Of a stretch of DNA of 50,029 nt, positions 1 to 50,029 are shown in pieces. How positions within the stretch are numbered: the first letter of the stretch is position 1; the number at the start of each line of letters is the position of its first letter. Below the pieces are notes generated by a model. The model did no database searches. It was not told the origin of the DNA and saw nothing but the letters and a program-made list of their open reading frames with translations. A program made the position numbers and the translations under genes. Origin of the DNA: Bacteroidota bacterium (GTDB taxonomy: Bacteria; Bacteroidota; Ignavibacteria; Kapaibacteriales; UBA961); NCBI GenBank assembly GCA_020852855.1, contig JADZAA010000104.1, forward strand, positions 1 to 50,029, in the 5' to 3' direction.

Positions 1-1521
1 AATTTTGGTACGGACGGCTTTAATTTACTGCGGAACAAAGGTGCTTTTTTTGCTTCGACATATTTCTCGCACGCCAAAAACATTACGGCTTTAGGACATT
101 CTATTTTGCTAACCGGTTGTAATCCCGCAAAAAACGGTATTGCCGGCAATGATTTTATTGATGACTCCTGCAACTGTTTGCGCTATTGCGTAGCCGATGA
201 TACAGCAAGAATTTACGGCATTGACAGCCCTATAGGACGCTCGCCGATTCTTCTTGCCGTACCTGCTCTCGGCGACTTACTCATTGCAAAATATCCCGGA
301 AGCAAAACGGCGGCTGTTGCTATGAAAGACCGCGCCGCTATTCTGATGGCCGGCCACAAAGCACGAACTGTTCTTTGGTTTGAACCCGACATCGGCAAGT
401 TTACAACTTCCACTTATTATACGTTGCCGCGCTGGATGGAGTCGTTTAATCGCCGCTATAACTGCAATCGTTACGCCGGCCGGCAATGGCAGGCAACTCT
501 GCCCGACGGTAAGCAGGACGACGTGGAGTTTGAAGCAGATTTTCCCGGCGGCGGGCGCGTATTCCCGCATAAAATTCCCGAAAAAACTACCGATAAAAAC
601 TTTGTTAAAGCCTTTCTGCATACGCCAAGTGCGGTAGAATTGCTGTTCGATGCGGCAAAATCTGCAATAATAGAAGAAAAGCTCGGCATTGACGACCAAC
701 CCGATTTACTTTGCGTAGGAGTTTCGACAACCGATTTTATAGGGCATAATTTTGGGCCGGACAGCCGCGAAATCGAAGAATTATACGTTCAATGCGACCT
801 GATTCTATCGTCGTTCATTAAATTTTTGGATGAGCGCGTAGGGCGTGAAAATTACGTTTTGGTTCTTGCATCCGACCATGGGGTGTCCCCTATACCTGAA
901 CTGATTCGACAGTTCGGAAGCCAACCGATTGATGCCGGAAGATTATCTTATTCAATAGCAACCGATGTCATAAAGCATCGTTTTGATTCGATATACGGCC
1001 CGCAAAGCAACGGAACGCAATGGGTACGTTTTTTTGACCCGCCGAATATTTACTTGAACGAAGCAGTTCTTGAATCTGCCGGGATAAAAGTTGACGAAGC
1101 CGCGGCCGAAGCCCTAAAAGCCGTTCGCTCGGTGAAAGAATTGGCGTATACGGCAACGGTTGCCGAAATTGTTGCAGGTAAGATACCAGAAGGCTGGCCG
1201 GAAGAATTTGCACGGCTTATGCGCAACGACATTTACCCCGGGCGTTCCGGGCATTTAGTAGTATTTCCCGGACAGTATTGGCTTTACGGCGACGAACCGA
1301 GTTCTCACGGCACATTCTACGATTACGACCGTTTTGCAACGATGGCGTTTTTAGGCGGTGAAATTTCAGCAAAACGCATAGACAGCAGAGCCGACCCGGC
1401 CGATATTGCTCCGACTCTTGCGGCTCTTTTAGGCGTTTCAATGCCGGATACGGACGGTGCCGCCCGTACCGAAATTATCAAAACGCCGGCAACAAAAAAC
1501 AACCGAAAGAAGAAAAAATAA
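1..1521 (+). CDS. PafA-type alkaline phosphatase, 5'-truncated by window edge
   Basis: The frame is open to base 1; the track start at 106 is an internal TTG, so the true start lies outside the window. The protein belongs to the alkaline phosphatase superfamily, PafA (phosphate-irrepressible monoesterase) type, normally exported to the periplasm. Counting from the first visible codon, the nucleophile Thr is T29 (NITALGH) and the Asn partner is N50 (GND). A KDR motif at K109/R111 matches the Lys/Arg pair that marks PafA phosphomonoesterases rather than diesterases. The metal-site motifs STTDFIGH, ASDHG and SSHG follow in order. The C-terminus is a lysine-rich tail. A hairpin terminator follows directly. 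The family and catalytic set are clear; the physiological substrate is not known. Confidence 0.9.
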   Translation, partial: NFGTDGFNLLRNKGAFFASTYFSHAKNITALGHSILLTGCNPAKNGIAGNDFIDDSCNCLRYCVADDTARIYGIDSPIGRSPILLAVPALGDLLIAKYPGSKTAAVAMKDRAAILMAGHKARTVLWFEPDIGKFTTSTYYTLPRWMESFNRRYNCNRYAGRQWQATLPDGKQDDVEFEADFPGGGRVFPHKIPEKTTDKNFVKAFLHTPSAVELLFDAAKSAIIEEKLGIDDQPDLLCVGVSTTDFIGHNFGPDSREIEELYVQCDLILSSFIKFLDERVGRENYVLVLASDHGVSPIPELIRQFGSQPIDAGRLSYSIATDVIKHRFDSIYGPQSNGTQWVRFFDPPNIYLNEAVLESAGIKVDEAAAEALKAVRSVKELAYTATVAEIVAGKIPEGWPEEFARLMRNDIYPGRSGHLVVFPGQYWLYGDEPSSHGTFYDYDRFATMAFLGGEISAKRIDSRADPADIAPTLAALLGVSMPDTDGAARTEIIKTPATKNNRKKKK

Positions 1522-1556
1522 AAAAGCCCGGACTGAATGTAATCGTTCGGGCTTTT
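1522..1556. terminator. bidirectional terminator between phosphatase and nuoM
   Basis: A 9-bp perfect stem, AAAAGCCCG / CGGGCTTTT, with a 17-nt loop sits between two convergent genes. A- and T-rich stem ends allow it to work on both strands. It begins right after the phosphatase stop codon and lies 45 nt beyond the nuoM stop. Confidence 0.8.
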
Positions 1557-1601
1557 ATCATTTGCGGCTTGTTATGCTATACCGATAATGCGCTTTATTC
1601 T

Positions 1602-3155
1602 TTACTTCATAGCTTCGGGATTTTTCTGAATTAACGGAAAGGAAGTTTTGCCGAACTTTATTGTTTCGAGTTTGCCTATCAATGCCTGCGTAGACATTTC
1701 CGACATTCCCATAAATGTTTTCGGATAAACACCAATCCAAACAATAAATACAGTAATAGGAATAAGTTGCCAATATTCGGCACGGGAAAGGTCTTTCAAT
1801 GTGGTATTGGCCGGATTTTCGAGCGGGCCGTACATAACGCGCTGGAACAACCACAGAAGATATACGGCCGCAAAGATAACGCCGCTTGTACCGATTACCG
1901 CAAGCCAAGGATTGTTCAGAAATTGCGATTTATACGCGCCGAGCAATGTAAGAAATTCACCTACAAATCCGTTCAAGCCGGGCAAACCGACCGAAGCGAA
2001 CATTGCAATGGTGAACAGCACGGCGAATTTGGGCATAACTTTCGTAATACCGCCAAACTCCGCTATATCGCGCGTATGACGACGCTCGTAGAGTACGCCT
2101 ACACACAAGAACAGCATACCTGTTGAAAGTCCGTGGTTGACCATTTGAATTATCGCGCCTTGTACGCCCTCGGGAGTCATTGAAAATATGCCGAGCACTA
2201 CAAATCCCAAGTGACTGACAGAAGAATACGCCACTAATTTTTTCATATCGGTTTGTGCCATGGACACGAGTGCGCCATATACAATTCCAATCACGGCCAA
2301 CCATGAAATCGGGACGGCATATTCGAAAGCAGCCTGCGGAAACAAATCCAAGTTAAAGCGTATCAGTCCGTAAGTTCCCATTTTAAGCAATACTCCGGCC
2401 AGAATAACCGAGCCGGCCGTGGGTGCTTGCACGTGAGCATCCGGCAACCAGGTATGTAATGGAAACAGCGGCACTTTAATACAAAACGACAATGCGAACG
2501 CAAGGAAAAGCCATGCTTGAATATCGGCGGGAATTGCAGGTGCAAATTCGCGAAGCTTAATTAAATCCGCCGTAAATTGTCCGCCGTGGGCATGGCCGTA
2601 AAGTATGCCTAGACTTATAATTGCCACAAGCATAAACAGCGAGCCGGCAATCGTGTAAATAAAGAATTTAACCGCAGCGTATATTCTGTCTTTTCCGCCC
2701 CAAATGCCGATAAGGAAGTACATGGGAATCAGTATCAATTCCCAGAACACATAGAACAAGAATGTATCGAGAGCCATAAAAACGCCCGTCATGGCGAATT
2801 GCAGCAGGAGCATCATAAAATAATACTCCTTTTCGCGTTTTTTAATTGCTCCGAACGAGCTGAGAATTGCAATCGGGCTGATAAACGTAGTGAGCAAAAC
2901 AAGCAACATACTCATACCGTCAACACCAATTCGGAAACCGGCATCGAAAGTCGGAATCCACGTTGCATCCAGCACCATCTGGAAGCCGGAATTAGAACGG
3001 TCGAACTCCGGTATTAAAAGCAACGATGCTAAAAATGACAGAACCGACACAGACAATGCTGTCGTACGCAACGCCTTGCTTTGGTCGCGTTTGATAAACA
3101 GCATAGCTGCCGAGCCGAGCAACGGCAAAAACAATGTAACGAGCAACATGCCCAT
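1602..3155 (-). CDS. nuoM: NADH-quinone oxidoreductase subunit M
   Basis: Antiporter-like proton-pumping subunit of respiratory complex I in the inner membrane. The 517-aa length matches the family (about 500). It is hydrophobic throughout with about 14 membrane helices. Visible hallmarks are the helix-5 glutamate region (FWELILIPMYF), the LPDAHVQAPTAGSV segment followed by the pump lysine helix (LLKMGTYGLIRF), and the AYSSVSHLGF motif of the discontinuous helix. The start has an AGGATGA-type ribosome site about 6 nt upstream; an in-frame ATG two codons later is an alternative. It lies downstream of nuoL on the same strand after a 252-nt gap, and no nuoN follows. Confidence 0.96.
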   Translation of the reverse strand: MGMLLVTLFLPLLGSAAMLFIKRDQSKALRTTALSVSVLSFLASLLLIPEFDRSNSGFQMVLDATWIPTFDAGFRIGVDGMSMLLVLLTTFISPIAILSSFGAIKKREKEYYFMMLLLQFAMTGVFMALDTFLFYVFWELILIPMYFLIGIWGGKDRIYAAVKFFIYTIAGSLFMLVAIISLGILYGHAHGGQFTADLIKLREFAPAIPADIQAWLFLAFALSFCIKVPLFPLHTWLPDAHVQAPTAGSVILAGVLLKMGTYGLIRFNLDLFPQAAFEYAVPISWLAVIGIVYGALVSMAQTDMKKLVAYSSVSHLGFVVLGIFSMTPEGVQGAIIQMVNHGLSTGMLFLCVGVLYERRHTRDIAEFGGITKVMPKFAVLFTIAMFASVGLPGLNGFVGEFLTLLGAYKSQFLNNPWLAVIGTSGVIFAAVYLLWLFQRVMYGPLENPANTTLKDLSRAEYWQLIPITVFIVWIGVYPKTFMGMSEMSTQALIGKLETIKFGKTSFPLIQKNPEAMK

Positions 3156-3407
3156 ATATTCATCCTAAAATATGTTTGTTGTGCATTTGCGCGAAGACCG
3201 TTAGAGCGCGAGTAATTACGGAAACCGCAAATCGCCGGAATCTTCTTCGGATATTTCTGTACTATCTGTAAATTGCTTTTCTTACAAACGGATAATTCGG
3301 AATTTCGTTCGAGATTTTACAACGATGGGCAGCTCCGCCCGAATCTTTTTTCGATAACACTCCGAAATTTCCGTTTCTTTTCATTCCACGCACGGGATAA
3401 CGAAAAT
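3156..3407 (-). other. nuoL-nuoM intergenic spacer
   Basis: 252 nt between two genes that are usually adjacent. I see no open frame of useful length and no convincing terminator. A GC-rich inverted repeat (GGGCGGAGCTGCCC on the minus strand) is the only notable structure. It could hold a secondary promoter for nuoM, but no clean TAnnTTTG element was found. Confidence 0.4.
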
Positions 3408-5369
3408 TTATCCAACGGCTAACCACGTAAGTATAACCACAATGCCCGCAATCATCAGCAGTGCATAGTTTTGCGTTACGCCCGACTGGATACGCCTAAG
3501 CGACTCGCCGGCACTTTGCGTTGTTTTTGCCGCACCGTTTATCAAGCCGTCTACTATTTTTACGTCGAACACTTTCCAGAGAAATCGTTCGGAAAATTGA
3601 TAAATAAATGAAACGACAAGTGCTTGATAAATTTCATCTATGCGATATTTATGCAACAGCAGATTATAAGCACCTTTGAATTTTCGGGCGAGTTCGGCCG
3701 GCTTTTCCGATTCTTCTTTATACAATTTCGAGGCAAGCAGAATTCCGGCTGTTGCTATTGCTATCGAAGCCGCCATCAGCACATATTCAATGGCATGAAT
3801 GCTGTGATGTTCGCCGCGGCCGAGTATTCCGTTCGCTTGCGAGAAAATAGGGCCAAGCCAATTTTCCAACAAATTCGGATGGTCACTTGCAAAAAAGCCC
3901 AATGCATACGGCACGCCGAGAAAACCGCCTACCACCGATAAGAATGCCAATACGTTTAACGGCAATGTCATTGTAACGGGCGACTCGTGCGGGTGCAGGC
4001 GATGGTGGTCGAACCGCTCCTTGCCGCCGAATGTAAGATAATACAGACGGAACATATAAAACGCCGTGCAGAAAGCAGCTATAGCCAGAATTATCCACAT
4101 CGGGCCGTGTCCGCCATGCTCAAATGTCATCCAAAGTATTTCATCTTTGGAGAAAAATCCGGCTAATGGCGGAATACCGGAAATTGCTATCGTTCCAATT
4201 AAAAATGTTCTGTGTGTTACGGGCATATATTTTTTCAGTCCGCCCATTTTTTGAATGTCTTGTTCCTCGTGCATTCCGTGAATTACCGAACCCGAACCAA
4301 GGAAAAGCAGGGCTTTGAAAAATGCGTGCGTCATTACGTGGAATACGGCGGCGGTAAACGCGCCTACGCCAAGTGCTGCGAACATAAAGCCTAATTGACT
4401 TACCGTAGAATATGCGAGAACTTTCTTTATGTCGTTTTGCACTATGCCGATTGTTGCCGCCACAAGAGCCGTAGTTACTCCCACAACTGCAACCACCGTC
4501 ATTGCGTCCGGCGCAAGGGCAAACAGCGTGGCATTACGAGCAACAAGAAAAATCCCGGCCGTAACCATAGTAGCCGCGTGAATAAGCGCGGAAACCGGAG
4601 TCGGTCCCGCCATTGCATCGGGCAACCATACGGCAAGAGGTAATTGTGCTGATTTTCCGGTACTGCCCAAGAACAGAAGCAAAGCTATTGCCGTCATTAT
4701 ACCCGCGTCGGGCGGCGCAACGGCAGCAGCTGTATTGACCGCATTGTATTCTAATGTTCCGAACGTCTTGTAAATCAAGAACATGGCAATAAGTACGCCG
4801 AAATCACCGATACGATTGGCTATAAATGCTTTATTGGCGGCATCGCCGGTAAATCTGATATTTACACCTTCAAATTTTCTGTCGTACCAAAAGCCTATAA
4901 GCAAATACGAGCATAATCCTACGCCCTCCCAGCCGAGAAATGTCAGCAGGAAATTATTTGCCAGCACAAGGTTAAGCATCATGAAAATGAATAAATTCAG
5001 ATAGGCGAAAAAACGCGGATAGCTTTTATCGCCGTGCATATAGCCCATCGAATAGATATGTATCAGCGTTCCTATGCCCGTGACAATAAGTGCGTACACT
5101 ATTGAAAGCTGGTCAACCTGATAGGCAACATCTACATTGAAGTTTCCGGCGGCCAGCCAAGAAAATATATATGTAGTGTGAGAGCGTGCGTCTGCGGGCA
5201 GGCCTGTAAGCGTAAAAAACAGCGTTGCGGCTACGGCAAACGACAGTCCTACGGCCGCGCTTGCTATTCCGCCGATAAGAGCCTCGCTCTTAAGTTTTTT
5301 ACCGAAAAATCCCGTTATCAAAAAGCCGATTAACGGAAATAAAGGAATAAGGTACGCCAAGTCGAGCAT
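3408..5369 (-). CDS. nuoL: NADH-quinone oxidoreductase subunit L
   Basis: Distal antiporter-like subunit of complex I, carrying the long transverse helix. 653 aa, slightly longer than E. coli NuoL (613). It shows the conserved FLGWEGVGLCSYLLIGFWY glutamate helix, the PDAMAGPTPVSALIHAATMV pump segment, AYSTVSQLGFM, and the THAFFKALLFLGSGSVIH histidine/lysine helix. The C-terminal third holds the amphipathic arm and a last anchoring helix (MIAGIVVILTWLAVG). No strong Shine-Dalgarno precedes the ATG. A -7-like TATATTTA element lies about 55 nt upstream. It is the first gene of the nuoL-nuoM pair; the rest of the nuo operon is not in this window. Confidence 0.96.
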   Translation of the reverse strand: MLDLAYLIPLFPLIGFLITGFFGKKLKSEALIGGIASAAVGLSFAVAATLFFTLTGLPADARSHTTYIFSWLAAGNFNVDVAYQVDQLSIVYALIVTGIGTLIHIYSMGYMHGDKSYPRFFAYLNLFIFMMLNLVLANNFLLTFLGWEGVGLCSYLLIGFWYDRKFEGVNIRFTGDAANKAFIANRIGDFGVLIAMFLIYKTFGTLEYNAVNTAAAVAPPDAGIMTAIALLLFLGSTGKSAQLPLAVWLPDAMAGPTPVSALIHAATMVTAGIFLVARNATLFALAPDAMTVVAVVGVTTALVAATIGIVQNDIKKVLAYSTVSQLGFMFAALGVGAFTAAVFHVMTHAFFKALLFLGSGSVIHGMHEEQDIQKMGGLKKYMPVTHRTFLIGTIAISGIPPLAGFFSKDEILWMTFEHGGHGPMWIILAIAAFCTAFYMFRLYYLTFGGKERFDHHRLHPHESPVTMTLPLNVLAFLSVVGGFLGVPYALGFFASDHPNLLENWLGPIFSQANGILGRGEHHSIHAIEYVLMAASIAIATAGILLASKLYKEESEKPAELARKFKGAYNLLLHKYRIDEIYQALVVSFIYQFSERFLWKVFDVKIVDGLINGAAKTTQSAGESLRRIQSGVTQNYALLMIAGIVVILTWLAVG

Positions 5370-5424
5370 AACTCTATAGGCTTAGTTATACATACATTGT
5401 TGTATTTTCCACGTAAGAAGTGCG

Positions 5425-5432
5425 TAAATATA
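5425..5432 (-). promoter_or_regulatory. candidate -7 promoter element for nuoL
   Basis: TATATTTA on the minus strand, one base off the Bacteroidota TAnnTTTG consensus, 55 nt upstream of the nuoL ATG. No clear -33 TTTG was found, so this is tentative. Confidence 0.35.
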
Positions 5433-5471
5433 CACGCTTCTGTTTTCAAGATAAGTTCACGAGCGCAGCTT

Positions 5472-6368
5472 TTATGTTTCGGCAAAAACTTCACGCTCAA
5501 AACCAATTTCTACATTTTGGAACTGAATCCGCATTGTTTCGTCAATTATCATCATTGCGTTGCGCTCTACTTTCATCCAGTCCGAACGCCGTTGCGTTAT
5601 AGGTTCGGAAGCAACTACTATAGCCGTAGGGCGGCCGTTTGATGCCGGTTCCATTTGGCAAACACCGGCTTGGCAATTATATTCACGCCCGAACATATAA
5701 TAAAGCGTTGCGGGTTGTACGTTAGGATTTGTAGTATAGCGCATCGAAACCAAGCTCGTTCCGTTGGTAACGCATACGTTCAAATAAGAATGCGATTTAA
5801 CGCCACATTCTATCAACAATTCGCTTAGGTCTTCCATGGCACGGTACAGCGCGTACACCATTTCATCACAACTTACCTCACCCGAAGGGTCTTCGATATG
5901 ATTGAGGAACAGTCCGAAAAAATGTTCTGAATCCGTGGATCCCAATATGGCATCGTAAGCCACATCGTTCAGGTCACGCAACAGTTTACGTCGAATTTCC
6001 TTAAACCCGCCTATCATGCCGTTGTGCATGAACATAAGTTTGCCGCATGAGAACGGGTGCGAGTTGAACTCTTCGACTACCATGCCGGGCGAAGCTGCTC
6101 GTATATGCGCAAACATTAGCGGCGTATAAATTTTTTTGGCGAGACTCCGCAGATTATGGTCGCTCCAAGCGGGCTTTATGCTGCGGAACACACAAGGCTC
6201 ATTATCAATTTCCGGTGCGTACCAACCGATTCCGAAGCCGTCGCCATTAACGGCAACCGACATTTCTCCGGCATTTACGCTTTGGGCGTTTATAAGCGAA
6301 AATTTAGGCTTATACAACAAATCGTCGGCTATAACCGGCGTTCCGATATAGGCAATAAAACGGCACAT
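5472..6368 (-). CDS. class II glutamine amidotransferase (YafJ/EgtC-like)
   Basis: 298 aa. After Met removal the protein starts with the Cys nucleophile of N-terminal-nucleophile glutamine amidotransferases (MCRFIAYIG). Further family signatures are NGDGFGIGWY, the FAHIRAAS segment, the HNG loop (FMHNGMIGG), and TDSEHFF. Such proteins hydrolyse a gamma-glutamyl amide. The ergothioneine enzyme EgtC is a relative, but no other ergothioneine genes lie nearby, so the substrate is unknown. The start is well supported: a GGAGGT ribosome site lies about 6-7 nt upstream. It stands alone between the CADD-like gene and nuoL. Confidence 0.88.
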   Translation of the reverse strand: MCRFIAYIGTPVIADDLLYKPKFSLINAQSVNAGEMSVAVNGDGFGIGWYAPEIDNEPCVFRSIKPAWSDHNLRSLAKKIYTPLMFAHIRAASPGMVVEEFNSHPFSCGKLMFMHNGMIGGFKEIRRKLLRDLNDVAYDAILGSTDSEHFFGLFLNHIEDPSGEVSCDEMVYALYRAMEDLSELLIECGVKSHSYLNVCVTNGTSLVSMRYTTNPNVQPATLYYMFGREYNCQAGVCQMEPASNGRPTAIVVASEPITQRRSDWMKVERNAMMIIDETMRIQFQNVEIGFEREVFAET

Positions 6369-6393
6369 TTGACAACCTCCGAGTGAGAGGGGC

Positions 6394-6401
6394 TAAATTT
6401 A
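6394..6401 (-). promoter_or_regulatory. candidate -7 promoter element for the amidotransferase
   Basis: TAAATTTA on the minus strand, 26 nt upstream of the ATG and just downstream of the preceding gene's terminator. It is near-consensus to TAnnTTTG. Confidence 0.35.
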
Positions 6402-6433
6402 CGAAACCTTGCCCGCTTAACCAACAGCAAAAT

Positions 6434-6471
6434 AATAAAAAATCCGCCCGACGCGGCCGGTCGAACGGATT
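6434..6471 (-). terminator. rho-independent terminator after the CADD-like gene
   Basis: On the minus strand, AATCCGTTCGAC pairs with GTCGGGCGGATT (12 bp including two G-U pairs) around a CGGCCGC loop, followed by a T-rich run. It lies about 20 nt beyond the stop codon of the 6493-7182 gene. Confidence 0.85.
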
Positions 6472-6492
6472 ACAAGCCGTTATTCAAAAGGC

Positions 6493-7182
6493 TCATGCAG
6501 CCGCCCGCTCGGCACAATATGTTTCGTATACGCCGTCGAGCAACAGATTTAGGGCATCGGCCGCTTCGCGAGCCGCATCAAGTGCCACTTCTTTTTGCTG
6601 ATCGGTTTCACATAACCGTATAAGTGCTTCGCGAGTAACGGTGCGATGTATTTCATCGGCCTTTTCGTGAACTTCAAAGAAAATCAGCGCATCTTCCGAA
6701 TTTAAGCCGTAGTATTTTTTCAATCCTTCTATCTTTGTAGTGCTGACTTCCGGTATTTGCGATTCGTAGGCATATAGTGCGGCAAGTCCTTCAACGGGAT
6801 TTTTGCGCCCTGCCAAGTCTTTCAGTATTCTTACGGATTCCTTAGTATGGGGCAAGTATTTCCGCGCCGCCATTTCATCACGACTTACGCCCAAAGCATC
6901 TCCGAAACGCCTCCAAAGCTCAGGGTGATTATCCGGCCCGTGCTCCTCTTCAATCAGATTTTCAAGAAGCATCTGACGAATTTCCATATCCTCGCAATTA
7001 GCATGAGTTGCACTTACGTAGGTCGGGAAATAATAAACTTGCCAATAATATTCCATCGCATAATGCCGCAACATATTCAGGTCAAGTTTGCCCTCGCTCC
7101 ACATTTGATAGAACGGGTGGTGCAATAAATGTCGTTCTCCGATTACGGAGTCAAGACTCGCAAGAAATTCTTCGTTCGACAT
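6493..7182 (-). CDS. CADD-type non-canonical pABA synthase (heme-oxygenase-like dimetal oxidase)
   Basis: 229 aa, close in length and sequence to Chlamydia CADD, a self-sacrificing oxygenase that makes para-aminobenzoate for folate from its own tyrosine. All six metal ligands match by a constant offset of two: E79, H86, E140, H172, D176 and H179 (HxxxDxxH). The sacrificial tyrosine is present (Y25 in HPFYQMW), as are Y139 and the required lysine K150 (TTKIEGL). The fold is shared with PqqC and TenA, but PQQ or thiamine roles are less likely given the residue match. It is monocistronic: own TATCTTTG promoter upstream, strong terminator downstream. The family assignment is seen in the sequence; pABA synthesis is inferred from the homolog. 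Confidence 0.88.
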   Translation of the reverse strand: MSNEEFLASLDSVIGERHLLHHPFYQMWSEGKLDLNMLRHYAMEYYWQVYYFPTYVSATHANCEDMEIRQMLLENLIEEEHGPDNHPELWRRFGDALGVSRDEMAARKYLPHTKESVRILKDLAGRKNPVEGLAALYAYESQIPEVSTTKIEGLKKYYGLNSEDALIFFEVHEKADEIHRTVTREALIRLCETDQQKEVALDAAREAADALNLLLDGVYETYCAERAAA

Positions 7183-7231
7183 CTTAAACTACTCCTTGAA
7201 AAAAGGCATGTAACACTACGAAATTTAGGCA

Positions 7232-7239
7232 CAAAGATA
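7232..7239 (-). promoter_or_regulatory. -7 promoter element for the CADD-like gene
   Basis: TATCTTTG on the minus strand, an exact TAnnTTTG match, about 50 nt upstream of the ATG. It lies in the pyrG-CADD gap, so the gene can be transcribed independently of pyrG. Confidence 0.6.
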
Positions 7240-7340
7240 CGTATTTTTAGTGTTTTCGCACGTATTTTCTATGTGTGTTGCTACGTTGCCTTGCGTTCCC
7301 CGATTATTGCGGCTGTTTTTAACTGGCGCAACAAACTGCT

Positions 7341-8963
7341 TTATTTTGCACACTTATTTTGCAACGCAGCCTTGATAAAACCGATAAAAATCGGATGTCC
7401 GGTAACGGCGCGCGATTGCAATTCAGGGTGAAATTGCGCTCCAACAAAGAATGGGTGCCCTGGCAACTCTATTGTTTCCACAAGCGTTGAATCGGGTGAA
7501 AGTCCGCTTAGAACCATGCCTTTTTCCTCGAGAATTTGCCTATACGCATTATTAACCTCATAGCGGTGCCGATGGCGTTCGGATATTAACTCGCGGCCGT
7601 ATAATTGATGAATCAGCGTGTCCTTCTTTAATATGCACGGATACGCTCCCAAGCGCATAGTACCTCCTTTATCAACGATTTGTCTTTGATTGGGAAGCAA
7701 GTCGACAACGCTGTTTTTAGTCTTTTTGAATTCGCTTGAATTTGCGTCTGCAATTCCGCATATGCTCCGTGTAAATTCAATTACCGCGCATTGCATTCCC
7801 AAACAAATTCCGAAAAACGGAATATTATTCTCACGCACATATTTTATTGCTTCGATTTTTCCCTCGATGCCGCGATTGCCGAATCCGGGCGCAATCAGCA
7901 CACCGTTCAGCTCTTGCAGCATTTCTGCGACATTTTCTCGCGTAACCTCTTCCGAGTTAATCCATTTTATATTTACCCGTGCATTATTTATTGCACCGGC
8001 GTGTATAAACGCTTCAACAATACTTTTGTAGGAATCTTGCGTTTGCATATATTTTCCTACCAAACCGACAGTTACATCGTGTTTAGGATTTTTGATGCGT
8101 TGTACGAATTTAGACCAATTTTCCATATTCAGCGGATAATCGGGTTTGGACTCCGGCGAGCGCACATTCATTTTCCGCAGAATAATATCGTCTAAATTGC
8201 GCCTTGAATAGAATATCGGAACTTCGTAAATGGTTTCCACATCAAGTGCTTCTATAACCGAATCTTCCTCCACATTGCAAAAAAGAGCGATTTTGGAGCG
8301 TATTTCCTTGTTTAATCTCTGCTCCGTGCGGCACAGCAGTATATCGGGGCGGATTCCGTTTTCCATCAACACCTTAGCCGAGTGTTGCGTCGGCTTGGTT
8401 TTAAGCTCGCCGGCGGATCGCACATAAGGCACGTAGGTCAAATGTATGTTCAGCGTATTTCGTGCTCCTTTTTCCAAGCAAATCTGGCGAACAGACTCCA
8501 AAAACGGCAACGATTCTATATCGCCTACGGTGCCTCCTATTTCGATTATCACAAAATCGTATTGCTTGTCGAACAGCGTCATTCTGCGCTTTATTTCGTC
8601 GGTTATATGCGGAATAACTTGCACGGTTTTTCCGAGATAGCCGCCCTTGCGCTCGCGTGTAATTACCTCGAAATATGCTTGACCAGCGGACGCGCTGTTA
8701 TAGCGTGTGGTCGGAACGCCGAGAAACCTCTCGTAATGTCCCAAATCAAGGTCGGTTTCGGCTCCGTCGTCTGTTACATATACCTCGCCGTGCTGATGCG
8801 GACTCATCGTACCGGGGTCAATATTGATATACGGGTCGAGTTTTATAATCGTTACGCCGAACCCGCGTTGCTTCAGCAGCAGTCCGATAGATGCCGAGGC
8901 GATGCCTTTGCCAAGCGACGACAAGACACCGCCCGTAATGAAAATGTATTTTGTTTTGGGCAT
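7341..8963 (-). CDS. pyrG: CTP synthase
   Basis: Glutamine-dependent conversion of UTP to CTP in the cytosol. The N-terminal synthetase domain opens with the P-loop (GGVLSSLGKG, residues 11-20). The C-terminal glutaminase domain has the nucleophile elbow FFGICLGMQ (Cys near residue 387) and the catalytic His-Glu in AQFHPE. I chose the ATG at 8963 (540 aa, typical length) over the track start at 9071: a GAGG ribosome site precedes it, and the 36-residue extension would run across the icd terminator at 9053-9083. The gap to the upstream icd gene is 146 nt. Confidence 0.97.
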   Translation of the reverse strand: MPKTKYIFITGGVLSSLGKGIASASIGLLLKQRGFGVTIIKLDPYINIDPGTMSPHQHGEVYVTDDGAETDLDLGHYERFLGVPTTRYNSASAGQAYFEVITRERKGGYLGKTVQVIPHITDEIKRRMTLFDKQYDFVIIEIGGTVGDIESLPFLESVRQICLEKGARNTLNIHLTYVPYVRSAGELKTKPTQHSAKVLMENGIRPDILLCRTEQRLNKEIRSKIALFCNVEEDSVIEALDVETIYEVPIFYSRRNLDDIILRKMNVRSPESKPDYPLNMENWSKFVQRIKNPKHDVTVGLVGKYMQTQDSYKSIVEAFIHAGAINNARVNIKWINSEEVTRENVAEMLQELNGVLIAPGFGNRGIEGKIEAIKYVRENNIPFFGICLGMQCAVIEFTRSICGIADANSSEFKKTKNSVVDLLPNQRQIVDKGGTMRLGAYPCILKKDTLIHQLYGRELISERHRHRYEVNNAYRQILEEKGMVLSGLSPDSTLVETIELPGHPFFVGAQFHPELQSRAVTGHPIFIGFIKAALQNKCAK

Positions 8964-9052
8964 AATCGCCTCGAAATATGGAAGCGTGTTAAGTTGTGCA
9001 AATATTGGACTGACAGCGAAGTTATTCCGAACAAAACTTCGCAAAAACAGTA

Positions 9053-9083
9053 AAAAAGAGGCGCATAGCATACGCCTCTTTTT
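9053..9083 (-). terminator. terminator between icd and pyrG
   Basis: An 11-bp perfect stem, AAAAAGAGGCG / CGCCTCTTTTT, with a 9-nt loop lies 27 nt beyond the icd stop. It ends icd transcription and argues against the long N-terminal form of pyrG. Confidence 0.85.
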
Positions 9084-9109
9084 ATGAGGAAAAATATATT
9101 TCTACAATT

Positions 9110-10378
9110 TTACATAGCCGCAATTACTGCGTCGCCGAACTCGGAGCATTTAACTTCCGTTGCACCGTCCATCAAGCGTGCAAAATCGTAAGTAACTGTT
9201 TTATTGGCTATTGCGCCGTTCATGCCTTTGATTATCAGGTCGGCGGCTTCGTTCCAGCCAAGATATCGGAACATCATTTCGCCGGAAAGAATCACCGATC
9301 CCGGATTTACTTTGTCGAGCCCTGCGTATTTGGGTGCAGTTCCGTGCGTAGCCTCGAAAATCGCGTAGCCGTTATCGTAATTGATATTTGCGCCCGGAGC
9401 AATGCCGATACCGCCTACTTGTGCGGCCAAAGCATCGGAAATATAATCGCCGTTCAGATTCAGCGTGGCTATTACGTCGTATTCCGCAGGGCGCGTCAGA
9501 ATTTGTTGCAAAAATGCATCGGCAATAACGTCTTTAACCAATAATTTATCGCCCGACGCACCGTCGCAATCGTCCCAACCGACTGCAACATCGGAAAATT
9601 CCGAGCGCACAAGTTCGTAGCCCCAATCACGGAAAGAACCTTCGGTAAATTTCATGATATTGCCTTTATGCACAAGCGTTACATTCTTGCGGCCTTGGCG
9701 CAAAGCATATTTCAAAGCAGCGCGGACAAGCCGTTGCGTACCGGGTTTGGACACGGGTTTTACGCCTATACCGATTTCATCGGGTTCGCTTGCACCGAAG
9801 CGTATTTTTTTTGCGAGTGCGGGAAATTCCGCCGCCATATAATCCAACATTTTTCGCGCTTCCGGCGTGCCGGCTTTAAATTCTATGCCTGCATAAATAT
9901 CTTCGGTGTTTTCGCGGAAAATTACCATATCTACTTTTTCCGGATTTTTTACCGGCGAGGGAACACCCTTGAAATATACCACAGGACGCAAGCAAACATA
10001 TAGGTCGAGCAACTGCCGCAACGCTACGTTTATGGAACGTATGCCGCCGCCGACCGGCGTGGTAAGCGGGCCTTTTATGCCTACTACATATTCTTTTACG
10101 GCTTCCAGCGTGTCATCGGGCAACCAAGTATTTTCGCCGTAGACTACATTGGATTTTTCGCCTGCGAATATCTCGAACCATACGATAGATTTTGCGCCGT
10201 TGTATGCCTTTTGTACGGCAGCGTCGAATACTTTATGCGATGCCGCCCAAATATCCGGCCCTGTGCCGTCGCCTTCTATAAACGGTATTATCGGATTATT
10301 CGGAACATTCAGCGAGCCGTCTTCATTGACGGTTATTTTGCGGCCTGTTTGCGGTGCTGCAAGTTTTACGTATGCCAT
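9110..10378 (-). CDS. icd: isocitrate dehydrogenase (NADP-type)
   Basis: TCA-cycle enzyme converting isocitrate to 2-oxoglutarate and CO2. 422 aa from the chosen start, close to E. coli Icd (416). Substrate-binding residues are visible in [13 protein letters not shown], which holds the serine phosphorylated in E. coli. The metal/coenzyme region [17 protein letters not shown] and the motif [12 protein letters not shown] also match. The track start at 10465 was rejected: the 29 extra residues are low-complexity and span the promoter element at 10435-10442. The ATG at 10378 gives the normal N-terminus (MAYVKLAAP). Confidence 0.95.
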
Positions 10379-10434
10379 GAGATTCAAAAAAAGAAAGGAT
10401 TGAAGATTAAAGGTAAGTTGCTTTCGACGGGGTG

Positions 10435-10442
10435 CAAAAGTA
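10435..10442 (-). promoter_or_regulatory. -7 promoter element for icd
   Basis: TACTTTTG on the minus strand, an exact TAnnTTTG match, 57 nt upstream of the chosen icd ATG. The leader between them is AT-rich. Confidence 0.6.
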
Positions 10443-10577
10443 CGGAAATTAGCGCAAAAAAACAATGCAGGTTATGCTATATGCATGGTTGTTGCTATAA
10501 GTTCGCAACGCTACATCAATATAGTCAAGTTACGGCAATACCGTCGTAATTGATTGAAAAACAGAAAATAACAGATT

Positions 10578-11276
10578 TTATTCCGGCGTAAACCTGGCAC
10601 GAAGCTCGGCGCGTTCCTTGTCGACTGCTTTGGTTGTACGGCCGGTGTCGCTTTGTTTAAGGCAGAACAGCACTTTTTCTTCGGGATTAAGCCCTGCTGC
10701 GGCGGCGGACGGTAATTGTGCAATTCGCGCCAATGTATTATCATGCACAGCAAAGCCCGCTTGTTCGGCAAAATACCCGCTTACGCCGCGCATCAGCAGC
10801 CAACCGCCGCGGCGCAACAGTCCGTAGATATTCTGAATTGCATCACATTCTTCGGGCGAACCGGTTACATAGCGCGACATAATTACGGCATCGGGCGTTT
10901 CGAGTAAATCGGCTTTCTCGGAATTGACTATATCGGCAAAACCGAACTCGATTACTCGCAGTCCGTCAGTTGCGTCGAATTGACGTAGCAATGCTTCCTG
11001 CGGCTCGATTAAAAGAACGGTTTGCCCCACGTTCGCTAAAAGTCGCGACGAATAACGAACAACTGCCGCCACCAGCCGAAGCGTTGCATCGGCACCGCAA
11101 TGCGGGCATATTGTTTCCGCACCGTATTTTTCTTTCGGCGAATAATTTGCAAGGCAACACGCGCATAAAACTACGGTAGATGCATTTTTTTCTTCAATCT
11201 CAGTGGGCGCAACCGACACAGATGCGTCAGGCGATTTCGGCTTATTCGAACCGAACAGTGAAGAAAGCCATTTCAT
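10578..11276 (-). CDS. zinc-ribbon plus methyltransferase-like hypothetical protein
   Basis: 232 aa, no signal peptide. Residues 1-35 are a flexible basic/serine-rich stretch. A four-cysteine zinc ribbon follows (CACC near residue 38, then CPHC near residue 58). From about residue 80 there is a Rossmann-like domain with alternating strands (TVLLIEP, RVIEFGFADIV, PDAVIMSRYV), ending in a LLRRGGWLLMRG segment typical of class I SAM-dependent methyltransferases. The classical glycine-rich SAM loop is not evident, so it may be a degenerate enzyme. It stands alone upstream of icd, with non-coding sequence on its other side. I do not recognise a specific family. Confidence 0.6.
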   Translation of the reverse strand: MKWLSSLFGSNKPKSPDASVSVAPTEIEEKNASTVVLCACCLANYSPKEKYGAETICPHCGADATLRLVAAVVRYSSRLLANVGQTVLLIEPQEALLRQFDATDGLRVIEFGFADIVNSEKADLLETPDAVIMSRYVTGSPEECDAIQNIYGLLRRGGWLLMRGVSGYFAEQAGFAVHDNTLARIAQLPSAAAAGLNPEEKVLFCLKQSDTGRTTKAVDKERAELRARFTPE

Positions 11277-11302
11277 AATTTCCGTTAATTATATTGTTAC
11301 GG

Positions 11303-11380
11303 TTTCAACACTCGAATTGAGTTATTTTTAATTAGTCGCATTATTGTTTGCAATTCGTTGTTTTTTTCAACACTCGAATT
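11303..11380. repeat. 16-nt direct repeat, two copies
   Basis: TTTCAACACTCGAATT occurs exactly at 11303-11318 and 11365-11380, 62 nt apart. The second copy overlaps the start of the longer repeat. Confidence 0.75.
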
Positions 11381-11471
11381 CAACGGCCAAGAGCAAATGT
11401 TTAGATAATTAAAAAGTAGGATTAGGATCCAAACTCGACCAAAGATTATCACGAATCGACGAGCATAATGT
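11374..11471. repeat. imperfect ~97-nt direct repeat, copy A
   Basis: Matches 11594-11690 over its whole length, with an identical core TTTAGATAATTAAAAA and shared flanks (GAATTCAACGG, GCATAATGT). No terminal inverted repeats or transposase remnant are visible, so an insertion-sequence origin cannot be claimed. Confidence 0.7.
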
Positions 11472-11593
11472 TTCGGATATGCAAACATCTAACAGTCAAT
11501 TGAAATTGAATATTAGAATCTGCCACCTTATTTAATACTGTAATTCTTAAATTTCCATACAATATTACGCAAAACCAAGAAATTTTGTAAATC

Positions 11594-11690
11594 TTGAATT
11601 CAACGGTCAAGTGCAAAGGTTTAGATAATTAAAAAATAGGATTAGGCTTCAAACCCGACTATTGGTTATCGCGAATCGGCGGCATAATGT
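11594..11690. repeat. imperfect ~97-nt direct repeat, copy B
   Basis: Second copy of the element at 11374-11471. Minus-strand translation contains stop codons, so it is not a conserved coding unit. Confidence 0.7.
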
Positions 11691-11888
11691 CGTTGCTTGC
11701 GGATTAGAGTGCGCAACCATGGCAGGAAAATAGAAAGCAAAAAGTTCCGAATGTCAGAACAGCAAGTCAAGTATTCCCAATGTTTTTACAGGCTGTTGAA
11801 ATTGAACGTTGAAGCAACCTGTTGAATCTGTCGTCTGTTTTTTTGATTGTTTTGTTCATTATTCTGTTCGATTTTTCCAAGAAAACCT

Positions 11889-11896
11889 TATCTTTG
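11889..11896 (+). promoter_or_regulatory. -7 promoter element for the barrel gene and tRNA-Ile2
   Basis: TATCTTTG, an exact TAnnTTTG match, 31 nt upstream of the ATG. A TTCG at 11867-11870, 18 nt before it, could serve as an imperfect -33 element. Confidence 0.6.
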
Positions 11897-11927
11897 CACT
11901 CTAAGTTTGCACCTTTTTGAAAAAACT

Positions 11928-12701
11928 ATGAAATTTCTGCTGGGTTTGCTTTTACTCTCGGGCTTCATTTTATCTGCTGCACCGTCGGTTTCGGCACAAG
12001 ATGAAGACTTGGACAAACTTTCTTTCGAGGAAACCCCGCTCGTCGACCAAGAATCACCTTATTTCGTTATTGGCGGCGGATTTATAGCCACGTGGCATTT
12101 CTCGAATTTCGATGAAATTCACAAGAATACGCGGCTTGATAACTTTGCAAGTGCCGATATGAAAGCACCCGTATTCTTAAGTGGCGGTGCAGGATTTGTG
12201 GCAATTCCATATCTGCCCAATTTCCGCGTGGGAGTATTTGCTGCCGCCGGAGGCAAGCAGGTTTCCGCAACATCAAGCGATACGATAAGAACTTTGAATT
12301 ATTCTTTGGGCTATACCGGCGGCTCGATTGACTACGCGGTACAAGTAACGAAAAAATTGACCATTCTGCCCGGCCTGAATATAGGCGGCGGTACAATTAC
12401 AATAGAAACAGGACAAACCGTAGGCAAACGCGATTACACCACAGAACTTGGTACACCGACAAATACCAATAATTTCTATGGTAAAATGACCGGCGGCTTC
12501 GCTTTTGTACAGCCGAATCTCAATATAGAATACAGCGTTACAAGCGTATCTCTATTGAGAATAAATGCAGGATATATGCTCGGATTTATGGGAGCATGGC
12601 GGGCGGACAGAGCCGAAACCGAAATTGTTAATGTGCCGAAAGAAATTAATTCTAACGGACTTACATTCCAGGTCGGACTGTTTTTGGGATTGTTCAATTA
12701 A
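11928..12701 (+). CDS. outer-membrane beta-barrel protein, function unknown
   Basis: 257 aa from the ATG at 11928. I preferred this over 11847 because it gives a clean signal peptide (MKFLLGLLLLSGF..., cleavage after VSA near residue 22) and because the longer form would include the promoter. The mature part has alternating hydrophobic/polar strands with glycine- and aromatic-rich turns (FVIGGGFIATWHF, LPGLNIGGGTITI, LLRINAGYMLGFMG) and ends in a barrel-like strand (FQVGLFLGLFN). Lipid, porin or adhesion roles cannot be told apart. The stop lies 17 nt before tRNA-Ile2 with no terminator between, so the two appear to share a transcript. Confidence 0.72.
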   Translation: MKFLLGLLLLSGFILSAAPSVSAQDEDLDKLSFEETPLVDQESPYFVIGGGFIATWHFSNFDEIHKNTRLDNFASADMKAPVFLSGGAGFVAIPYLPNFRVGVFAAAGGKQVSATSSDTIRTLNYSLGYTGGSIDYAVQVTKKLTILPGLNIGGGTITIETGQTVGKRDYTTELGTPTNTNNFYGKMTGGFAFVQPNLNIEYSVTSVSLLRINAGYMLGFMGAWRADRAETEIVNVPKEINSNGLTFQVGLFLGLFN

Positions 12702-12718
12702 ATTCAGAATAAATATAA

Positions 12719-12792
12719 GGGCCTATAACTCAATTGGTTAGAGTAGCGGACTCATAATCCGTTAGTTGGGGGTTCAAGTCCCTCTGGGCCCA
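12719..12792 (+). tRNA. tRNA-Ile2 (anticodon CAT, lysidine-modified type)
   Basis: 74-nt cloverleaf. Acceptor stem GGGCCTA/TGGGCCC with one G-T pair, anticodon loop CTCATAA, T-arm GGGGG-TTCAAGT-CCCTC. The ACTCATAATC anticodon arm is typical of the minor isoleucine tRNA read as AUA after TilS modification, rather than of methionine tRNAs. The CCA end is not encoded. Confidence 0.88.
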
Positions 12793-12794
12793 CA

Positions 12795-12823
12795 AAAAAG
12801 CCGAACGTTATGTTCGGCTTTTT
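12795..12823 (+). terminator. terminator after tRNA-Ile2
   Basis: A 12-bp perfect stem, AAAAAGCCGAAC / GTTCGGCTTTTT, with a GTTAT loop starts 2 nt after the tRNA. Confidence 0.9.
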
Positions 12824-12848
12824 ATGTATTACTTGAATTCGTGAACAG

Positions 12849-13121
12849 ATGAATAATTTGAACATGGAAACAAGCCGCAGATTTAAAATGCGGATTTCGG
12901 CAAATACTCTGTATCCGTTTGGCGGATGCAGATGGATTGTGCCCGGGTTATTTTGGGGAATGTCTTCGTATATTTTTACGTATTTGATATTCCCGATAAT
13001 GGCAGGGGAAAGCATAACATTAAGAAAAGTTCTTATAGGAATTCCGATTTATATTATATTCGGTCTCGGATTTGGTTATGCAATGAAATTGATAAACAGA
13101 AGGGAAAAAACTGATAAATAA
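12849..13121 (+). CDS. small two-helix membrane protein, unknown
   Basis: 90 aa. Two predicted membrane helices are visible, about residues 29-50 (IVPGLFWGMSSYIFTYLIFPI) and 61-80 (VLIGIPIYIIFGLGFGYAM), followed by a basic tail (NRREKTDK). No ribosome site is obvious; ATGs at 12849 and 12864 are both possible. It follows the tRNA terminator with no visible promoter. It is kept because the hydropathy pattern is protein-like, but no family was recognised. Confidence 0.5.
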   Translation: MNNLNMETSRRFKMRISANTLYPFGGCRWIVPGLFWGMSSYIFTYLIFPIMAGESITLRKVLIGIPIYIIFGLGFGYAMKLINRREKTDK

Positions 13122-13288
13122 AAACTGTTCAAGATTGTTTTTCGAATAATAGAAATACTACGCCGAATTAATTATAGATTGCGGAGATTCAGAAGCCCCA
13201 AACCAAACATTGGCAAACCATATTTCAGCCAAATAGAAATTCCCGAACAACTTCTCTATTTAAGTCTGTAATTTACAGGTAGTTAATC

Positions 13289-13660
13289 TTACCAAAACCC
13301 AAGCTCGAAACGCGCTTCCTCACTCATCATAGTTTGGTCCCACGGCGGTTCAAAAGTTAATTCTACGTGTACGCTTTTAATTCCCGGTGTATCAAGGACT
13401 TTTTCCTCCACTTCACCCGGAATCATGCCTGCGGCAAAGCAACCCGGCGAGGTAAGCGTCATAACAACCTCTGCGTGATTATCACCCGACACAACTACCG
13501 AATAAATAAGACCGAGTTCAAATATATTAACGGGAATTTCCGGGTCATAAACAGTTTTAATTGATTCAATTACACAGTCGCGCAATTTATCGTAATCAGT
13601 CACTTCTTGTGCGTCCGGCTGCGCATCGGGTAAATTTGACGGTATATTGTCTTCAGACAT
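13289..13660 (-). CDS. sufT: SufT/MIP18-family Fe-S cluster assembly factor
   Basis: 123 aa with an acidic N-terminal 25 residues followed by a complete MIP18 (DUF59) domain: the IKTVYDPEIPVNIFELGLIY signature, then MTLTSPGCFAAG with the conserved cysteine C74, and the C-terminal LTFEPPWDQTMMSEEAR motif. SufT proteins help deliver Fe-S clusters to client proteins. It starts 48 nt after the sufU stop on the same strand, so the two likely form an operon. A second, shorter MIP18 paralog lies at 24258-24584. Confidence 0.9.
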   Translation of the reverse strand: MSEDNIPSNLPDAQPDAQEVTDYDKLRDCVIESIKTVYDPEIPVNIFELGLIYSVVVSGDNHAEVVMTLTSPGCFAAGMIPGEVEEKVLDTPGIKSVHVELTFEPPWDQTMMSEEARFELGFW

Positions 13661-13708
13661 ATTTTTTACGTTTTGATGCTGATAAAAGACGGATTTTTAT
13701 CCGATTAT

Positions 13709-14179
13709 TCAGTTTACTTTATCTTCGGTAGATGCTTCGCGCTGTCCGCGTAAAGCGGCGCGAAGGGTATGCCAAGCCAAGCTGGCGCATTTCACTCTAG
13801 AAGGAAATTCTCTAACACCCGAAAAAACCGCTAATTTACCCATTACTTCTTCGTCAACGGGCTCGTCGCCGTCATGGGTTACAAGCTCGTGGAATTCCTC
13901 AAAAAGATGCTCGGCCTCTTCTGGCGTTTTGCCCTTGAGCATAGTAGTCATAATCGAAGCGGAAGATTTGGAAATGGCACAGCCGGCACCGCTGAATTTT
14001 ATGTCGGAAATAACTCCGCTTTCAATAGTAAGGTCGACGTGGATTTGGTCGCCGCACAACGGATTTACCCCGTCGGCCGAAAAAGTTGCGGACTCAAGTT
14101 TTCCGAAATTTCGCGGATTTTTATTATGGTCGAGAATAACTTGCTGGTAAAGTTGCTGCAATTTGTCCATTGCCGCCAT
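13709..14179 (-). CDS. sufU: SufU-type Fe-S scaffold / sulfur acceptor
   Basis: 156 aa from ATG 14179 (a second ATG at 14170 is possible). The zinc/sulfur ligands are C42 and D44 (LCGDQ), C67 (GAGCAIS) and C131 (VKCASLAW), at almost exactly the SufU spacing of B. subtilis. The ~20-residue insertion between the second and third cysteine separates SufU from IscU. SufU accepts sulfur from the SufS desulfurase. The track's 77-residue N-terminal extension is rejected: it is Met/Val-rich antisense to the CDF histidine stretch and no homolog has it. It is divergent from the CDF gene. Confidence 0.92.
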   Translation of the reverse strand: MAAMDKLQQLYQQVILDHNKNPRNFGKLESATFSADGVNPLCGDQIHVDLTIESGVISDIKFSGAGCAISKSSASIMTTMLKGKTPEEAEHLFEEFHELVTHDGDEPVDEEVMGKLAVFSGVREFPSRVKCASLAWHTLRAALRGQREASTEDKVN

Positions 14180-14254
14180 TGCGTTATTATGTTGTAATAC
14201 TTTCTTACAAAGACGATTAGAGCTTGTTTTTCGTTCAGTCGTGCGTTTTTTTGG

Positions 14255-14262
14255 TAATTTTG
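14255..14262 (+). promoter_or_regulatory. -7 promoter element for the CDF transporter
   Basis: TAATTTTG, an exact TAnnTTTG match, 53 nt upstream of the ATG in the 135-nt divergent gap with sufU. Confidence 0.55.
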
Positions 14263-14314
14263 CCGTAGATTCTCTATAAAATAGTGCTTTTACATACATA
14301 ATTTTTACAAAATA

Positions 14315-15298
14315 ATGGCCGGTGATAATTCTTGCGACCGACACACACATAACAATGCGAACAGCAAACATCACAGCCATGACCATTGCAGCCATGACCA
14401 TCACTCGCATATAGCGGGCGACGCGCGTGCATTGACTATAGCCATAGCTTGCACCGGGCTGATTTTCTTAGCCGAAGTTGTCGGCGGATATATTTCAAAC
14501 AGTATGGCACTGCTGTCCGACGCCGGACACATGTTGTCCGATGTAGCGGCACTGGGCATCGCTCTTTTCGCGCTCAAAATGTATGAACGGTCGCATAATG
14601 ACGCGGAAAAACGGAAACGATTTACTTTTGGGTTTCGCAGGCTTGAAGTATTGGCTGCTCTCGTAAACGGTGTTGCTTTATTGGGTATTTGTGTTTTTTT
14701 GGCTATAGAGTCTGTAGAGCGTCTTATCTCACCCGAACAAGTAGATGTTGATACTATGATGATAACTGCAACCATTGGATTAATTGCCAATGGAATCAGT
14801 GCCATGGTATTGCATCGCTCGCATCATCTAAGCGCACGAAGCGCGTATTTACATGTATTAGTCGACTTACTTTCATCAGTAGCGGTAATAGCAGGCGGAC
14901 TTGCAATGCGCTTTACCAATATCGTATGGATTGACCCCGTGATTTCCATAATCATCTCGGCAAGTATTGTGCGCAGTGCATACCGGCTTGTTAAATCTGC
15001 CGGAATAGTGCTGATGGACTCTGCTCCTCGAGGTATAAATTCGGCCGACATTACAGCCTCGGTTGTGGAAATATCCGGAGTACAAAGCGTGCATGACGTT
15101 CATATTTGGGAAGTCAGTCCGGGCAAATCGGCAGTAAGCGCACATATTGTCCGCACCGGAAACGAAAGTTCTGAAATAATACTCGATAGAGTTCGCGATA
15201 TGTTATTGCGGAAATTTCGTCTGGAACATTCTACTCTTCAAGTTGAGTCCGCTCTGTTTTCCGAACAGAACTCTTGCGATAATTGTTCTTTGCACTAA
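14315..15298 (+). CDS. cation diffusion facilitator (CzcD/ZAT-like Zn2+ exporter)
   Basis: 327 aa inner-membrane antiporter. The N-terminus is a cytosolic histidine-rich metal-binding tail (His-Asp pairs in residues 10-32). Six helices follow. The metal site has HxxxD in both helix 2 (H72, D76) and helix 5 (H180, D184), a pattern linked to zinc in the CzcD branch. The C-terminal ~90 residues are the dimerising ferredoxin-like domain (VHDVHIWEVSPGKSAVSAHI) and end with a cysteine/histidine tail (CDNCSLH) that could bind metal. It heads a plus-strand run with the HAD gene (44-nt gap) and rlmH. Confidence 0.92.
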   Translation: MAGDNSCDRHTHNNANSKHHSHDHCSHDHHSHIAGDARALTIAIACTGLIFLAEVVGGYISNSMALLSDAGHMLSDVAALGIALFALKMYERSHNDAEKRKRFTFGFRRLEVLAALVNGVALLGICVFLAIESVERLISPEQVDVDTMMITATIGLIANGISAMVLHRSHHLSARSAYLHVLVDLLSSVAVIAGGLAMRFTNIVWIDPVISIIISASIVRSAYRLVKSAGIVLMDSAPRGINSADITASVVEISGVQSVHDVHIWEVSPGKSAVSAHIVRTGNESSEIILDRVRDMLLRKFRLEHSTLQVESALFSEQNSCDNCSLH

Positions 15299-15342
15299 TT
15301 GCCGTCATACACCGGTAAGTTTATTCCGTTCACCTTCAAACT

Positions 15343-16062
15343 ATGGACATATCTTCCGTTCGATTTATTTACTTCGATATTGACGATACTTTGCTTGACC
15401 ATGCGGCGGCGGCGGCGGGTGCATTGCAGGAGACACACAGCAAATTTTCGAGTGATATTGGATATATTCCTTTCAATGCTTTTATCGAGCGATTTCAAAT
15501 AGAGAACAGTGCCGTATGGCTGGCTATGGCACGCCGCGAACTAACTCCCGAAGACGTTAAATTACAGCGTTTTACGCGAACACTTGCACATTTGACAGGA
15601 GAACGCGCCGAGTCGTTCAATCAAATAGGCAAAGCATTAAGCAAAACTTTTTTGGAGCATTACGGTCAATTTTGGAAACTTTTCGCCGGTGCGGAGGAAG
15701 CACTTACAGCCGCAGAAAACATAGCTCCGACAGGTTTATTGTCCAATGGTTTTCCCGAGCAACAATACGGTAAATTACGTCATTTCGGCTGGGAGAATCG
15801 CTTTGCGGCCGTAGTGCTTTCCGCCGATGCAGGCGCGATGAAACCCGAACGAGCTATTTTTGAATTTGCAGGCAATGCAGCCGGAATAGGAAGTCCGAAC
15901 GAGTTACTTTATATAGGCGACACTTACGAAACAGACGTGGAAGGAGCAAAAAACGCGGGCTGGCAAACTATTTGGCTAAATCATGGCAACAAAGCGGAAA
16001 ACGGTAACTCGGCAGACTTAACCGTATCATCGCTCAAAGAATTGCCGTTTTTTTTGAAGTAG
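15343..16062 (+). CDS. HAD-family hydrolase, YjjG-like nucleotidase
   Basis: 239 aa, cytosolic. HAD motif I is FDIDDTLLD (nucleophile D12, acid/base D14). Motif II is in LLSNGFPE, motif III lysine in DAGAMKPE, and motif IV is YIGDTYETDVEGAKNAGW. The helical cap between motifs I and II is the subfamily I type. YjjG relatives dephosphorylate (deoxy)pyrimidine monophosphates; that substrate is inferred. It lies 44 nt after the CDF stop and 22 nt before rlmH, consistent with one transcript. Confidence 0.85.
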   Translation: MDISSVRFIYFDIDDTLLDHAAAAAGALQETHSKFSSDIGYIPFNAFIERFQIENSAVWLAMARRELTPEDVKLQRFTRTLAHLTGERAESFNQIGKALSKTFLEHYGQFWKLFAGAEEALTAAENIAPTGLLSNGFPEQQYGKLRHFGWENRFAAVVLSADAGAMKPERAIFEFAGNAAGIGSPNELLYIGDTYETDVEGAKNAGWQTIWLNHGNKAENGNSADLTVSSLKELPFFLK

Positions 16063-16084
16063 AAGCCAAGTTGCTTTTTTGCCA

Positions 16085-16558
16085 ATGAATTATGCAGTAT
16101 TTTGTATCGGAAAAACGGCTGTTGGCTACGTTGCCGACGGCTGTGCCGATTACGCCCACCGTTTGAGGCATTATGGCTCGTTTTCATGGCATATCTTGCC
16201 TGATATTAAAAATAAAGCCTCATTGCCTCCGGAAATTCTTGCACAAAAAGAGGGCGAAGCGTTTCTTGCCGAACTTACTTCTTCCGATGTAGTGATTTTG
16301 CTCGATGCGGCCGGACGGCAATTCGATTCGCCCGCATTTGCCCGATTCATACAAAAAATTGCCAATACGGGAACAAAACGACTATGTTTTCTCATCGGCG
16401 GTGCATACGGATTCTCGCCGCAAATTGAGCATCGTGCTTCCGAACGAGTTTCGCTTTCGGCTCTTACTTTTCCGCACGATTTGGTCAGATTAATTTTTGC
16501 CGAGCAACTCTATCGTGCCATGACAATACTGCGCGGCGAGAAATATCATCACGAATAA
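16085..16558 (+). CDS. rlmH: 23S rRNA (pseudouridine1915-N3)-methyltransferase
   Basis: SPOUT methyltransferase acting on helix 69 of 23S rRNA. 157 aa from ATG 16085, the usual length; the track start is a TTG two codons earlier. Conserved parts are the LLDAAGRQFDSPAFA strand, the SAM-knot motif FLIGGAYGFSP, and the C-terminal LSALTFPHDLVRLIFAEQLYRA with the terminal YHHE. It is last in the CDF-HAD-rlmH run and is closed by a strong hairpin. Confidence 0.95.
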   Translation: MNYAVFCIGKTAVGYVADGCADYAHRLRHYGSFSWHILPDIKNKASLPPEILAQKEGEAFLAELTSSDVVILLDAAGRQFDSPAFARFIQKIANTGTKRLCFLIGGAYGFSPQIEHRASERVSLSALTFPHDLVRLIFAEQLYRAMTILRGEKYHHE

Positions 16559-16564
16559 GCCTAA

Positions 16565-16600
16565 TTGCAACAAAGCCGCTTGAAAGCGGCTTTGTTGCAA
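16565..16600. terminator. perfect 16-bp hairpin, bidirectional terminator
   Basis: TTGCAACAAAGCCGCT pairs perfectly with AGCGGCTTTGTTGCAA around a TGAA loop, between the convergent rlmH and PstS-like genes. There is no long T-run after it. Confidence 0.75.
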
Positions 16601-16639
16601 TTTCCGATAACGAAACGATTACGTTTCTTCTCCCCAATT

Positions 16640-17068
16640 TTAATGTTTGGCCAGCACCTTTACATCGCCGGTTACTTTCCCGACGCTGACGTATCCGATG
16701 GCACCGGGCGTAGAGGCAACTTTCTTAATCATCTCATCTTCTGTCGCAATAGTTGCCGGCGGATTTCCATTACCTGTAAGTTTTGCTTTCAGCCAAACTT
16801 TTTTGCAATCGGCAAACGATTTTCCGACAAAAGAGTAGAATTTCGATTTTGCGGCACCGTCTTCGCCCAGGTCGAAAAGAACAACGGTAGATCCGCCGAA
16901 TTGCTTCTGGTCAAGCATAACTATATTTGCCAACGTAGCGGCGTCAATAGAACCGGCTGCAACAGATTTATTGGCAATAACCGCCATAGTTTGCCCCGAA
17001 AGACGCGGTGTTACGAACGCAAGTGCAACAAATATTGCCGCAACTAAGGATATCTTTAAATACTTCAT
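16640..17068 (-). CDS. PstS-like short periplasmic binding-domain protein
   Basis: 142 aa with a signal peptide (MKYLKISLVAAIFVALAF..., cleavage near SGQ, residue 26). The mature ~115 residues resemble one lobe of the phosphate-binding PBP-like domain (VIANKSVAA, LANIVMLDQKQFGG, and the C-terminal VASTPGAIGYVSVG typical of PstS). It is far shorter than a full PstS (~270 aa) and has no ABC-transporter partner nearby. It is third in the chemoreceptor/porin/PstS-like set, 27 nt after the porin-like gene. A ligand-sensing role for the chemoreceptor is plausible but inferred. Confidence 0.75.
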   Translation of the reverse strand: MKYLKISLVAAIFVALAFVTPRLSGQTMAVIANKSVAAGSIDAATLANIVMLDQKQFGGSTVVLFDLGEDGAAKSKFYSFVGKSFADCKKVWLKAKLTGNGNPPATIATEDEMIKKVASTPGAIGYVSVGKVTGDVKVLAKH

Positions 17069-17095
17069 AAGGTTTGCTCCTATTTCTGGAATATA

Positions 17096-18322
17096 TTAGA
17101 ATGCGACGCTGACTCCACCGTAAACGGAGAAGATACTAAGGTCGTAAATCGGTTTACCGTCTATTCCCATGGTCTTGAATGGTTCGGCATTGGGGAATTT
17201 CGCGCTTAATTGTGTACGATACAGTTGTAGTTTGAGAACAACGTTATCATTGGCGCGGTATCCGAAGCCGCCGGAAATTCCGACAAGATTCTCTTTAAGA
17301 ACAGAACTGAAATTGTCCTTAAACGAATTGAATACTCCGTATACATAGAGTTGGTCGTTGATGTCGTATTGCAGCGAGGCAAAATAGAATAATTTATTCA
17401 TATCGCCTCCGAGCATTTGATTTGCTTTAATAACGGCCAACTGTGCATCTGTAAGAGTATAATTAACCATAATAAGTTCTGCGTTAAGCGTAAGGCCGCC
17501 GGTTGAATAGGATAAATCTGCACCGACACGCATACGAGGAATATCCCCGTTACCTACGCCTGGGCTGTTAAGCGTAGTGTCTGCGCGATGATTATCCGAA
17601 TCCATAGTTAAAGAAGCACCCAATTTCAAACCGCCGGAGCGAACACCCACGCGCGCACCGATAGTTTTAAGGGATACCAGGCTGGTTCCGGTAGCGTCCG
17701 GTCTGAATTCCATTGGCTTTTTATCCGAAACAATATAGGAATCTTCGGCTTCGCCCACATATACGGCATAGTCAATTTTGGAGTCGCCAGCCGGAAAGAA
17801 TCCATACGCTTGGACAAGTCCGCGTGAAGGCAAATAGTCTTCGGGAGGGAGCAAGCCGCTCAACGAAGTTTCATATACAAACGGCCTTATGATATACGGC
17901 AATAGCGGCATACGGTTGTATATTTCATATAAATTGTTGAATTGCGGCAGAAATAATCCCGCCTTGATGTTGAAAGAGTTTGAACCTTCATATTTTACGA
18001 AAGCTTCTTGCAAATTCAAACTTCCCCAGCCGCGGTCGCTCGAATACGAATTAACGAACTCAAGATTGACAAATGCGCCGAAATTATTGCCAAGATCTTT
18101 CGAGGCAAATATATTCGCTTGTTGCAACGAGAACACGCTATTATCAATGTTCATCTCCTGCGTTACCGCTCCGGGCATGGGCAGGGTTTGCTTCTGCGTT
18201 CTAAACGAATGCGTAGCGAAGCTTTGGAAAAATCCAAAAACTTCGATGTCACTTTGAGCAAATGATGGAACGGCGCATAATATTGCCATAACGGCTACGC
18301 CAAGAAAACGTAAAGACTTCAT
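17096..18322 (-). CDS. porin-like outer-membrane barrel
   Basis: 408 aa. Signal peptide MKSLRFLGVAVMAILCAVPSFA, then an N-terminal strand (IEVFGFFQSF) and regular amphipathic strands to a terminal phenylalanine (VYGGVSVAF), the usual barrel-assembly signal. Segments such as FGAFVNLEFVNSY, LQEAFVKYEG and FNIKAGLFLPQFN resemble general or phosphate-type porins. A tight ribosome site (GGAGGTAAAGT) precedes the ATG. It lies between the chemoreceptor and the PstS-like protein. Confidence 0.8.
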   Translation of the reverse strand: MKSLRFLGVAVMAILCAVPSFAQSDIEVFGFFQSFATHSFRTQKQTLPMPGAVTQEMNIDNSVFSLQQANIFASKDLGNNFGAFVNLEFVNSYSSDRGWGSLNLQEAFVKYEGSNSFNIKAGLFLPQFNNLYEIYNRMPLLPYIIRPFVYETSLSGLLPPEDYLPSRGLVQAYGFFPAGDSKIDYAVYVGEAEDSYIVSDKKPMEFRPDATGTSLVSLKTIGARVGVRSGGLKLGASLTMDSDNHRADTTLNSPGVGNGDIPRMRVGADLSYSTGGLTLNAELIMVNYTLTDAQLAVIKANQMLGGDMNKLFYFASLQYDINDQLYVYGVFNSFKDNFSSVLKENLVGISGGFGYRANDNVVLKLQLYRTQLSAKFPNAEPFKTMGIDGKPIYDLSIFSVYGGVSVAF

Positions 18323-18339
18323 ACTTTACCTCCACAAAA

Positions 18340-18369
18340 TAAAAAAATGCTGCGGAACGAACACCGCAG
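18340..18369 (-). terminator. intercistronic terminator-like hairpin
   Basis: On the minus strand, CTGCGG-tgttcgtt-CCGCAG is followed by CATTTTTTT. It sits 19 nt after the chemoreceptor stop and 18 nt before the porin-like start. This position would reduce rather than block read-through, or it may stabilise the downstream mRNA. Confidence 0.5.
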
Positions 18370-18388
18370 AGTATCTTTTGTTTAACAG

Positions 18389-20086
18389 CTATCGCCCTCG
18401 TAGTTGATGCTGCGTTGTTTGAGCGGAATACCCCCCGCTCGATACAGTAAAATTACCGATAATAGTTTGCAGATCTGACGTAAGTTTGTTCAAATCTTCG
18501 ATAGTGCGGGCGATTTCTCCTATGCTGCCCGACATTTCGATAGACGCAGACGACAATCCCTCGATATTGATAGCAATTTCTTGGCTGGTACATGCCTGCG
18601 TTTCCGAAGCCTGCGAAACCGTCAGAATAGTTGCCGTAACGCTATTGGTGCGTTCGCTTACTACTTGCAACGTTTCGCTTGTGCCGGACGACTCGCTTTG
18701 TATTTGGCGTATTTTATTTTGGATTTCCTTTGTGGCTTCGTGAGTGCGCTCGGAAAGTTTACGCACTTCATCGGCAACTACCGAGAAGCCCCGCCCTGCT
18801 TCACCCGCTCGTGCCGCTTCAATAGCGGCATTTAAAGCAAGCAGATTAGTTTGGTCGGTTATATCGCGAATAAGTGAGATAATTTCACCGATTTCTTCGC
18901 TGCTTTGCGCCAATGAAGCAACCCGTTCTCCTGATGCTTTCACCGCATTGAGTGCTTCATTAGCTTGGTCGCGCGCCTTTATTGACTGCTTGGTATTTTC
19001 AGTAATCGTATGCGACATTTCTACTACAGAATTGGCTATCGAACGCGATTGGCGGGATTGGTCATCGGCTGTGGCGGCCATTTCCGTACTTGCCGCACTA
19101 AGTTGAGTAGCTACGCTTGCAGCAGATTCAATGGCACTATTGACCTGCAACACTAAATTGCGAATATTGCTTACAGCCCGATTAAAACCATCGAAAAGTC
19201 GCCCGATTTCATCGTCGCTATTAACCGGAACGGCAACACCTAAATCGCCAAGCGCGAATTTCTCCATAGCCGCCAAGATTTCATTGATGCTGTCCGAAAG
19301 GTATTCTTGCTGATGCACCGAAACTTCGCGCGCTTTCTCCACTTGGTCAAGCAATGAATGTACGCGGTCGACCAACACATTATACGCACCGTATAATTTG
19401 GCTATAGTGTCGTCGCGCTCGGCTACGAGCTCCCGTGTAGTTTCGCCACGGCCGAATGCTTCCATTTCTTCCAGCATACGGCTAACCGATATATCAAGAT
19501 ATTTTCCTTCTGCGGCAGCCTCGCTATGTATACGTGCCGCTATTCTACGCATAATAAGAAGAATAATACCTACGCCTGCAACAAGTATTATTATATTCAT
19601 CAATGCGCCGTCGCGCACATCCAATGCCAACGTGTTGTTCGTCCCTTCCAACGAATAAACAACCGCTACACGACCGTATTTGGTACCGTCGGCTTTCGCA
19701 TCGACTGCAACGGTCAGAGTCCGTCCGTCCGAACTCGCCCCAAGCGATTTACCGACAGATTTCTTATCAATGGAGTATTTGACAGCCGAGTCTACAATGA
19801 TAGTATTTGTTTCGTCCAATACTGCTACATATACTACCGAAGTATCTTTCAAAGCATCGCGGAAAGCGTAATTAACCAAATCGAAATTGGAGTTTTTAAG
19901 AGCAAAAGCAGTAGAGGTGGCCAGGGCATTGCACTTGCTCTCAACGTATTTTTCAATGCCCGCCATTACAGACTTTTTCTGTTGTGACGGAAAATACGTC
20001 AATCCGAAAACTATGGGGATACAAAGAACAAGAGTGCTGACTGTTACTAACTGTACTGTTAGCGACGAACGGAACCAACGAAACAT
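18389..20086 (-). CDS. methyl-accepting chemotaxis protein
   Basis: 565 aa. TM1 is near residues 12-30. A periplasmic sensor of about 145 residues of the single-Cache kind follows ([20 protein letters not shown] ... [14 protein letters not shown]), then TM2 near 180-200 ([17 protein letters not shown]). A HAMP-like region and a second HAMP-like helix pair ([24 protein letters not shown]) follow. The cytoplasmic signalling tip has the invariant [19 protein letters not shown]. No CheB/CheR pentapeptide is seen at the C-terminus. It is first in the set with the porin-like and PstS-like genes. Confidence 0.93.
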
Positions 20087-20202
20087 CGGTGTTCCTCAAA
20101 ATGTAGGCAATATATGGTTTAACGTATCGTTCTTAAATTAACATTATACGTTTGGTGCAACAGAAGTAATTTCCCCCTCCCCCGTTTAGTTCTGTCTTAT
20201 TA

Positions 20203-20210
20203 CAAAAATA
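20203..20210 (-). promoter_or_regulatory. -7 promoter element for the chemoreceptor set
   Basis: TATTTTTG on the minus strand, an exact TAnnTTTG match, about 117 nt upstream of the chemoreceptor ATG in the 297-nt divergent region. The -33 side is not clear. Confidence 0.45.
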
Positions 20211-20334
20211 CGGCAAGTTGGAAGATATTGTACATTTTTTTTATCAAGCAGATTAGATTATGGCTTACAGTCATATTTCATCATATCATCTCTAAAAAAA
20301 GGTATTCAATTACTTTTATTGTTAAAATTATGCT

Positions 20335-20342
20335 TATATTTG
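20335..20342 (+). promoter_or_regulatory. -7 promoter element for the DUF2249/RIC genes
   Basis: TATATTTG, an exact TAnnTTTG match, 42 nt upstream of the ATG. TTTA at 20314-20317 could be a -33 element with 17-nt spacing. Confidence 0.6.
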
Positions 20343-20364
20343 TACCATAATGTTCGTTTTGTTC

Positions 20365-20377
20365 ATCAATTTTTGAT
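20365..20377 (+). promoter_or_regulatory. small palindrome between promoter and DUF2249 start
   Basis: ATCAA-TTT-TTGAT lies downstream of the predicted transcription start and 7 nt before the ATG. The half-sites point opposite to an FNR/CRP site. It could be an operator for the Rrf2 regulator of this cluster or a start-site hairpin. Confidence 0.3.
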
Positions 20378-20383
20378 TGCATT

Positions 20384-20623
20384 ATGGAAACCAATGCGGA
20401 AAACATACTAAATGTAACCTTGATAGAGCCAAGGTTCAAACATTCCACTATTTTTGCCCGCTTCGACGAATTGAACGGTGGAGAAAGTCTGACTATTCAT
20501 AACGACCACGACCCTAAGTCGCTATATTATCAATTGCTTGCAGAGCGCGGCGATATTTTCGCTTGGGAATATCTTGAGCAAGGCCCCGAATGGTGGAAAG
20601 TGAAAATCAGCAAGAATAAATAA
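20384..20623 (+). CDS. stand-alone DUF2249 protein
   Basis: 79 aa, cytosolic, one complete DUF2249 domain with the family hallmarks LTIHNDHDPK, LYYQLLAERG and WEYLEQGPEWW. DUF2249 proteins are SirA/TusA-like small folds often found next to iron-centre repair and denitrification genes; their biochemistry is not settled. Its first 77 residues match the N-terminus of the next gene at 69 of 77 positions, so this is a recent duplication or a gene-conversion pair. The stop comes directly after the domain. A 61-nt gap with a hairpin separates it from the fusion gene. Confidence 0.88.
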   Translation: METNAENILNVTLIEPRFKHSTIFARFDELNGGESLTIHNDHDPKSLYYQLLAERGDIFAWEYLEQGPEWWKVKISKNK

Positions 20624-20629
20624 AAAACA

Positions 20630-20658
20630 GAATCGTTTATAAACAAAAAAAACGATTC
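20630..20658 (+). repeat. 9-bp inverted repeat between the two DUF2249 genes
   Basis: GAATCGTTT / AAACGATTC with an 11-nt A-rich loop, starting 6 nt after the stop codon. No T-run follows, so it is not a standard terminator. It may be an operator, an mRNA-end stabiliser or an attenuator. Confidence 0.5.
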
Positions 20659-20684
20659 ATTTACCAACTAACTCCAATTACCCG

Positions 20685-21638
20685 ATGGAAACAGCCACAG
20701 AGAACATCTTGAATGTAACCTTGATTGAACCAAGGTTCAAGCATCCCACAATTTTCTCCCGTTTTGACGAATTGAACGAAGGCGAAAGTTTGACCATTCA
20801 TAACGACCACGACCCTAAGCCGCTATATTATCAATTATTAGGCGAGCGCGGCGATATTTTCACTTGGGAATATCTTGAGCAAGGCCCCGAATGGTGGAAA
20901 GTAAAAATCAGCAAGCGCGTAATGGGCGCAGGCGGAGAAACTCTCGGAGAAATTGCCGCCAAAGATGTGCGCAAAGCACAAATCTTCAAAAAATACGGAA
21001 TAGACTTTTGTTGCGGCGGCAAAAAAACGGTAAAAGAAGCGTGTGCCGAAAAAGGTTTGGACGTAAAAACAGTAGAAGAAGAATTGCAAAAAGCCGATAA
21101 AGTCGAAAATGCACGTCCCTTGCCTTATAATGAATGGGAACTCGATTTTCTTGCCGACTATATCGTTAATATGCACCATGCATATCTCAAGAAAAATCTT
21201 CCCGATATTAAAGCGTATGCCTACAAGGTGATGCGAGTACATGGAGCGAATCATCCGGAATTGCTGAAAGTATATCAATTAACGGAAGATATAAGCTCCG
21301 AATTGACTGCACACATGCAAAAAGAGGAACATATTCTGTTTCCGTTTATCAAGCATTTGACATCTGTAAAAAACGGTACGCAAAAGCTTGAGCGAGGTGC
21401 GTTCGGAAGTGTGCAAAACCCGGTTTCCATGATGGAACATGAGCATAAAATGGTGGGCGATTATTTAGATGAGTTGCGCCAATGCACCAACGAATATACG
21501 TTGCCTCCCGATGCTTGCGCCAGCTACAGCCTGCTTTATAGAATGCTCGACGAAATGGAGGACGACGTGCATTTGCATATTCATTTAGAAAACAACATAC
21601 TTTTTCCCAAAGCCGTTAAATTGGAAAAAGAGTTGTAG
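20685..21638 (+). CDS. DUF2249-RIC fusion: di-iron iron-sulfur cluster repair protein
   Basis: 317 aa in three parts. Residues 1-78 are a DUF2249 domain nearly identical to the preceding gene. Residues ~84-135 are the ScdA N-terminal (DUF542) domain with the CCGG motif at 109-112. Residues ~160-315 are a hemerythrin-like four-helix bundle with iron ligands in NMHHAYL, HMQKEEHILFPF, MEHEHKMVG and HLHIHLENNILFP. YtfE/ScdA/RIC proteins restore Fe-S clusters damaged by NO or peroxide. The M at residue 80 marks where a stand-alone RIC would begin. No ribosome site is obvious. It is probably co-transcribed with the upstream gene and closed by the hairpin at 21701. Confidence 0.93.
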   Translation: METATENILNVTLIEPRFKHPTIFSRFDELNEGESLTIHNDHDPKPLYYQLLGERGDIFTWEYLEQGPEWWKVKISKRVMGAGGETLGEIAAKDVRKAQIFKKYGIDFCCGGKKTVKEACAEKGLDVKTVEEELQKADKVENARPLPYNEWELDFLADYIVNMHHAYLKKNLPDIKAYAYKVMRVHGANHPELLKVYQLTEDISSELTAHMQKEEHILFPFIKHLTSVKNGTQKLERGAFGSVQNPVSMMEHEHKMVGDYLDELRQCTNEYTLPPDACASYSLLYRMLDEMEDDVHLHIHLENNILFPKAVKLEKEL

Positions 21639-21700
21639 CAACTGCGCCGACATAGGCACACATTGACTCTGCCGGATTCAAGTTGTTCTTTATTGATGAG

Positions 21701-21733
21701 AGCGCGTTAGAATTACCGATTAGCGCGCTTTTA
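21701..21733 (+). terminator. probable terminator after RIC
   Basis: AGCGCG / CGCGCT stem with a 17-nt AT-rich loop, followed by TTTTATCTTTATT, 62 nt after the RIC stop. The stem is short, so termination may be partial. Confidence 0.55.
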
Positions 21734-21795
21734 TCTTTATTGAATAATTTTTCTGAAAATCAAACGTATTTCCGAATAGAACCTTTAACTGCGTA

Positions 21796-21803
21796 TATTT
21801 TTG
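21796..21803 (+). promoter_or_regulatory. -7 promoter element for the cupin-to-Rrf2 operon
   Basis: TATTTTTG, an exact TAnnTTTG match, 20 nt upstream of the cupin ATG. Confidence 0.55.
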
Positions 21804-21823
21804 CAATTCTTAAACTATGACTT

Positions 21824-22156
21824 ATGGAAGGTTATATTGGCAGAACCGAATGGAAAGAAGGAAGAGTAAAAAACTTTTTCGGTAAGGATTTGCTGTCTTT
21901 GGATAATGGATCGGTGAAATTAGTAAGGGTTGTTTCGCAGGCCATATATCCCGAACACATTCACCCCGACAGAACAGAATATGTTTATGTACTTAAAGGC
22001 TTCCCGAATTTTCAGATAGACCAAGAGGAGTTTTCGGCAAAGCCCGATGAATTCTACGTCTTTCCGTCAAAGGTGAAGCACGCAATTCGCAATTATTGCG
22101 ACAGCGAATGTCTGTTATTGGTTGGAAATATCAAAGATATTGACACCGGCTTATGA
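21824..22156 (+). CDS. small cupin-domain protein
   Basis: 110 aa, single cupin_2 barrel. Cupin motif 1 is seen as YPEHIHPDRTEYVYVLKG (metal-type His, His, Glu) and motif 2 as DEFYVFPSKVKHAIRN with the last His. Such proteins bind a metal or a small ligand; the function here is unknown. It is the first gene of a tightly packed five-gene operon and its last codon overlaps the next start (ATGA). Confidence 0.82.
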   Translation: MEGYIGRTEWKEGRVKNFFGKDLLSLDNGSVKLVRVVSQAIYPEHIHPDRTEYVYVLKGFPNFQIDQEEFSAKPDEFYVFPSKVKHAIRNYCDSECLLLVGNIKDIDTGL

Positions 22157-22965
22157 ATACTACCATTAACTCCGACACAAAAATTGCAGATATTCTTAGG
22201 TCGCATCCCGATGCATTGGAAGCAATAATAAGTATTTCGCCTAAATTTAATAAGCTTCGCAATCCATTATTAAGACGACTTATGGCTTCCCGAACGTCAA
22301 TAAGCATGGCAAGCAAAATCGGCGGATGTTCGGCAAATGATTTTTTCGACAAATTACAGCCGCTTGGATTTATTATTGACAGAACTATTGCGGCTGACGA
22401 CATGTCCGCACCGAGTACGGTGCCCGAGTTTCTAATTAATATTTCGGCCGATGACATTGTAGAATTAGACGTTCGCGAAATATTGGAATCCGGCAAGGAT
22501 CCGTTTAACTTAATACTTGAACACATCAAGCGTCTGAAAGCAAAACAAGTTCTAAAACTTATAAATAGCTTCGAGCCTATTCCGCTTATTCAATTATTGG
22601 AAAAAAAAGGATATAAAACATATTCGGAAGTCGTTAATGCAGATTTGGTTTTTACATATTTCTTTAACAGCGAACAAATTCCGGCTTATGAACAAGAACG
22701 GCTCGGCTCCGACGAGGATTGGGACGGCATTTCAGATAGGTTCAAGGACAAAATTGTAACAATTGATGTTCGGGCTTTGGAGATGCCGCTTCCGATGCTT
22801 ACGATTCTCGATTCATTAGAAAATCTGCCCGACGGGAAGGCACTTTACGTATATCACAAGCGCATACCTGTTTTTCTTTTGCCGGAATTGCAAGAGCGCA
22901 AATTTGAATACAGGATTAAAGAAATCAGCGACAGCGAAGTTCACCTTTTAATTTTCAAGCCTTAA
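22153..22965 (+). CDS. DUF1858 plus tandem DUF2249 domain protein
   Basis: 270 aa, cytosolic. Residues ~8-60 are a DUF1858 domain (TKIADILRSHPDALEAI), a helical module related to the ScdA N-terminal domain. Two TusA-like DUF2249 segments follow at ~105-175 (VELDVREILESGKDPFNLI) and ~200-270 (VTIDVRALEMPLPMLTILDSL). The catalytic cysteine of TusA is absent from both; Lys or Glu and Met stand in its place, so direct sulfur relay is unlikely. The start overlaps the cupin stop by four bases, and the stop directly abuts the next ATG, indicating translational coupling. Confidence 0.8.
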   Translation: MNTTINSDTKIADILRSHPDALEAIISISPKFNKLRNPLLRRLMASRTSISMASKIGGCSANDFFDKLQPLGFIIDRTIAADDMSAPSTVPEFLINISADDIVELDVREILESGKDPFNLILEHIKRLKAKQVLKLINSFEPIPLIQLLEKKGYKTYSEVVNADLVFTYFFNSEQIPAYEQERLGSDEDWDGISDRFKDKIVTIDVRALEMPLPMLTILDSLENLPDGKALYVYHKRIPVFLLPELQERKFEYRIKEISDSEVHLLIFKP

Positions 22966-24261
22966 ATGTTTGCGCCCTCTCTAAATTCAGATGCTGTAAA
23001 AACAACTTCTTACAAGGTTGTTTTGCCGTTTTATTTATATGCCTCTTTCTCGTTCCTAATCGCAACTATTTTCTTATTTGCTTCGAGCGAGGCTTTTCTG
23101 AATCATTACTTCCATCCACAAATTTTAGCCATCACGCATATAATGGCTTTGGGATGGGCTACAATGATTATTATCGGTGCCGGACATCAGCTTGTTCCGG
23201 TGCTTATCGAGGGAAAACTTTACAGCAATAAACTCGCTTACGCTTCTTTTGCACTTGCCGCCGTTGGAATACCCCTGCTTGTTCACGGATTTTATTTTTT
23301 CGATATGAACATGCCCGCAAAATGGGGCGGGCGATTTGTCGTATTTGCAATAATCGCTTATTTCATAAATGTTGTTGCAAGCGCGGCGGAAAGCAAAAGG
23401 AAAAATGTTCATTCGGTGTTTGTAATTACCGCGACGGCTTGGCTTCTCATTACTGCATTATTAGGCTTAGCATTAGTTTATAACTTTACTTACGATTTAT
23501 TGCCGCAAAATTCTTTTCATTATTTTTCAGTTCATGCACATATAGGAATAATCGGCTGGTTTCTCCTGCTGGTTATAGGAGTTGCTTCGCGTTTAATACC
23601 TATGTTTTTAATCTCAAAATATACAAATGTGCGATTGCTTTGGTTAATATTCGCATTAATTAACGGCGCATTATTATCTTATATTGTCATATTTTTTATT
23701 TTCCCAAATACAATATCGGCTTTTGTTTCCGTCGGTATGGTATTGGCCGCAGCCGTTTTATTTATTTTTTATTGTCACCAAGCCTATAAGCAACGATTGC
23801 GCCGGCAAGTAGATGAGCAAGTACGAATATCGTTGCTGTCGGCTTTTATGCTCCTGCTCCCGATTATTTTATTATTCGTAATTATTGCTTTGTCGTTTGC
23901 CGCATCAGGAGTGAAAAGCAATCTTATACTCGGCTACGGTTTTGTCGTTTTCTTTGGCTGGCTAACCGCTGTTATTCTCGGAATGACATTTAAAACTATG
24001 CCCTTTATCGTATGGAATAAAGTATACCGCCAACGCTCGGCCGCCGGCAAAACTCCGAACCCGAAGGATTTATTCGATAATTTAATTTTTAAGATAATGG
24101 GGGTTTTATATCTTGTCGGATTTACTCTGTTTACTTTCGGTATAATGGATTCGCAAATAATTTTTCTGAAATCGGGATCTGTTTTTTTAATATCCACATC
24201 GGTTCTGTATAATTGGAATGTCCTGAAAGTGTTTAATCATAAAGCCGTAACAATGCCATGA
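22966..24261 (+). CDS. polytopic membrane protein, heme-copper oxidase subunit I-like / NnrS-like
   Basis: 431 aa, about 12 membrane helices. Helix 2 carries ITHIMALGW and GAGHQLVPV; a central helix carries VHAHIGIIGWF and SRLIPMF. These helix-embedded histidines followed by GW and a P-x-F/V turn resemble those that hold heme or copper in CcoN, NorB and NnrS, but the full heme-copper histidine set is not recognisable. The protein may bind heme or copper and act in NO response; this is inferred from motifs and neighbours. The start directly follows the previous stop, and the stop overlaps the next start (ATGA). Confidence 0.65.
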   Translation: MFAPSLNSDAVKTTSYKVVLPFYLYASFSFLIATIFLFASSEAFLNHYFHPQILAITHIMALGWATMIIIGAGHQLVPVLIEGKLYSNKLAYASFALAAVGIPLLVHGFYFFDMNMPAKWGGRFVVFAIIAYFINVVASAAESKRKNVHSVFVITATAWLLITALLGLALVYNFTYDLLPQNSFHYFSVHAHIGIIGWFLLLVIGVASRLIPMFLISKYTNVRLLWLIFALINGALLSYIVIFFIFPNTISAFVSVGMVLAAAVLFIFYCHQAYKQRLRRQVDEQVRISLLSAFMLLLPIILLFVIIALSFAASGVKSNLILGYGFVVFFGWLTAVILGMTFKTMPFIVWNKVYRQRSAAGKTPNPKDLFDNLIFKIMGVLYLVGFTLFTFGIMDSQIIFLKSGSVFLISTSVLYNWNVLKVFNHKAVTMP

Positions 24262-24584
24262 ACATAGTGTCTAATGACGATACTAAATGTACCGCAGCTA
24301 TCACAAGCCTGAAAGAGGTGATTGACCCTGAAATAGGCCTGAACATAGTTGATTTGGGCCTGATTTATGCGGTAAATTTTATGGAAGAGGAAAAGCGAAT
24401 TATTTGTGTTATGACTTTAACAACCGAATATTGTCCGATGGGCGAATCCATTGTAGATAATACTCGCCAGGCATTACAGTCGTCATTTTCGGATTTCGGC
24501 ACAATAGAAGTTAATTTAACCTTTGACCCACATTGGAGCTATTCAATGATTTCGGAAGAAGGCAGAAAATTTTTAGGAAGATGA
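24258..24584 (+). CDS. MIP18-family Fe-S assembly factor, second paralog
   Basis: 108 aa, one MIP18 (DUF59) domain: VIDPEIGLNIVDLGLIYAV, the conserved cysteine C59 in TTEYCPMG, and LTFDPHWSYSMISEEGRKFLG at the C-terminus. It lacks the acidic N-terminal extension of the sufT paralog at 13289. Close relatives include PaaD and SufT. Its place inside an RIC/Rrf2 cluster suggests a role in reloading Fe-S clusters after damage. It overlaps the preceding stop by four bases and is 4 nt from the regulator. Confidence 0.88.
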   Translation: MNIVSNDDTKCTAAITSLKEVIDPEIGLNIVDLGLIYAVNFMEEEKRIICVMTLTTEYCPMGESIVDNTRQALQSSFSDFGTIEVNLTFDPHWSYSMISEEGRKFLGR

Positions 24585-24588
24585 GAAT

Positions 24589-25014
24589 ATGCTTAGCTTA
24601 ACTTGCAAGGCCTCTATAAAAGCAATGATTTATCTTAGCTCAAAAACGGAGGCAGAAAAAAAACCAAGCGTCATTGAAATTGCAGAGTTCATTAATGAGA
24701 ATGAACATACAGTCGGCAAACTCTTGCAGAAATTAGTGAAAAAAAAGATTATCAACAGCTCAAAAGGACCAAACGGAGGCTTCTACATAACGGAAACACA
24801 AAAAAATCAGCAGCTTATAAATATTATTTATGCCATAGACGGCAATGATGTTTTTGAACAATGCGGCTTGGGGTTGCGTAAATGTAACGATACCAGACCA
24901 TGCCCTTTTCACAACGACTTTAAACCCGTGCGAGAATTATTCAGAAAAGTATGCATAGAAAAACATATCAGCGATTTATCCGAAAATATGGTATATTCAA
25001 CATTCAAGTGTTGA
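24589..25014 (+). CDS. Rrf2-family transcriptional regulator (NsrR/IscR-like)
   Basis: 141 aa. An N-terminal winged helix (residues 1-70; SVIEIAEFINENEHTVGKLLQKL, then SSKGPNGGF in the wing) and three cysteines C92, C99 and C105 in the loop that binds an Fe-S cluster in NsrR and IscR. Cluster loss on NO exposure would change DNA binding, which suits control of the surrounding repair genes. It is last in the operon, 4 nt after the MIP18 gene, with AGGA upstream. NsrR versus IscR-like identity cannot be fixed from sequence alone. Confidence 0.88.
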   Translation: MLSLTCKASIKAMIYLSSKTEAEKKPSVIEIAEFINENEHTVGKLLQKLVKKKIINSSKGPNGGFYITETQKNQQLINIIYAIDGNDVFEQCGLGLRKCNDTRPCPFHNDFKPVRELFRKVCIEKHISDLSENMVYSTFKC

Positions 25015-25051
25015 GAATACCCGGCTGTGAATTTAAGCGTCAAAAAACTCA

Positions 25052-25059
25052 TATTTTTG
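25052..25059 (+). promoter_or_regulatory. -7 promoter element for the prolyl oligopeptidase
   Basis: TATTTTTG, an exact TAnnTTTG match, 53 nt upstream of the ATG. Confidence 0.55.
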
Positions 25060-25112
25060 CATTAAAATCATATCGGCCATAGCCGACATTTTCTAATTTA
25101 CGGGATACGTCA

Positions 25113-27221
25113 ATGAAATTCGCCAGCATCCCGCTTCTGTTGCTTCTATCTATGCAATTCCTTGCCGCCCAACCGACTAACAAAACAGCCGAAAAATCTG
25201 TCGAAAAATTTCAACCGCCCGTAACTAATAGAAAGCCTATAGTTGAAACTTTGTTCGGGCATACTCTTACAGATAATTATCGTTGGTTAGAAGACAAAAC
25301 AAGCCCGGAAGTTCGTGAATGGACGCAACGGCAACATCAAGCTACCATAGATTATCTCGCTGTTGCTGCTCCGATAATTCCGGGTATGAAGGAGCGCATT
25401 ATTGACGAGATTGACCGCGATGTTCGCTCATTACCGTTTTTTCGCAGAAAGAAAGAATTTTTCTATGCCCGTAAGAAGGGTGAAAAACAACTTAAACTTT
25501 ATATTAATGAAAGTGGAATTCCGCGCTTGTTATTCGACCCGACCGTGCTGGACGCTACCGGAAAGACAGCAATTTCGGGACTTGATTTCACTCGTTCTGC
25601 CGATCGTGTAGCCGTTTCCGTTCAAATTAAAGGAGCGGAAATAAACACTTGTTATATTGTTGATGTAAATTCCGGCAAGGTTTTGGGCGAACCGCTTAAT
25701 AATATATTCAGTTTCAGCTGGACTTTCGACGAACAGCACGCCTACATCACGATTCGCAACAAAGAGGATATCGCCGCACAAAAACCGCTGAAAACATATC
25801 GCTGGAAAATCGGAACGCTGCAAAACGAAGCAGAATTTCTAATTGCGCCGGATGATGCAAAAGACAACGCTTATGTGTTTGATACCGACGACGAAGACGC
25901 TCACGACAACTATACTTTTTACGGAAAAGGAGATTTTTATTCAGGTACATTTCAAATAAGGAAGATAGGAACAACCGATAAATTAAGTACCGTATACTCA
26001 AGCGATAAGTATCGTGCCACGCCCTCGTATCATAAAGGCAAATTTTATTTTTATACCAATCACGAAGCACCGAACTTTAAGCTAATGACGGTAGAAGCGT
26101 CAAATCCGGAATTTTCAAATTGGAAGACGCTTATTCCCGAAAATGAAACTGTACTTGAAGAATATGAATTTACCTCCGACTACATTATTGTGCGCGATAA
26201 AAAAGACGTTATAAGCCGGCTATTTGCATACGACTACAACGGTAACAGGTTGCGGCAAATAGAGTTGCCAGAAATAGGAAATGTATTGTCAATGTCCTGT
26301 AACAAGCAGTCAAATACGCTGTACGTAACCATTTCGACGTTTACCGCGCCGACAAAACTTTACGCATTGGACGGCAAAACGCTGGCGTGGCGATTCGTAT
26401 ATTCCGAGCCGACAACTCTTGATTGTTCAAACATCGAATCACGCATAGTATTTTACACCGCAAAAGACGGCAAGCGTATTCCAATGTTCATTCATTTTAA
26501 AAAGGGGTTGAAGCAAGACGGTTCAAACCCCGCATTGTTAAACGGTTACGGCGGATTTAATATTGGAATTACACCTGGATTTATCGGAATGTCGTCTATA
26601 TTAATTCAGCGCGGTTTTGTCGTGGCAACCGCAGGCATACGCGGCGGCGACGAATATGGCGAAACGTGGCATCACGAAGGAATGCTTGATAAAAAGCAAA
26701 ATGTTTTTGACGATTATGTTGCAGCGGCGGAATATCTTATTCGCGAAGGTTATACAAAGCCGGAAAAACTCGTTGCTTCGGGGCGCAGCAACGGCGGATT
26801 GTTAATGGGTGCAATAGCAACGCAGAGACCTGAATTATTTCGCGCAATAGTGTGCGGCGTACCGTTGCTCGATATGTTACGCTATCATAAATTTTTGATT
26901 GCGCGTTATTGGATTCCGGAATACGGCAATCCGGACAAAGCCGATGATTTTGAATACCTTATGAAGTACTCGCCTTATCAGAACATTCAATCCGATGTAA
27001 ATTATCCGTCAATGTTTGTATTCGCCGGTGAAAACGATACGCGAGTGGACCCGCTTCATGCCAAAAAATTCGTTGCAGCTCTGCAAAATCGCTCTGCCCA
27101 GAAAAACGCGATAATGCTATACATGGAATTTGACAGTGGACACGGATCCGGAAAATCGGTAGAAAAGCAGGCGGAAGACATTGAGATTCAATATAGATTC
27201 ATAATATCCAATACTCTATAA
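25113..27221 (+). CDS. secreted prolyl oligopeptidase (family S9A)
   Basis: 702 aa with a signal peptide (MKFASIPLLLLLSMQFLAAQ), so it acts in the periplasm or outside. The N-terminal PPVTNRKPIVETLFGHTLTD segment and a seven-bladed propeller (~70-430) gate the alpha/beta-hydrolase domain. The catalytic triad is S559 (GRSNGG), D642 (GENDTRV) and H677 (DSGHGSG). It cleaves short peptides after proline. It has its own promoter and a 55-nt gap to the flavoenzyme gene. Confidence 0.95.
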   Translation: MKFASIPLLLLLSMQFLAAQPTNKTAEKSVEKFQPPVTNRKPIVETLFGHTLTDNYRWLEDKTSPEVREWTQRQHQATIDYLAVAAPIIPGMKERIIDEIDRDVRSLPFFRRKKEFFYARKKGEKQLKLYINESGIPRLLFDPTVLDATGKTAISGLDFTRSADRVAVSVQIKGAEINTCYIVDVNSGKVLGEPLNNIFSFSWTFDEQHAYITIRNKEDIAAQKPLKTYRWKIGTLQNEAEFLIAPDDAKDNAYVFDTDDEDAHDNYTFYGKGDFYSGTFQIRKIGTTDKLSTVYSSDKYRATPSYHKGKFYFYTNHEAPNFKLMTVEASNPEFSNWKTLIPENETVLEEYEFTSDYIIVRDKKDVISRLFAYDYNGNRLRQIELPEIGNVLSMSCNKQSNTLYVTISTFTAPTKLYALDGKTLAWRFVYSEPTTLDCSNIESRIVFYTAKDGKRIPMFIHFKKGLKQDGSNPALLNGYGGFNIGITPGFIGMSSILIQRGFVVATAGIRGGDEYGETWHHEGMLDKKQNVFDDYVAAAEYLIREGYTKPEKLVASGRSNGGLLMGAIATQRPELFRAIVCGVPLLDMLRYHKFLIARYWIPEYGNPDKADDFEYLMKYSPYQNIQSDVNYPSMFVFAGENDTRVDPLHAKKFVAALQNRSAQKNAIMLYMEFDSGHGSGKSVEKQAEDIEIQYRFIISNTL

Positions 27222-27266
27222 ACTGTTGAACAACAATCATATAAGCCATATTCACAGAACAGTTTA
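27219..27266 (+). repeat. 9-bp inverted repeat overlapping the peptidase stop
   Basis: TAAACTGTT (27219-27227, containing the stop TAA) pairs with AACAGTTTA (27258-27266) across a 30-nt loop, filling most of the gap to the next gene. No T-run follows. It may be an operator or an mRNA structure. Confidence 0.4.
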
Positions 27267-27276
27267 GCTTACAATT

Positions 27277-28407
27277 ATGATTTCATTTTGGGAACAGGAC
27301 GCGTGTTTCGAAACCGATTGCATAATTATCGGTTCCGGTATAATTGGTTTATCAACAGCTATCGAGTTAAAACAGCAACGACCGCGAGCACGCATAGTCG
27401 TATTCGAACGCGGTCTTTTCGGCGAAGGTGCAAGTACAAAAAATGCAGGATTTGCTTGTGTGGGAAGTTTATCGGAAATTGCGTCCGATATTGACCGTTA
27501 TGGCTCTGATGCCGCATTTTCACTTGTCGAACAAAGATGGCGTGGTCTTTCCATATTACGTAAGCGATTGGGCGATACGGCTATAGAATTTGAGCAATTT
27601 GGCGGATACGAGCTTTTATTTGAAAGTAATTTTACCTCTGTTATAAATCGGCTTGATGAAGTCAATGCCCTGATTTTCGATATTTTTCGCCGCCCTCTTT
27701 TTTCTGCGGTGCCGCAACGTATACAAGACTTTGGCTTTGCCGGAATGCGCGACTTATTATTTAACCCGCTTGAAGGCCAAATCCATTCTGGAAAAATGAT
27801 ACTTTCATTGCGTAATTTTGCCTTGAGTATTGGTGTTGAAATTCTATCCGGAGCAAGCGTAACAGATATAACCGAACACAACAACCGCGTAATTGCCGAA
27901 ATCTGCGTATCGAGCGAGAGGTTGAAATTTACTGCTAACAGTGCCGCCGTATGTACGAACGGTTATCTTAAAAACATTTTACCTAAAATAGATATTTCTC
28001 CCGGGCGAGGTCAGGTTATATTAACCGAGCCTATTGACAAATTGCCGTTTCACGGCGCATTCCATTTTGACGAAGGCTTCTATTATTTCCGTAATGTAGG
28101 CAACAGAGTGTTGTTTGGCGGAGGTAGAAATTTAGATTTTGATGGCGAAAGGACGGAGTGTTTCGGGTTAAGCGAAACTATTCAAACGGCACTCGAACAA
28201 TACTTAAGCGAAATTATACTGCCTCAACATAGAGTTGGTATCGCTTCTCGTTGGTCAGGAATAATGGGTTTCTCCCGGAATAAGTTGCCAATTACGGAGC
28301 ATTACTCACCGCGCATTGTCGTGGGGTTTGGTTGCAACGGCATGGGGGTTGCCTTGGGAAGTATTATAGGCAATGATGTTGCCGAATTACTTGCAAATAT
28401 AGAATAA
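27277..28407 (+). CDS. FAD-dependent DAO-family oxidoreductase
   Basis: 376 aa, cytosolic, no signal peptide. The N-terminal dinucleotide fold IIIGSGIIGLSTAIEL is followed by the acidic residue end VVFERG. Further DAO-family parts are GEGASTKNAGFACVG, the ILPKIDISPGRGQVILTEP strand pair, and the C-terminal IMGFSRNKLPI / VGFGCNGMGVALGS block that closes over FAD. Relatives oxidise glycine, sarcosine or D-amino acids; the substrate is not predictable. A proline-type substrate would fit the peptidase upstream, but that is speculation. It is convergent with smpB, 15 nt away. Confidence 0.85.
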   Translation: MISFWEQDACFETDCIIIGSGIIGLSTAIELKQQRPRARIVVFERGLFGEGASTKNAGFACVGSLSEIASDIDRYGSDAAFSLVEQRWRGLSILRKRLGDTAIEFEQFGGYELLFESNFTSVINRLDEVNALIFDIFRRPLFSAVPQRIQDFGFAGMRDLLFNPLEGQIHSGKMILSLRNFALSIGVEILSGASVTDITEHNNRVIAEICVSSERLKFTANSAAVCTNGYLKNILPKIDISPGRGQVILTEPIDKLPFHGAFHFDEGFYYFRNVGNRVLFGGGRNLDFDGERTECFGLSETIQTALEQYLSEIILPQHRVGIASRWSGIMGFSRNKLPITEHYSPRIVVGFGCNGMGVALGSIIGNDVAELLANIE

Positions 28408-28422
28408 AAAGTAATTTTACAT

Positions 28423-28905
28423 CTATTCGCCTCGCCGCATTTCACGTTTCATTTCTTCGCGTTTAATAAACTCGCGTTTATCATATTCTTTGCGCCCTTT
28501 TGCCACCGCTAATTCTACTTTTGCAATTCCATGCGTAAAGTATATAGAAAGCGGAATTATAGTTAATCCTTGTTGTTCGGCATAGCGTTTCAGTTGAATT
28601 AGCTCACGTTTATGCAATAATAATTTCCTCTTCCGCTTCGGGATGTGGTTTTCTCGATTTCCGAACGCATATTCTTGTATATGTAGATTTATAAGTATAA
28701 GTTCCAAAGAATACTTCGGTTCAAAGGTTGCGTATCCGTCCTCTATATTACATTTTTTTGCCCGTAAAGACTTTACTTCTGTTCCTGTTAAAACAATACC
28801 TGCCTCGTATCTGTCAAGAATTTCATAATTATGCCGTGCCTTTTTATTAACGGCCACCATTAATTTATCCTCTTTACCGGCTCGTTTTTCGGTTTTTTCT
28901 TTCAT
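28423..28905 (-). CDS. smpB: SsrA (tmRNA)-binding protein
   Basis: 160 aa, the normal SmpB length. It works with tmRNA to rescue stalled ribosomes. Signatures are RHNYEILDRYEAGIVLTGTEVKSLR, then LINLHIQEYAFGN and the basic C-terminal tail (RKEYDKREFIKREEMKREMRRGE) that enters the empty mRNA channel. AGGA precedes the ATG. No tmRNA gene was seen nearby. Confidence 0.96.
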   Translation of the reverse strand: MKEKTEKRAGKEDKLMVAVNKKARHNYEILDRYEAGIVLTGTEVKSLRAKKCNIEDGYATFEPKYSLELILINLHIQEYAFGNRENHIPKRKRKLLLHKRELIQLKRYAEQQGLTIIPLSIYFTHGIAKVELAVAKGRKEYDKREFIKREEMKREMRRGE

Positions 28906-28945
28906 ATTGTTTCCTGCTGTAATTTTTAAGCGAGTATATATCTAA

Positions 28946-28982
28946 AAAAAATGGGCAGCACTCGCAGTGCTACCCATTTTTT
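28946..28982. terminator. terminator ending the secreted-protein block
   Basis: AAAAAATGGGCAGCACT pairs with AGTGCTACCCATTTTTT (one internal mismatch) around a CGC loop, 17 nt after the stop of the 1037-aa gene. Confidence 0.88.
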
Positions 28983-28999
28983 ATTTAGCTTGGTAATTC

Positions 29000-31900
29000 T
29001 TATCTGATTACCGATATTGTTTGTTTCAGGACGGTATTTCCGGCAATTACTTTGCAATAATACTGGCCGGCAGCTAATCCCGACAGATTAAGCTCGATAG
29101 TATTTTCGCCTGCTTTTTGGAAATAAGGAGCAATTGCTTCAACCTCAACGCCCATTGCATTGTAAAGCTTTACGGCAACCATTTCGTCAGATGCAATAGA
29201 GAATTGAACTGTTGTGGTTTCGGTTGCCGGATTCGGCATTACCGATATACCGGTTTCCGCATTGTTCATTTCTTCTATACGAATACGCGATGTATTTGCA
29301 TTTTTTACGAAGACTATCGGGTTAGATGCCGAAATAGTTCCTATTTGCTCACCTGTTTCTGCATCGCTTATAGCGTATTCGCTCGTTGCCGACGGAATAG
29401 ATATACTGCACGGATATTCGACACCTTGAATTTTAATAACGCTCGATGTTGCCGTTTCAAGTGACACATTACTGCTGAAGCGCACGTCGTACATACCTTC
29501 CATCGGTGTCGGCGGTAACTCAAAGAGCGATTTATTAACGGATCCGCGAGTATTGAGATAGAGCGAAGATTGATGTTGTGCATTGTCGCTAAACAATACT
29601 TCAGCACTATTTTTGCGTATATCATCTCTTTCATTTGCAACCGAACTGATTTTCGGCGTAGCCGGTGCGTCTAACTTCAAGTAGCCGTCTTCGGTTACTT
29701 TTATCCAATATCCGATTCCGGGGGACAATTCCGACACTTCTTCATAACCGCGATTTGTTTTGTAAGCATAAACGCCACTCACAAGTTTCGGGAAGAATGT
29801 CTGTATCGGCAAGAAATCAATTTGCGACACAGGCAACGGAACGCTCAATGCTCCGATAGTATTCCAACCGGGGTATAGACGCACATTGAAAAGTTTATCG
29901 TCAATATGCAATATACGCACACCCGCGATTGAACTGTCAATTATGCTTCCGTATTTTACAAAGTAACCTACACCCGGCTTCAAATTGGCTTCATCAGAGT
30001 ATTGACTTTGCGAGAATTTCTGTGCATAATCATTAACCGAGTTCGGATATATTGACTTATATCTGCTGTCGGAAGGACGTACGGGCAATGACAATAAATT
30101 CCAACCGCTGTTTATTACAGGGAATTTTACAACTCGCGGAAGTGTGTATTCTATAACGAACGATTTAATTTTAGCGTCGCGGATAGTGAATGACATACCG
30201 CCTTCGCTATAATTCGGGTCGGGCGTTCCTTGGCGCATATCAACCGAGAAAATAGAGCCATTGAGCGTATCGCGCAAGAATAGTTGCGCTCCGTCGGGAA
30301 GGTCGCGAACATCCCAATGTATAATTATAGGATAATTCTGCGCACCGTCTGCATTAAAGCGACACCAATACAGCAACGTTGTATCAACTGCATAGTTACG
30401 AATATCACGTGAAACGGAGCGTTGTACGAAACCGCCTTCGCTTTGTATCGGAATATCGCCAAGTCCGTCGGGTGCAACTTCATTTCCGAATTCGTCTTTA
30501 AGCCACGGTACGAACCATTTAGCCCAGAATCCTTTCGCATCACCCGATTTTACCTCTCCGAACAAGCTATCCAGACCGTCAGTAGCACGATGTGCCGTAC
30601 CAAATACGAGATTAACCGAATCGCCTATCATTCCGCGTGAGTTATGAACTGTTAATTTCATACCGAATTCACGGCCTACAGCCGGATTACGATATGGTTC
30701 CAGTGGATTGCGGAAATAAATAAAGTTAACTCTTAGGCGAACCGGAGATATCATAGCCGAATTAGTTGTAAAAGTAAGATAACCAACATACACGCCGGAA
30801 TATTCTACATCTGTTTGGCCGCGTATATCATCATCTACGCAGAGAACTCTCATGCCTGTTACTCTTTGCGACGGACGCGAACGATTGGTTGCATCGTTAA
30901 GATCGCCAGGTTGTTCGCCATTAATACCGTTGTCAATGTAAGGTATAACGCCTTGGCGTGTTTGTAACGGAATTGGATTGTTGCCGCCGCCGAGAGTTCT
31001 AAATTTCAGCCATGGTGCGTCGGATTGTACTAATATATTAGTTAATCTCGACCGCTCGGATAAATTCATAACTTGAATATCCCTATATCCTCCACCTTGC
31101 GGAAATTGCGACTCGTCCAATACAATAGGTCGTACTATATTCCATAGAGAGCCGTCGACAGTATTCTCGTCTTCCTTAACTTCCACACTAAGGTCCGTAG
31201 TGGAAATTCCAAAGTCGGTAAATCCGATTTGCGGATTTTTATCCACATTGATATTAACCCAAATTACACCCGGGCGGCTCGGGAAGTCGGCCCAATCGGT
31301 TGTAACACCTGCAAGTCCTATTGTAGGATTATTGTCACGTAAATAGAACTTTTGTTTGTAAGGATTATTCGGGTCAATATTGCTTTGCTTCGGGAACGGA
31401 TCATCGGTACCAACTCTCAGCTCATTAACTGCACCACCATAACGTATTGTATCGTTTGATACATACATCGCAGTTTTATTGGCACCGTTATATACAGTTG
31501 GGTTATTGTTAAAGTTATTCTTCGATAGAATTACCTTAAACTTCAAGTAAGCCAATATTTTGTACTGACCATCTTCTGTTAAAGGTAAACGTCTTGTGGA
31601 TGTTCCACTTACAATAATACGGCGGCCGTATTTGGTTGCTTGGTCTTGTTGCCCTTTGACGTAAACATTATACCGTGTCGGTTCGGGCATATCGTCCCAT
31701 TCGAAGGAAAAGCCACTTCCACCGGTAAGTAATTCATCATTGGGAGCAAATCCATTTGCTTGTACGCCGGCGGCCTCCAAGCTACGGCCGTCGTACATTA
31801 CAGAAAAGGTGAAATCATATATTGGCCATCCTCCATAGCGTGGATCGCTAACAAGATTTGAGTCCCACCACTGATTGTTAATAAAGACAGGCACAAGAAC

Positions 31901-32113
31901 TTCTTGAATCCGATTGTCGGCATTTCCAAGCCAAATACGGCCGTCGGAATAGAAATTGTCGTTAAATCCGTTGTCAGTGCCCGTAAGACTGAGTTTAGGC
32001 AATAACGCCTGTGCGTCTGCCTTCGGCACGAAACTTAGCCAAGCGCAAGCCAGCGCAATAAACAAAGATGTTTGCGCAAGGAATCGCTTCGACATTAGTC
32101 CGAAATGTTGCAT
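29000..32113 (-). CDS. large T9SS-exported protein (1037 aa)
   Basis: Signal peptide with hydrophobic core SLFIALACAWLSFVP and cleavage near ADA (about residue 34). The first ATG is chosen because GAGAGGAG lies about 8 nt upstream. The N-terminal third has cohesin-like strand patterns (YDFTFSVMYDGRSLEAAGV ... ILAYLKFKVILS). Later parts are Ig-like and BACON-like (LVQSDAPWLKFRTLGG) and include two WNLLSLPV/WNTIGALSVP 'how-to' repeats around 670-800. The last ~85 residues are a type A sorting domain (VMPNPATETTTVQFS ... VLKQTISVIR), so the protein should be exported by T9SS and attached or released at the cell surface. It is last of four same-strand exported genes, 32 nt after the 408-aa gene. 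Confidence 0.82.
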   Translation of the reverse strand: MQHFGLMSKRFLAQTSLFIALACAWLSFVPKADAQALLPKLSLTGTDNGFNDNFYSDGRIWLGNADNRIQEVLVPVFINNQWWDSNLVSDPRYGGWPIYDFTFSVMYDGRSLEAAGVQANGFAPNDELLTGGSGFSFEWDDMPEPTRYNVYVKGQQDQATKYGRRIIVSGTSTRRLPLTEDGQYKILAYLKFKVILSKNNFNNNPTVYNGANKTAMYVSNDTIRYGGAVNELRVGTDDPFPKQSNIDPNNPYKQKFYLRDNNPTIGLAGVTTDWADFPSRPGVIWVNINVDKNPQIGFTDFGISTTDLSVEVKEDENTVDGSLWNIVRPIVLDESQFPQGGGYRDIQVMNLSERSRLTNILVQSDAPWLKFRTLGGGNNPIPLQTRQGVIPYIDNGINGEQPGDLNDATNRSRPSQRVTGMRVLCVDDDIRGQTDVEYSGVYVGYLTFTTNSAMISPVRLRVNFIYFRNPLEPYRNPAVGREFGMKLTVHNSRGMIGDSVNLVFGTAHRATDGLDSLFGEVKSGDAKGFWAKWFVPWLKDEFGNEVAPDGLGDIPIQSEGGFVQRSVSRDIRNYAVDTTLLYWCRFNADGAQNYPIIIHWDVRDLPDGAQLFLRDTLNGSIFSVDMRQGTPDPNYSEGGMSFTIRDAKIKSFVIEYTLPRVVKFPVINSGWNLLSLPVRPSDSRYKSIYPNSVNDYAQKFSQSQYSDEANLKPGVGYFVKYGSIIDSSIAGVRILHIDDKLFNVRLYPGWNTIGALSVPLPVSQIDFLPIQTFFPKLVSGVYAYKTNRGYEEVSELSPGIGYWIKVTEDGYLKLDAPATPKISSVANERDDIRKNSAEVLFSDNAQHQSSLYLNTRGSVNKSLFELPPTPMEGMYDVRFSSNVSLETATSSVIKIQGVEYPCSISIPSATSEYAISDAETGEQIGTISASNPIVFVKNANTSRIRIEEMNNAETGISVMPNPATETTTVQFSIASDEMVAVKLYNAMGVEVEAIAPYFQKAGENTIELNLSGLAAGQYYCKVIAGNTVLKQTISVIR

Positions 32114-32145
32114 AGACAGTCTCCTCTCTTGACTTGATGAGTATT

Positions 32146-33372
32146 TTAATATTGTAGATATTTTGCAATTACAGATTGAGAACCATTTGTAATGAAATAG
32201 GCACCCTTGGGTAAATCCCGAATACTTGCCGATACGTTACAAGTATAGTATTCGTATGTGTAGCCCAAAACGGAAACAAATGTAGTTTTTTCAATTTGCC
32301 TATCCTTCAGCCATACTTCAATATCAAAATTATATAAAATAGGAATTTGCTCCCGATAAAATAATTCGTCGTTTTCAGTTACAGACATTGGCGCATTGTA
32401 ATATTCAAGGTCTATTATAGTATCCAATAAAACGCCGATACAATTACACGCAGGGATATATGTTGTTAAATAACTGATTTTTGAGCGTAATGTATCATTT
32501 ATAGTAATATTTTTAGATTGTATTCGCACTGACGTTAATATTTGCGATTCGACAATCCCCGATTTAGACGATATAACGTAATCTATTGTATCATTACGCT
32601 GTTTTGCCTGAATATCATAATTTAACGGAACAACAGCTTTTGAATCAAGAATATATGCAAAAGTAGTATCGTGTAAATATATTGAATACTTCAATGTATC
32701 AATGCGTAATTCCGAACCCCAAATATTGGTAATAAACTGTACGCTGTCATTTTGATTTTTATTACTTAGCCTAACCTTATTATATACTTTAGTTTCTATA
32801 ATATTTTTAGGTAACGGCTCTTTTACGGCAATTGTGTCGAGCATCAGCTCATATTGCGCATCGCCTCTTTTTGCAGAAAAATCATACAGAGGTATAAACT
32901 CTTGTAAATATATCGCCGATGTAAGTTTGCACTTCGGATTGTATTTACCGGTAATAATTACAAACGGTTGTTTTCCCTTCAAGTAACCGTTAAATTTTGT
33001 CGCCTGAATATACAATTGTCCCTTGGGAAAAGTTTTTACCTTTGCATAATCGTATTGCTTTGCGTCGGTCTGTTCCGCTAAAGTCCCATTGTAAATAACA
33101 TTTGTAAATGCTATTTCGTCGGGATTATATCTGATGTCAATTTCAAAACCCTGCAAGCTGTCGCTTGCGTAAATCTCGTTAGACGTTACAAGCAATATAA
33201 ATTGATTGTTACCGCAGATATTGGCTCGTTGCGATACTTCCAATTTTACTTTTAACGGTTGCTCCGCTTTACTTCTGCCGGGATTTATTCCCGACAGAAG
33301 TAAAACAAGAGCTAATGCAATCACATTAGGCACATAATACTTAACGCACAACATTGATAATTGCGTTAGCAT
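32146..33372 (-). CDS. exported cohesin-like protein with degenerate sorting domain
   Basis: 408 aa. Signal peptide core VIALALVLLLSG with cleavage near SKA. Residues ~45-150 look cohesin-like (FILLVTS, LQGFEIDIRYNPDEIAF, then GQLYIQATKFNG and FVIITGKY). The C-terminal 65 residues resemble a worn T9SS type A tail (VSASIRDLPKGAYFITNG ... AKYLQY) but lack the usual PNP motif. The gene overlaps the 3' end of the upstream gene by 32 nt (14 nt if the ATG at 33354 is used), so translation is probably coupled. It is visibly richer in A/T than its neighbours. No exact function is recognised. Confidence 0.65.
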   Translation of the reverse strand: MLTQLSMLCVKYYVPNVIALALVLLLSGINPGRSKAEQPLKVKLEVSQRANICGNNQFILLVTSNEIYASDSLQGFEIDIRYNPDEIAFTNVIYNGTLAEQTDAKQYDYAKVKTFPKGQLYIQATKFNGYLKGKQPFVIITGKYNPKCKLTSAIYLQEFIPLYDFSAKRGDAQYELMLDTIAVKEPLPKNIIETKVYNKVRLSNKNQNDSVQFITNIWGSELRIDTLKYSIYLHDTTFAYILDSKAVVPLNYDIQAKQRNDTIDYVISSKSGIVESQILTSVRIQSKNITINDTLRSKISYLTTYIPACNCIGVLLDTIIDLEYYNAPMSVTENDELFYREQIPILYNFDIEVWLKDRQIEKTTFVSVLGYTYEYYTCNVSASIRDLPKGAYFITNGSQSVIAKYLQY

Positions 33373-36094
33373 TGGTCGTATTTCCCGTCAATCGGGCTAC
33401 ATACATTCCGGTTTCAGCCGCAGATTCATTTATATTCCACACAAATGTACGCGGTCCTTGAGTTAAGGCTCCCGAATATAGTGTTGCTACCGGCCGTCCT
33501 ACAACATCAACGATAGTCAGGTTGTAATGTCCGTCCATAGGAATATTGTATGTTATACTTGCAGTGTTTCCTGCCGGATTCGGCTGTACGATTGTGTTCT
33601 CATCAGAAGAGTTATTCAGTATAACTTGCTGATTTTCTTTTTTCAGTCCATTGAACTCTACATTAGAAACCGAAAGTACAGGCTCAGTACTTTCAACTGT
33701 TATGTATGCTATCGGCTCATTAGACAGAAAGTATCCGTCTGCAGCAAGAGCGAATTTATCGCCATTAGCTTCCGCGAGTACAATATTATCACTATTGCCG
33801 TTCACCGGAGTTACATTAATAATTTTTCCGCTTGCCGACAATTCCAGACCGACAGGGCCGTTTTGCGTTCCATTCAGATAAATCGGAATTGTATAGATAT
33901 TCTGTCCGCTACTGTTTGGAGTGCCAAACACTACATTATTTGCTCTTGAATTTTGGCCATTTACTTTTCCTGCTTCACCGGGAATTGTATCGAATATCCA
34001 CGGCAAAGAGAATACACGACCTGATATGTAGTGAAGAATTAGTGCAGCATCCAATGCATTTGCATCAAAATATATTAAGCGCAACGGTCCTGCATCCGGC
34101 GGCAAACCGGATAAACTTTCCAGCGAGTCGTAACGAATGCGTCTGCCGACAGTATCTCGGTCAATAGTTCTTTTCCATATTGAAGTGTCGCGTAAATTAT
34201 CCCAAGTTCTTGTAGAATAATAATAACGACCATCATGGTTTACATCTGCATGATACGCATTACCGTGTCGCAAAGAATCTTTGCGTATGCTATCGGGCAA
34301 ATTGGCGGTCTTTACTTGCCAGCGTAATACTAAGCGCGAATCATCAACCGTAACGAAACGATTTTGTATCATGCCGGCGTGTTTTCTTGTACGAAGTTGC
34401 GACAATGTAGCATCGCCGTCTCCCCAACCCGGCATGAACCATCTGGGGATAGCGCGGAAGAAAATTCTACGTCCTTCGCCGCTAGTTGAGCCACCTGACG
34501 GCCGCCATATAGTTGTAAGTCGTTGGCTGCTGAAAGCGAACTGCGGCGTATCGTACATCAATCCGTTGATAAAATCACTTAAAGATGAATTAACACCGAA
34601 AGTATTACCTTTAAGACCTACTGCCGCGTTTGTTACAACCGGTGCAGAAGGCAAATTCGGATTACCAACATCTCCATAAGCAAATTCGATACCTCCGGCG
34701 TAGTTGCCGGGGAATTTATCGTCGACACCTTCATATAATACCGCTTGGAAATTTCCTACGCTGGAAGGAACATCTTTTGCAAGAATATTTAAGTTTTTCC
34801 ATTGAATAATCAAACGGCGATTAGGATACGATCCCGTTATCATATATGATATTTCGGAAGGGAGATACGCAATATTATTATAAGTGGCATCGCCTGCTTT
34901 ACGATAATAGTGGTCGCCCCAAAAAGGTGCTACTACGAAATTAGGATATGATGCACTATTTGTAAATAAAGCACTGGAAACATTATTGGCAATGGAACTG
35001 AATATATCGGGATTTTGGAAAGTGGCAAAACCATTTACATTAATCCAGATACTCTGTTGTTTAGAGCCGCCAAAAGTATAATTGAAATTCAGAGCGTTCA
35101 AATCAACACGGTAATAACCATCATCCGGATCAGTTCTCAATCCAAGCGGAGGTTGCTGCGGTATTAATCTCGATTCAAAGTAGGCATAGGGAACTCCCAA
35201 ACTTCTTTGATATGTTTCAAAGCGTATGCGTGCATTTGTATTACCCGACGGCGGCCATACTTGAGTCCGAACTTTACTCGAAGCGGCTTGCGAATTATTA
35301 TTCCAGAGTAAACCGTTAATAAATTCCCCGTTAGAACCTTTAAGCCCCACCGAAGCATTCTCCAGATAACTTAAATTCGACACAACTGCATCGCCATAGA
35401 CAAAATCAATGTCCGGTTGTGAATTTACGTCGGTTGAGTTGTGAGTGCGATCTCTAAACATAGATCTTTCCCACAGAATCAACTGAAAGCTTGCAAAATT
35501 ATGGCGCGATGAGCCGTCGTGATTAATATCCAAGTTGGTCCATTGGATAACTAATTGCCGCTTATTAGGAGCTGTTCCTACAATCTGCCACGACACTTCT
35601 GTTGTATCGGTTACGTATCTGTGATTTCCCCAATAAGGTGCAATTACGTTTAACGGGTCAGTATTTGTGAATAGTGCAGCCGAGTTCGAATATGGTTGAG
35701 CAGGTGCTGCAATTCCTCCGATTATTACAAATCCGTTTGTTGAAACCCATATATTGCTTCCGGCTGGATATGAGTTATTGTCTAACTGCATATTAAACGG
35801 CGTAACAATTTGAAAGTAATCGTCGTCTAAATTTACAGGCGGCGTAAATATTGTTCTAGTCGGAAACGTTGCCGTTAATTCTTGATAAGGCATATCCGAC
35901 AATTGAATAGGCCCGTTGTATCGGCTAATCAAAGTCGAAGGTTCAACGCCAATGTCTTTGTAAAGAGCATTTTGGTTGATAGACGGAGCATCAAACTCAT
36001 CGTAAACTCGCTGCGCAAAAAGCTGACTGCTTCCTATGCTAAGCGAAAGCAATGCTAACAGAAATGATGCTGTCTGTACACATTTAACTTTCAT
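33341..36094 (-). CDS. T9SS-exported protein with duplicated domain and dockerin-like segment (917 aa)
   Basis: Signal peptide SFLLALLSLSIGSSQLFA. AAGGAG precedes the ATG. Two tandem copies of a ~180-200-residue domain are visible (about 113-290 and 348-545), each with WVSTNGF/WINVNGF, ALFTN, APYWGNH/APFWGDH, a TNLDI/KNLNI strand, IDFVYGD/IEFAYGD, VGLKG and FINGLL/FINGLM. Residues ~556-690 carry dockerin-like pieces (GDGDATLS ... DDSRLVLRW; ADVNHDGRYYY ... ANALDAALILHYISGR) with long insertions. The last ~85 residues are a T9SS type A sorting domain (VQPNPAGNTASITYN ... IINVVR). It is second in the four-gene block. Confidence 0.82.
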   Translation of the reverse strand: MKVKCVQTASFLLALLSLSIGSSQLFAQRVYDEFDAPSINQNALYKDIGVEPSTLISRYNGPIQLSDMPYQELTATFPTRTIFTPPVNLDDDYFQIVTPFNMQLDNNSYPAGSNIWVSTNGFVIIGGIAAPAQPYSNSAALFTNTDPLNVIAPYWGNHRYVTDTTEVSWQIVGTAPNKRQLVIQWTNLDINHDGSSRHNFASFQLILWERSMFRDRTHNSTDVNSQPDIDFVYGDAVVSNLSYLENASVGLKGSNGEFINGLLWNNNSQAASSKVRTQVWPPSGNTNARIRFETYQRSLGVPYAYFESRLIPQQPPLGLRTDPDDGYYRVDLNALNFNYTFGGSKQQSIWINVNGFATFQNPDIFSSIANNVSSALFTNSASYPNFVVAPFWGDHYYRKAGDATYNNIAYLPSEISYMITGSYPNRRLIIQWKNLNILAKDVPSSVGNFQAVLYEGVDDKFPGNYAGGIEFAYGDVGNPNLPSAPVVTNAAVGLKGNTFGVNSSLSDFINGLMYDTPQFAFSSQRLTTIWRPSGGSTSGEGRRIFFRAIPRWFMPGWGDGDATLSQLRTRKHAGMIQNRFVTVDDSRLVLRWQVKTANLPDSIRKDSLRHGNAYHADVNHDGRYYYSTRTWDNLRDTSIWKRTIDRDTVGRRIRYDSLESLSGLPPDAGPLRLIYFDANALDAALILHYISGRVFSLPWIFDTIPGEAGKVNGQNSRANNVVFGTPNSSGQNIYTIPIYLNGTQNGPVGLELSASGKIINVTPVNGNSDNIVLAEANGDKFALAADGYFLSNEPIAYITVESTEPVLSVSNVEFNGLKKENQQVILNNSSDENTIVQPNPAGNTASITYNIPMDGHYNLTIVDVVGRPVATLYSGALTQGPRTFVWNINESAAETGMYVARLTGNTTNANAIINVVR

Positions 36095-36182
36095 GAAAAA
36101 CTCCTTGTTTATATTTTATTGTTTTTTTCATGTTATATCTGCCGCCATATTATTTCTAACATAGCGGCAGACATCGTGTTTA

Positions 36183-39100
36183 TTAGCGAACAAGCATCAT
36201 CGGACGAGTAATACTTACGCCGTTTATTGTCATTCTGCAAAGGTATGCTCCCGTAGCCAATTCTTCGCCATTAGCACCCTTGCCGTCCCAGCTTAGATGA
36301 TATGTACCGGAATTATATTTGCCTTCCGCCAATGTCGCTACATTATTGCCTAATGCATCATACATTGCAATATGAATTTGCGAAGTTGAAGGAACAGAGA
36401 AGTTAAATTCCGTTTTCGACGTAAATGGATTAGGCGTATTCTCCGATATTGACGCACTGGCCGGCATACCGGTTTCTGCCTCATGAACATCACTTACGAA
36501 GTCATAATAAATTATAAAGCCGTCAATGATATCTTGGAATATAGTTATAGTGCATATTCCGGCGTTTTCTTGGAAGTCGCAATTTGCAGAATGGCGACCT
36601 ACCGCTAAACGCATATCATAGTCAAAGTGAGCACCGGCCGCAACAGCGTCGCGTATATGCCACGAGGATCCCGCAGGATTTTTCTGCGCATCATTTCTTG
36701 CCGGTACCAAGTTCTTATCCCAAGAAAGCGTAACAGGATATGCTTGCTGGAACGAACCGGTTAAATTGCCGGCTTGGAATCTTGCTTTATAGACAGCTAC
36801 ACTGCTATCTTTCGGCGTAGCCGTGGGGAATATATTGCGAAGTATACCATTGGTCTTTGCAATAGTCCAACGAGCGTCAAACGCATCTCTCGGCGGAAGC
36901 GGCGGCAATTCATATTCGCAATAGTTAAAGTCAAGCTTTGAATCTTGACCTCCTGAATATTCTCCGAATGTAGCATTGGGAGCCGTACCGAATGTGAGAA
37001 CCTGCATACCTCCTATTTGTTCGTTATTGCGAACAGTAATCGGAACGGTAAAGTCTGTTTTGTCCGAAACTGTTACGTAATAATCAAGGAAACGTGTTTC
37101 TTCACCGTCGGTAACTTGTATGCGAATACGTAATTTTCCATTTACGATTGAACCCTTGACTGCGTCAAGATTCAATCCGCCATTCGAGCGTACAACGATT
37201 TTTTGCAAAGAATCCGTAGGCCCGGTAATGCTAGAAGGCTCAAGCGTCAGATTGATACCGGCCGGCTCTACTACCGATAAAGTTATAGTTTCGCGGCCTG
37301 CCGTCGGATTATCGCGCAACAAATCAATGTCAATAGCTTTCAAAGTGTCAATGTAAGTATCTCCGTCTGCAACACAACGTACAACTGGTGCCGACAGTAG
37401 TCTCGGAATATGATTGGTAGAATCAACTTCAAGAATAAATGTCTTGATGTCCGTCAATCCGCCTGCATCGGTCAATACTATTGTAACAGTATCCGGGTTG
37501 TTATACGGATCGATTTTTCTCGGAGCATCTTTTACACCCGGCGTTCCATATAGAATACCGCTGACAGGATTGATTTGCAACCATTTCGGCGTTTTTTTCA
37601 TATTACGCACATCCCAATAACCGGCTTCTTCAAAGCACGGATCTTTAGGAATTGAATCTTCCTGACTGTCAGCATAAAGAAGTTTGAAACTTTGTGCTTG
37701 ACCGAAGTTCGGGTCATAGTACTGTATTCTACGGTCTCTGTCAAGCAACGTAGGATTGTAATCAACCCCTTCTTTTGCTTTCGGCAATGATTGTGTCGTT
37801 ATCGTAGGTGAAACGTTGACAAATACTTTGCGTGTTTGATAATTCAAACCACTGTGACCGTCATTTACAACGATTGTAATTAATGTATCAACATTCAGCG
37901 CACGGTGCGATTGGTCCCCCGGATAAGCGGGCATCAGCAATCGAAGCGCACTATCACGAGATATTCTGACATTCAGCATACCTTTAACGGTAAAGTCTAC
38001 TGCAAACGGGTCTGCTTGTGTATCACTCGAATCCTTAAACATATACTTATCGGCCATCCAATTGGGACGTACTTGTGCTAATTCGTCATTGGACGTATCA
38101 GCCGGATTTGTCCTGATTGATTTTGAAAGGAAACCATAGGAGGTTCTTCCGTAACGGAAATCCCAATTCTCGAGTTCTTCGGCTTCTCTGTCTTCAATTT
38201 CGTCATCAGTATCGAAATCTACTTGGAAGCGTAGCTTATCGGTTACGTTTGCAACTAAAGTGCCGGGCTCAGGCGGATTACATCCTTCGCTCTTACCTGT
38301 CGCTTGGGTAAATTGCGGCATCGAGTCGGCTACAAAAATCATGAATTTGTAACGTGTAGAGTCCGAATATCCGTAATCAAGCGTATCTTGATTTAGATAG
38401 CGAGCATTACCTGGCTGACTTAACAATACATCGTCGTATTGTTGAGCGTGGAAATAGGATTGATACAAGTAAACAAACTTCGACAAAGTATCTACTATAA
38501 AGACCGAGTCAATGGTCTTTCCTGCGATATTTTTCAATGCATCAACAGTGCGACGGCCAGGTGAATAATTCTTCGCTACAACTTCCATCCACTCGCCGCC
38601 CGGAACAACATACGGGTTTGTCGGTCTTCCTTTAAGCTCGACATAGCCACGCGCTCCGTAATAGGGATTTCTGGAATCTGACGGCCATACGGTATCAGCC
38701 TTTATCCAACGGCGCAATGCAGTCAGTTTATTGTTCGGATCGTTATCCCGTATCGTATCTCCGTAGGGCGATACATACAACGGATACCAGAAGTACTCCA
38801 ATTGATTATAACGCTTGTATGTGGTATCGCCAACCGGACGGTCAAGGTCCAAAGCCCAACGCGGATCGTAGAACATATTGGAGTCTATCGCGGTTATGAC
38901 GAATATCGAATCTCGTGTGCGTGGGTCGTTGTCGTCGGCACGGTTGTATTCCACGTCTTCATTCAAAGTAATTTTATCTTTGAACGTAGATTTATAGAAA
39001 TCGCTGGTATTAGGATTTTCTATTTGTATTTTGCTACCCGTGAAAATCGGAGGTGCAACCGAGTTTGATATTCTAAATCCAAGACCACGTGACAATGCCG

Positions 39101-42100
39101 AATCTACGCCTTCTTTCCAAAGAGCCGTTCTCGACACTACACGAATATAGTCGCCCGGACGCACCGGAAGCGCGTTCCAGCGTTCGCCGGCAAAGTAGCT
39201 TACAATCGTATCTGCATTATTAACACCGCCGGCTAACGACGACGGCATATTCGGACGATTCGTGAATACAACTGCTTGGTTTTGATAGTTGTAACGTATG
39301 CCTCGGCGATTAAGTTCAGGACTCATCGTAAGTTCATAACGACGGCCGCCCAAAGCGGATATATCTTCATTATGCGCCGAATCTGCCAATCTCGGCACCA
39401 AACTCTCAGAGCCGCCGAAATTATACAGACCTTCATAGGTTCTTCTAACACGAGCACTTACTCCGGTACGAGTTGCAGAATCCATAACAAAATCAACTCG
39501 GCCTCTGAATGCTTCGCGAGGATATTCGCCACGATTATTCAGAACAGGTATATCAGTAACTTGCTTCAAATTTGTACGGATATAATCACCCGTTGAGTCG
39601 TTGATAACAAAGAAAACTGTCTCGTTAATCGAATACATATCGTCGTTATTCAGATTCGGGTCTTCTCCTTCATATTGGGCTTGTGCCTCAAGGAACAAAG
39701 GATAGCCAATCGCGTGGGTATATTCATTTACGCGCTGGTCAACCGCAAATTCACCCTGTAAGCGGCTAATTTGCTTCCACAGAACATTCTCTTTTCCGGT
39801 TGCATAATTCAAAGAATCAGTTTGATTGGGATCTTTTGTCATTCTGCGGACATATTTACCCCAAGATTGCTTTCCTGCATCCGTGTATCTGCGAAGTTTC
39901 GGCGGAATACCGACAGCAAAGTCTTCTATAGGCGACATTCTTCTATTCGAATAGTCAGCCGTTTTAATATCTGTACCTTTGTCAAATAAATCGTAGATAC
40001 GACCTTCCATCAACAAGGTGTCGGGTATTAAACCAACTTGTATCGGAGTGTATGTATAACCCGGATATCCGTTTTGCTCAAACGGTCCTTGTTGCGTAGG
40101 GCTGGTACGTTGCGCCGCATTTCTAATGAAGCGCATGTGTGTTTTACCGTTTCCTTGTATAAAGAACGTTTCTTGCGACTGACCGGCTGCGTTACCGGGG
40201 TGGCTGTTAGGCATAATGGTATTAACATTAGCCTCTGTGCGCCCCCAATAGTTCCCTATTAAACTGACGGTAGTACCGCGTCCGATACCGGCTCCGCCGG
40301 ATAGAGTTCCCTTAGAATCCGGGGCATCGGGCAAACGAACTATGAAACGAGCGTCATTATCGTATATCGAATTTGCGGCTATCGAATAACGTGTCAATGG
40401 CAACGGACCGGCCATTTCCCCGTAGATAACAGCACCGGCCAAATCGCTTGATGCAGGATTATCGGGGTTGATATACGGGCCGCCGATATAATCTTGAGTA
40501 CGGCCAATCGGCGACGTTGCTTTGTTGTTGGTCAGTAATGACCTAAACATAACCAAACTTAATTCGTAGTTATCCGAATAAATAGCTGCACCTGTAAATG
40601 CAGTGTTATTTTGCATTCTTACGCGATTGAAATAGATAGAGTCGCTACGGAATCTTCTTTCCATTGTAACACTGTCAAGAATATAAATGGCACCGCCCAA
40701 ACCAACACCATTCTCGCGCATTCCGTTACCTAAGACATCGCGCAAGAAGCCGGGGTGGAAACGCTTTATATCTATTTGCTTCAATCCCATTTGTGTTGTT
40801 CCGCTTCCAAGCAGATTAGCATCCGGATTTGGCTCGGCTATATTATTGTAGAAGCGCGTCAACATTCTAACGTCTGCCGCAACTGCGGTAGTACGTTGAT
40901 TTGTAAACAAGCTGTCCGTAGAAGCAACGTGCATCGCAACTCCGTCGGGAGCGATGTGTATATCATCGGCATCTGATATGAAGAAACGCTTGGACGAAGT
41001 GCGCGGATGTATCATAGCGATAGCACCGCCATTACTGTTCCAAGCTTTATTTCCGTCGAAAGTACAACCTTTTACAACATTCAGGTCGCCATTCATAGAG
41101 TACACGGCACCGCCGCCGCGAACCGTCTTTTTAACTTCAAGCGTTGCATTGGCAGGCAATTCACCCACCACGTTATTCTTGAAATCTGCACGGACTAAGC
41201 GAATATAACGCTGTCCAATCGGAACGGGCGGTTCAATGCTGGGCAAATGAATTGCAATAGCTCCACCGGAATATCCGGCACTGTTGTTGGTAAATCTTAC
41301 GGAGAAGCCCGGGCCATAAGCCTGTGCCAGCGGCAGATCGTTAATAAAGCCGCCTGCACCGTACACGGTCATATTCCGATTAGTATAGATTGCACCGCCA
41401 TGAGCGGCCGCTTTATTATCTTCAAAACTTATTCTGCGTCCGTAGTCGCGCAAGCGCGGATTCGGTACGTCCGAGCCGCCTATAATCGGAGAAGGGCGCT
41501 GGTCAGTATTTCCGTGAACATACACGGCACCACCGCTACCGGCTGTATTTCTAAGAAATTCGGTTGCCAATGTCGGATGACCGCGCAATTGCAAACGACC
41601 TAATGTCTGCATGTGATATATTGCACCGCCCAACGAGTAGCGTTCAATATTATATTGGTTTTGATACGGCGTTTCCGTTGCATTGTCATGGAACGAGCCG
41701 TTAATAATCATTGAGGTATAATTTCCTATGTACAATGCTCCGCCACGCGCCCCGCGCGAGTTCGGATGCAATTGCCTGTTTACTGCTTTGTTATGATGGA
41801 ATACGACAAAATCTTTTGAGCCGAAGCTTCTGAAGCCGAACGGGCCGTCTGCAACACGTATACTATCATTAACACCAAGCCCGACTTCAATTTTCCGGTT
41901 TTCGTCAAGTTCACGGCCGCTAATCAGCACGGCACCGCCGAACGCTTCGTTTTTCCACCATTTTGTATCGTCAAACAGTCCGTAAGGTTTGTTCGTATCG
42001 GTAACAACTCGCTTGCCGCCTATACGCAAAGTATCTATTGCCGAAAGCAATGCCCGATTATTCTCGAACGTAAGCTGACGTATTCTGCCGGTAAAAATAG

Positions 42101-43298
42101 CAAGGCGAGCATCATCTACCAATTGGCGACGACTATCATCGTTTGCAACTGCCGGCTCATATACATTTCTGTCCAATTCGTCTAATTGTACAACACGTTG
42201 CTGTATAGGCGAACCGTCTGCTTCCGTAAGAGCCGGATTTTTATCGCTCCATTGATAATAGCCGATATTCAAATCGGTTGTATCGGGATAAACTCTATAC
42301 GCAGGTACAATGTCTGCACTATCCGGCAAAGGTGCCTGAAGCAATTGTAACGCACCAGCACGATAGCGTGCGGTATTGTTGCGGAATTCGCAGTTTACAA
42401 GCCAAGTTCTCGAGGCAAAACTCGTAAGAGCACCGCCCGCGCCATTGGTAAGCCGATTCATCATCTGGTCTAATTTCAGATAACGCAACTTATCGCTTAG
42501 TTCTAAACGTGCAGTATCGTAAATCGGACGGTTATCTACGGTCGTATCTTTACGGAAATCGCGGAAGTCGCAATCACGGAAAAATGCGGCACGTGCGCCC
42601 GGCAGAACAATAATATGTCCCCATTCACGCGAGTAATCGTTTATCGGCTGTCCGCGAAAAACGATCCTTCGGTTGCCCAAGTTCGCCGGAATGCTCGGGG
42701 TTACCCCGAACAAACGCCGCCATTGCTGGAAACGTATAATGTCGTCGTCCGAATGCAAGCGGGCTGCCGTCCACATCATTGCCCGCATCGGCGAAACTTT
42801 TACACCGTTTGCCCCTTGGCTGTAATAATACTCCGGTGAGGTAAGATTCCGCAACTTTTTCGTTGCGGTATCAAGAATCACGTTAAAAATATAGTCATAC
42901 TTCGCCGGATCAATCGTGGGCTCGTTAATAGATCCTTCGCTAACCACGCTCGAACTCAGAAAGTAACGCGGGTCATTGTATTGCAACAGACCTAATGATG
43001 CCGGGCTTGTACCGTTATACGTTGCCGTCATTCTTCCATCTGCCACAATGCGACCGCCGACCGAATCAATGATTCGACCATTGTCTAAAAAGACAACCTC
43101 CGTTCCCGGCTCAATCAACAGAGTTCCGGCAATCATATATGTGCCGCTTATCTGATAGATAGAGTCCTGGAGGAAGATACGCACTTCATTCGAGGCGATT
43201 CGCCCTGAAACTTGTACGCGTGGTTTTTGTGCATAGCCTATACTTGCCGCCATCAGACAGACAAGTAGAAGCGCACTTAAACGAAACCAACGTTGCAT
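36183..43298 (-). CDS. giant T9SS-exported beta-helix protein with Pmp-type repeats (2371 aa)
   Basis: Signal peptide (LSALLLVCLMAASIGYA). A strong GGAGGT ribosome site supports the start. Residues ~289-905 hold ten GGA[ILV] motifs (GGALY, GGAIY, GGAVY...) alternating with nine FxxN motifs (FRNN, FHDN, FEDN, FTNN, FKNN, FDGN, FYNN...). This is the pattern of chlamydial polymorphic membrane proteins and predicts a right-handed beta-helix. A putative Ig-like domain lies near 1836-1930 (PKWLQINPVSGILYGTPG), followed by a cadherin-like stretch. The last ~80 residues are a T9SS type A sorting domain (ENTPNPFTSKTEFNFS ... SITRPMMLVR). It heads the four-gene exported block and is likely an adhesin or surface scaffold. 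Confidence 0.85.
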   Translation of the reverse strand: MQRWFRLSALLLVCLMAASIGYAQKPRVQVSGRIASNEVRIFLQDSIYQISGTYMIAGTLLIEPGTEVVFLDNGRIIDSVGGRIVADGRMTATYNGTSPASLGLLQYNDPRYFLSSSVVSEGSINEPTIDPAKYDYIFNVILDTATKKLRNLTSPEYYYSQGANGVKVSPMRAMMWTAARLHSDDDIIRFQQWRRLFGVTPSIPANLGNRRIVFRGQPINDYSREWGHIIVLPGARAAFFRDCDFRDFRKDTTVDNRPIYDTARLELSDKLRYLKLDQMMNRLTNGAGGALTSFASRTWLVNCEFRNNTARYRAGALQLLQAPLPDSADIVPAYRVYPDTTDLNIGYYQWSDKNPALTEADGSPIQQRVVQLDELDRNVYEPAVANDDSRRQLVDDARLAIFTGRIRQLTFENNRALLSAIDTLRIGGKRVVTDTNKPYGLFDDTKWWKNEAFGGAVLISGRELDENRKIEVGLGVNDSIRVADGPFGFRSFGSKDFVVFHHNKAVNRQLHPNSRGARGGALYIGNYTSMIINGSFHDNATETPYQNQYNIERYSLGGAIYHMQTLGRLQLRGHPTLATEFLRNTAGSGGAVYVHGNTDQRPSPIIGGSDVPNPRLRDYGRRISFEDNKAAAHGGAIYTNRNMTVYGAGGFINDLPLAQAYGPGFSVRFTNNSAGYSGGAIAIHLPSIEPPVPIGQRYIRLVRADFKNNVVGELPANATLEVKKTVRGGGAVYSMNGDLNVVKGCTFDGNKAWNSNGGAIAMIHPRTSSKRFFISDADDIHIAPDGVAMHVASTDSLFTNQRTTAVAADVRMLTRFYNNIAEPNPDANLLGSGTTQMGLKQIDIKRFHPGFLRDVLGNGMRENGVGLGGAIYILDSVTMERRFRSDSIYFNRVRMQNNTAFTGAAIYSDNYELSLVMFRSLLTNNKATSPIGRTQDYIGGPYINPDNPASSDLAGAVIYGEMAGPLPLTRYSIAANSIYDNDARFIVRLPDAPDSKGTLSGGAGIGRGTTVSLIGNYWGRTEANVNTIMPNSHPGNAAGQSQETFFIQGNGKTHMRFIRNAAQRTSPTQQGPFEQNGYPGYTYTPIQVGLIPDTLLMEGRIYDLFDKGTDIKTADYSNRRMSPIEDFAVGIPPKLRRYTDAGKQSWGKYVRRMTKDPNQTDSLNYATGKENVLWKQISRLQGEFAVDQRVNEYTHAIGYPLFLEAQAQYEGEDPNLNNDDMYSINETVFFVINDSTGDYIRTNLKQVTDIPVLNNRGEYPREAFRGRVDFVMDSATRTGVSARVRRTYEGLYNFGGSESLVPRLADSAHNEDISALGGRRYELTMSPELNRRGIRYNYQNQAVVFTNRPNMPSSLAGGVNNADTIVSYFAGERWNALPVRPGDYIRVVSRTALWKEGVDSALSRGLGFRISNSVAPPIFTGSKIQIENPNTSDFYKSTFKDKITLNEDVEYNRADDNDPRTRDSIFVITAIDSNMFYDPRWALDLDRPVGDTTYKRYNQLEYFWYPLYVSPYGDTIRDNDPNNKLTALRRWIKADTVWPSDSRNPYYGARGYVELKGRPTNPYVVPGGEWMEVVAKNYSPGRRTVDALKNIAGKTIDSVFIVDTLSKFVYLYQSYFHAQQYDDVLLSQPGNARYLNQDTLDYGYSDSTRYKFMIFVADSMPQFTQATGKSEGCNPPEPGTLVANVTDKLRFQVDFDTDDEIEDREAEELENWDFRYGRTSYGFLSKSIRTNPADTSNDELAQVRPNWMADKYMFKDSSDTQADPFAVDFTVKGMLNVRISRDSALRLLMPAYPGDQSHRALNVDTLITIVVNDGHSGLNYQTRKVFVNVSPTITTQSLPKAKEGVDYNPTLLDRDRRIQYYDPNFGQAQSFKLLYADSQEDSIPKDPCFEEAGYWDVRNMKKTPKWLQINPVSGILYGTPGVKDAPRKIDPYNNPDTVTIVLTDAGGLTDIKTFILEVDSTNHIPRLLSAPVVRCVADGDTYIDTLKAIDIDLLRDNPTAGRETITLSVVEPAGINLTLEPSSITGPTDSLQKIVVRSNGGLNLDAVKGSIVNGKLRIRIQVTDGEETRFLDYYVTVSDKTDFTVPITVRNNEQIGGMQVLTFGTAPNATFGEYSGGQDSKLDFNYCEYELPPLPPRDAFDARWTIAKTNGILRNIFPTATPKDSSVAVYKARFQAGNLTGSFQQAYPVTLSWDKNLVPARNDAQKNPAGSSWHIRDAVAAGAHFDYDMRLAVGRHSANCDFQENAGICTITIFQDIIDGFIIYYDFVSDVHEAETGMPASASISENTPNPFTSKTEFNFSVPSTSQIHIAMYDALGNNVATLAEGKYNSGTYHLSWDGKGANGEELATGAYLCRMTINGVSITRPMMLVR

Positions 43299-43406
43299 AA
43301 TACCTCCGCTTGGATGATAGAAACTTTATACTTTTATGAATTTAGATTCTTTTTTGATGCACATCGCACTATCCCGCTCACGGCATAGCGCAACGTAATG
43401 CGTAAT

Positions 43407-44171
43407 TTATTCAATAATCGTGCCAAGCCTTGCTAATGAATTTTTAGCTTCGCCGGCAAACTCCGATGCAGAGTTCTGCATAGACAGATCCGAATAAATA
43501 GATATAGCCTTGTCTTTCATATTCGATTTTTCATAGTTCAGGGCCGAATAAAACTTATATCGTTCTTCCAAGCCTGCAGATTTACCTAAATTGGCTGCGT
43601 CATAATATAAAGCGGCCGCTGACGAATAATCGCCACTTTTTTCTTTACATAAAGCAAGCCCGGCTTTCGAACCTGTTTCCACAACAAGAGCATTGCTTGA
43701 CGACGCATGCTCAAAGTATTCTTGAGCTTCGTCGTACTTTTGCTGTTGCACAAGTGCTGTTCCGGCATAAAATGCGGCAGTTTTTCCGGCTTCCGACCTT
43801 CCATATTCATTAAATATCGTCTTTAACCCAACAACAGATTCGCCGCGCACCTGCTTAGATGGGTCGCCTTCCAATGCTTTAGCCCAATCGCCGGCCTCGT
43901 AATAACCCATTGCGCGTGAAAGTTCTAACGACGCTTGCGTTGCACTTTCCTTGGACGAAGAAAGATAGTACATAACAGCGGCCGCTCCAAGCACAACAAC
44001 TACCGCACCCGCTGCTATTAACTTAATTTTAGAAGTAATAAATTGATTTGCCAAGCGAATTGTTGACGTATCAGCCGACGCAATGCCGGCAGCGTCGCTA
44101 TCAGTATCGGAGGTTTCAGCCCGCAATCCAAGAGCCGTTTCACCGGCTTTGGTTTTCATGGAGTTTGCCAT
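43407..44171 (-). CDS. membrane-anchored TPR protein (YfgM/YbgF-like)
   Basis: 254 aa. A cytosolic N-terminal 48 residues is followed by one membrane helix (IKLIAAGAVVVVLGAAAVMYYL, ~49-70) and then four to five TPR-like helix pairs (AFYAGTALVQQQKYDEAQEYFEHA; GLALCKEKSGDYSSAAALYYDAA; YSALNYEKSNMKDKAISIYSDL). The arrangement is that of YfgM-type periplasmic TPR anchors linked to envelope protein quality control. A chaperone link to the exported block downstream (108 nt away) is possible but inferred. Confidence 0.75.
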   Translation of the reverse strand: MANSMKTKAGETALGLRAETSDTDSDAAGIASADTSTIRLANQFITSKIKLIAAGAVVVVLGAAAVMYYLSSSKESATQASLELSRAMGYYEAGDWAKALEGDPSKQVRGESVVGLKTIFNEYGRSEAGKTAAFYAGTALVQQQKYDEAQEYFEHASSSNALVVETGSKAGLALCKEKSGDYSSAAALYYDAANLGKSAGLEERYKFYSALNYEKSNMKDKAISIYSDLSMQNSASEFAGEAKNSLARLGTIIE

Positions 44172-44267
44172 ATTTTCAGTATGAGCAGTTCGTCTTGATT
44201 ATTAGTATAAAACAATTATTTATTGGGTGGCAAAACATCGTCTTGCCGCGCCTTGCTTCAGGAAATG

Positions 44268-44341
44268 CGCGCCCGAAGGGAGTCGAACCCCCAACCTTTG
44301 GAACCGGAATCCAACGCTCTGTCCGGTTGAGCTACGGGCGC
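44268..44341 (-). tRNA. tRNA-Arg (anticodon CCG)
   Basis: 74-nt cloverleaf on the minus strand. Acceptor stem GCGCCCG/CGGGCGC, anticodon arm TTGGA-TTCCGGT-TCCAA (anticodon CCG, reads CGG), T-arm GGGGG-TTCGACT-CCCTT. CCA is not encoded. Confidence 0.92.
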
Positions 44342-44528
44342 AAACACCCATTTTTACATAATAGGCATATCACCTGAATATGCAAATATACCGCTATATC
44401 GGCGAATAAACAACCAAAAACTTTTTCGATTGCAGACATTTCGCCGAAACTCTACTTTTCTTCTATATTTTCAACGTTGGCCTATTTGCACACTGTCAGT
44501 TTTTTTTCACACCCGTTATTTGCACACT

Positions 44529-46757
44529 TCAAAACACTATAACCGACCGAATTGCAGATACTATGTCCTCCTCATTAAGAAGAATAGCCGCTTCTAATGA
44601 CTTTGCAAATCCCACCGGAACGTTTTTTGAAGCGGCTCGTTGCACGGGGGCATCTAAGTATTTAAATAACTCGGTAGTTATTGACGCGGCAACCTCTGCC
44701 CCGAACCCTACATTCAAATAATGCTCATGAGCAACGACCGCACGGCCTGTTTTACGAACAGAAGCAAATACTGTATCTTTATCCCATGGCGACAACGAAC
44801 GTAAATCTATAACTTCACAAGAAATACCTTCGTCTGCAAGCCTATTCGCCGCACGTAGCGACAAATGCACCGCATTACCGTAGCTTACAACCGTAACATC
44901 GGTTCCGGAGCGGCGAATTTTCGCTTTACCGAACGGAATTATAAAATCGTCGCCCGGCAACGAAGCCGAAGACGGACGATAATTGTATAAAAATTTAGGC
45001 TCAAGATACATTGTAGTACCTTTTGAACGAATCGCACTTCGCATCAAGCCGATAGCATCATCTGCAAACGCCGGGCATACTACTCTAATTCCGGGAATAT
45101 GGGCAAAAATCGCGTCAAGCGACTGCGAATGATACAATCCTCCCTGAATATATCCGCCGCTGGCAAGCCTTATGACGACATTCGGCGAAAACTGCCCTTT
45201 TGTGCGCCAATAATCATGAGAACATTCTATAAGCTGCTCCATAGCCGGCCAGAAATAATCGGCAAATTCGGCTCCCTCCACGACTACACGAATATCTTCT
45301 CTGTATCGGCTGAAGCCGTTTGCCGTTCCAACTATAAAATCTTCGGCTATCGGAGCGTTGAAAACTCTGTCGTTGCCAAACTCGTCGAGCATTCCTTTTA
45401 CAACATTGAATATACCCTGCTTTTTCAGCGAAGCGACATCTTGCCCCCAAAGATAAGTATTTGGGTTGCGACGGAACTCCTGCATAAGAGCCGTATTAAT
45501 TGCCTCGCGGAAAGTAAGTTGCGGCTCATTCGGATTATTAACGTAGCGGCTTTCCGAATTATCGTCGTAGCCGACAATAGCTTCGGGCATTAAACACTCT
45601 TTGTAAGATTCCGGCGACGGGTCGGGAGCAATCTCTACTTTATCGGCCGCCGCAAAAATTTGACGCTGATTCTCAGCCTCAATCTCGGTAACTTGTTTTT
45701 CGGTTAAAATTCCGCTTTCAATAATCATAGACCTGAAACGCGGCAACGGATCGCGCGTTTTCATCTCCTCTATCTCTTCTTTTGTACGGTATAATTCGTG
45801 ATTATCAGAATTCGAGTGTGAGCCTATGCGGTCACAGTCTGCATGAACCATTGCGCAACCTTCACCCGATAACACATATTCTCGCGCCTTTTGCATTGCA
45901 CGATAAGAATCGAACGGGTCGCGGCCGTCGCAATTAACTATCAGTAAATTCTTAAAACCCGTAAAATTATCTGAGATACGCGCATTTGCCGTTTGCTCTT
46001 CCACAGGAACTGAAATGCCGTATCCGTTGTTCTGTATAACAAATATAACAGGCAGTTTCTCGCGCGACGCACCGTTAACGGCTTCATAGAAATATCCTTC
46101 CGAGCAAGCCGATTCGCCGCCGGAATAAATAGACACCTCGCCGCCGCTGTATTTCTTTATGGCACGTGCCGTTCCCGCTGCATGAAGGCTGTGATTGCCC
46201 GTACACGACGAACCGTTCTGTATTCTTACCGAAGGTTTAGCGAAATGATTGCTCATGTGCCGTCCGCCGCCGGCTACGTCGCCGTCTTTGCTTAACCCGT
46301 TAAGGATAATTTCCTCAATTGTTAATCCGGCCGATAAGCACGTCATTAAATCGCGGTAATACGGAAACAAGAAGTCTTTGCCGGAACGAAATATCTGACC
46401 GACTGCAAGCTGAATCCCGTCATGGCCTGCGCACGGCGCGTGATACGACCAGCCCTTTGCCATTTTAAGGTATAATGCAGCCTTTTCGTCCAATTTACGG
46501 CCAAGATGCATTAAAGCGTACCAACGCACCACGGTTTCTTTATCGAACCCCGATATATCGAAAGCAGAAAACGGTTTCGTACTCTGTTGCGCCGAAGTTT
46601 GAGCAACGGCTACTGTTCTCGAGGCATTTTTTGTGGCTGCCGATGATGCTTTGCCGCTCTTTGTTTGTTTAGCCGATTGAACGGCTACTTTTGTTTTGCT
46701 CGCGGATTTCGACGTTTGCTCCACATTTGAGGAAGTCGCTTTCTTGGAAGATGCCAT
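44529..46757 (-). CDS. fused E1 alpha-beta 2-oxoacid dehydrogenase (branched-chain type)
   Basis: 742 aa thiamine-diphosphate enzyme. Residues 1-62 are a basic Ser/Ala/Lys tail. The alpha half follows (HLGRKLDEKAALYLKMAKG; the metal/ThDP segment with G-E215-S in place of the usual GDG, then QNNGYGIS at 242-249). The beta half starts near 415 (LTFREAINTALMQEF, then NAPIAEDFIVGTANGF, VVEGAEFADYFWPAMEQL and the C-terminal VVAHEHYLNVGFGAEVAA). It should decarboxylate a branched-chain 2-oxoacid and pass the acyl group to a lipoyl E2, which is not in the window. ilvE upstream supports branched-chain specificity. It has its own promoter element. Confidence 0.88.
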   Translation of the reverse strand: MASSKKATSSNVEQTSKSASKTKVAVQSAKQTKSGKASSAATKNASRTVAVAQTSAQQSTKPFSAFDISGFDKETVVRWYALMHLGRKLDEKAALYLKMAKGWSYHAPCAGHDGIQLAVGQIFRSGKDFLFPYYRDLMTCLSAGLTIEEIILNGLSKDGDVAGGGRHMSNHFAKPSVRIQNGSSCTGNHSLHAAGTARAIKKYSGGEVSIYSGGESACSEGYFYEAVNGASREKLPVIFVIQNNGYGISVPVEEQTANARISDNFTGFKNLLIVNCDGRDPFDSYRAMQKAREYVLSGEGCAMVHADCDRIGSHSNSDNHELYRTKEEIEEMKTRDPLPRFRSMIIESGILTEKQVTEIEAENQRQIFAAADKVEIAPDPSPESYKECLMPEAIVGYDDNSESRYVNNPNEPQLTFREAINTALMQEFRRNPNTYLWGQDVASLKKQGIFNVVKGMLDEFGNDRVFNAPIAEDFIVGTANGFSRYREDIRVVVEGAEFADYFWPAMEQLIECSHDYWRTKGQFSPNVVIRLASGGYIQGGLYHSQSLDAIFAHIPGIRVVCPAFADDAIGLMRSAIRSKGTTMYLEPKFLYNYRPSSASLPGDDFIIPFGKAKIRRSGTDVTVVSYGNAVHLSLRAANRLADEGISCEVIDLRSLSPWDKDTVFASVRKTGRAVVAHEHYLNVGFGAEVAASITTELFKYLDAPVQRAASKNVPVGFAKSLEAAILLNEEDIVSAIRSVIVF

Positions 46758-46800
46758 GTCTATCGAACTTGATATTTAGAATGTAACTGAAAAATTAATG

Positions 46801-46808
46801 CAAAATTA
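46801..46808 (-). promoter_or_regulatory. -7 promoter element for the fused E1 gene
   Basis: TAATTTTG on the minus strand, an exact TAnnTTTG match, 44 nt upstream of the E1 ATG in the ilvE-E1 gap. Confidence 0.55.
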
Positions 46809-46906
46809 CCCTAAAAACAGAAATAAACTCTCCTGTCGGGTACTTATTATCTGCCCAATCACAAAAAAGGTTGGGGACTTTCACGTAAAACAAGCAAATC
46901 TCTCTT

Positions 46907-47824
46907 TTATATAAACGTAAGCCAGCCGCGGGCATCTTCACCTTGTTCAACCACTTCAAAGAATTTTTTCTGAATATTTTTAGTGATTTCGCCTACACTT
47001 CCATTGCCGACCGGGATTCTGTCTACCGAACGAACGGGCGTTATCTCGACTGCCGTTCCGGTAAAGAATATCTCGTCGGAAGTGTAAAGCATAGAGCGCG
47101 GTATGACTTGTTCGACTACCTTACAGCCAAGCTCTTCGGCTATGGTAATAGCAGATGCGCGGGTAATACCCTGCAATATAGAGGCACTCATCGGAGGTGT
47201 GTAAATTACGCCGTCGCTTACAAAGAAAATATTCTCGCCGCTGCCTTCACTCACATTTCCGTTTATATCAAGTCCGATACCTTCGGCATAGCCATGCTGA
47301 TTAGCCTCTATACGAATCAACTGCGAGCTCAAATAATTGCCGCCGGCTTTTGCCGCGGCCGGCATCGAATTGTTCGTAAGACGTTGCCACGACGATACGC
47401 ACACGTCTACGCCTTGTTCATGCGCTTCTTTGCCAAGATATTTGCCCCAACTCCATAGAGCTATCGCCACATCTAAAGGACAAGTCAAAGGATAAACTCC
47501 CAATTCGCCGTATCCTCGATATGCAACCGGCCGCAAATAACAAGCCTCCACTTTATTCCGGCGTATCAGCTCGCAACAAGCATCGCAAATATCTTCTTCC
47601 GAAAACGGTAATTCTCCGCGATAAATTTTGACGGAAAGCGAAAGACGGTGTATATGCTCGCGCAAACGAAATATAGCCGTTCCTTTGCTCGTTTTATAGG
47701 CGCGCATTCCCTCGAACCAACTCGAACCGTAATGCACAACATGAGAGAGAACGTGGATTTTCGCATCTTCCCATGAAACATAATTTCCGTTCATCCAGAT
47801 GTATGGAGTTGGGGTTAATGCCAT
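46907..47824 (-). CDS. ilvE: branched-chain amino acid aminotransferase
   Basis: 305 aa PLP fold-type IV transaminase moving the amino group between Leu/Ile/Val and 2-oxoglutarate. The PLP lysine is K159 ([11 protein letters not shown]). Family marks are [40 protein letters not shown] and [15 protein letters not shown], the last of which binds the PLP phosphate. The start is firm: AGGAGGGCAATAATG, one of the best ribosome sites in the window. It lies 149 nt upstream of the E1 gene on the same strand; together they start branched-chain amino acid breakdown or the making of branched fatty-acid primers. Confidence 0.95.
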
Positions 47825-48366
47825 TATTGCCCTCCTTTATTGATGTTTTGCTGGAAAATCCGGCGAATTTCGGGGGGTATCCCCGTTTCTTAGGTTTTAT
47901 TCGGTTGCGATTTCTATTCAATCGCCATTATTTTCTTAGTATAACCCGATATACTTTACGGCTGTTGTAAGATTATGATTTTCAACGCATTATTATCGAT
48001 TTCGGTTTATATTGAGCAGAATTATGTTCTGCGGTCAGGCATATCGAGTAGAATGGCTTGCGTGAAAAAATTCTGCCGTTCGGGTAATATGCATATATAC
48101 GTTTCTATTCTTGCAGTTTTGATCAAACCTCAAATATTTTACCGCGATAATAACGATATTATACTATTTTCTGCACTATATTGAAAGATTTACAATTATC
48201 GCCGATCGCCTTGTGAAACAGAAAACCTCACAGCGCAAAGTTACGCTTTTTGCTTTTATCTATTGCAATCCATTCAATTTGAGTAAAATCGCAAATTTTT
48301 TCTATATGGTAAAAACAATTTTTTTTCATCCTGCGGCAATTATTCCCGCTGAAAATACGATACAAT
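47825..48366. other. AT-rich intergenic region upstream of ilvE
   Basis: 542 nt with no credible gene; the small plus-strand frames of 65-69 aa have no ribosome site and odd composition. It contains two weak hairpins (GCGATT/AATCGC at 47907-47925; CGGGG/CCCCG near 47870-47885) and a TAACTTTG -7 element on the minus strand at 48236-48243. If that element drives ilvE, the leader would be about 400 nt long. Confidence 0.4.
48236..48243 (-). promoter_or_regulatory. candidate -7 promoter element, distal ilvE promoter or small RNA
   Basis: TAACTTTG on the minus strand matches TAnnTTTG. It is 412 nt upstream of the ilvE ATG; no closer consensus match was found. Confidence 0.35.
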
Positions 48367-49527
48367 TTAATCTTCGCAATCCCGCAGAATTTCCTCGAAA
48401 ACAGAGGCTATATTATTGAATCCGCTACGGCTGACGCGGGCGCGAATATTTGCGGCAAAATCAGTGCTTTGCTTCAGAATAAAAAAACGCTCCACACCGG
48501 CGGCTATTTCTTCCGGCGATTCGGGCCCCGAAACAATTCCCGTAATGCCGTCGTCCACATATTGCTCCAATCCGCCTACGCGGGTAACCACAGCCGGAAC
48601 TCCGAAACTGTACGACGTATTCAAAATACCGCTCTGCGTAGCGCTGCGATATGGCTGCACAACCACATCGGCGGCGGCAAAGAAACGCCCGACATCTTCG
48701 TTCGGTATGAATTTATCCCAAAATTGAACAATACCGGCCGTACCGTTAGAGCTGACAATAGACTCATAGGCGACTTTATCATCATAAAACTCGCCCGCAA
48801 CCACAAGTTTGGCACGAGGAACGCGACGCACAATTTCCGGCATTGCTTCGAGCAAAATATCAAGTCCTTTATATTTACGCACATAACCGAAAAACAGCAA
48901 AACATCGTCGTTGTCTGTAAGCCCGAGACGTTTTCGCTCGGCGGATCGGTCAAAACCCGAACCCGCAAGCGAATAATCAAACATCGGAAGCTCGCTGCGA
49001 TAGATTTTTCTGCCGGCGGCAAGTGCGGACAATTCGCGCTCTACCGTATCCGAAAGTGCCATAAAGCACGAGGCATTGCATAATCCTATGCGTGTCAGTA
49101 AACGGTCTATGGTACGTGCTTCGTGCGAAATAAAATTTTCGGTAAGAAACAGTATTTTTCCGCTATAACGGCGTTTTATCAGCGATGAAATTACCCTGTG
49201 ACACGGGCCAAAAAACGGATTCCACCAATCAAACACAACCAAATCGGCTTGCTCGCGACGTATTCTACGCGCAACTTGCAACCAATTAAACGGATTTATC
49301 GAATTAATAATCCGCTCGCTTTTCACATTTTTTACGGATTTTTTGCTTAGGTCGAACTGCGTTGCACCCGGAAAAAGAAACGACGGATAAAGTAACGAAT
49401 AATTCAGCAAAACAACATCGTAATTTTCAAGTAAAGCGTTGTATAAATAAGCGATAAACATCGCATTTCCGCCGCGATAAGGCGGCGCGGGGCCAAGAAT
49501 CACAATTTTTTTGCGTTTAGCGGACAT
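48367..49527 (-). CDS. GT4-family glycosyltransferase
   Basis: 386 aa from the ATG at 49527. The track start at 49620 adds 31 unrelated residues and overlaps the divergent gene at 49610. It is a GT-B fold retaining transferase. The N-terminal domain opens with the glycine loop ILGPAPPYRGGNAMF. The C-terminal domain has the LLFFGYVRKYKGLDILLEAM strand/loop, ADVVVQPYRSATQSG and the nucleotide-sugar-binding SFGVPAVVTRVGGLEQYVDDG segment. It probably builds a surface polysaccharide or glycolipid. No other glycan genes lie in the window, so the product is unknown. Confidence 0.9.
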   Translation of the reverse strand: MSAKRKKIVILGPAPPYRGGNAMFIAYLYNALLENYDVVLLNYSLLYPSFLFPGATQFDLSKKSVKNVKSERIINSINPFNWLQVARRIRREQADLVVFDWWNPFFGPCHRVISSLIKRRYSGKILFLTENFISHEARTIDRLLTRIGLCNASCFMALSDTVERELSALAAGRKIYRSELPMFDYSLAGSGFDRSAERKRLGLTDNDDVLLFFGYVRKYKGLDILLEAMPEIVRRVPRAKLVVAGEFYDDKVAYESIVSSNGTAGIVQFWDKFIPNEDVGRFFAAADVVVQPYRSATQSGILNTSYSFGVPAVVTRVGGLEQYVDDGITGIVSGPESPEEIAAGVERFFILKQSTDFAANIRARVSRSGFNNIASVFEEILRDCED

Positions 49528-49609
49528 ATCACGATTTTTTTTCTTTGAATTGTAGTTCGTATAGATTAAGTTTGTCGTAAAATAACCGATTATTTTCGGA
49601 GTTCGCACC

Positions 49610-49834
49610 ATGCAAGTCAATTCAGTTCAACCGAACCTGCTCGAAGCAGCTGCACGCAATACGTCTGTTCAGCCGCAAATTCAAGTAAAAGTGCTAAAGC
49701 AGACAATAGACGAAAATTCGCCGCAAGTCCAATTGTTGCAAATGATTCAACAAAATGCACAAGGGCAGCAAAACGCCGTTCAGACGGCACAGCAGCAAAT
49801 CAATTCTGGAAAAAAATTAGATGTTAAAATTTAA
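49610..49834 (+). CDS. small YjfB-like protein
   Basis: 74 aa, very glutamine-rich (QQNAQGQQNAVQTAQQQ), starting MQVNSVQPNLLEAAARN and ending SGKKLDVKI. The layout (short amphipathic N-terminus, a central VKVLKQTIDENSPQVQLLQMI helix, and a hydrophobic-charged end like DIKV) resembles YjfB, a small protein annotated as putative motility. GGAG lies about 9 nt before the ATG and a strong terminator follows, so it is a real monocistronic gene. Assignment to YjfB is by pattern only. Confidence 0.65.
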   Translation: MQVNSVQPNLLEAAARNTSVQPQIQVKVLKQTIDENSPQVQLLQMIQQNAQGQQNAVQTAQQQINSGKKLDVKI

Positions 49835-49872
49835 TTTTACATCTACTTTACAATATAGCCTAAAAATTACCG

Positions 49873-49905
49873 CGCCGCTTATCTTTCCGTAAGCGGCGTT
49901 TTTAT
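49873..49905 (+). terminator. terminator after the YjfB-like gene
   Basis: CGCCGCTTA / TAAGCGGCG perfect 9-bp stem with an 8-nt loop, followed by TTTTTATTT. Confidence 0.9.
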
Positions 49906-50029
49906 TTACATAGAGTTCAATAATTTATTACACAAATCTTCTGCAATTCATTGTTTGGTTTCTGATAGTGCGAAAACATAGTCCAAAATGCCTTCTTCCT
50001 TTCTTCCAAACTTCTCACAAATCTATTAT

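Follow-up and report, generated by a model that had tools for sequence, protein, structure and literature searches.

The gene at positions 22966 to 24261 of the window (the whole stretch of 50,029 nucleotides of Bacteroidota DNA that was analyzed) encodes a membrane protein of 431 aa whose modeled fold is that of the heme-copper oxidase (HCO) superfamily: 12 transmembrane (TM) helices form three units of four helices each, in pseudo-threefold arrangement. In four or more bacterial phyla, the gene is co-inherited with genes of NO handling and denitrification, and the protein is predicted to hold one bis-His low-spin heme b between H58 (TM2, unit I) and H190 (TM6, unit II). With moderate confidence, we favor its reading as a membrane subunit with heme b that serves redox chemistry or sensing within a nitrogen-oxide cassette, with one heme site on an HCO fold. 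It is not an oxidase, NO reductase (NOR), or NnrS, and should not be filed as such. The features discussed here are collected in Table 1.

Table 1. Features of the operon and of the 12-TM gene, in positions of the window.
Feature	Position	Strand	Basis
Candidate operator AAGGTATTCAATTACTTT, degenerate copy of AATAAAAGTA-N6-TACTTTTATT	20299..20316	.	Position and homologous operons
Single DUF2249 protein, 79 aa	20384..20623	+	ORF and translation
RIC/ScdA/YtfE-type di-iron Fe-S repair protein with extra N-terminal DUF2249	20685..21638	+	Pfam, NCBIfam
Small cupin	21824..22156	+	Pfam Cupin_2 2.4e-12
DUF1858 + two DUF2249 domains, Thermus DrpB homologue	22153..22965	+	Pfam; 32% identity
12-TM heme-copper-oxidase-fold protein, predicted one-heme	22966..24261	+	Profile, AF2, Foldseek, conservation
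Invariant H58 codon (TM2), predicted heme b ligand	23137..23139	+	Alignments; aligns with second His of CcoN TM10 HxH
H74 codon (GHQL), not conserved	23185..23187	+	H/Y/F at column
Invariant H190 codon (TM6), predicted second heme b ligand	23533..23535	+	Alignments
H192 codon (TM6), conserved in Bacteroidota only	23539..23541	+	Alignments
DUF59/SufT-like Fe-S assembly protein	24258..24584	+	Pfam FeS_assembly_P 4.9e-10
Rrf2-family regulator, Cys92-Cys99-Cys105 + His108	24589..25014	+	Pfam Rrf2 1.6e-17

The open reading frame of the 12-TM protein is exactly as first described. Its start follows the stop codon of the DUF1858/DUF2249 gene without a gap, and its end overlaps the DUF59 gene by 4 bp; wherever records could be checked, its sole annotation is 'hypothetical protein'. 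The RIC gene product combines the Pfam domains DUF2249, ScdA_N, and Hemerythrin and scores 248.8 bits against the NCBIfam model FeS_repair_RIC, above the cut-off of 204.7. The DUF1858/DUF2249 protein aligns with Thermus DrpB over its full length (E 7e-42), and the DUF59 protein is 43% identical to its Thermus neighbor. The three cysteines and the histidine of the Rrf2-family regulator are kept in 74 of 74 homologues, a pattern which we take to resemble the Fe-S ligands of NsrR and IscR. Uniting a RIC gene with an Fe-S-type Rrf2 regulator, the operon is of the RIC/NsrR-type connected with NO stress, and the repair context which the original prediction had assumed for the gene holds true, since genes for Fe-S repair and NO are found in the operon. 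Elsewhere, the same genome encodes qNor, NosZ, and a true NnrS; no NirK was found in it.

The 79-aa DUF2249 open reading frame is nearly identical to the N-terminal DUF2249 domain of the RIC protein (20685-20920). Apparently, it represents a recent tandem duplication that now parts the operator-like site from the RIC gene. Upstream of the operon, on the minus strand (16640-20086), a small periplasmic-binding-like protein, a porin-like protein, and a methyl-accepting chemotaxis protein are encoded.

The operator-like site is best seen in the homologous operons. In 43 of 67, the palindrome AAGTA-N6-TACTT, commonly in the form AATAAAAGTA-N6-TACTTTTATT, occurs at a distance of up to 250 bp ahead of the RIC gene; 45 copies fall within these upstream regions (16.75 kb), compared with 55 in all 1.22 Mb of the loci. 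The copy in the window has two mismatches and is not significant alone, and it is listed as a candidate operator because of its position 68 bp ahead of the first gene. In a regulon search, degenerate matches showed no excess over the control. The exact palindrome was found once among the matches listed for genome G338, ahead of this operon, and thus looks operon-specific. The simplest reading is that the palindrome is a candidate operator of a self-regulating Rrf2 protein.

Three histidine motifs can be read in the 12-TM protein, THIMALGW (H58), GHQLVP (H74), and HAHIGIIGW (H190, H192), and they had been placed within membrane helices, twelve in number, from the letters of the sequence. Structure prediction and comparison, proposed as a check, confirmed this picture. 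Given 79 sequences, AlphaFold2 returned a confident model (pLDDT 92.4, pTM 0.92) of 12 long helices, TM1 to TM6 at residues 16-39, 51-81, 88-110, 116-142, 148-173, and 183-214, and TM7 to TM12 at 222-245, 249-275, 284-312, 318-354, 372-395, and 398-423. H58 and H74 are located in TM2, H190 and H192 in TM6. The 50 matches listed by a Foldseek search of this model against the PDB are all HCOs or NORs, with TM-scores by query length of 0.58-0.72, the highest with CcoN, and E-values of 3e-6 to 3e-4. A profile of the family, compared with the PDB, retrieves CcoN chains at E 3.9e-7 to about 1e-6 and places residues 37-119 on CcoN TM10-12. Since the profile matches CcoN and all Foldseek matches listed are HCOs or NORs, the suggested likeness to CcoN and NorB reflects true homology at the levels of fold and profile, and lies beyond chance. 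The idea of a branch of the oxidase superfamily was thus right at fold level.

The units comprise residues 14-145, 146-282, and 283-431, which can be aligned with each other (I-II 1.8e-9, I-III 5.9e-11, II-III 6.5e-5). For units I and II, the best region of CcoN is TM10, with E 3.7e-9 for unit I (TM10-12) and 9.1e-6 for unit II; unit I also matches a NorB profile (E 1.3e-7). A control profile of the MFS gave no alignment to the family at all.

This kinship emerges from the family rather than from the single sequence, for which Pfam, NCBIfam, and phmmer against the PDB yielded nothing decisive, such that the family profile was needed. The Pfam model COX1 (PF00115) matches 19 of 24 family members at E ≤ 1 (best 2.1e-17); the window protein has no match to it and stays below the Pfam gathering score. 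Similarly, the ccoN model matches six of the 24 members (best 1.2e-11), and the window protein has no match to CcoN TIGR00780 (NCBIfam) and so does not reach its cut-off; its score against PRK14485 is only 20.2 of 1080 bits. A single qNor sequence compared with a 15-row family profile gave a marginal match at HAH only (E 0.049, 1% probability).

In known HCOs, the low-spin heme b is held by the histidine at -20 of one unit and that at -22/-21 of the next, in the oxidases by TM10 and TM2. In each unit of the 12-TM protein, the register is set by a proline that closes the key helix and follows the GW motif at about 14 residues. H58 lies 20 residues ahead of its proline and aligns with the second histidine of the CcoN HxH motif, the residue that ligates heme b from TM10. 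H190 lies 22 residues ahead of its proline; the TM2 heme ligand, counted by hand, is at 22 in CcoN and 21 in NorB sequences. H58 of unit I and H190 of unit II are therefore in the same register relation as the HCO ligand pair, and on this ground one bis-His heme b is predicted between units I and II.

Conservation singles out the same two residues. In an alignment of 15 representatives from Bacteroidota, Thermus, rhizobia, and Aliarcobacter, invariance among the histidines is limited to H58 and H190. The other invariant residues are L54, G63, G71, A72, Q75, G101, F109, and G167 in the first part and G197, G205, M213, F214, R277, G331, K343, F347, W350, and P364 in the second. Of the histidines whose conservation had been put up for checking, H74 is replaced by F or Y in most homologues and H192 is lost outside Bacteroidota, so only one residue of each helix stood. 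TM7 (222-245) contains no histidine, and no further histidine is invariant. Hence, neither CuB or FeB nor a high-spin heme site is to be expected, in line with the original prediction, which had found the whole catalytic ligand set not recognizable. For the same reason, the protein would not reduce O2 or NO on its own, unlike the oxidases and NORs.

These residues also bear on the suggestion of an NO-binding heme protein. An NO-binding or NO-converting enzyme with a five-coordinate heme and no second metal would suit the consistent NO and denitrification context, and in Bacteroidota a second site, faced by H192 together with Y324, is conceivable. However, neither H192 nor Y324 is conserved outside Bacteroidota, CuB/FeB ligands are missing, and two invariant histidines suggest a six-coordinate heme; NO binding as such is possible, but the pair fits a bis-His low-spin heme better than a five-coordinate one. 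We regard such an enzyme as rather improbable. A catalytic H192/Y324 site as a feature of the family was rejected on the 15-representative alignment, in which the Y324 column was inspected by hand.

Topology is indicated by the loops, which carry 14 K/R on the N-terminal side vs. one on the opposite side. Due to this bias and the positive-inside rule, the N-terminus probably resides in the cytoplasm and the predicted heme in the periplasmic half of the membrane. In the mechanism that we propose for a redox or sensing subunit, the single heme b between TM2 and TM6 would pass electrons to or from quinol or a cytochrome, or respond to NO or the redox state. The conserved cytoplasmic face (K343, W350, R277, P364) would dock the DrpB-like DUF1858/DUF2249 protein and the DUF59 protein, and together with these partners the 12-TM protein would support NO detoxification and Fe-S protection by RIC. 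The contact with the DUF2249 and DUF59 proteins is deduced from gene order. A counterpoint to a redox subunit is that a lone bis-His heme close to the periplasm is ill suited to conduct electrons across the membrane to partners in the cytosol.

Instead, the HCO-fold pores might let a nitrogen oxide, heme, or iron pass, making the protein a transporter or channel, with the heme or the histidine pair being structural. Pore III/I is free of histidines, the units keep the polar residues Q75, R/K209, and K343 near their cytoplasmic ends, and export of nitrogen compounds and iron homeostasis are mentioned for HCO homologues in a study citing Pei et al. 2014 (PMC11218638). On the other hand, no known transporter family was matched, and two invariant histidines in heme-ligand registers would be left unexplained. 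Altogether, we consider transport unlikely.

NnrS, a further suggestion of the original prediction, has been associated with heme and copper in published work. That the 12-TM protein is a diverged NnrS would agree with its many helices and its similar context. Nevertheless, the Pfam model of NnrS (PF05940) has no match in any member of the family, while a true NnrS, used as control, is found at 3e-29. The profile comparison is weak when the A3 alignment is used (E 4.6e-4 at 33% probability), a profile of 108 sequences gave nothing, and comparisons with the single sequence and a 5-row profile were weak or null. A diverged NnrS, with no convincing profile match and a true NnrS encoded separately, is highly improbable; separate true NnrS genes exist in the same genome and beside the 12-TM gene in rhizobial islands. 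The true NnrS of the same organism lies on another contig (C75; L116:258-1445). Copper handling, also brought up at first, has no support from the family, in which no Cu ligands are conserved.

Scanning 396 genomes of the phylum revealed full-length homologues in 25, the window's own genome included, with 28-66% identity in the other genomes; many further weak matches pair the N-terminal third with CcoN-type proteins. At least 516 relatives were confirmed in a scan of the genome collection, of which 80 were kept, nearly all from Bacteroidota. Searching plasmids by tblastn extended the family to Thermus, Sinorhizobium, Ensifer, Mesorhizobium, Shinella, and Aliarcobacter, and no homologue was found in the viral contigs searched. 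The following counts refer to 80 homologous loci, the window among them. A DUF1858/DUF2249 gene lies immediately upstream in 76 and a DUF59 gene immediately downstream in 71 loci, and both flank the 12-TM gene directly in 70. Gene junctions within the cassette are mostly 4-bp overlaps or near-zero gaps. The entire order from RIC over DUF1858/DUF2249, 12-TM, and DUF59 to Rrf2 is preserved in 60 of the 80.

Beyond this core, the surroundings vary by lineage. In Thermus, a block of drpA, drpB, a 144-aa single-unit HCO-like protein, protoglobin, 12-TM, and DUF59 follows directly behind the nar operon. The rhizobia show the order DUF2249, 12-TM, DUF2249, and usually DUF59, located between hemN/nor and nirK or near nosRZ; a separate NnrS gene is found near the block situated between hemN/nor and nirK. 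Aliarcobacter has kept only the pair of 12-TM and DUF59, and divergent members from Bacteroidota adjoin qNor, nirK, or nosZ. Co-occurrence with qNor among the 396 genomes is modest (six of 25 genomes with the 12-TM gene vs. 33 of 371 without, p 0.027), thus the role of the protein is not confined to genomes bearing qNor. In some Bacteroidota (L036-L115), a small hemerythrin-like protein (about 165 aa, 17 loci) or a small putative lipoprotein (about 151 aa, 13 loci) separates RIC from the DUF1858/DUF2249 gene as an insertion. The 144-aa four-helix unit of Thermus (L121:13677-14111) is matched by profile at 1.7e-7 and occurs also beside DUF59 in L128, L129, L131, and L138-L140; in the window's genome no such single-unit protein was detected. 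A pairing of this unit with the 12-TM protein is conceivable.

In the strongest rival of the redox or sensing subunit, the 12-TM heme protein would act as a sensor or anchor that reports NO, O2, or the quinone redox state to the DrpB-like protein and in this way tunes nitrogen-oxide genes. In Thermus, drpA and drpB mutants misregulate nitrate respiration and nitrate-reductase expression, and DrpB is a membrane-associated protein (PMC6282519). The genes of the 4-TM HCO-like protein and protoglobin occupy the 1.3 kb that separate drpB from the Thermus 12-TM gene downstream of it, and K343, W350, and R277 are invariant on the cytoplasmic side. Yet the operons already contain dedicated regulators (Rrf2, Fnr-type), and the presence of DUF59 and RIC points to repair rather than signaling. 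We consider a sensor of this kind possible but doubtful, and retain the heme b redox or sensing subunit as the preferred reading. More tentatively, a widespread HCO-fold class with a single bis-His heme, combined with DUF2249/DUF1858 and DUF59 proteins, may constitute an undescribed redox system which, in denitrifiers of several phyla, connects the respiratory membrane with NO detoxification and Fe-S protection, or with the sensing of nitrogen oxides.

DUF2249 presumably corresponds to COG4309. Genes of COG4309 were described as probably co-transcribed with NnrR-regulated nor genes and were predicted in NsrR regulons (PMC1274295). In Bradyrhizobium, a DUF1858 gene adjoining nnrR is strongly NnrR-dependent (PMC6710368).

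With the results presented here, a 'hypothetical protein' of Thermus, Sinorhizobium, Ensifer, Mesorhizobium, Shinella, and Aliarcobacter becomes a testable candidate for a heme protein, embedded in a fixed cassette of DUF1858/DUF2249, 12-TM, and DUF59. This bears on the role of DUF2249 proteins in denitrification as well as on uses of the three-unit oxidase fold besides O2 and NO reduction. Sinorhizobium meliloti, Thermus thermophilus, and Chitinophaga are carriers that are tractable in the laboratory. Novel homologous families of the HCO superfamily are reportedly, by its title, the subject of Pei et al. 2014 (Protein Sci 23:1220). Such families are linked to DUF2249 in a paper citing that work (PMC11218638), and the 12-TM family may already be among them.

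Compared with known systems, the 12-TM protein shares with CcoN and other HCO catalytic subunits the three-unit fold of 12 helices, the TM10 motif H-x4-GW...P, and the register of the low-spin heme b ligands. In contrast to CcoN, it has neither the CuB ligands (TM6 His, TM7 His-His) nor the high-spin heme site nor CcoO/CcoP partners, and the predicted heme pair belongs to units I and II instead of TM10 and TM2. NorB and qNor resemble it in fold, in the profile match of unit I to the TM2 region of NorB, and in having NO genes as neighbors; they differ by their FeB ligands, and the 12-TM protein has its own gene, separate from that of qNor or NorB in the same genome or island. NnrS, likewise a many-helix membrane protein of NO and denitrification regulons, coexists with it as a separate gene, and the NnrS model does not recognize the 12-TM protein. 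The Thermus 4-TM protein is part of the same cassette and carries the motif SHVHAGLVG...P, but comprises one HCO unit instead of three. Finally, the passages seen of the DrpA/DrpB study on Thermus thermophilus do not treat the downstream 12-TM gene (PMC6282519); the immediate upstream neighbor of the 12-TM gene in the window encodes a full-length homologue of DrpB.
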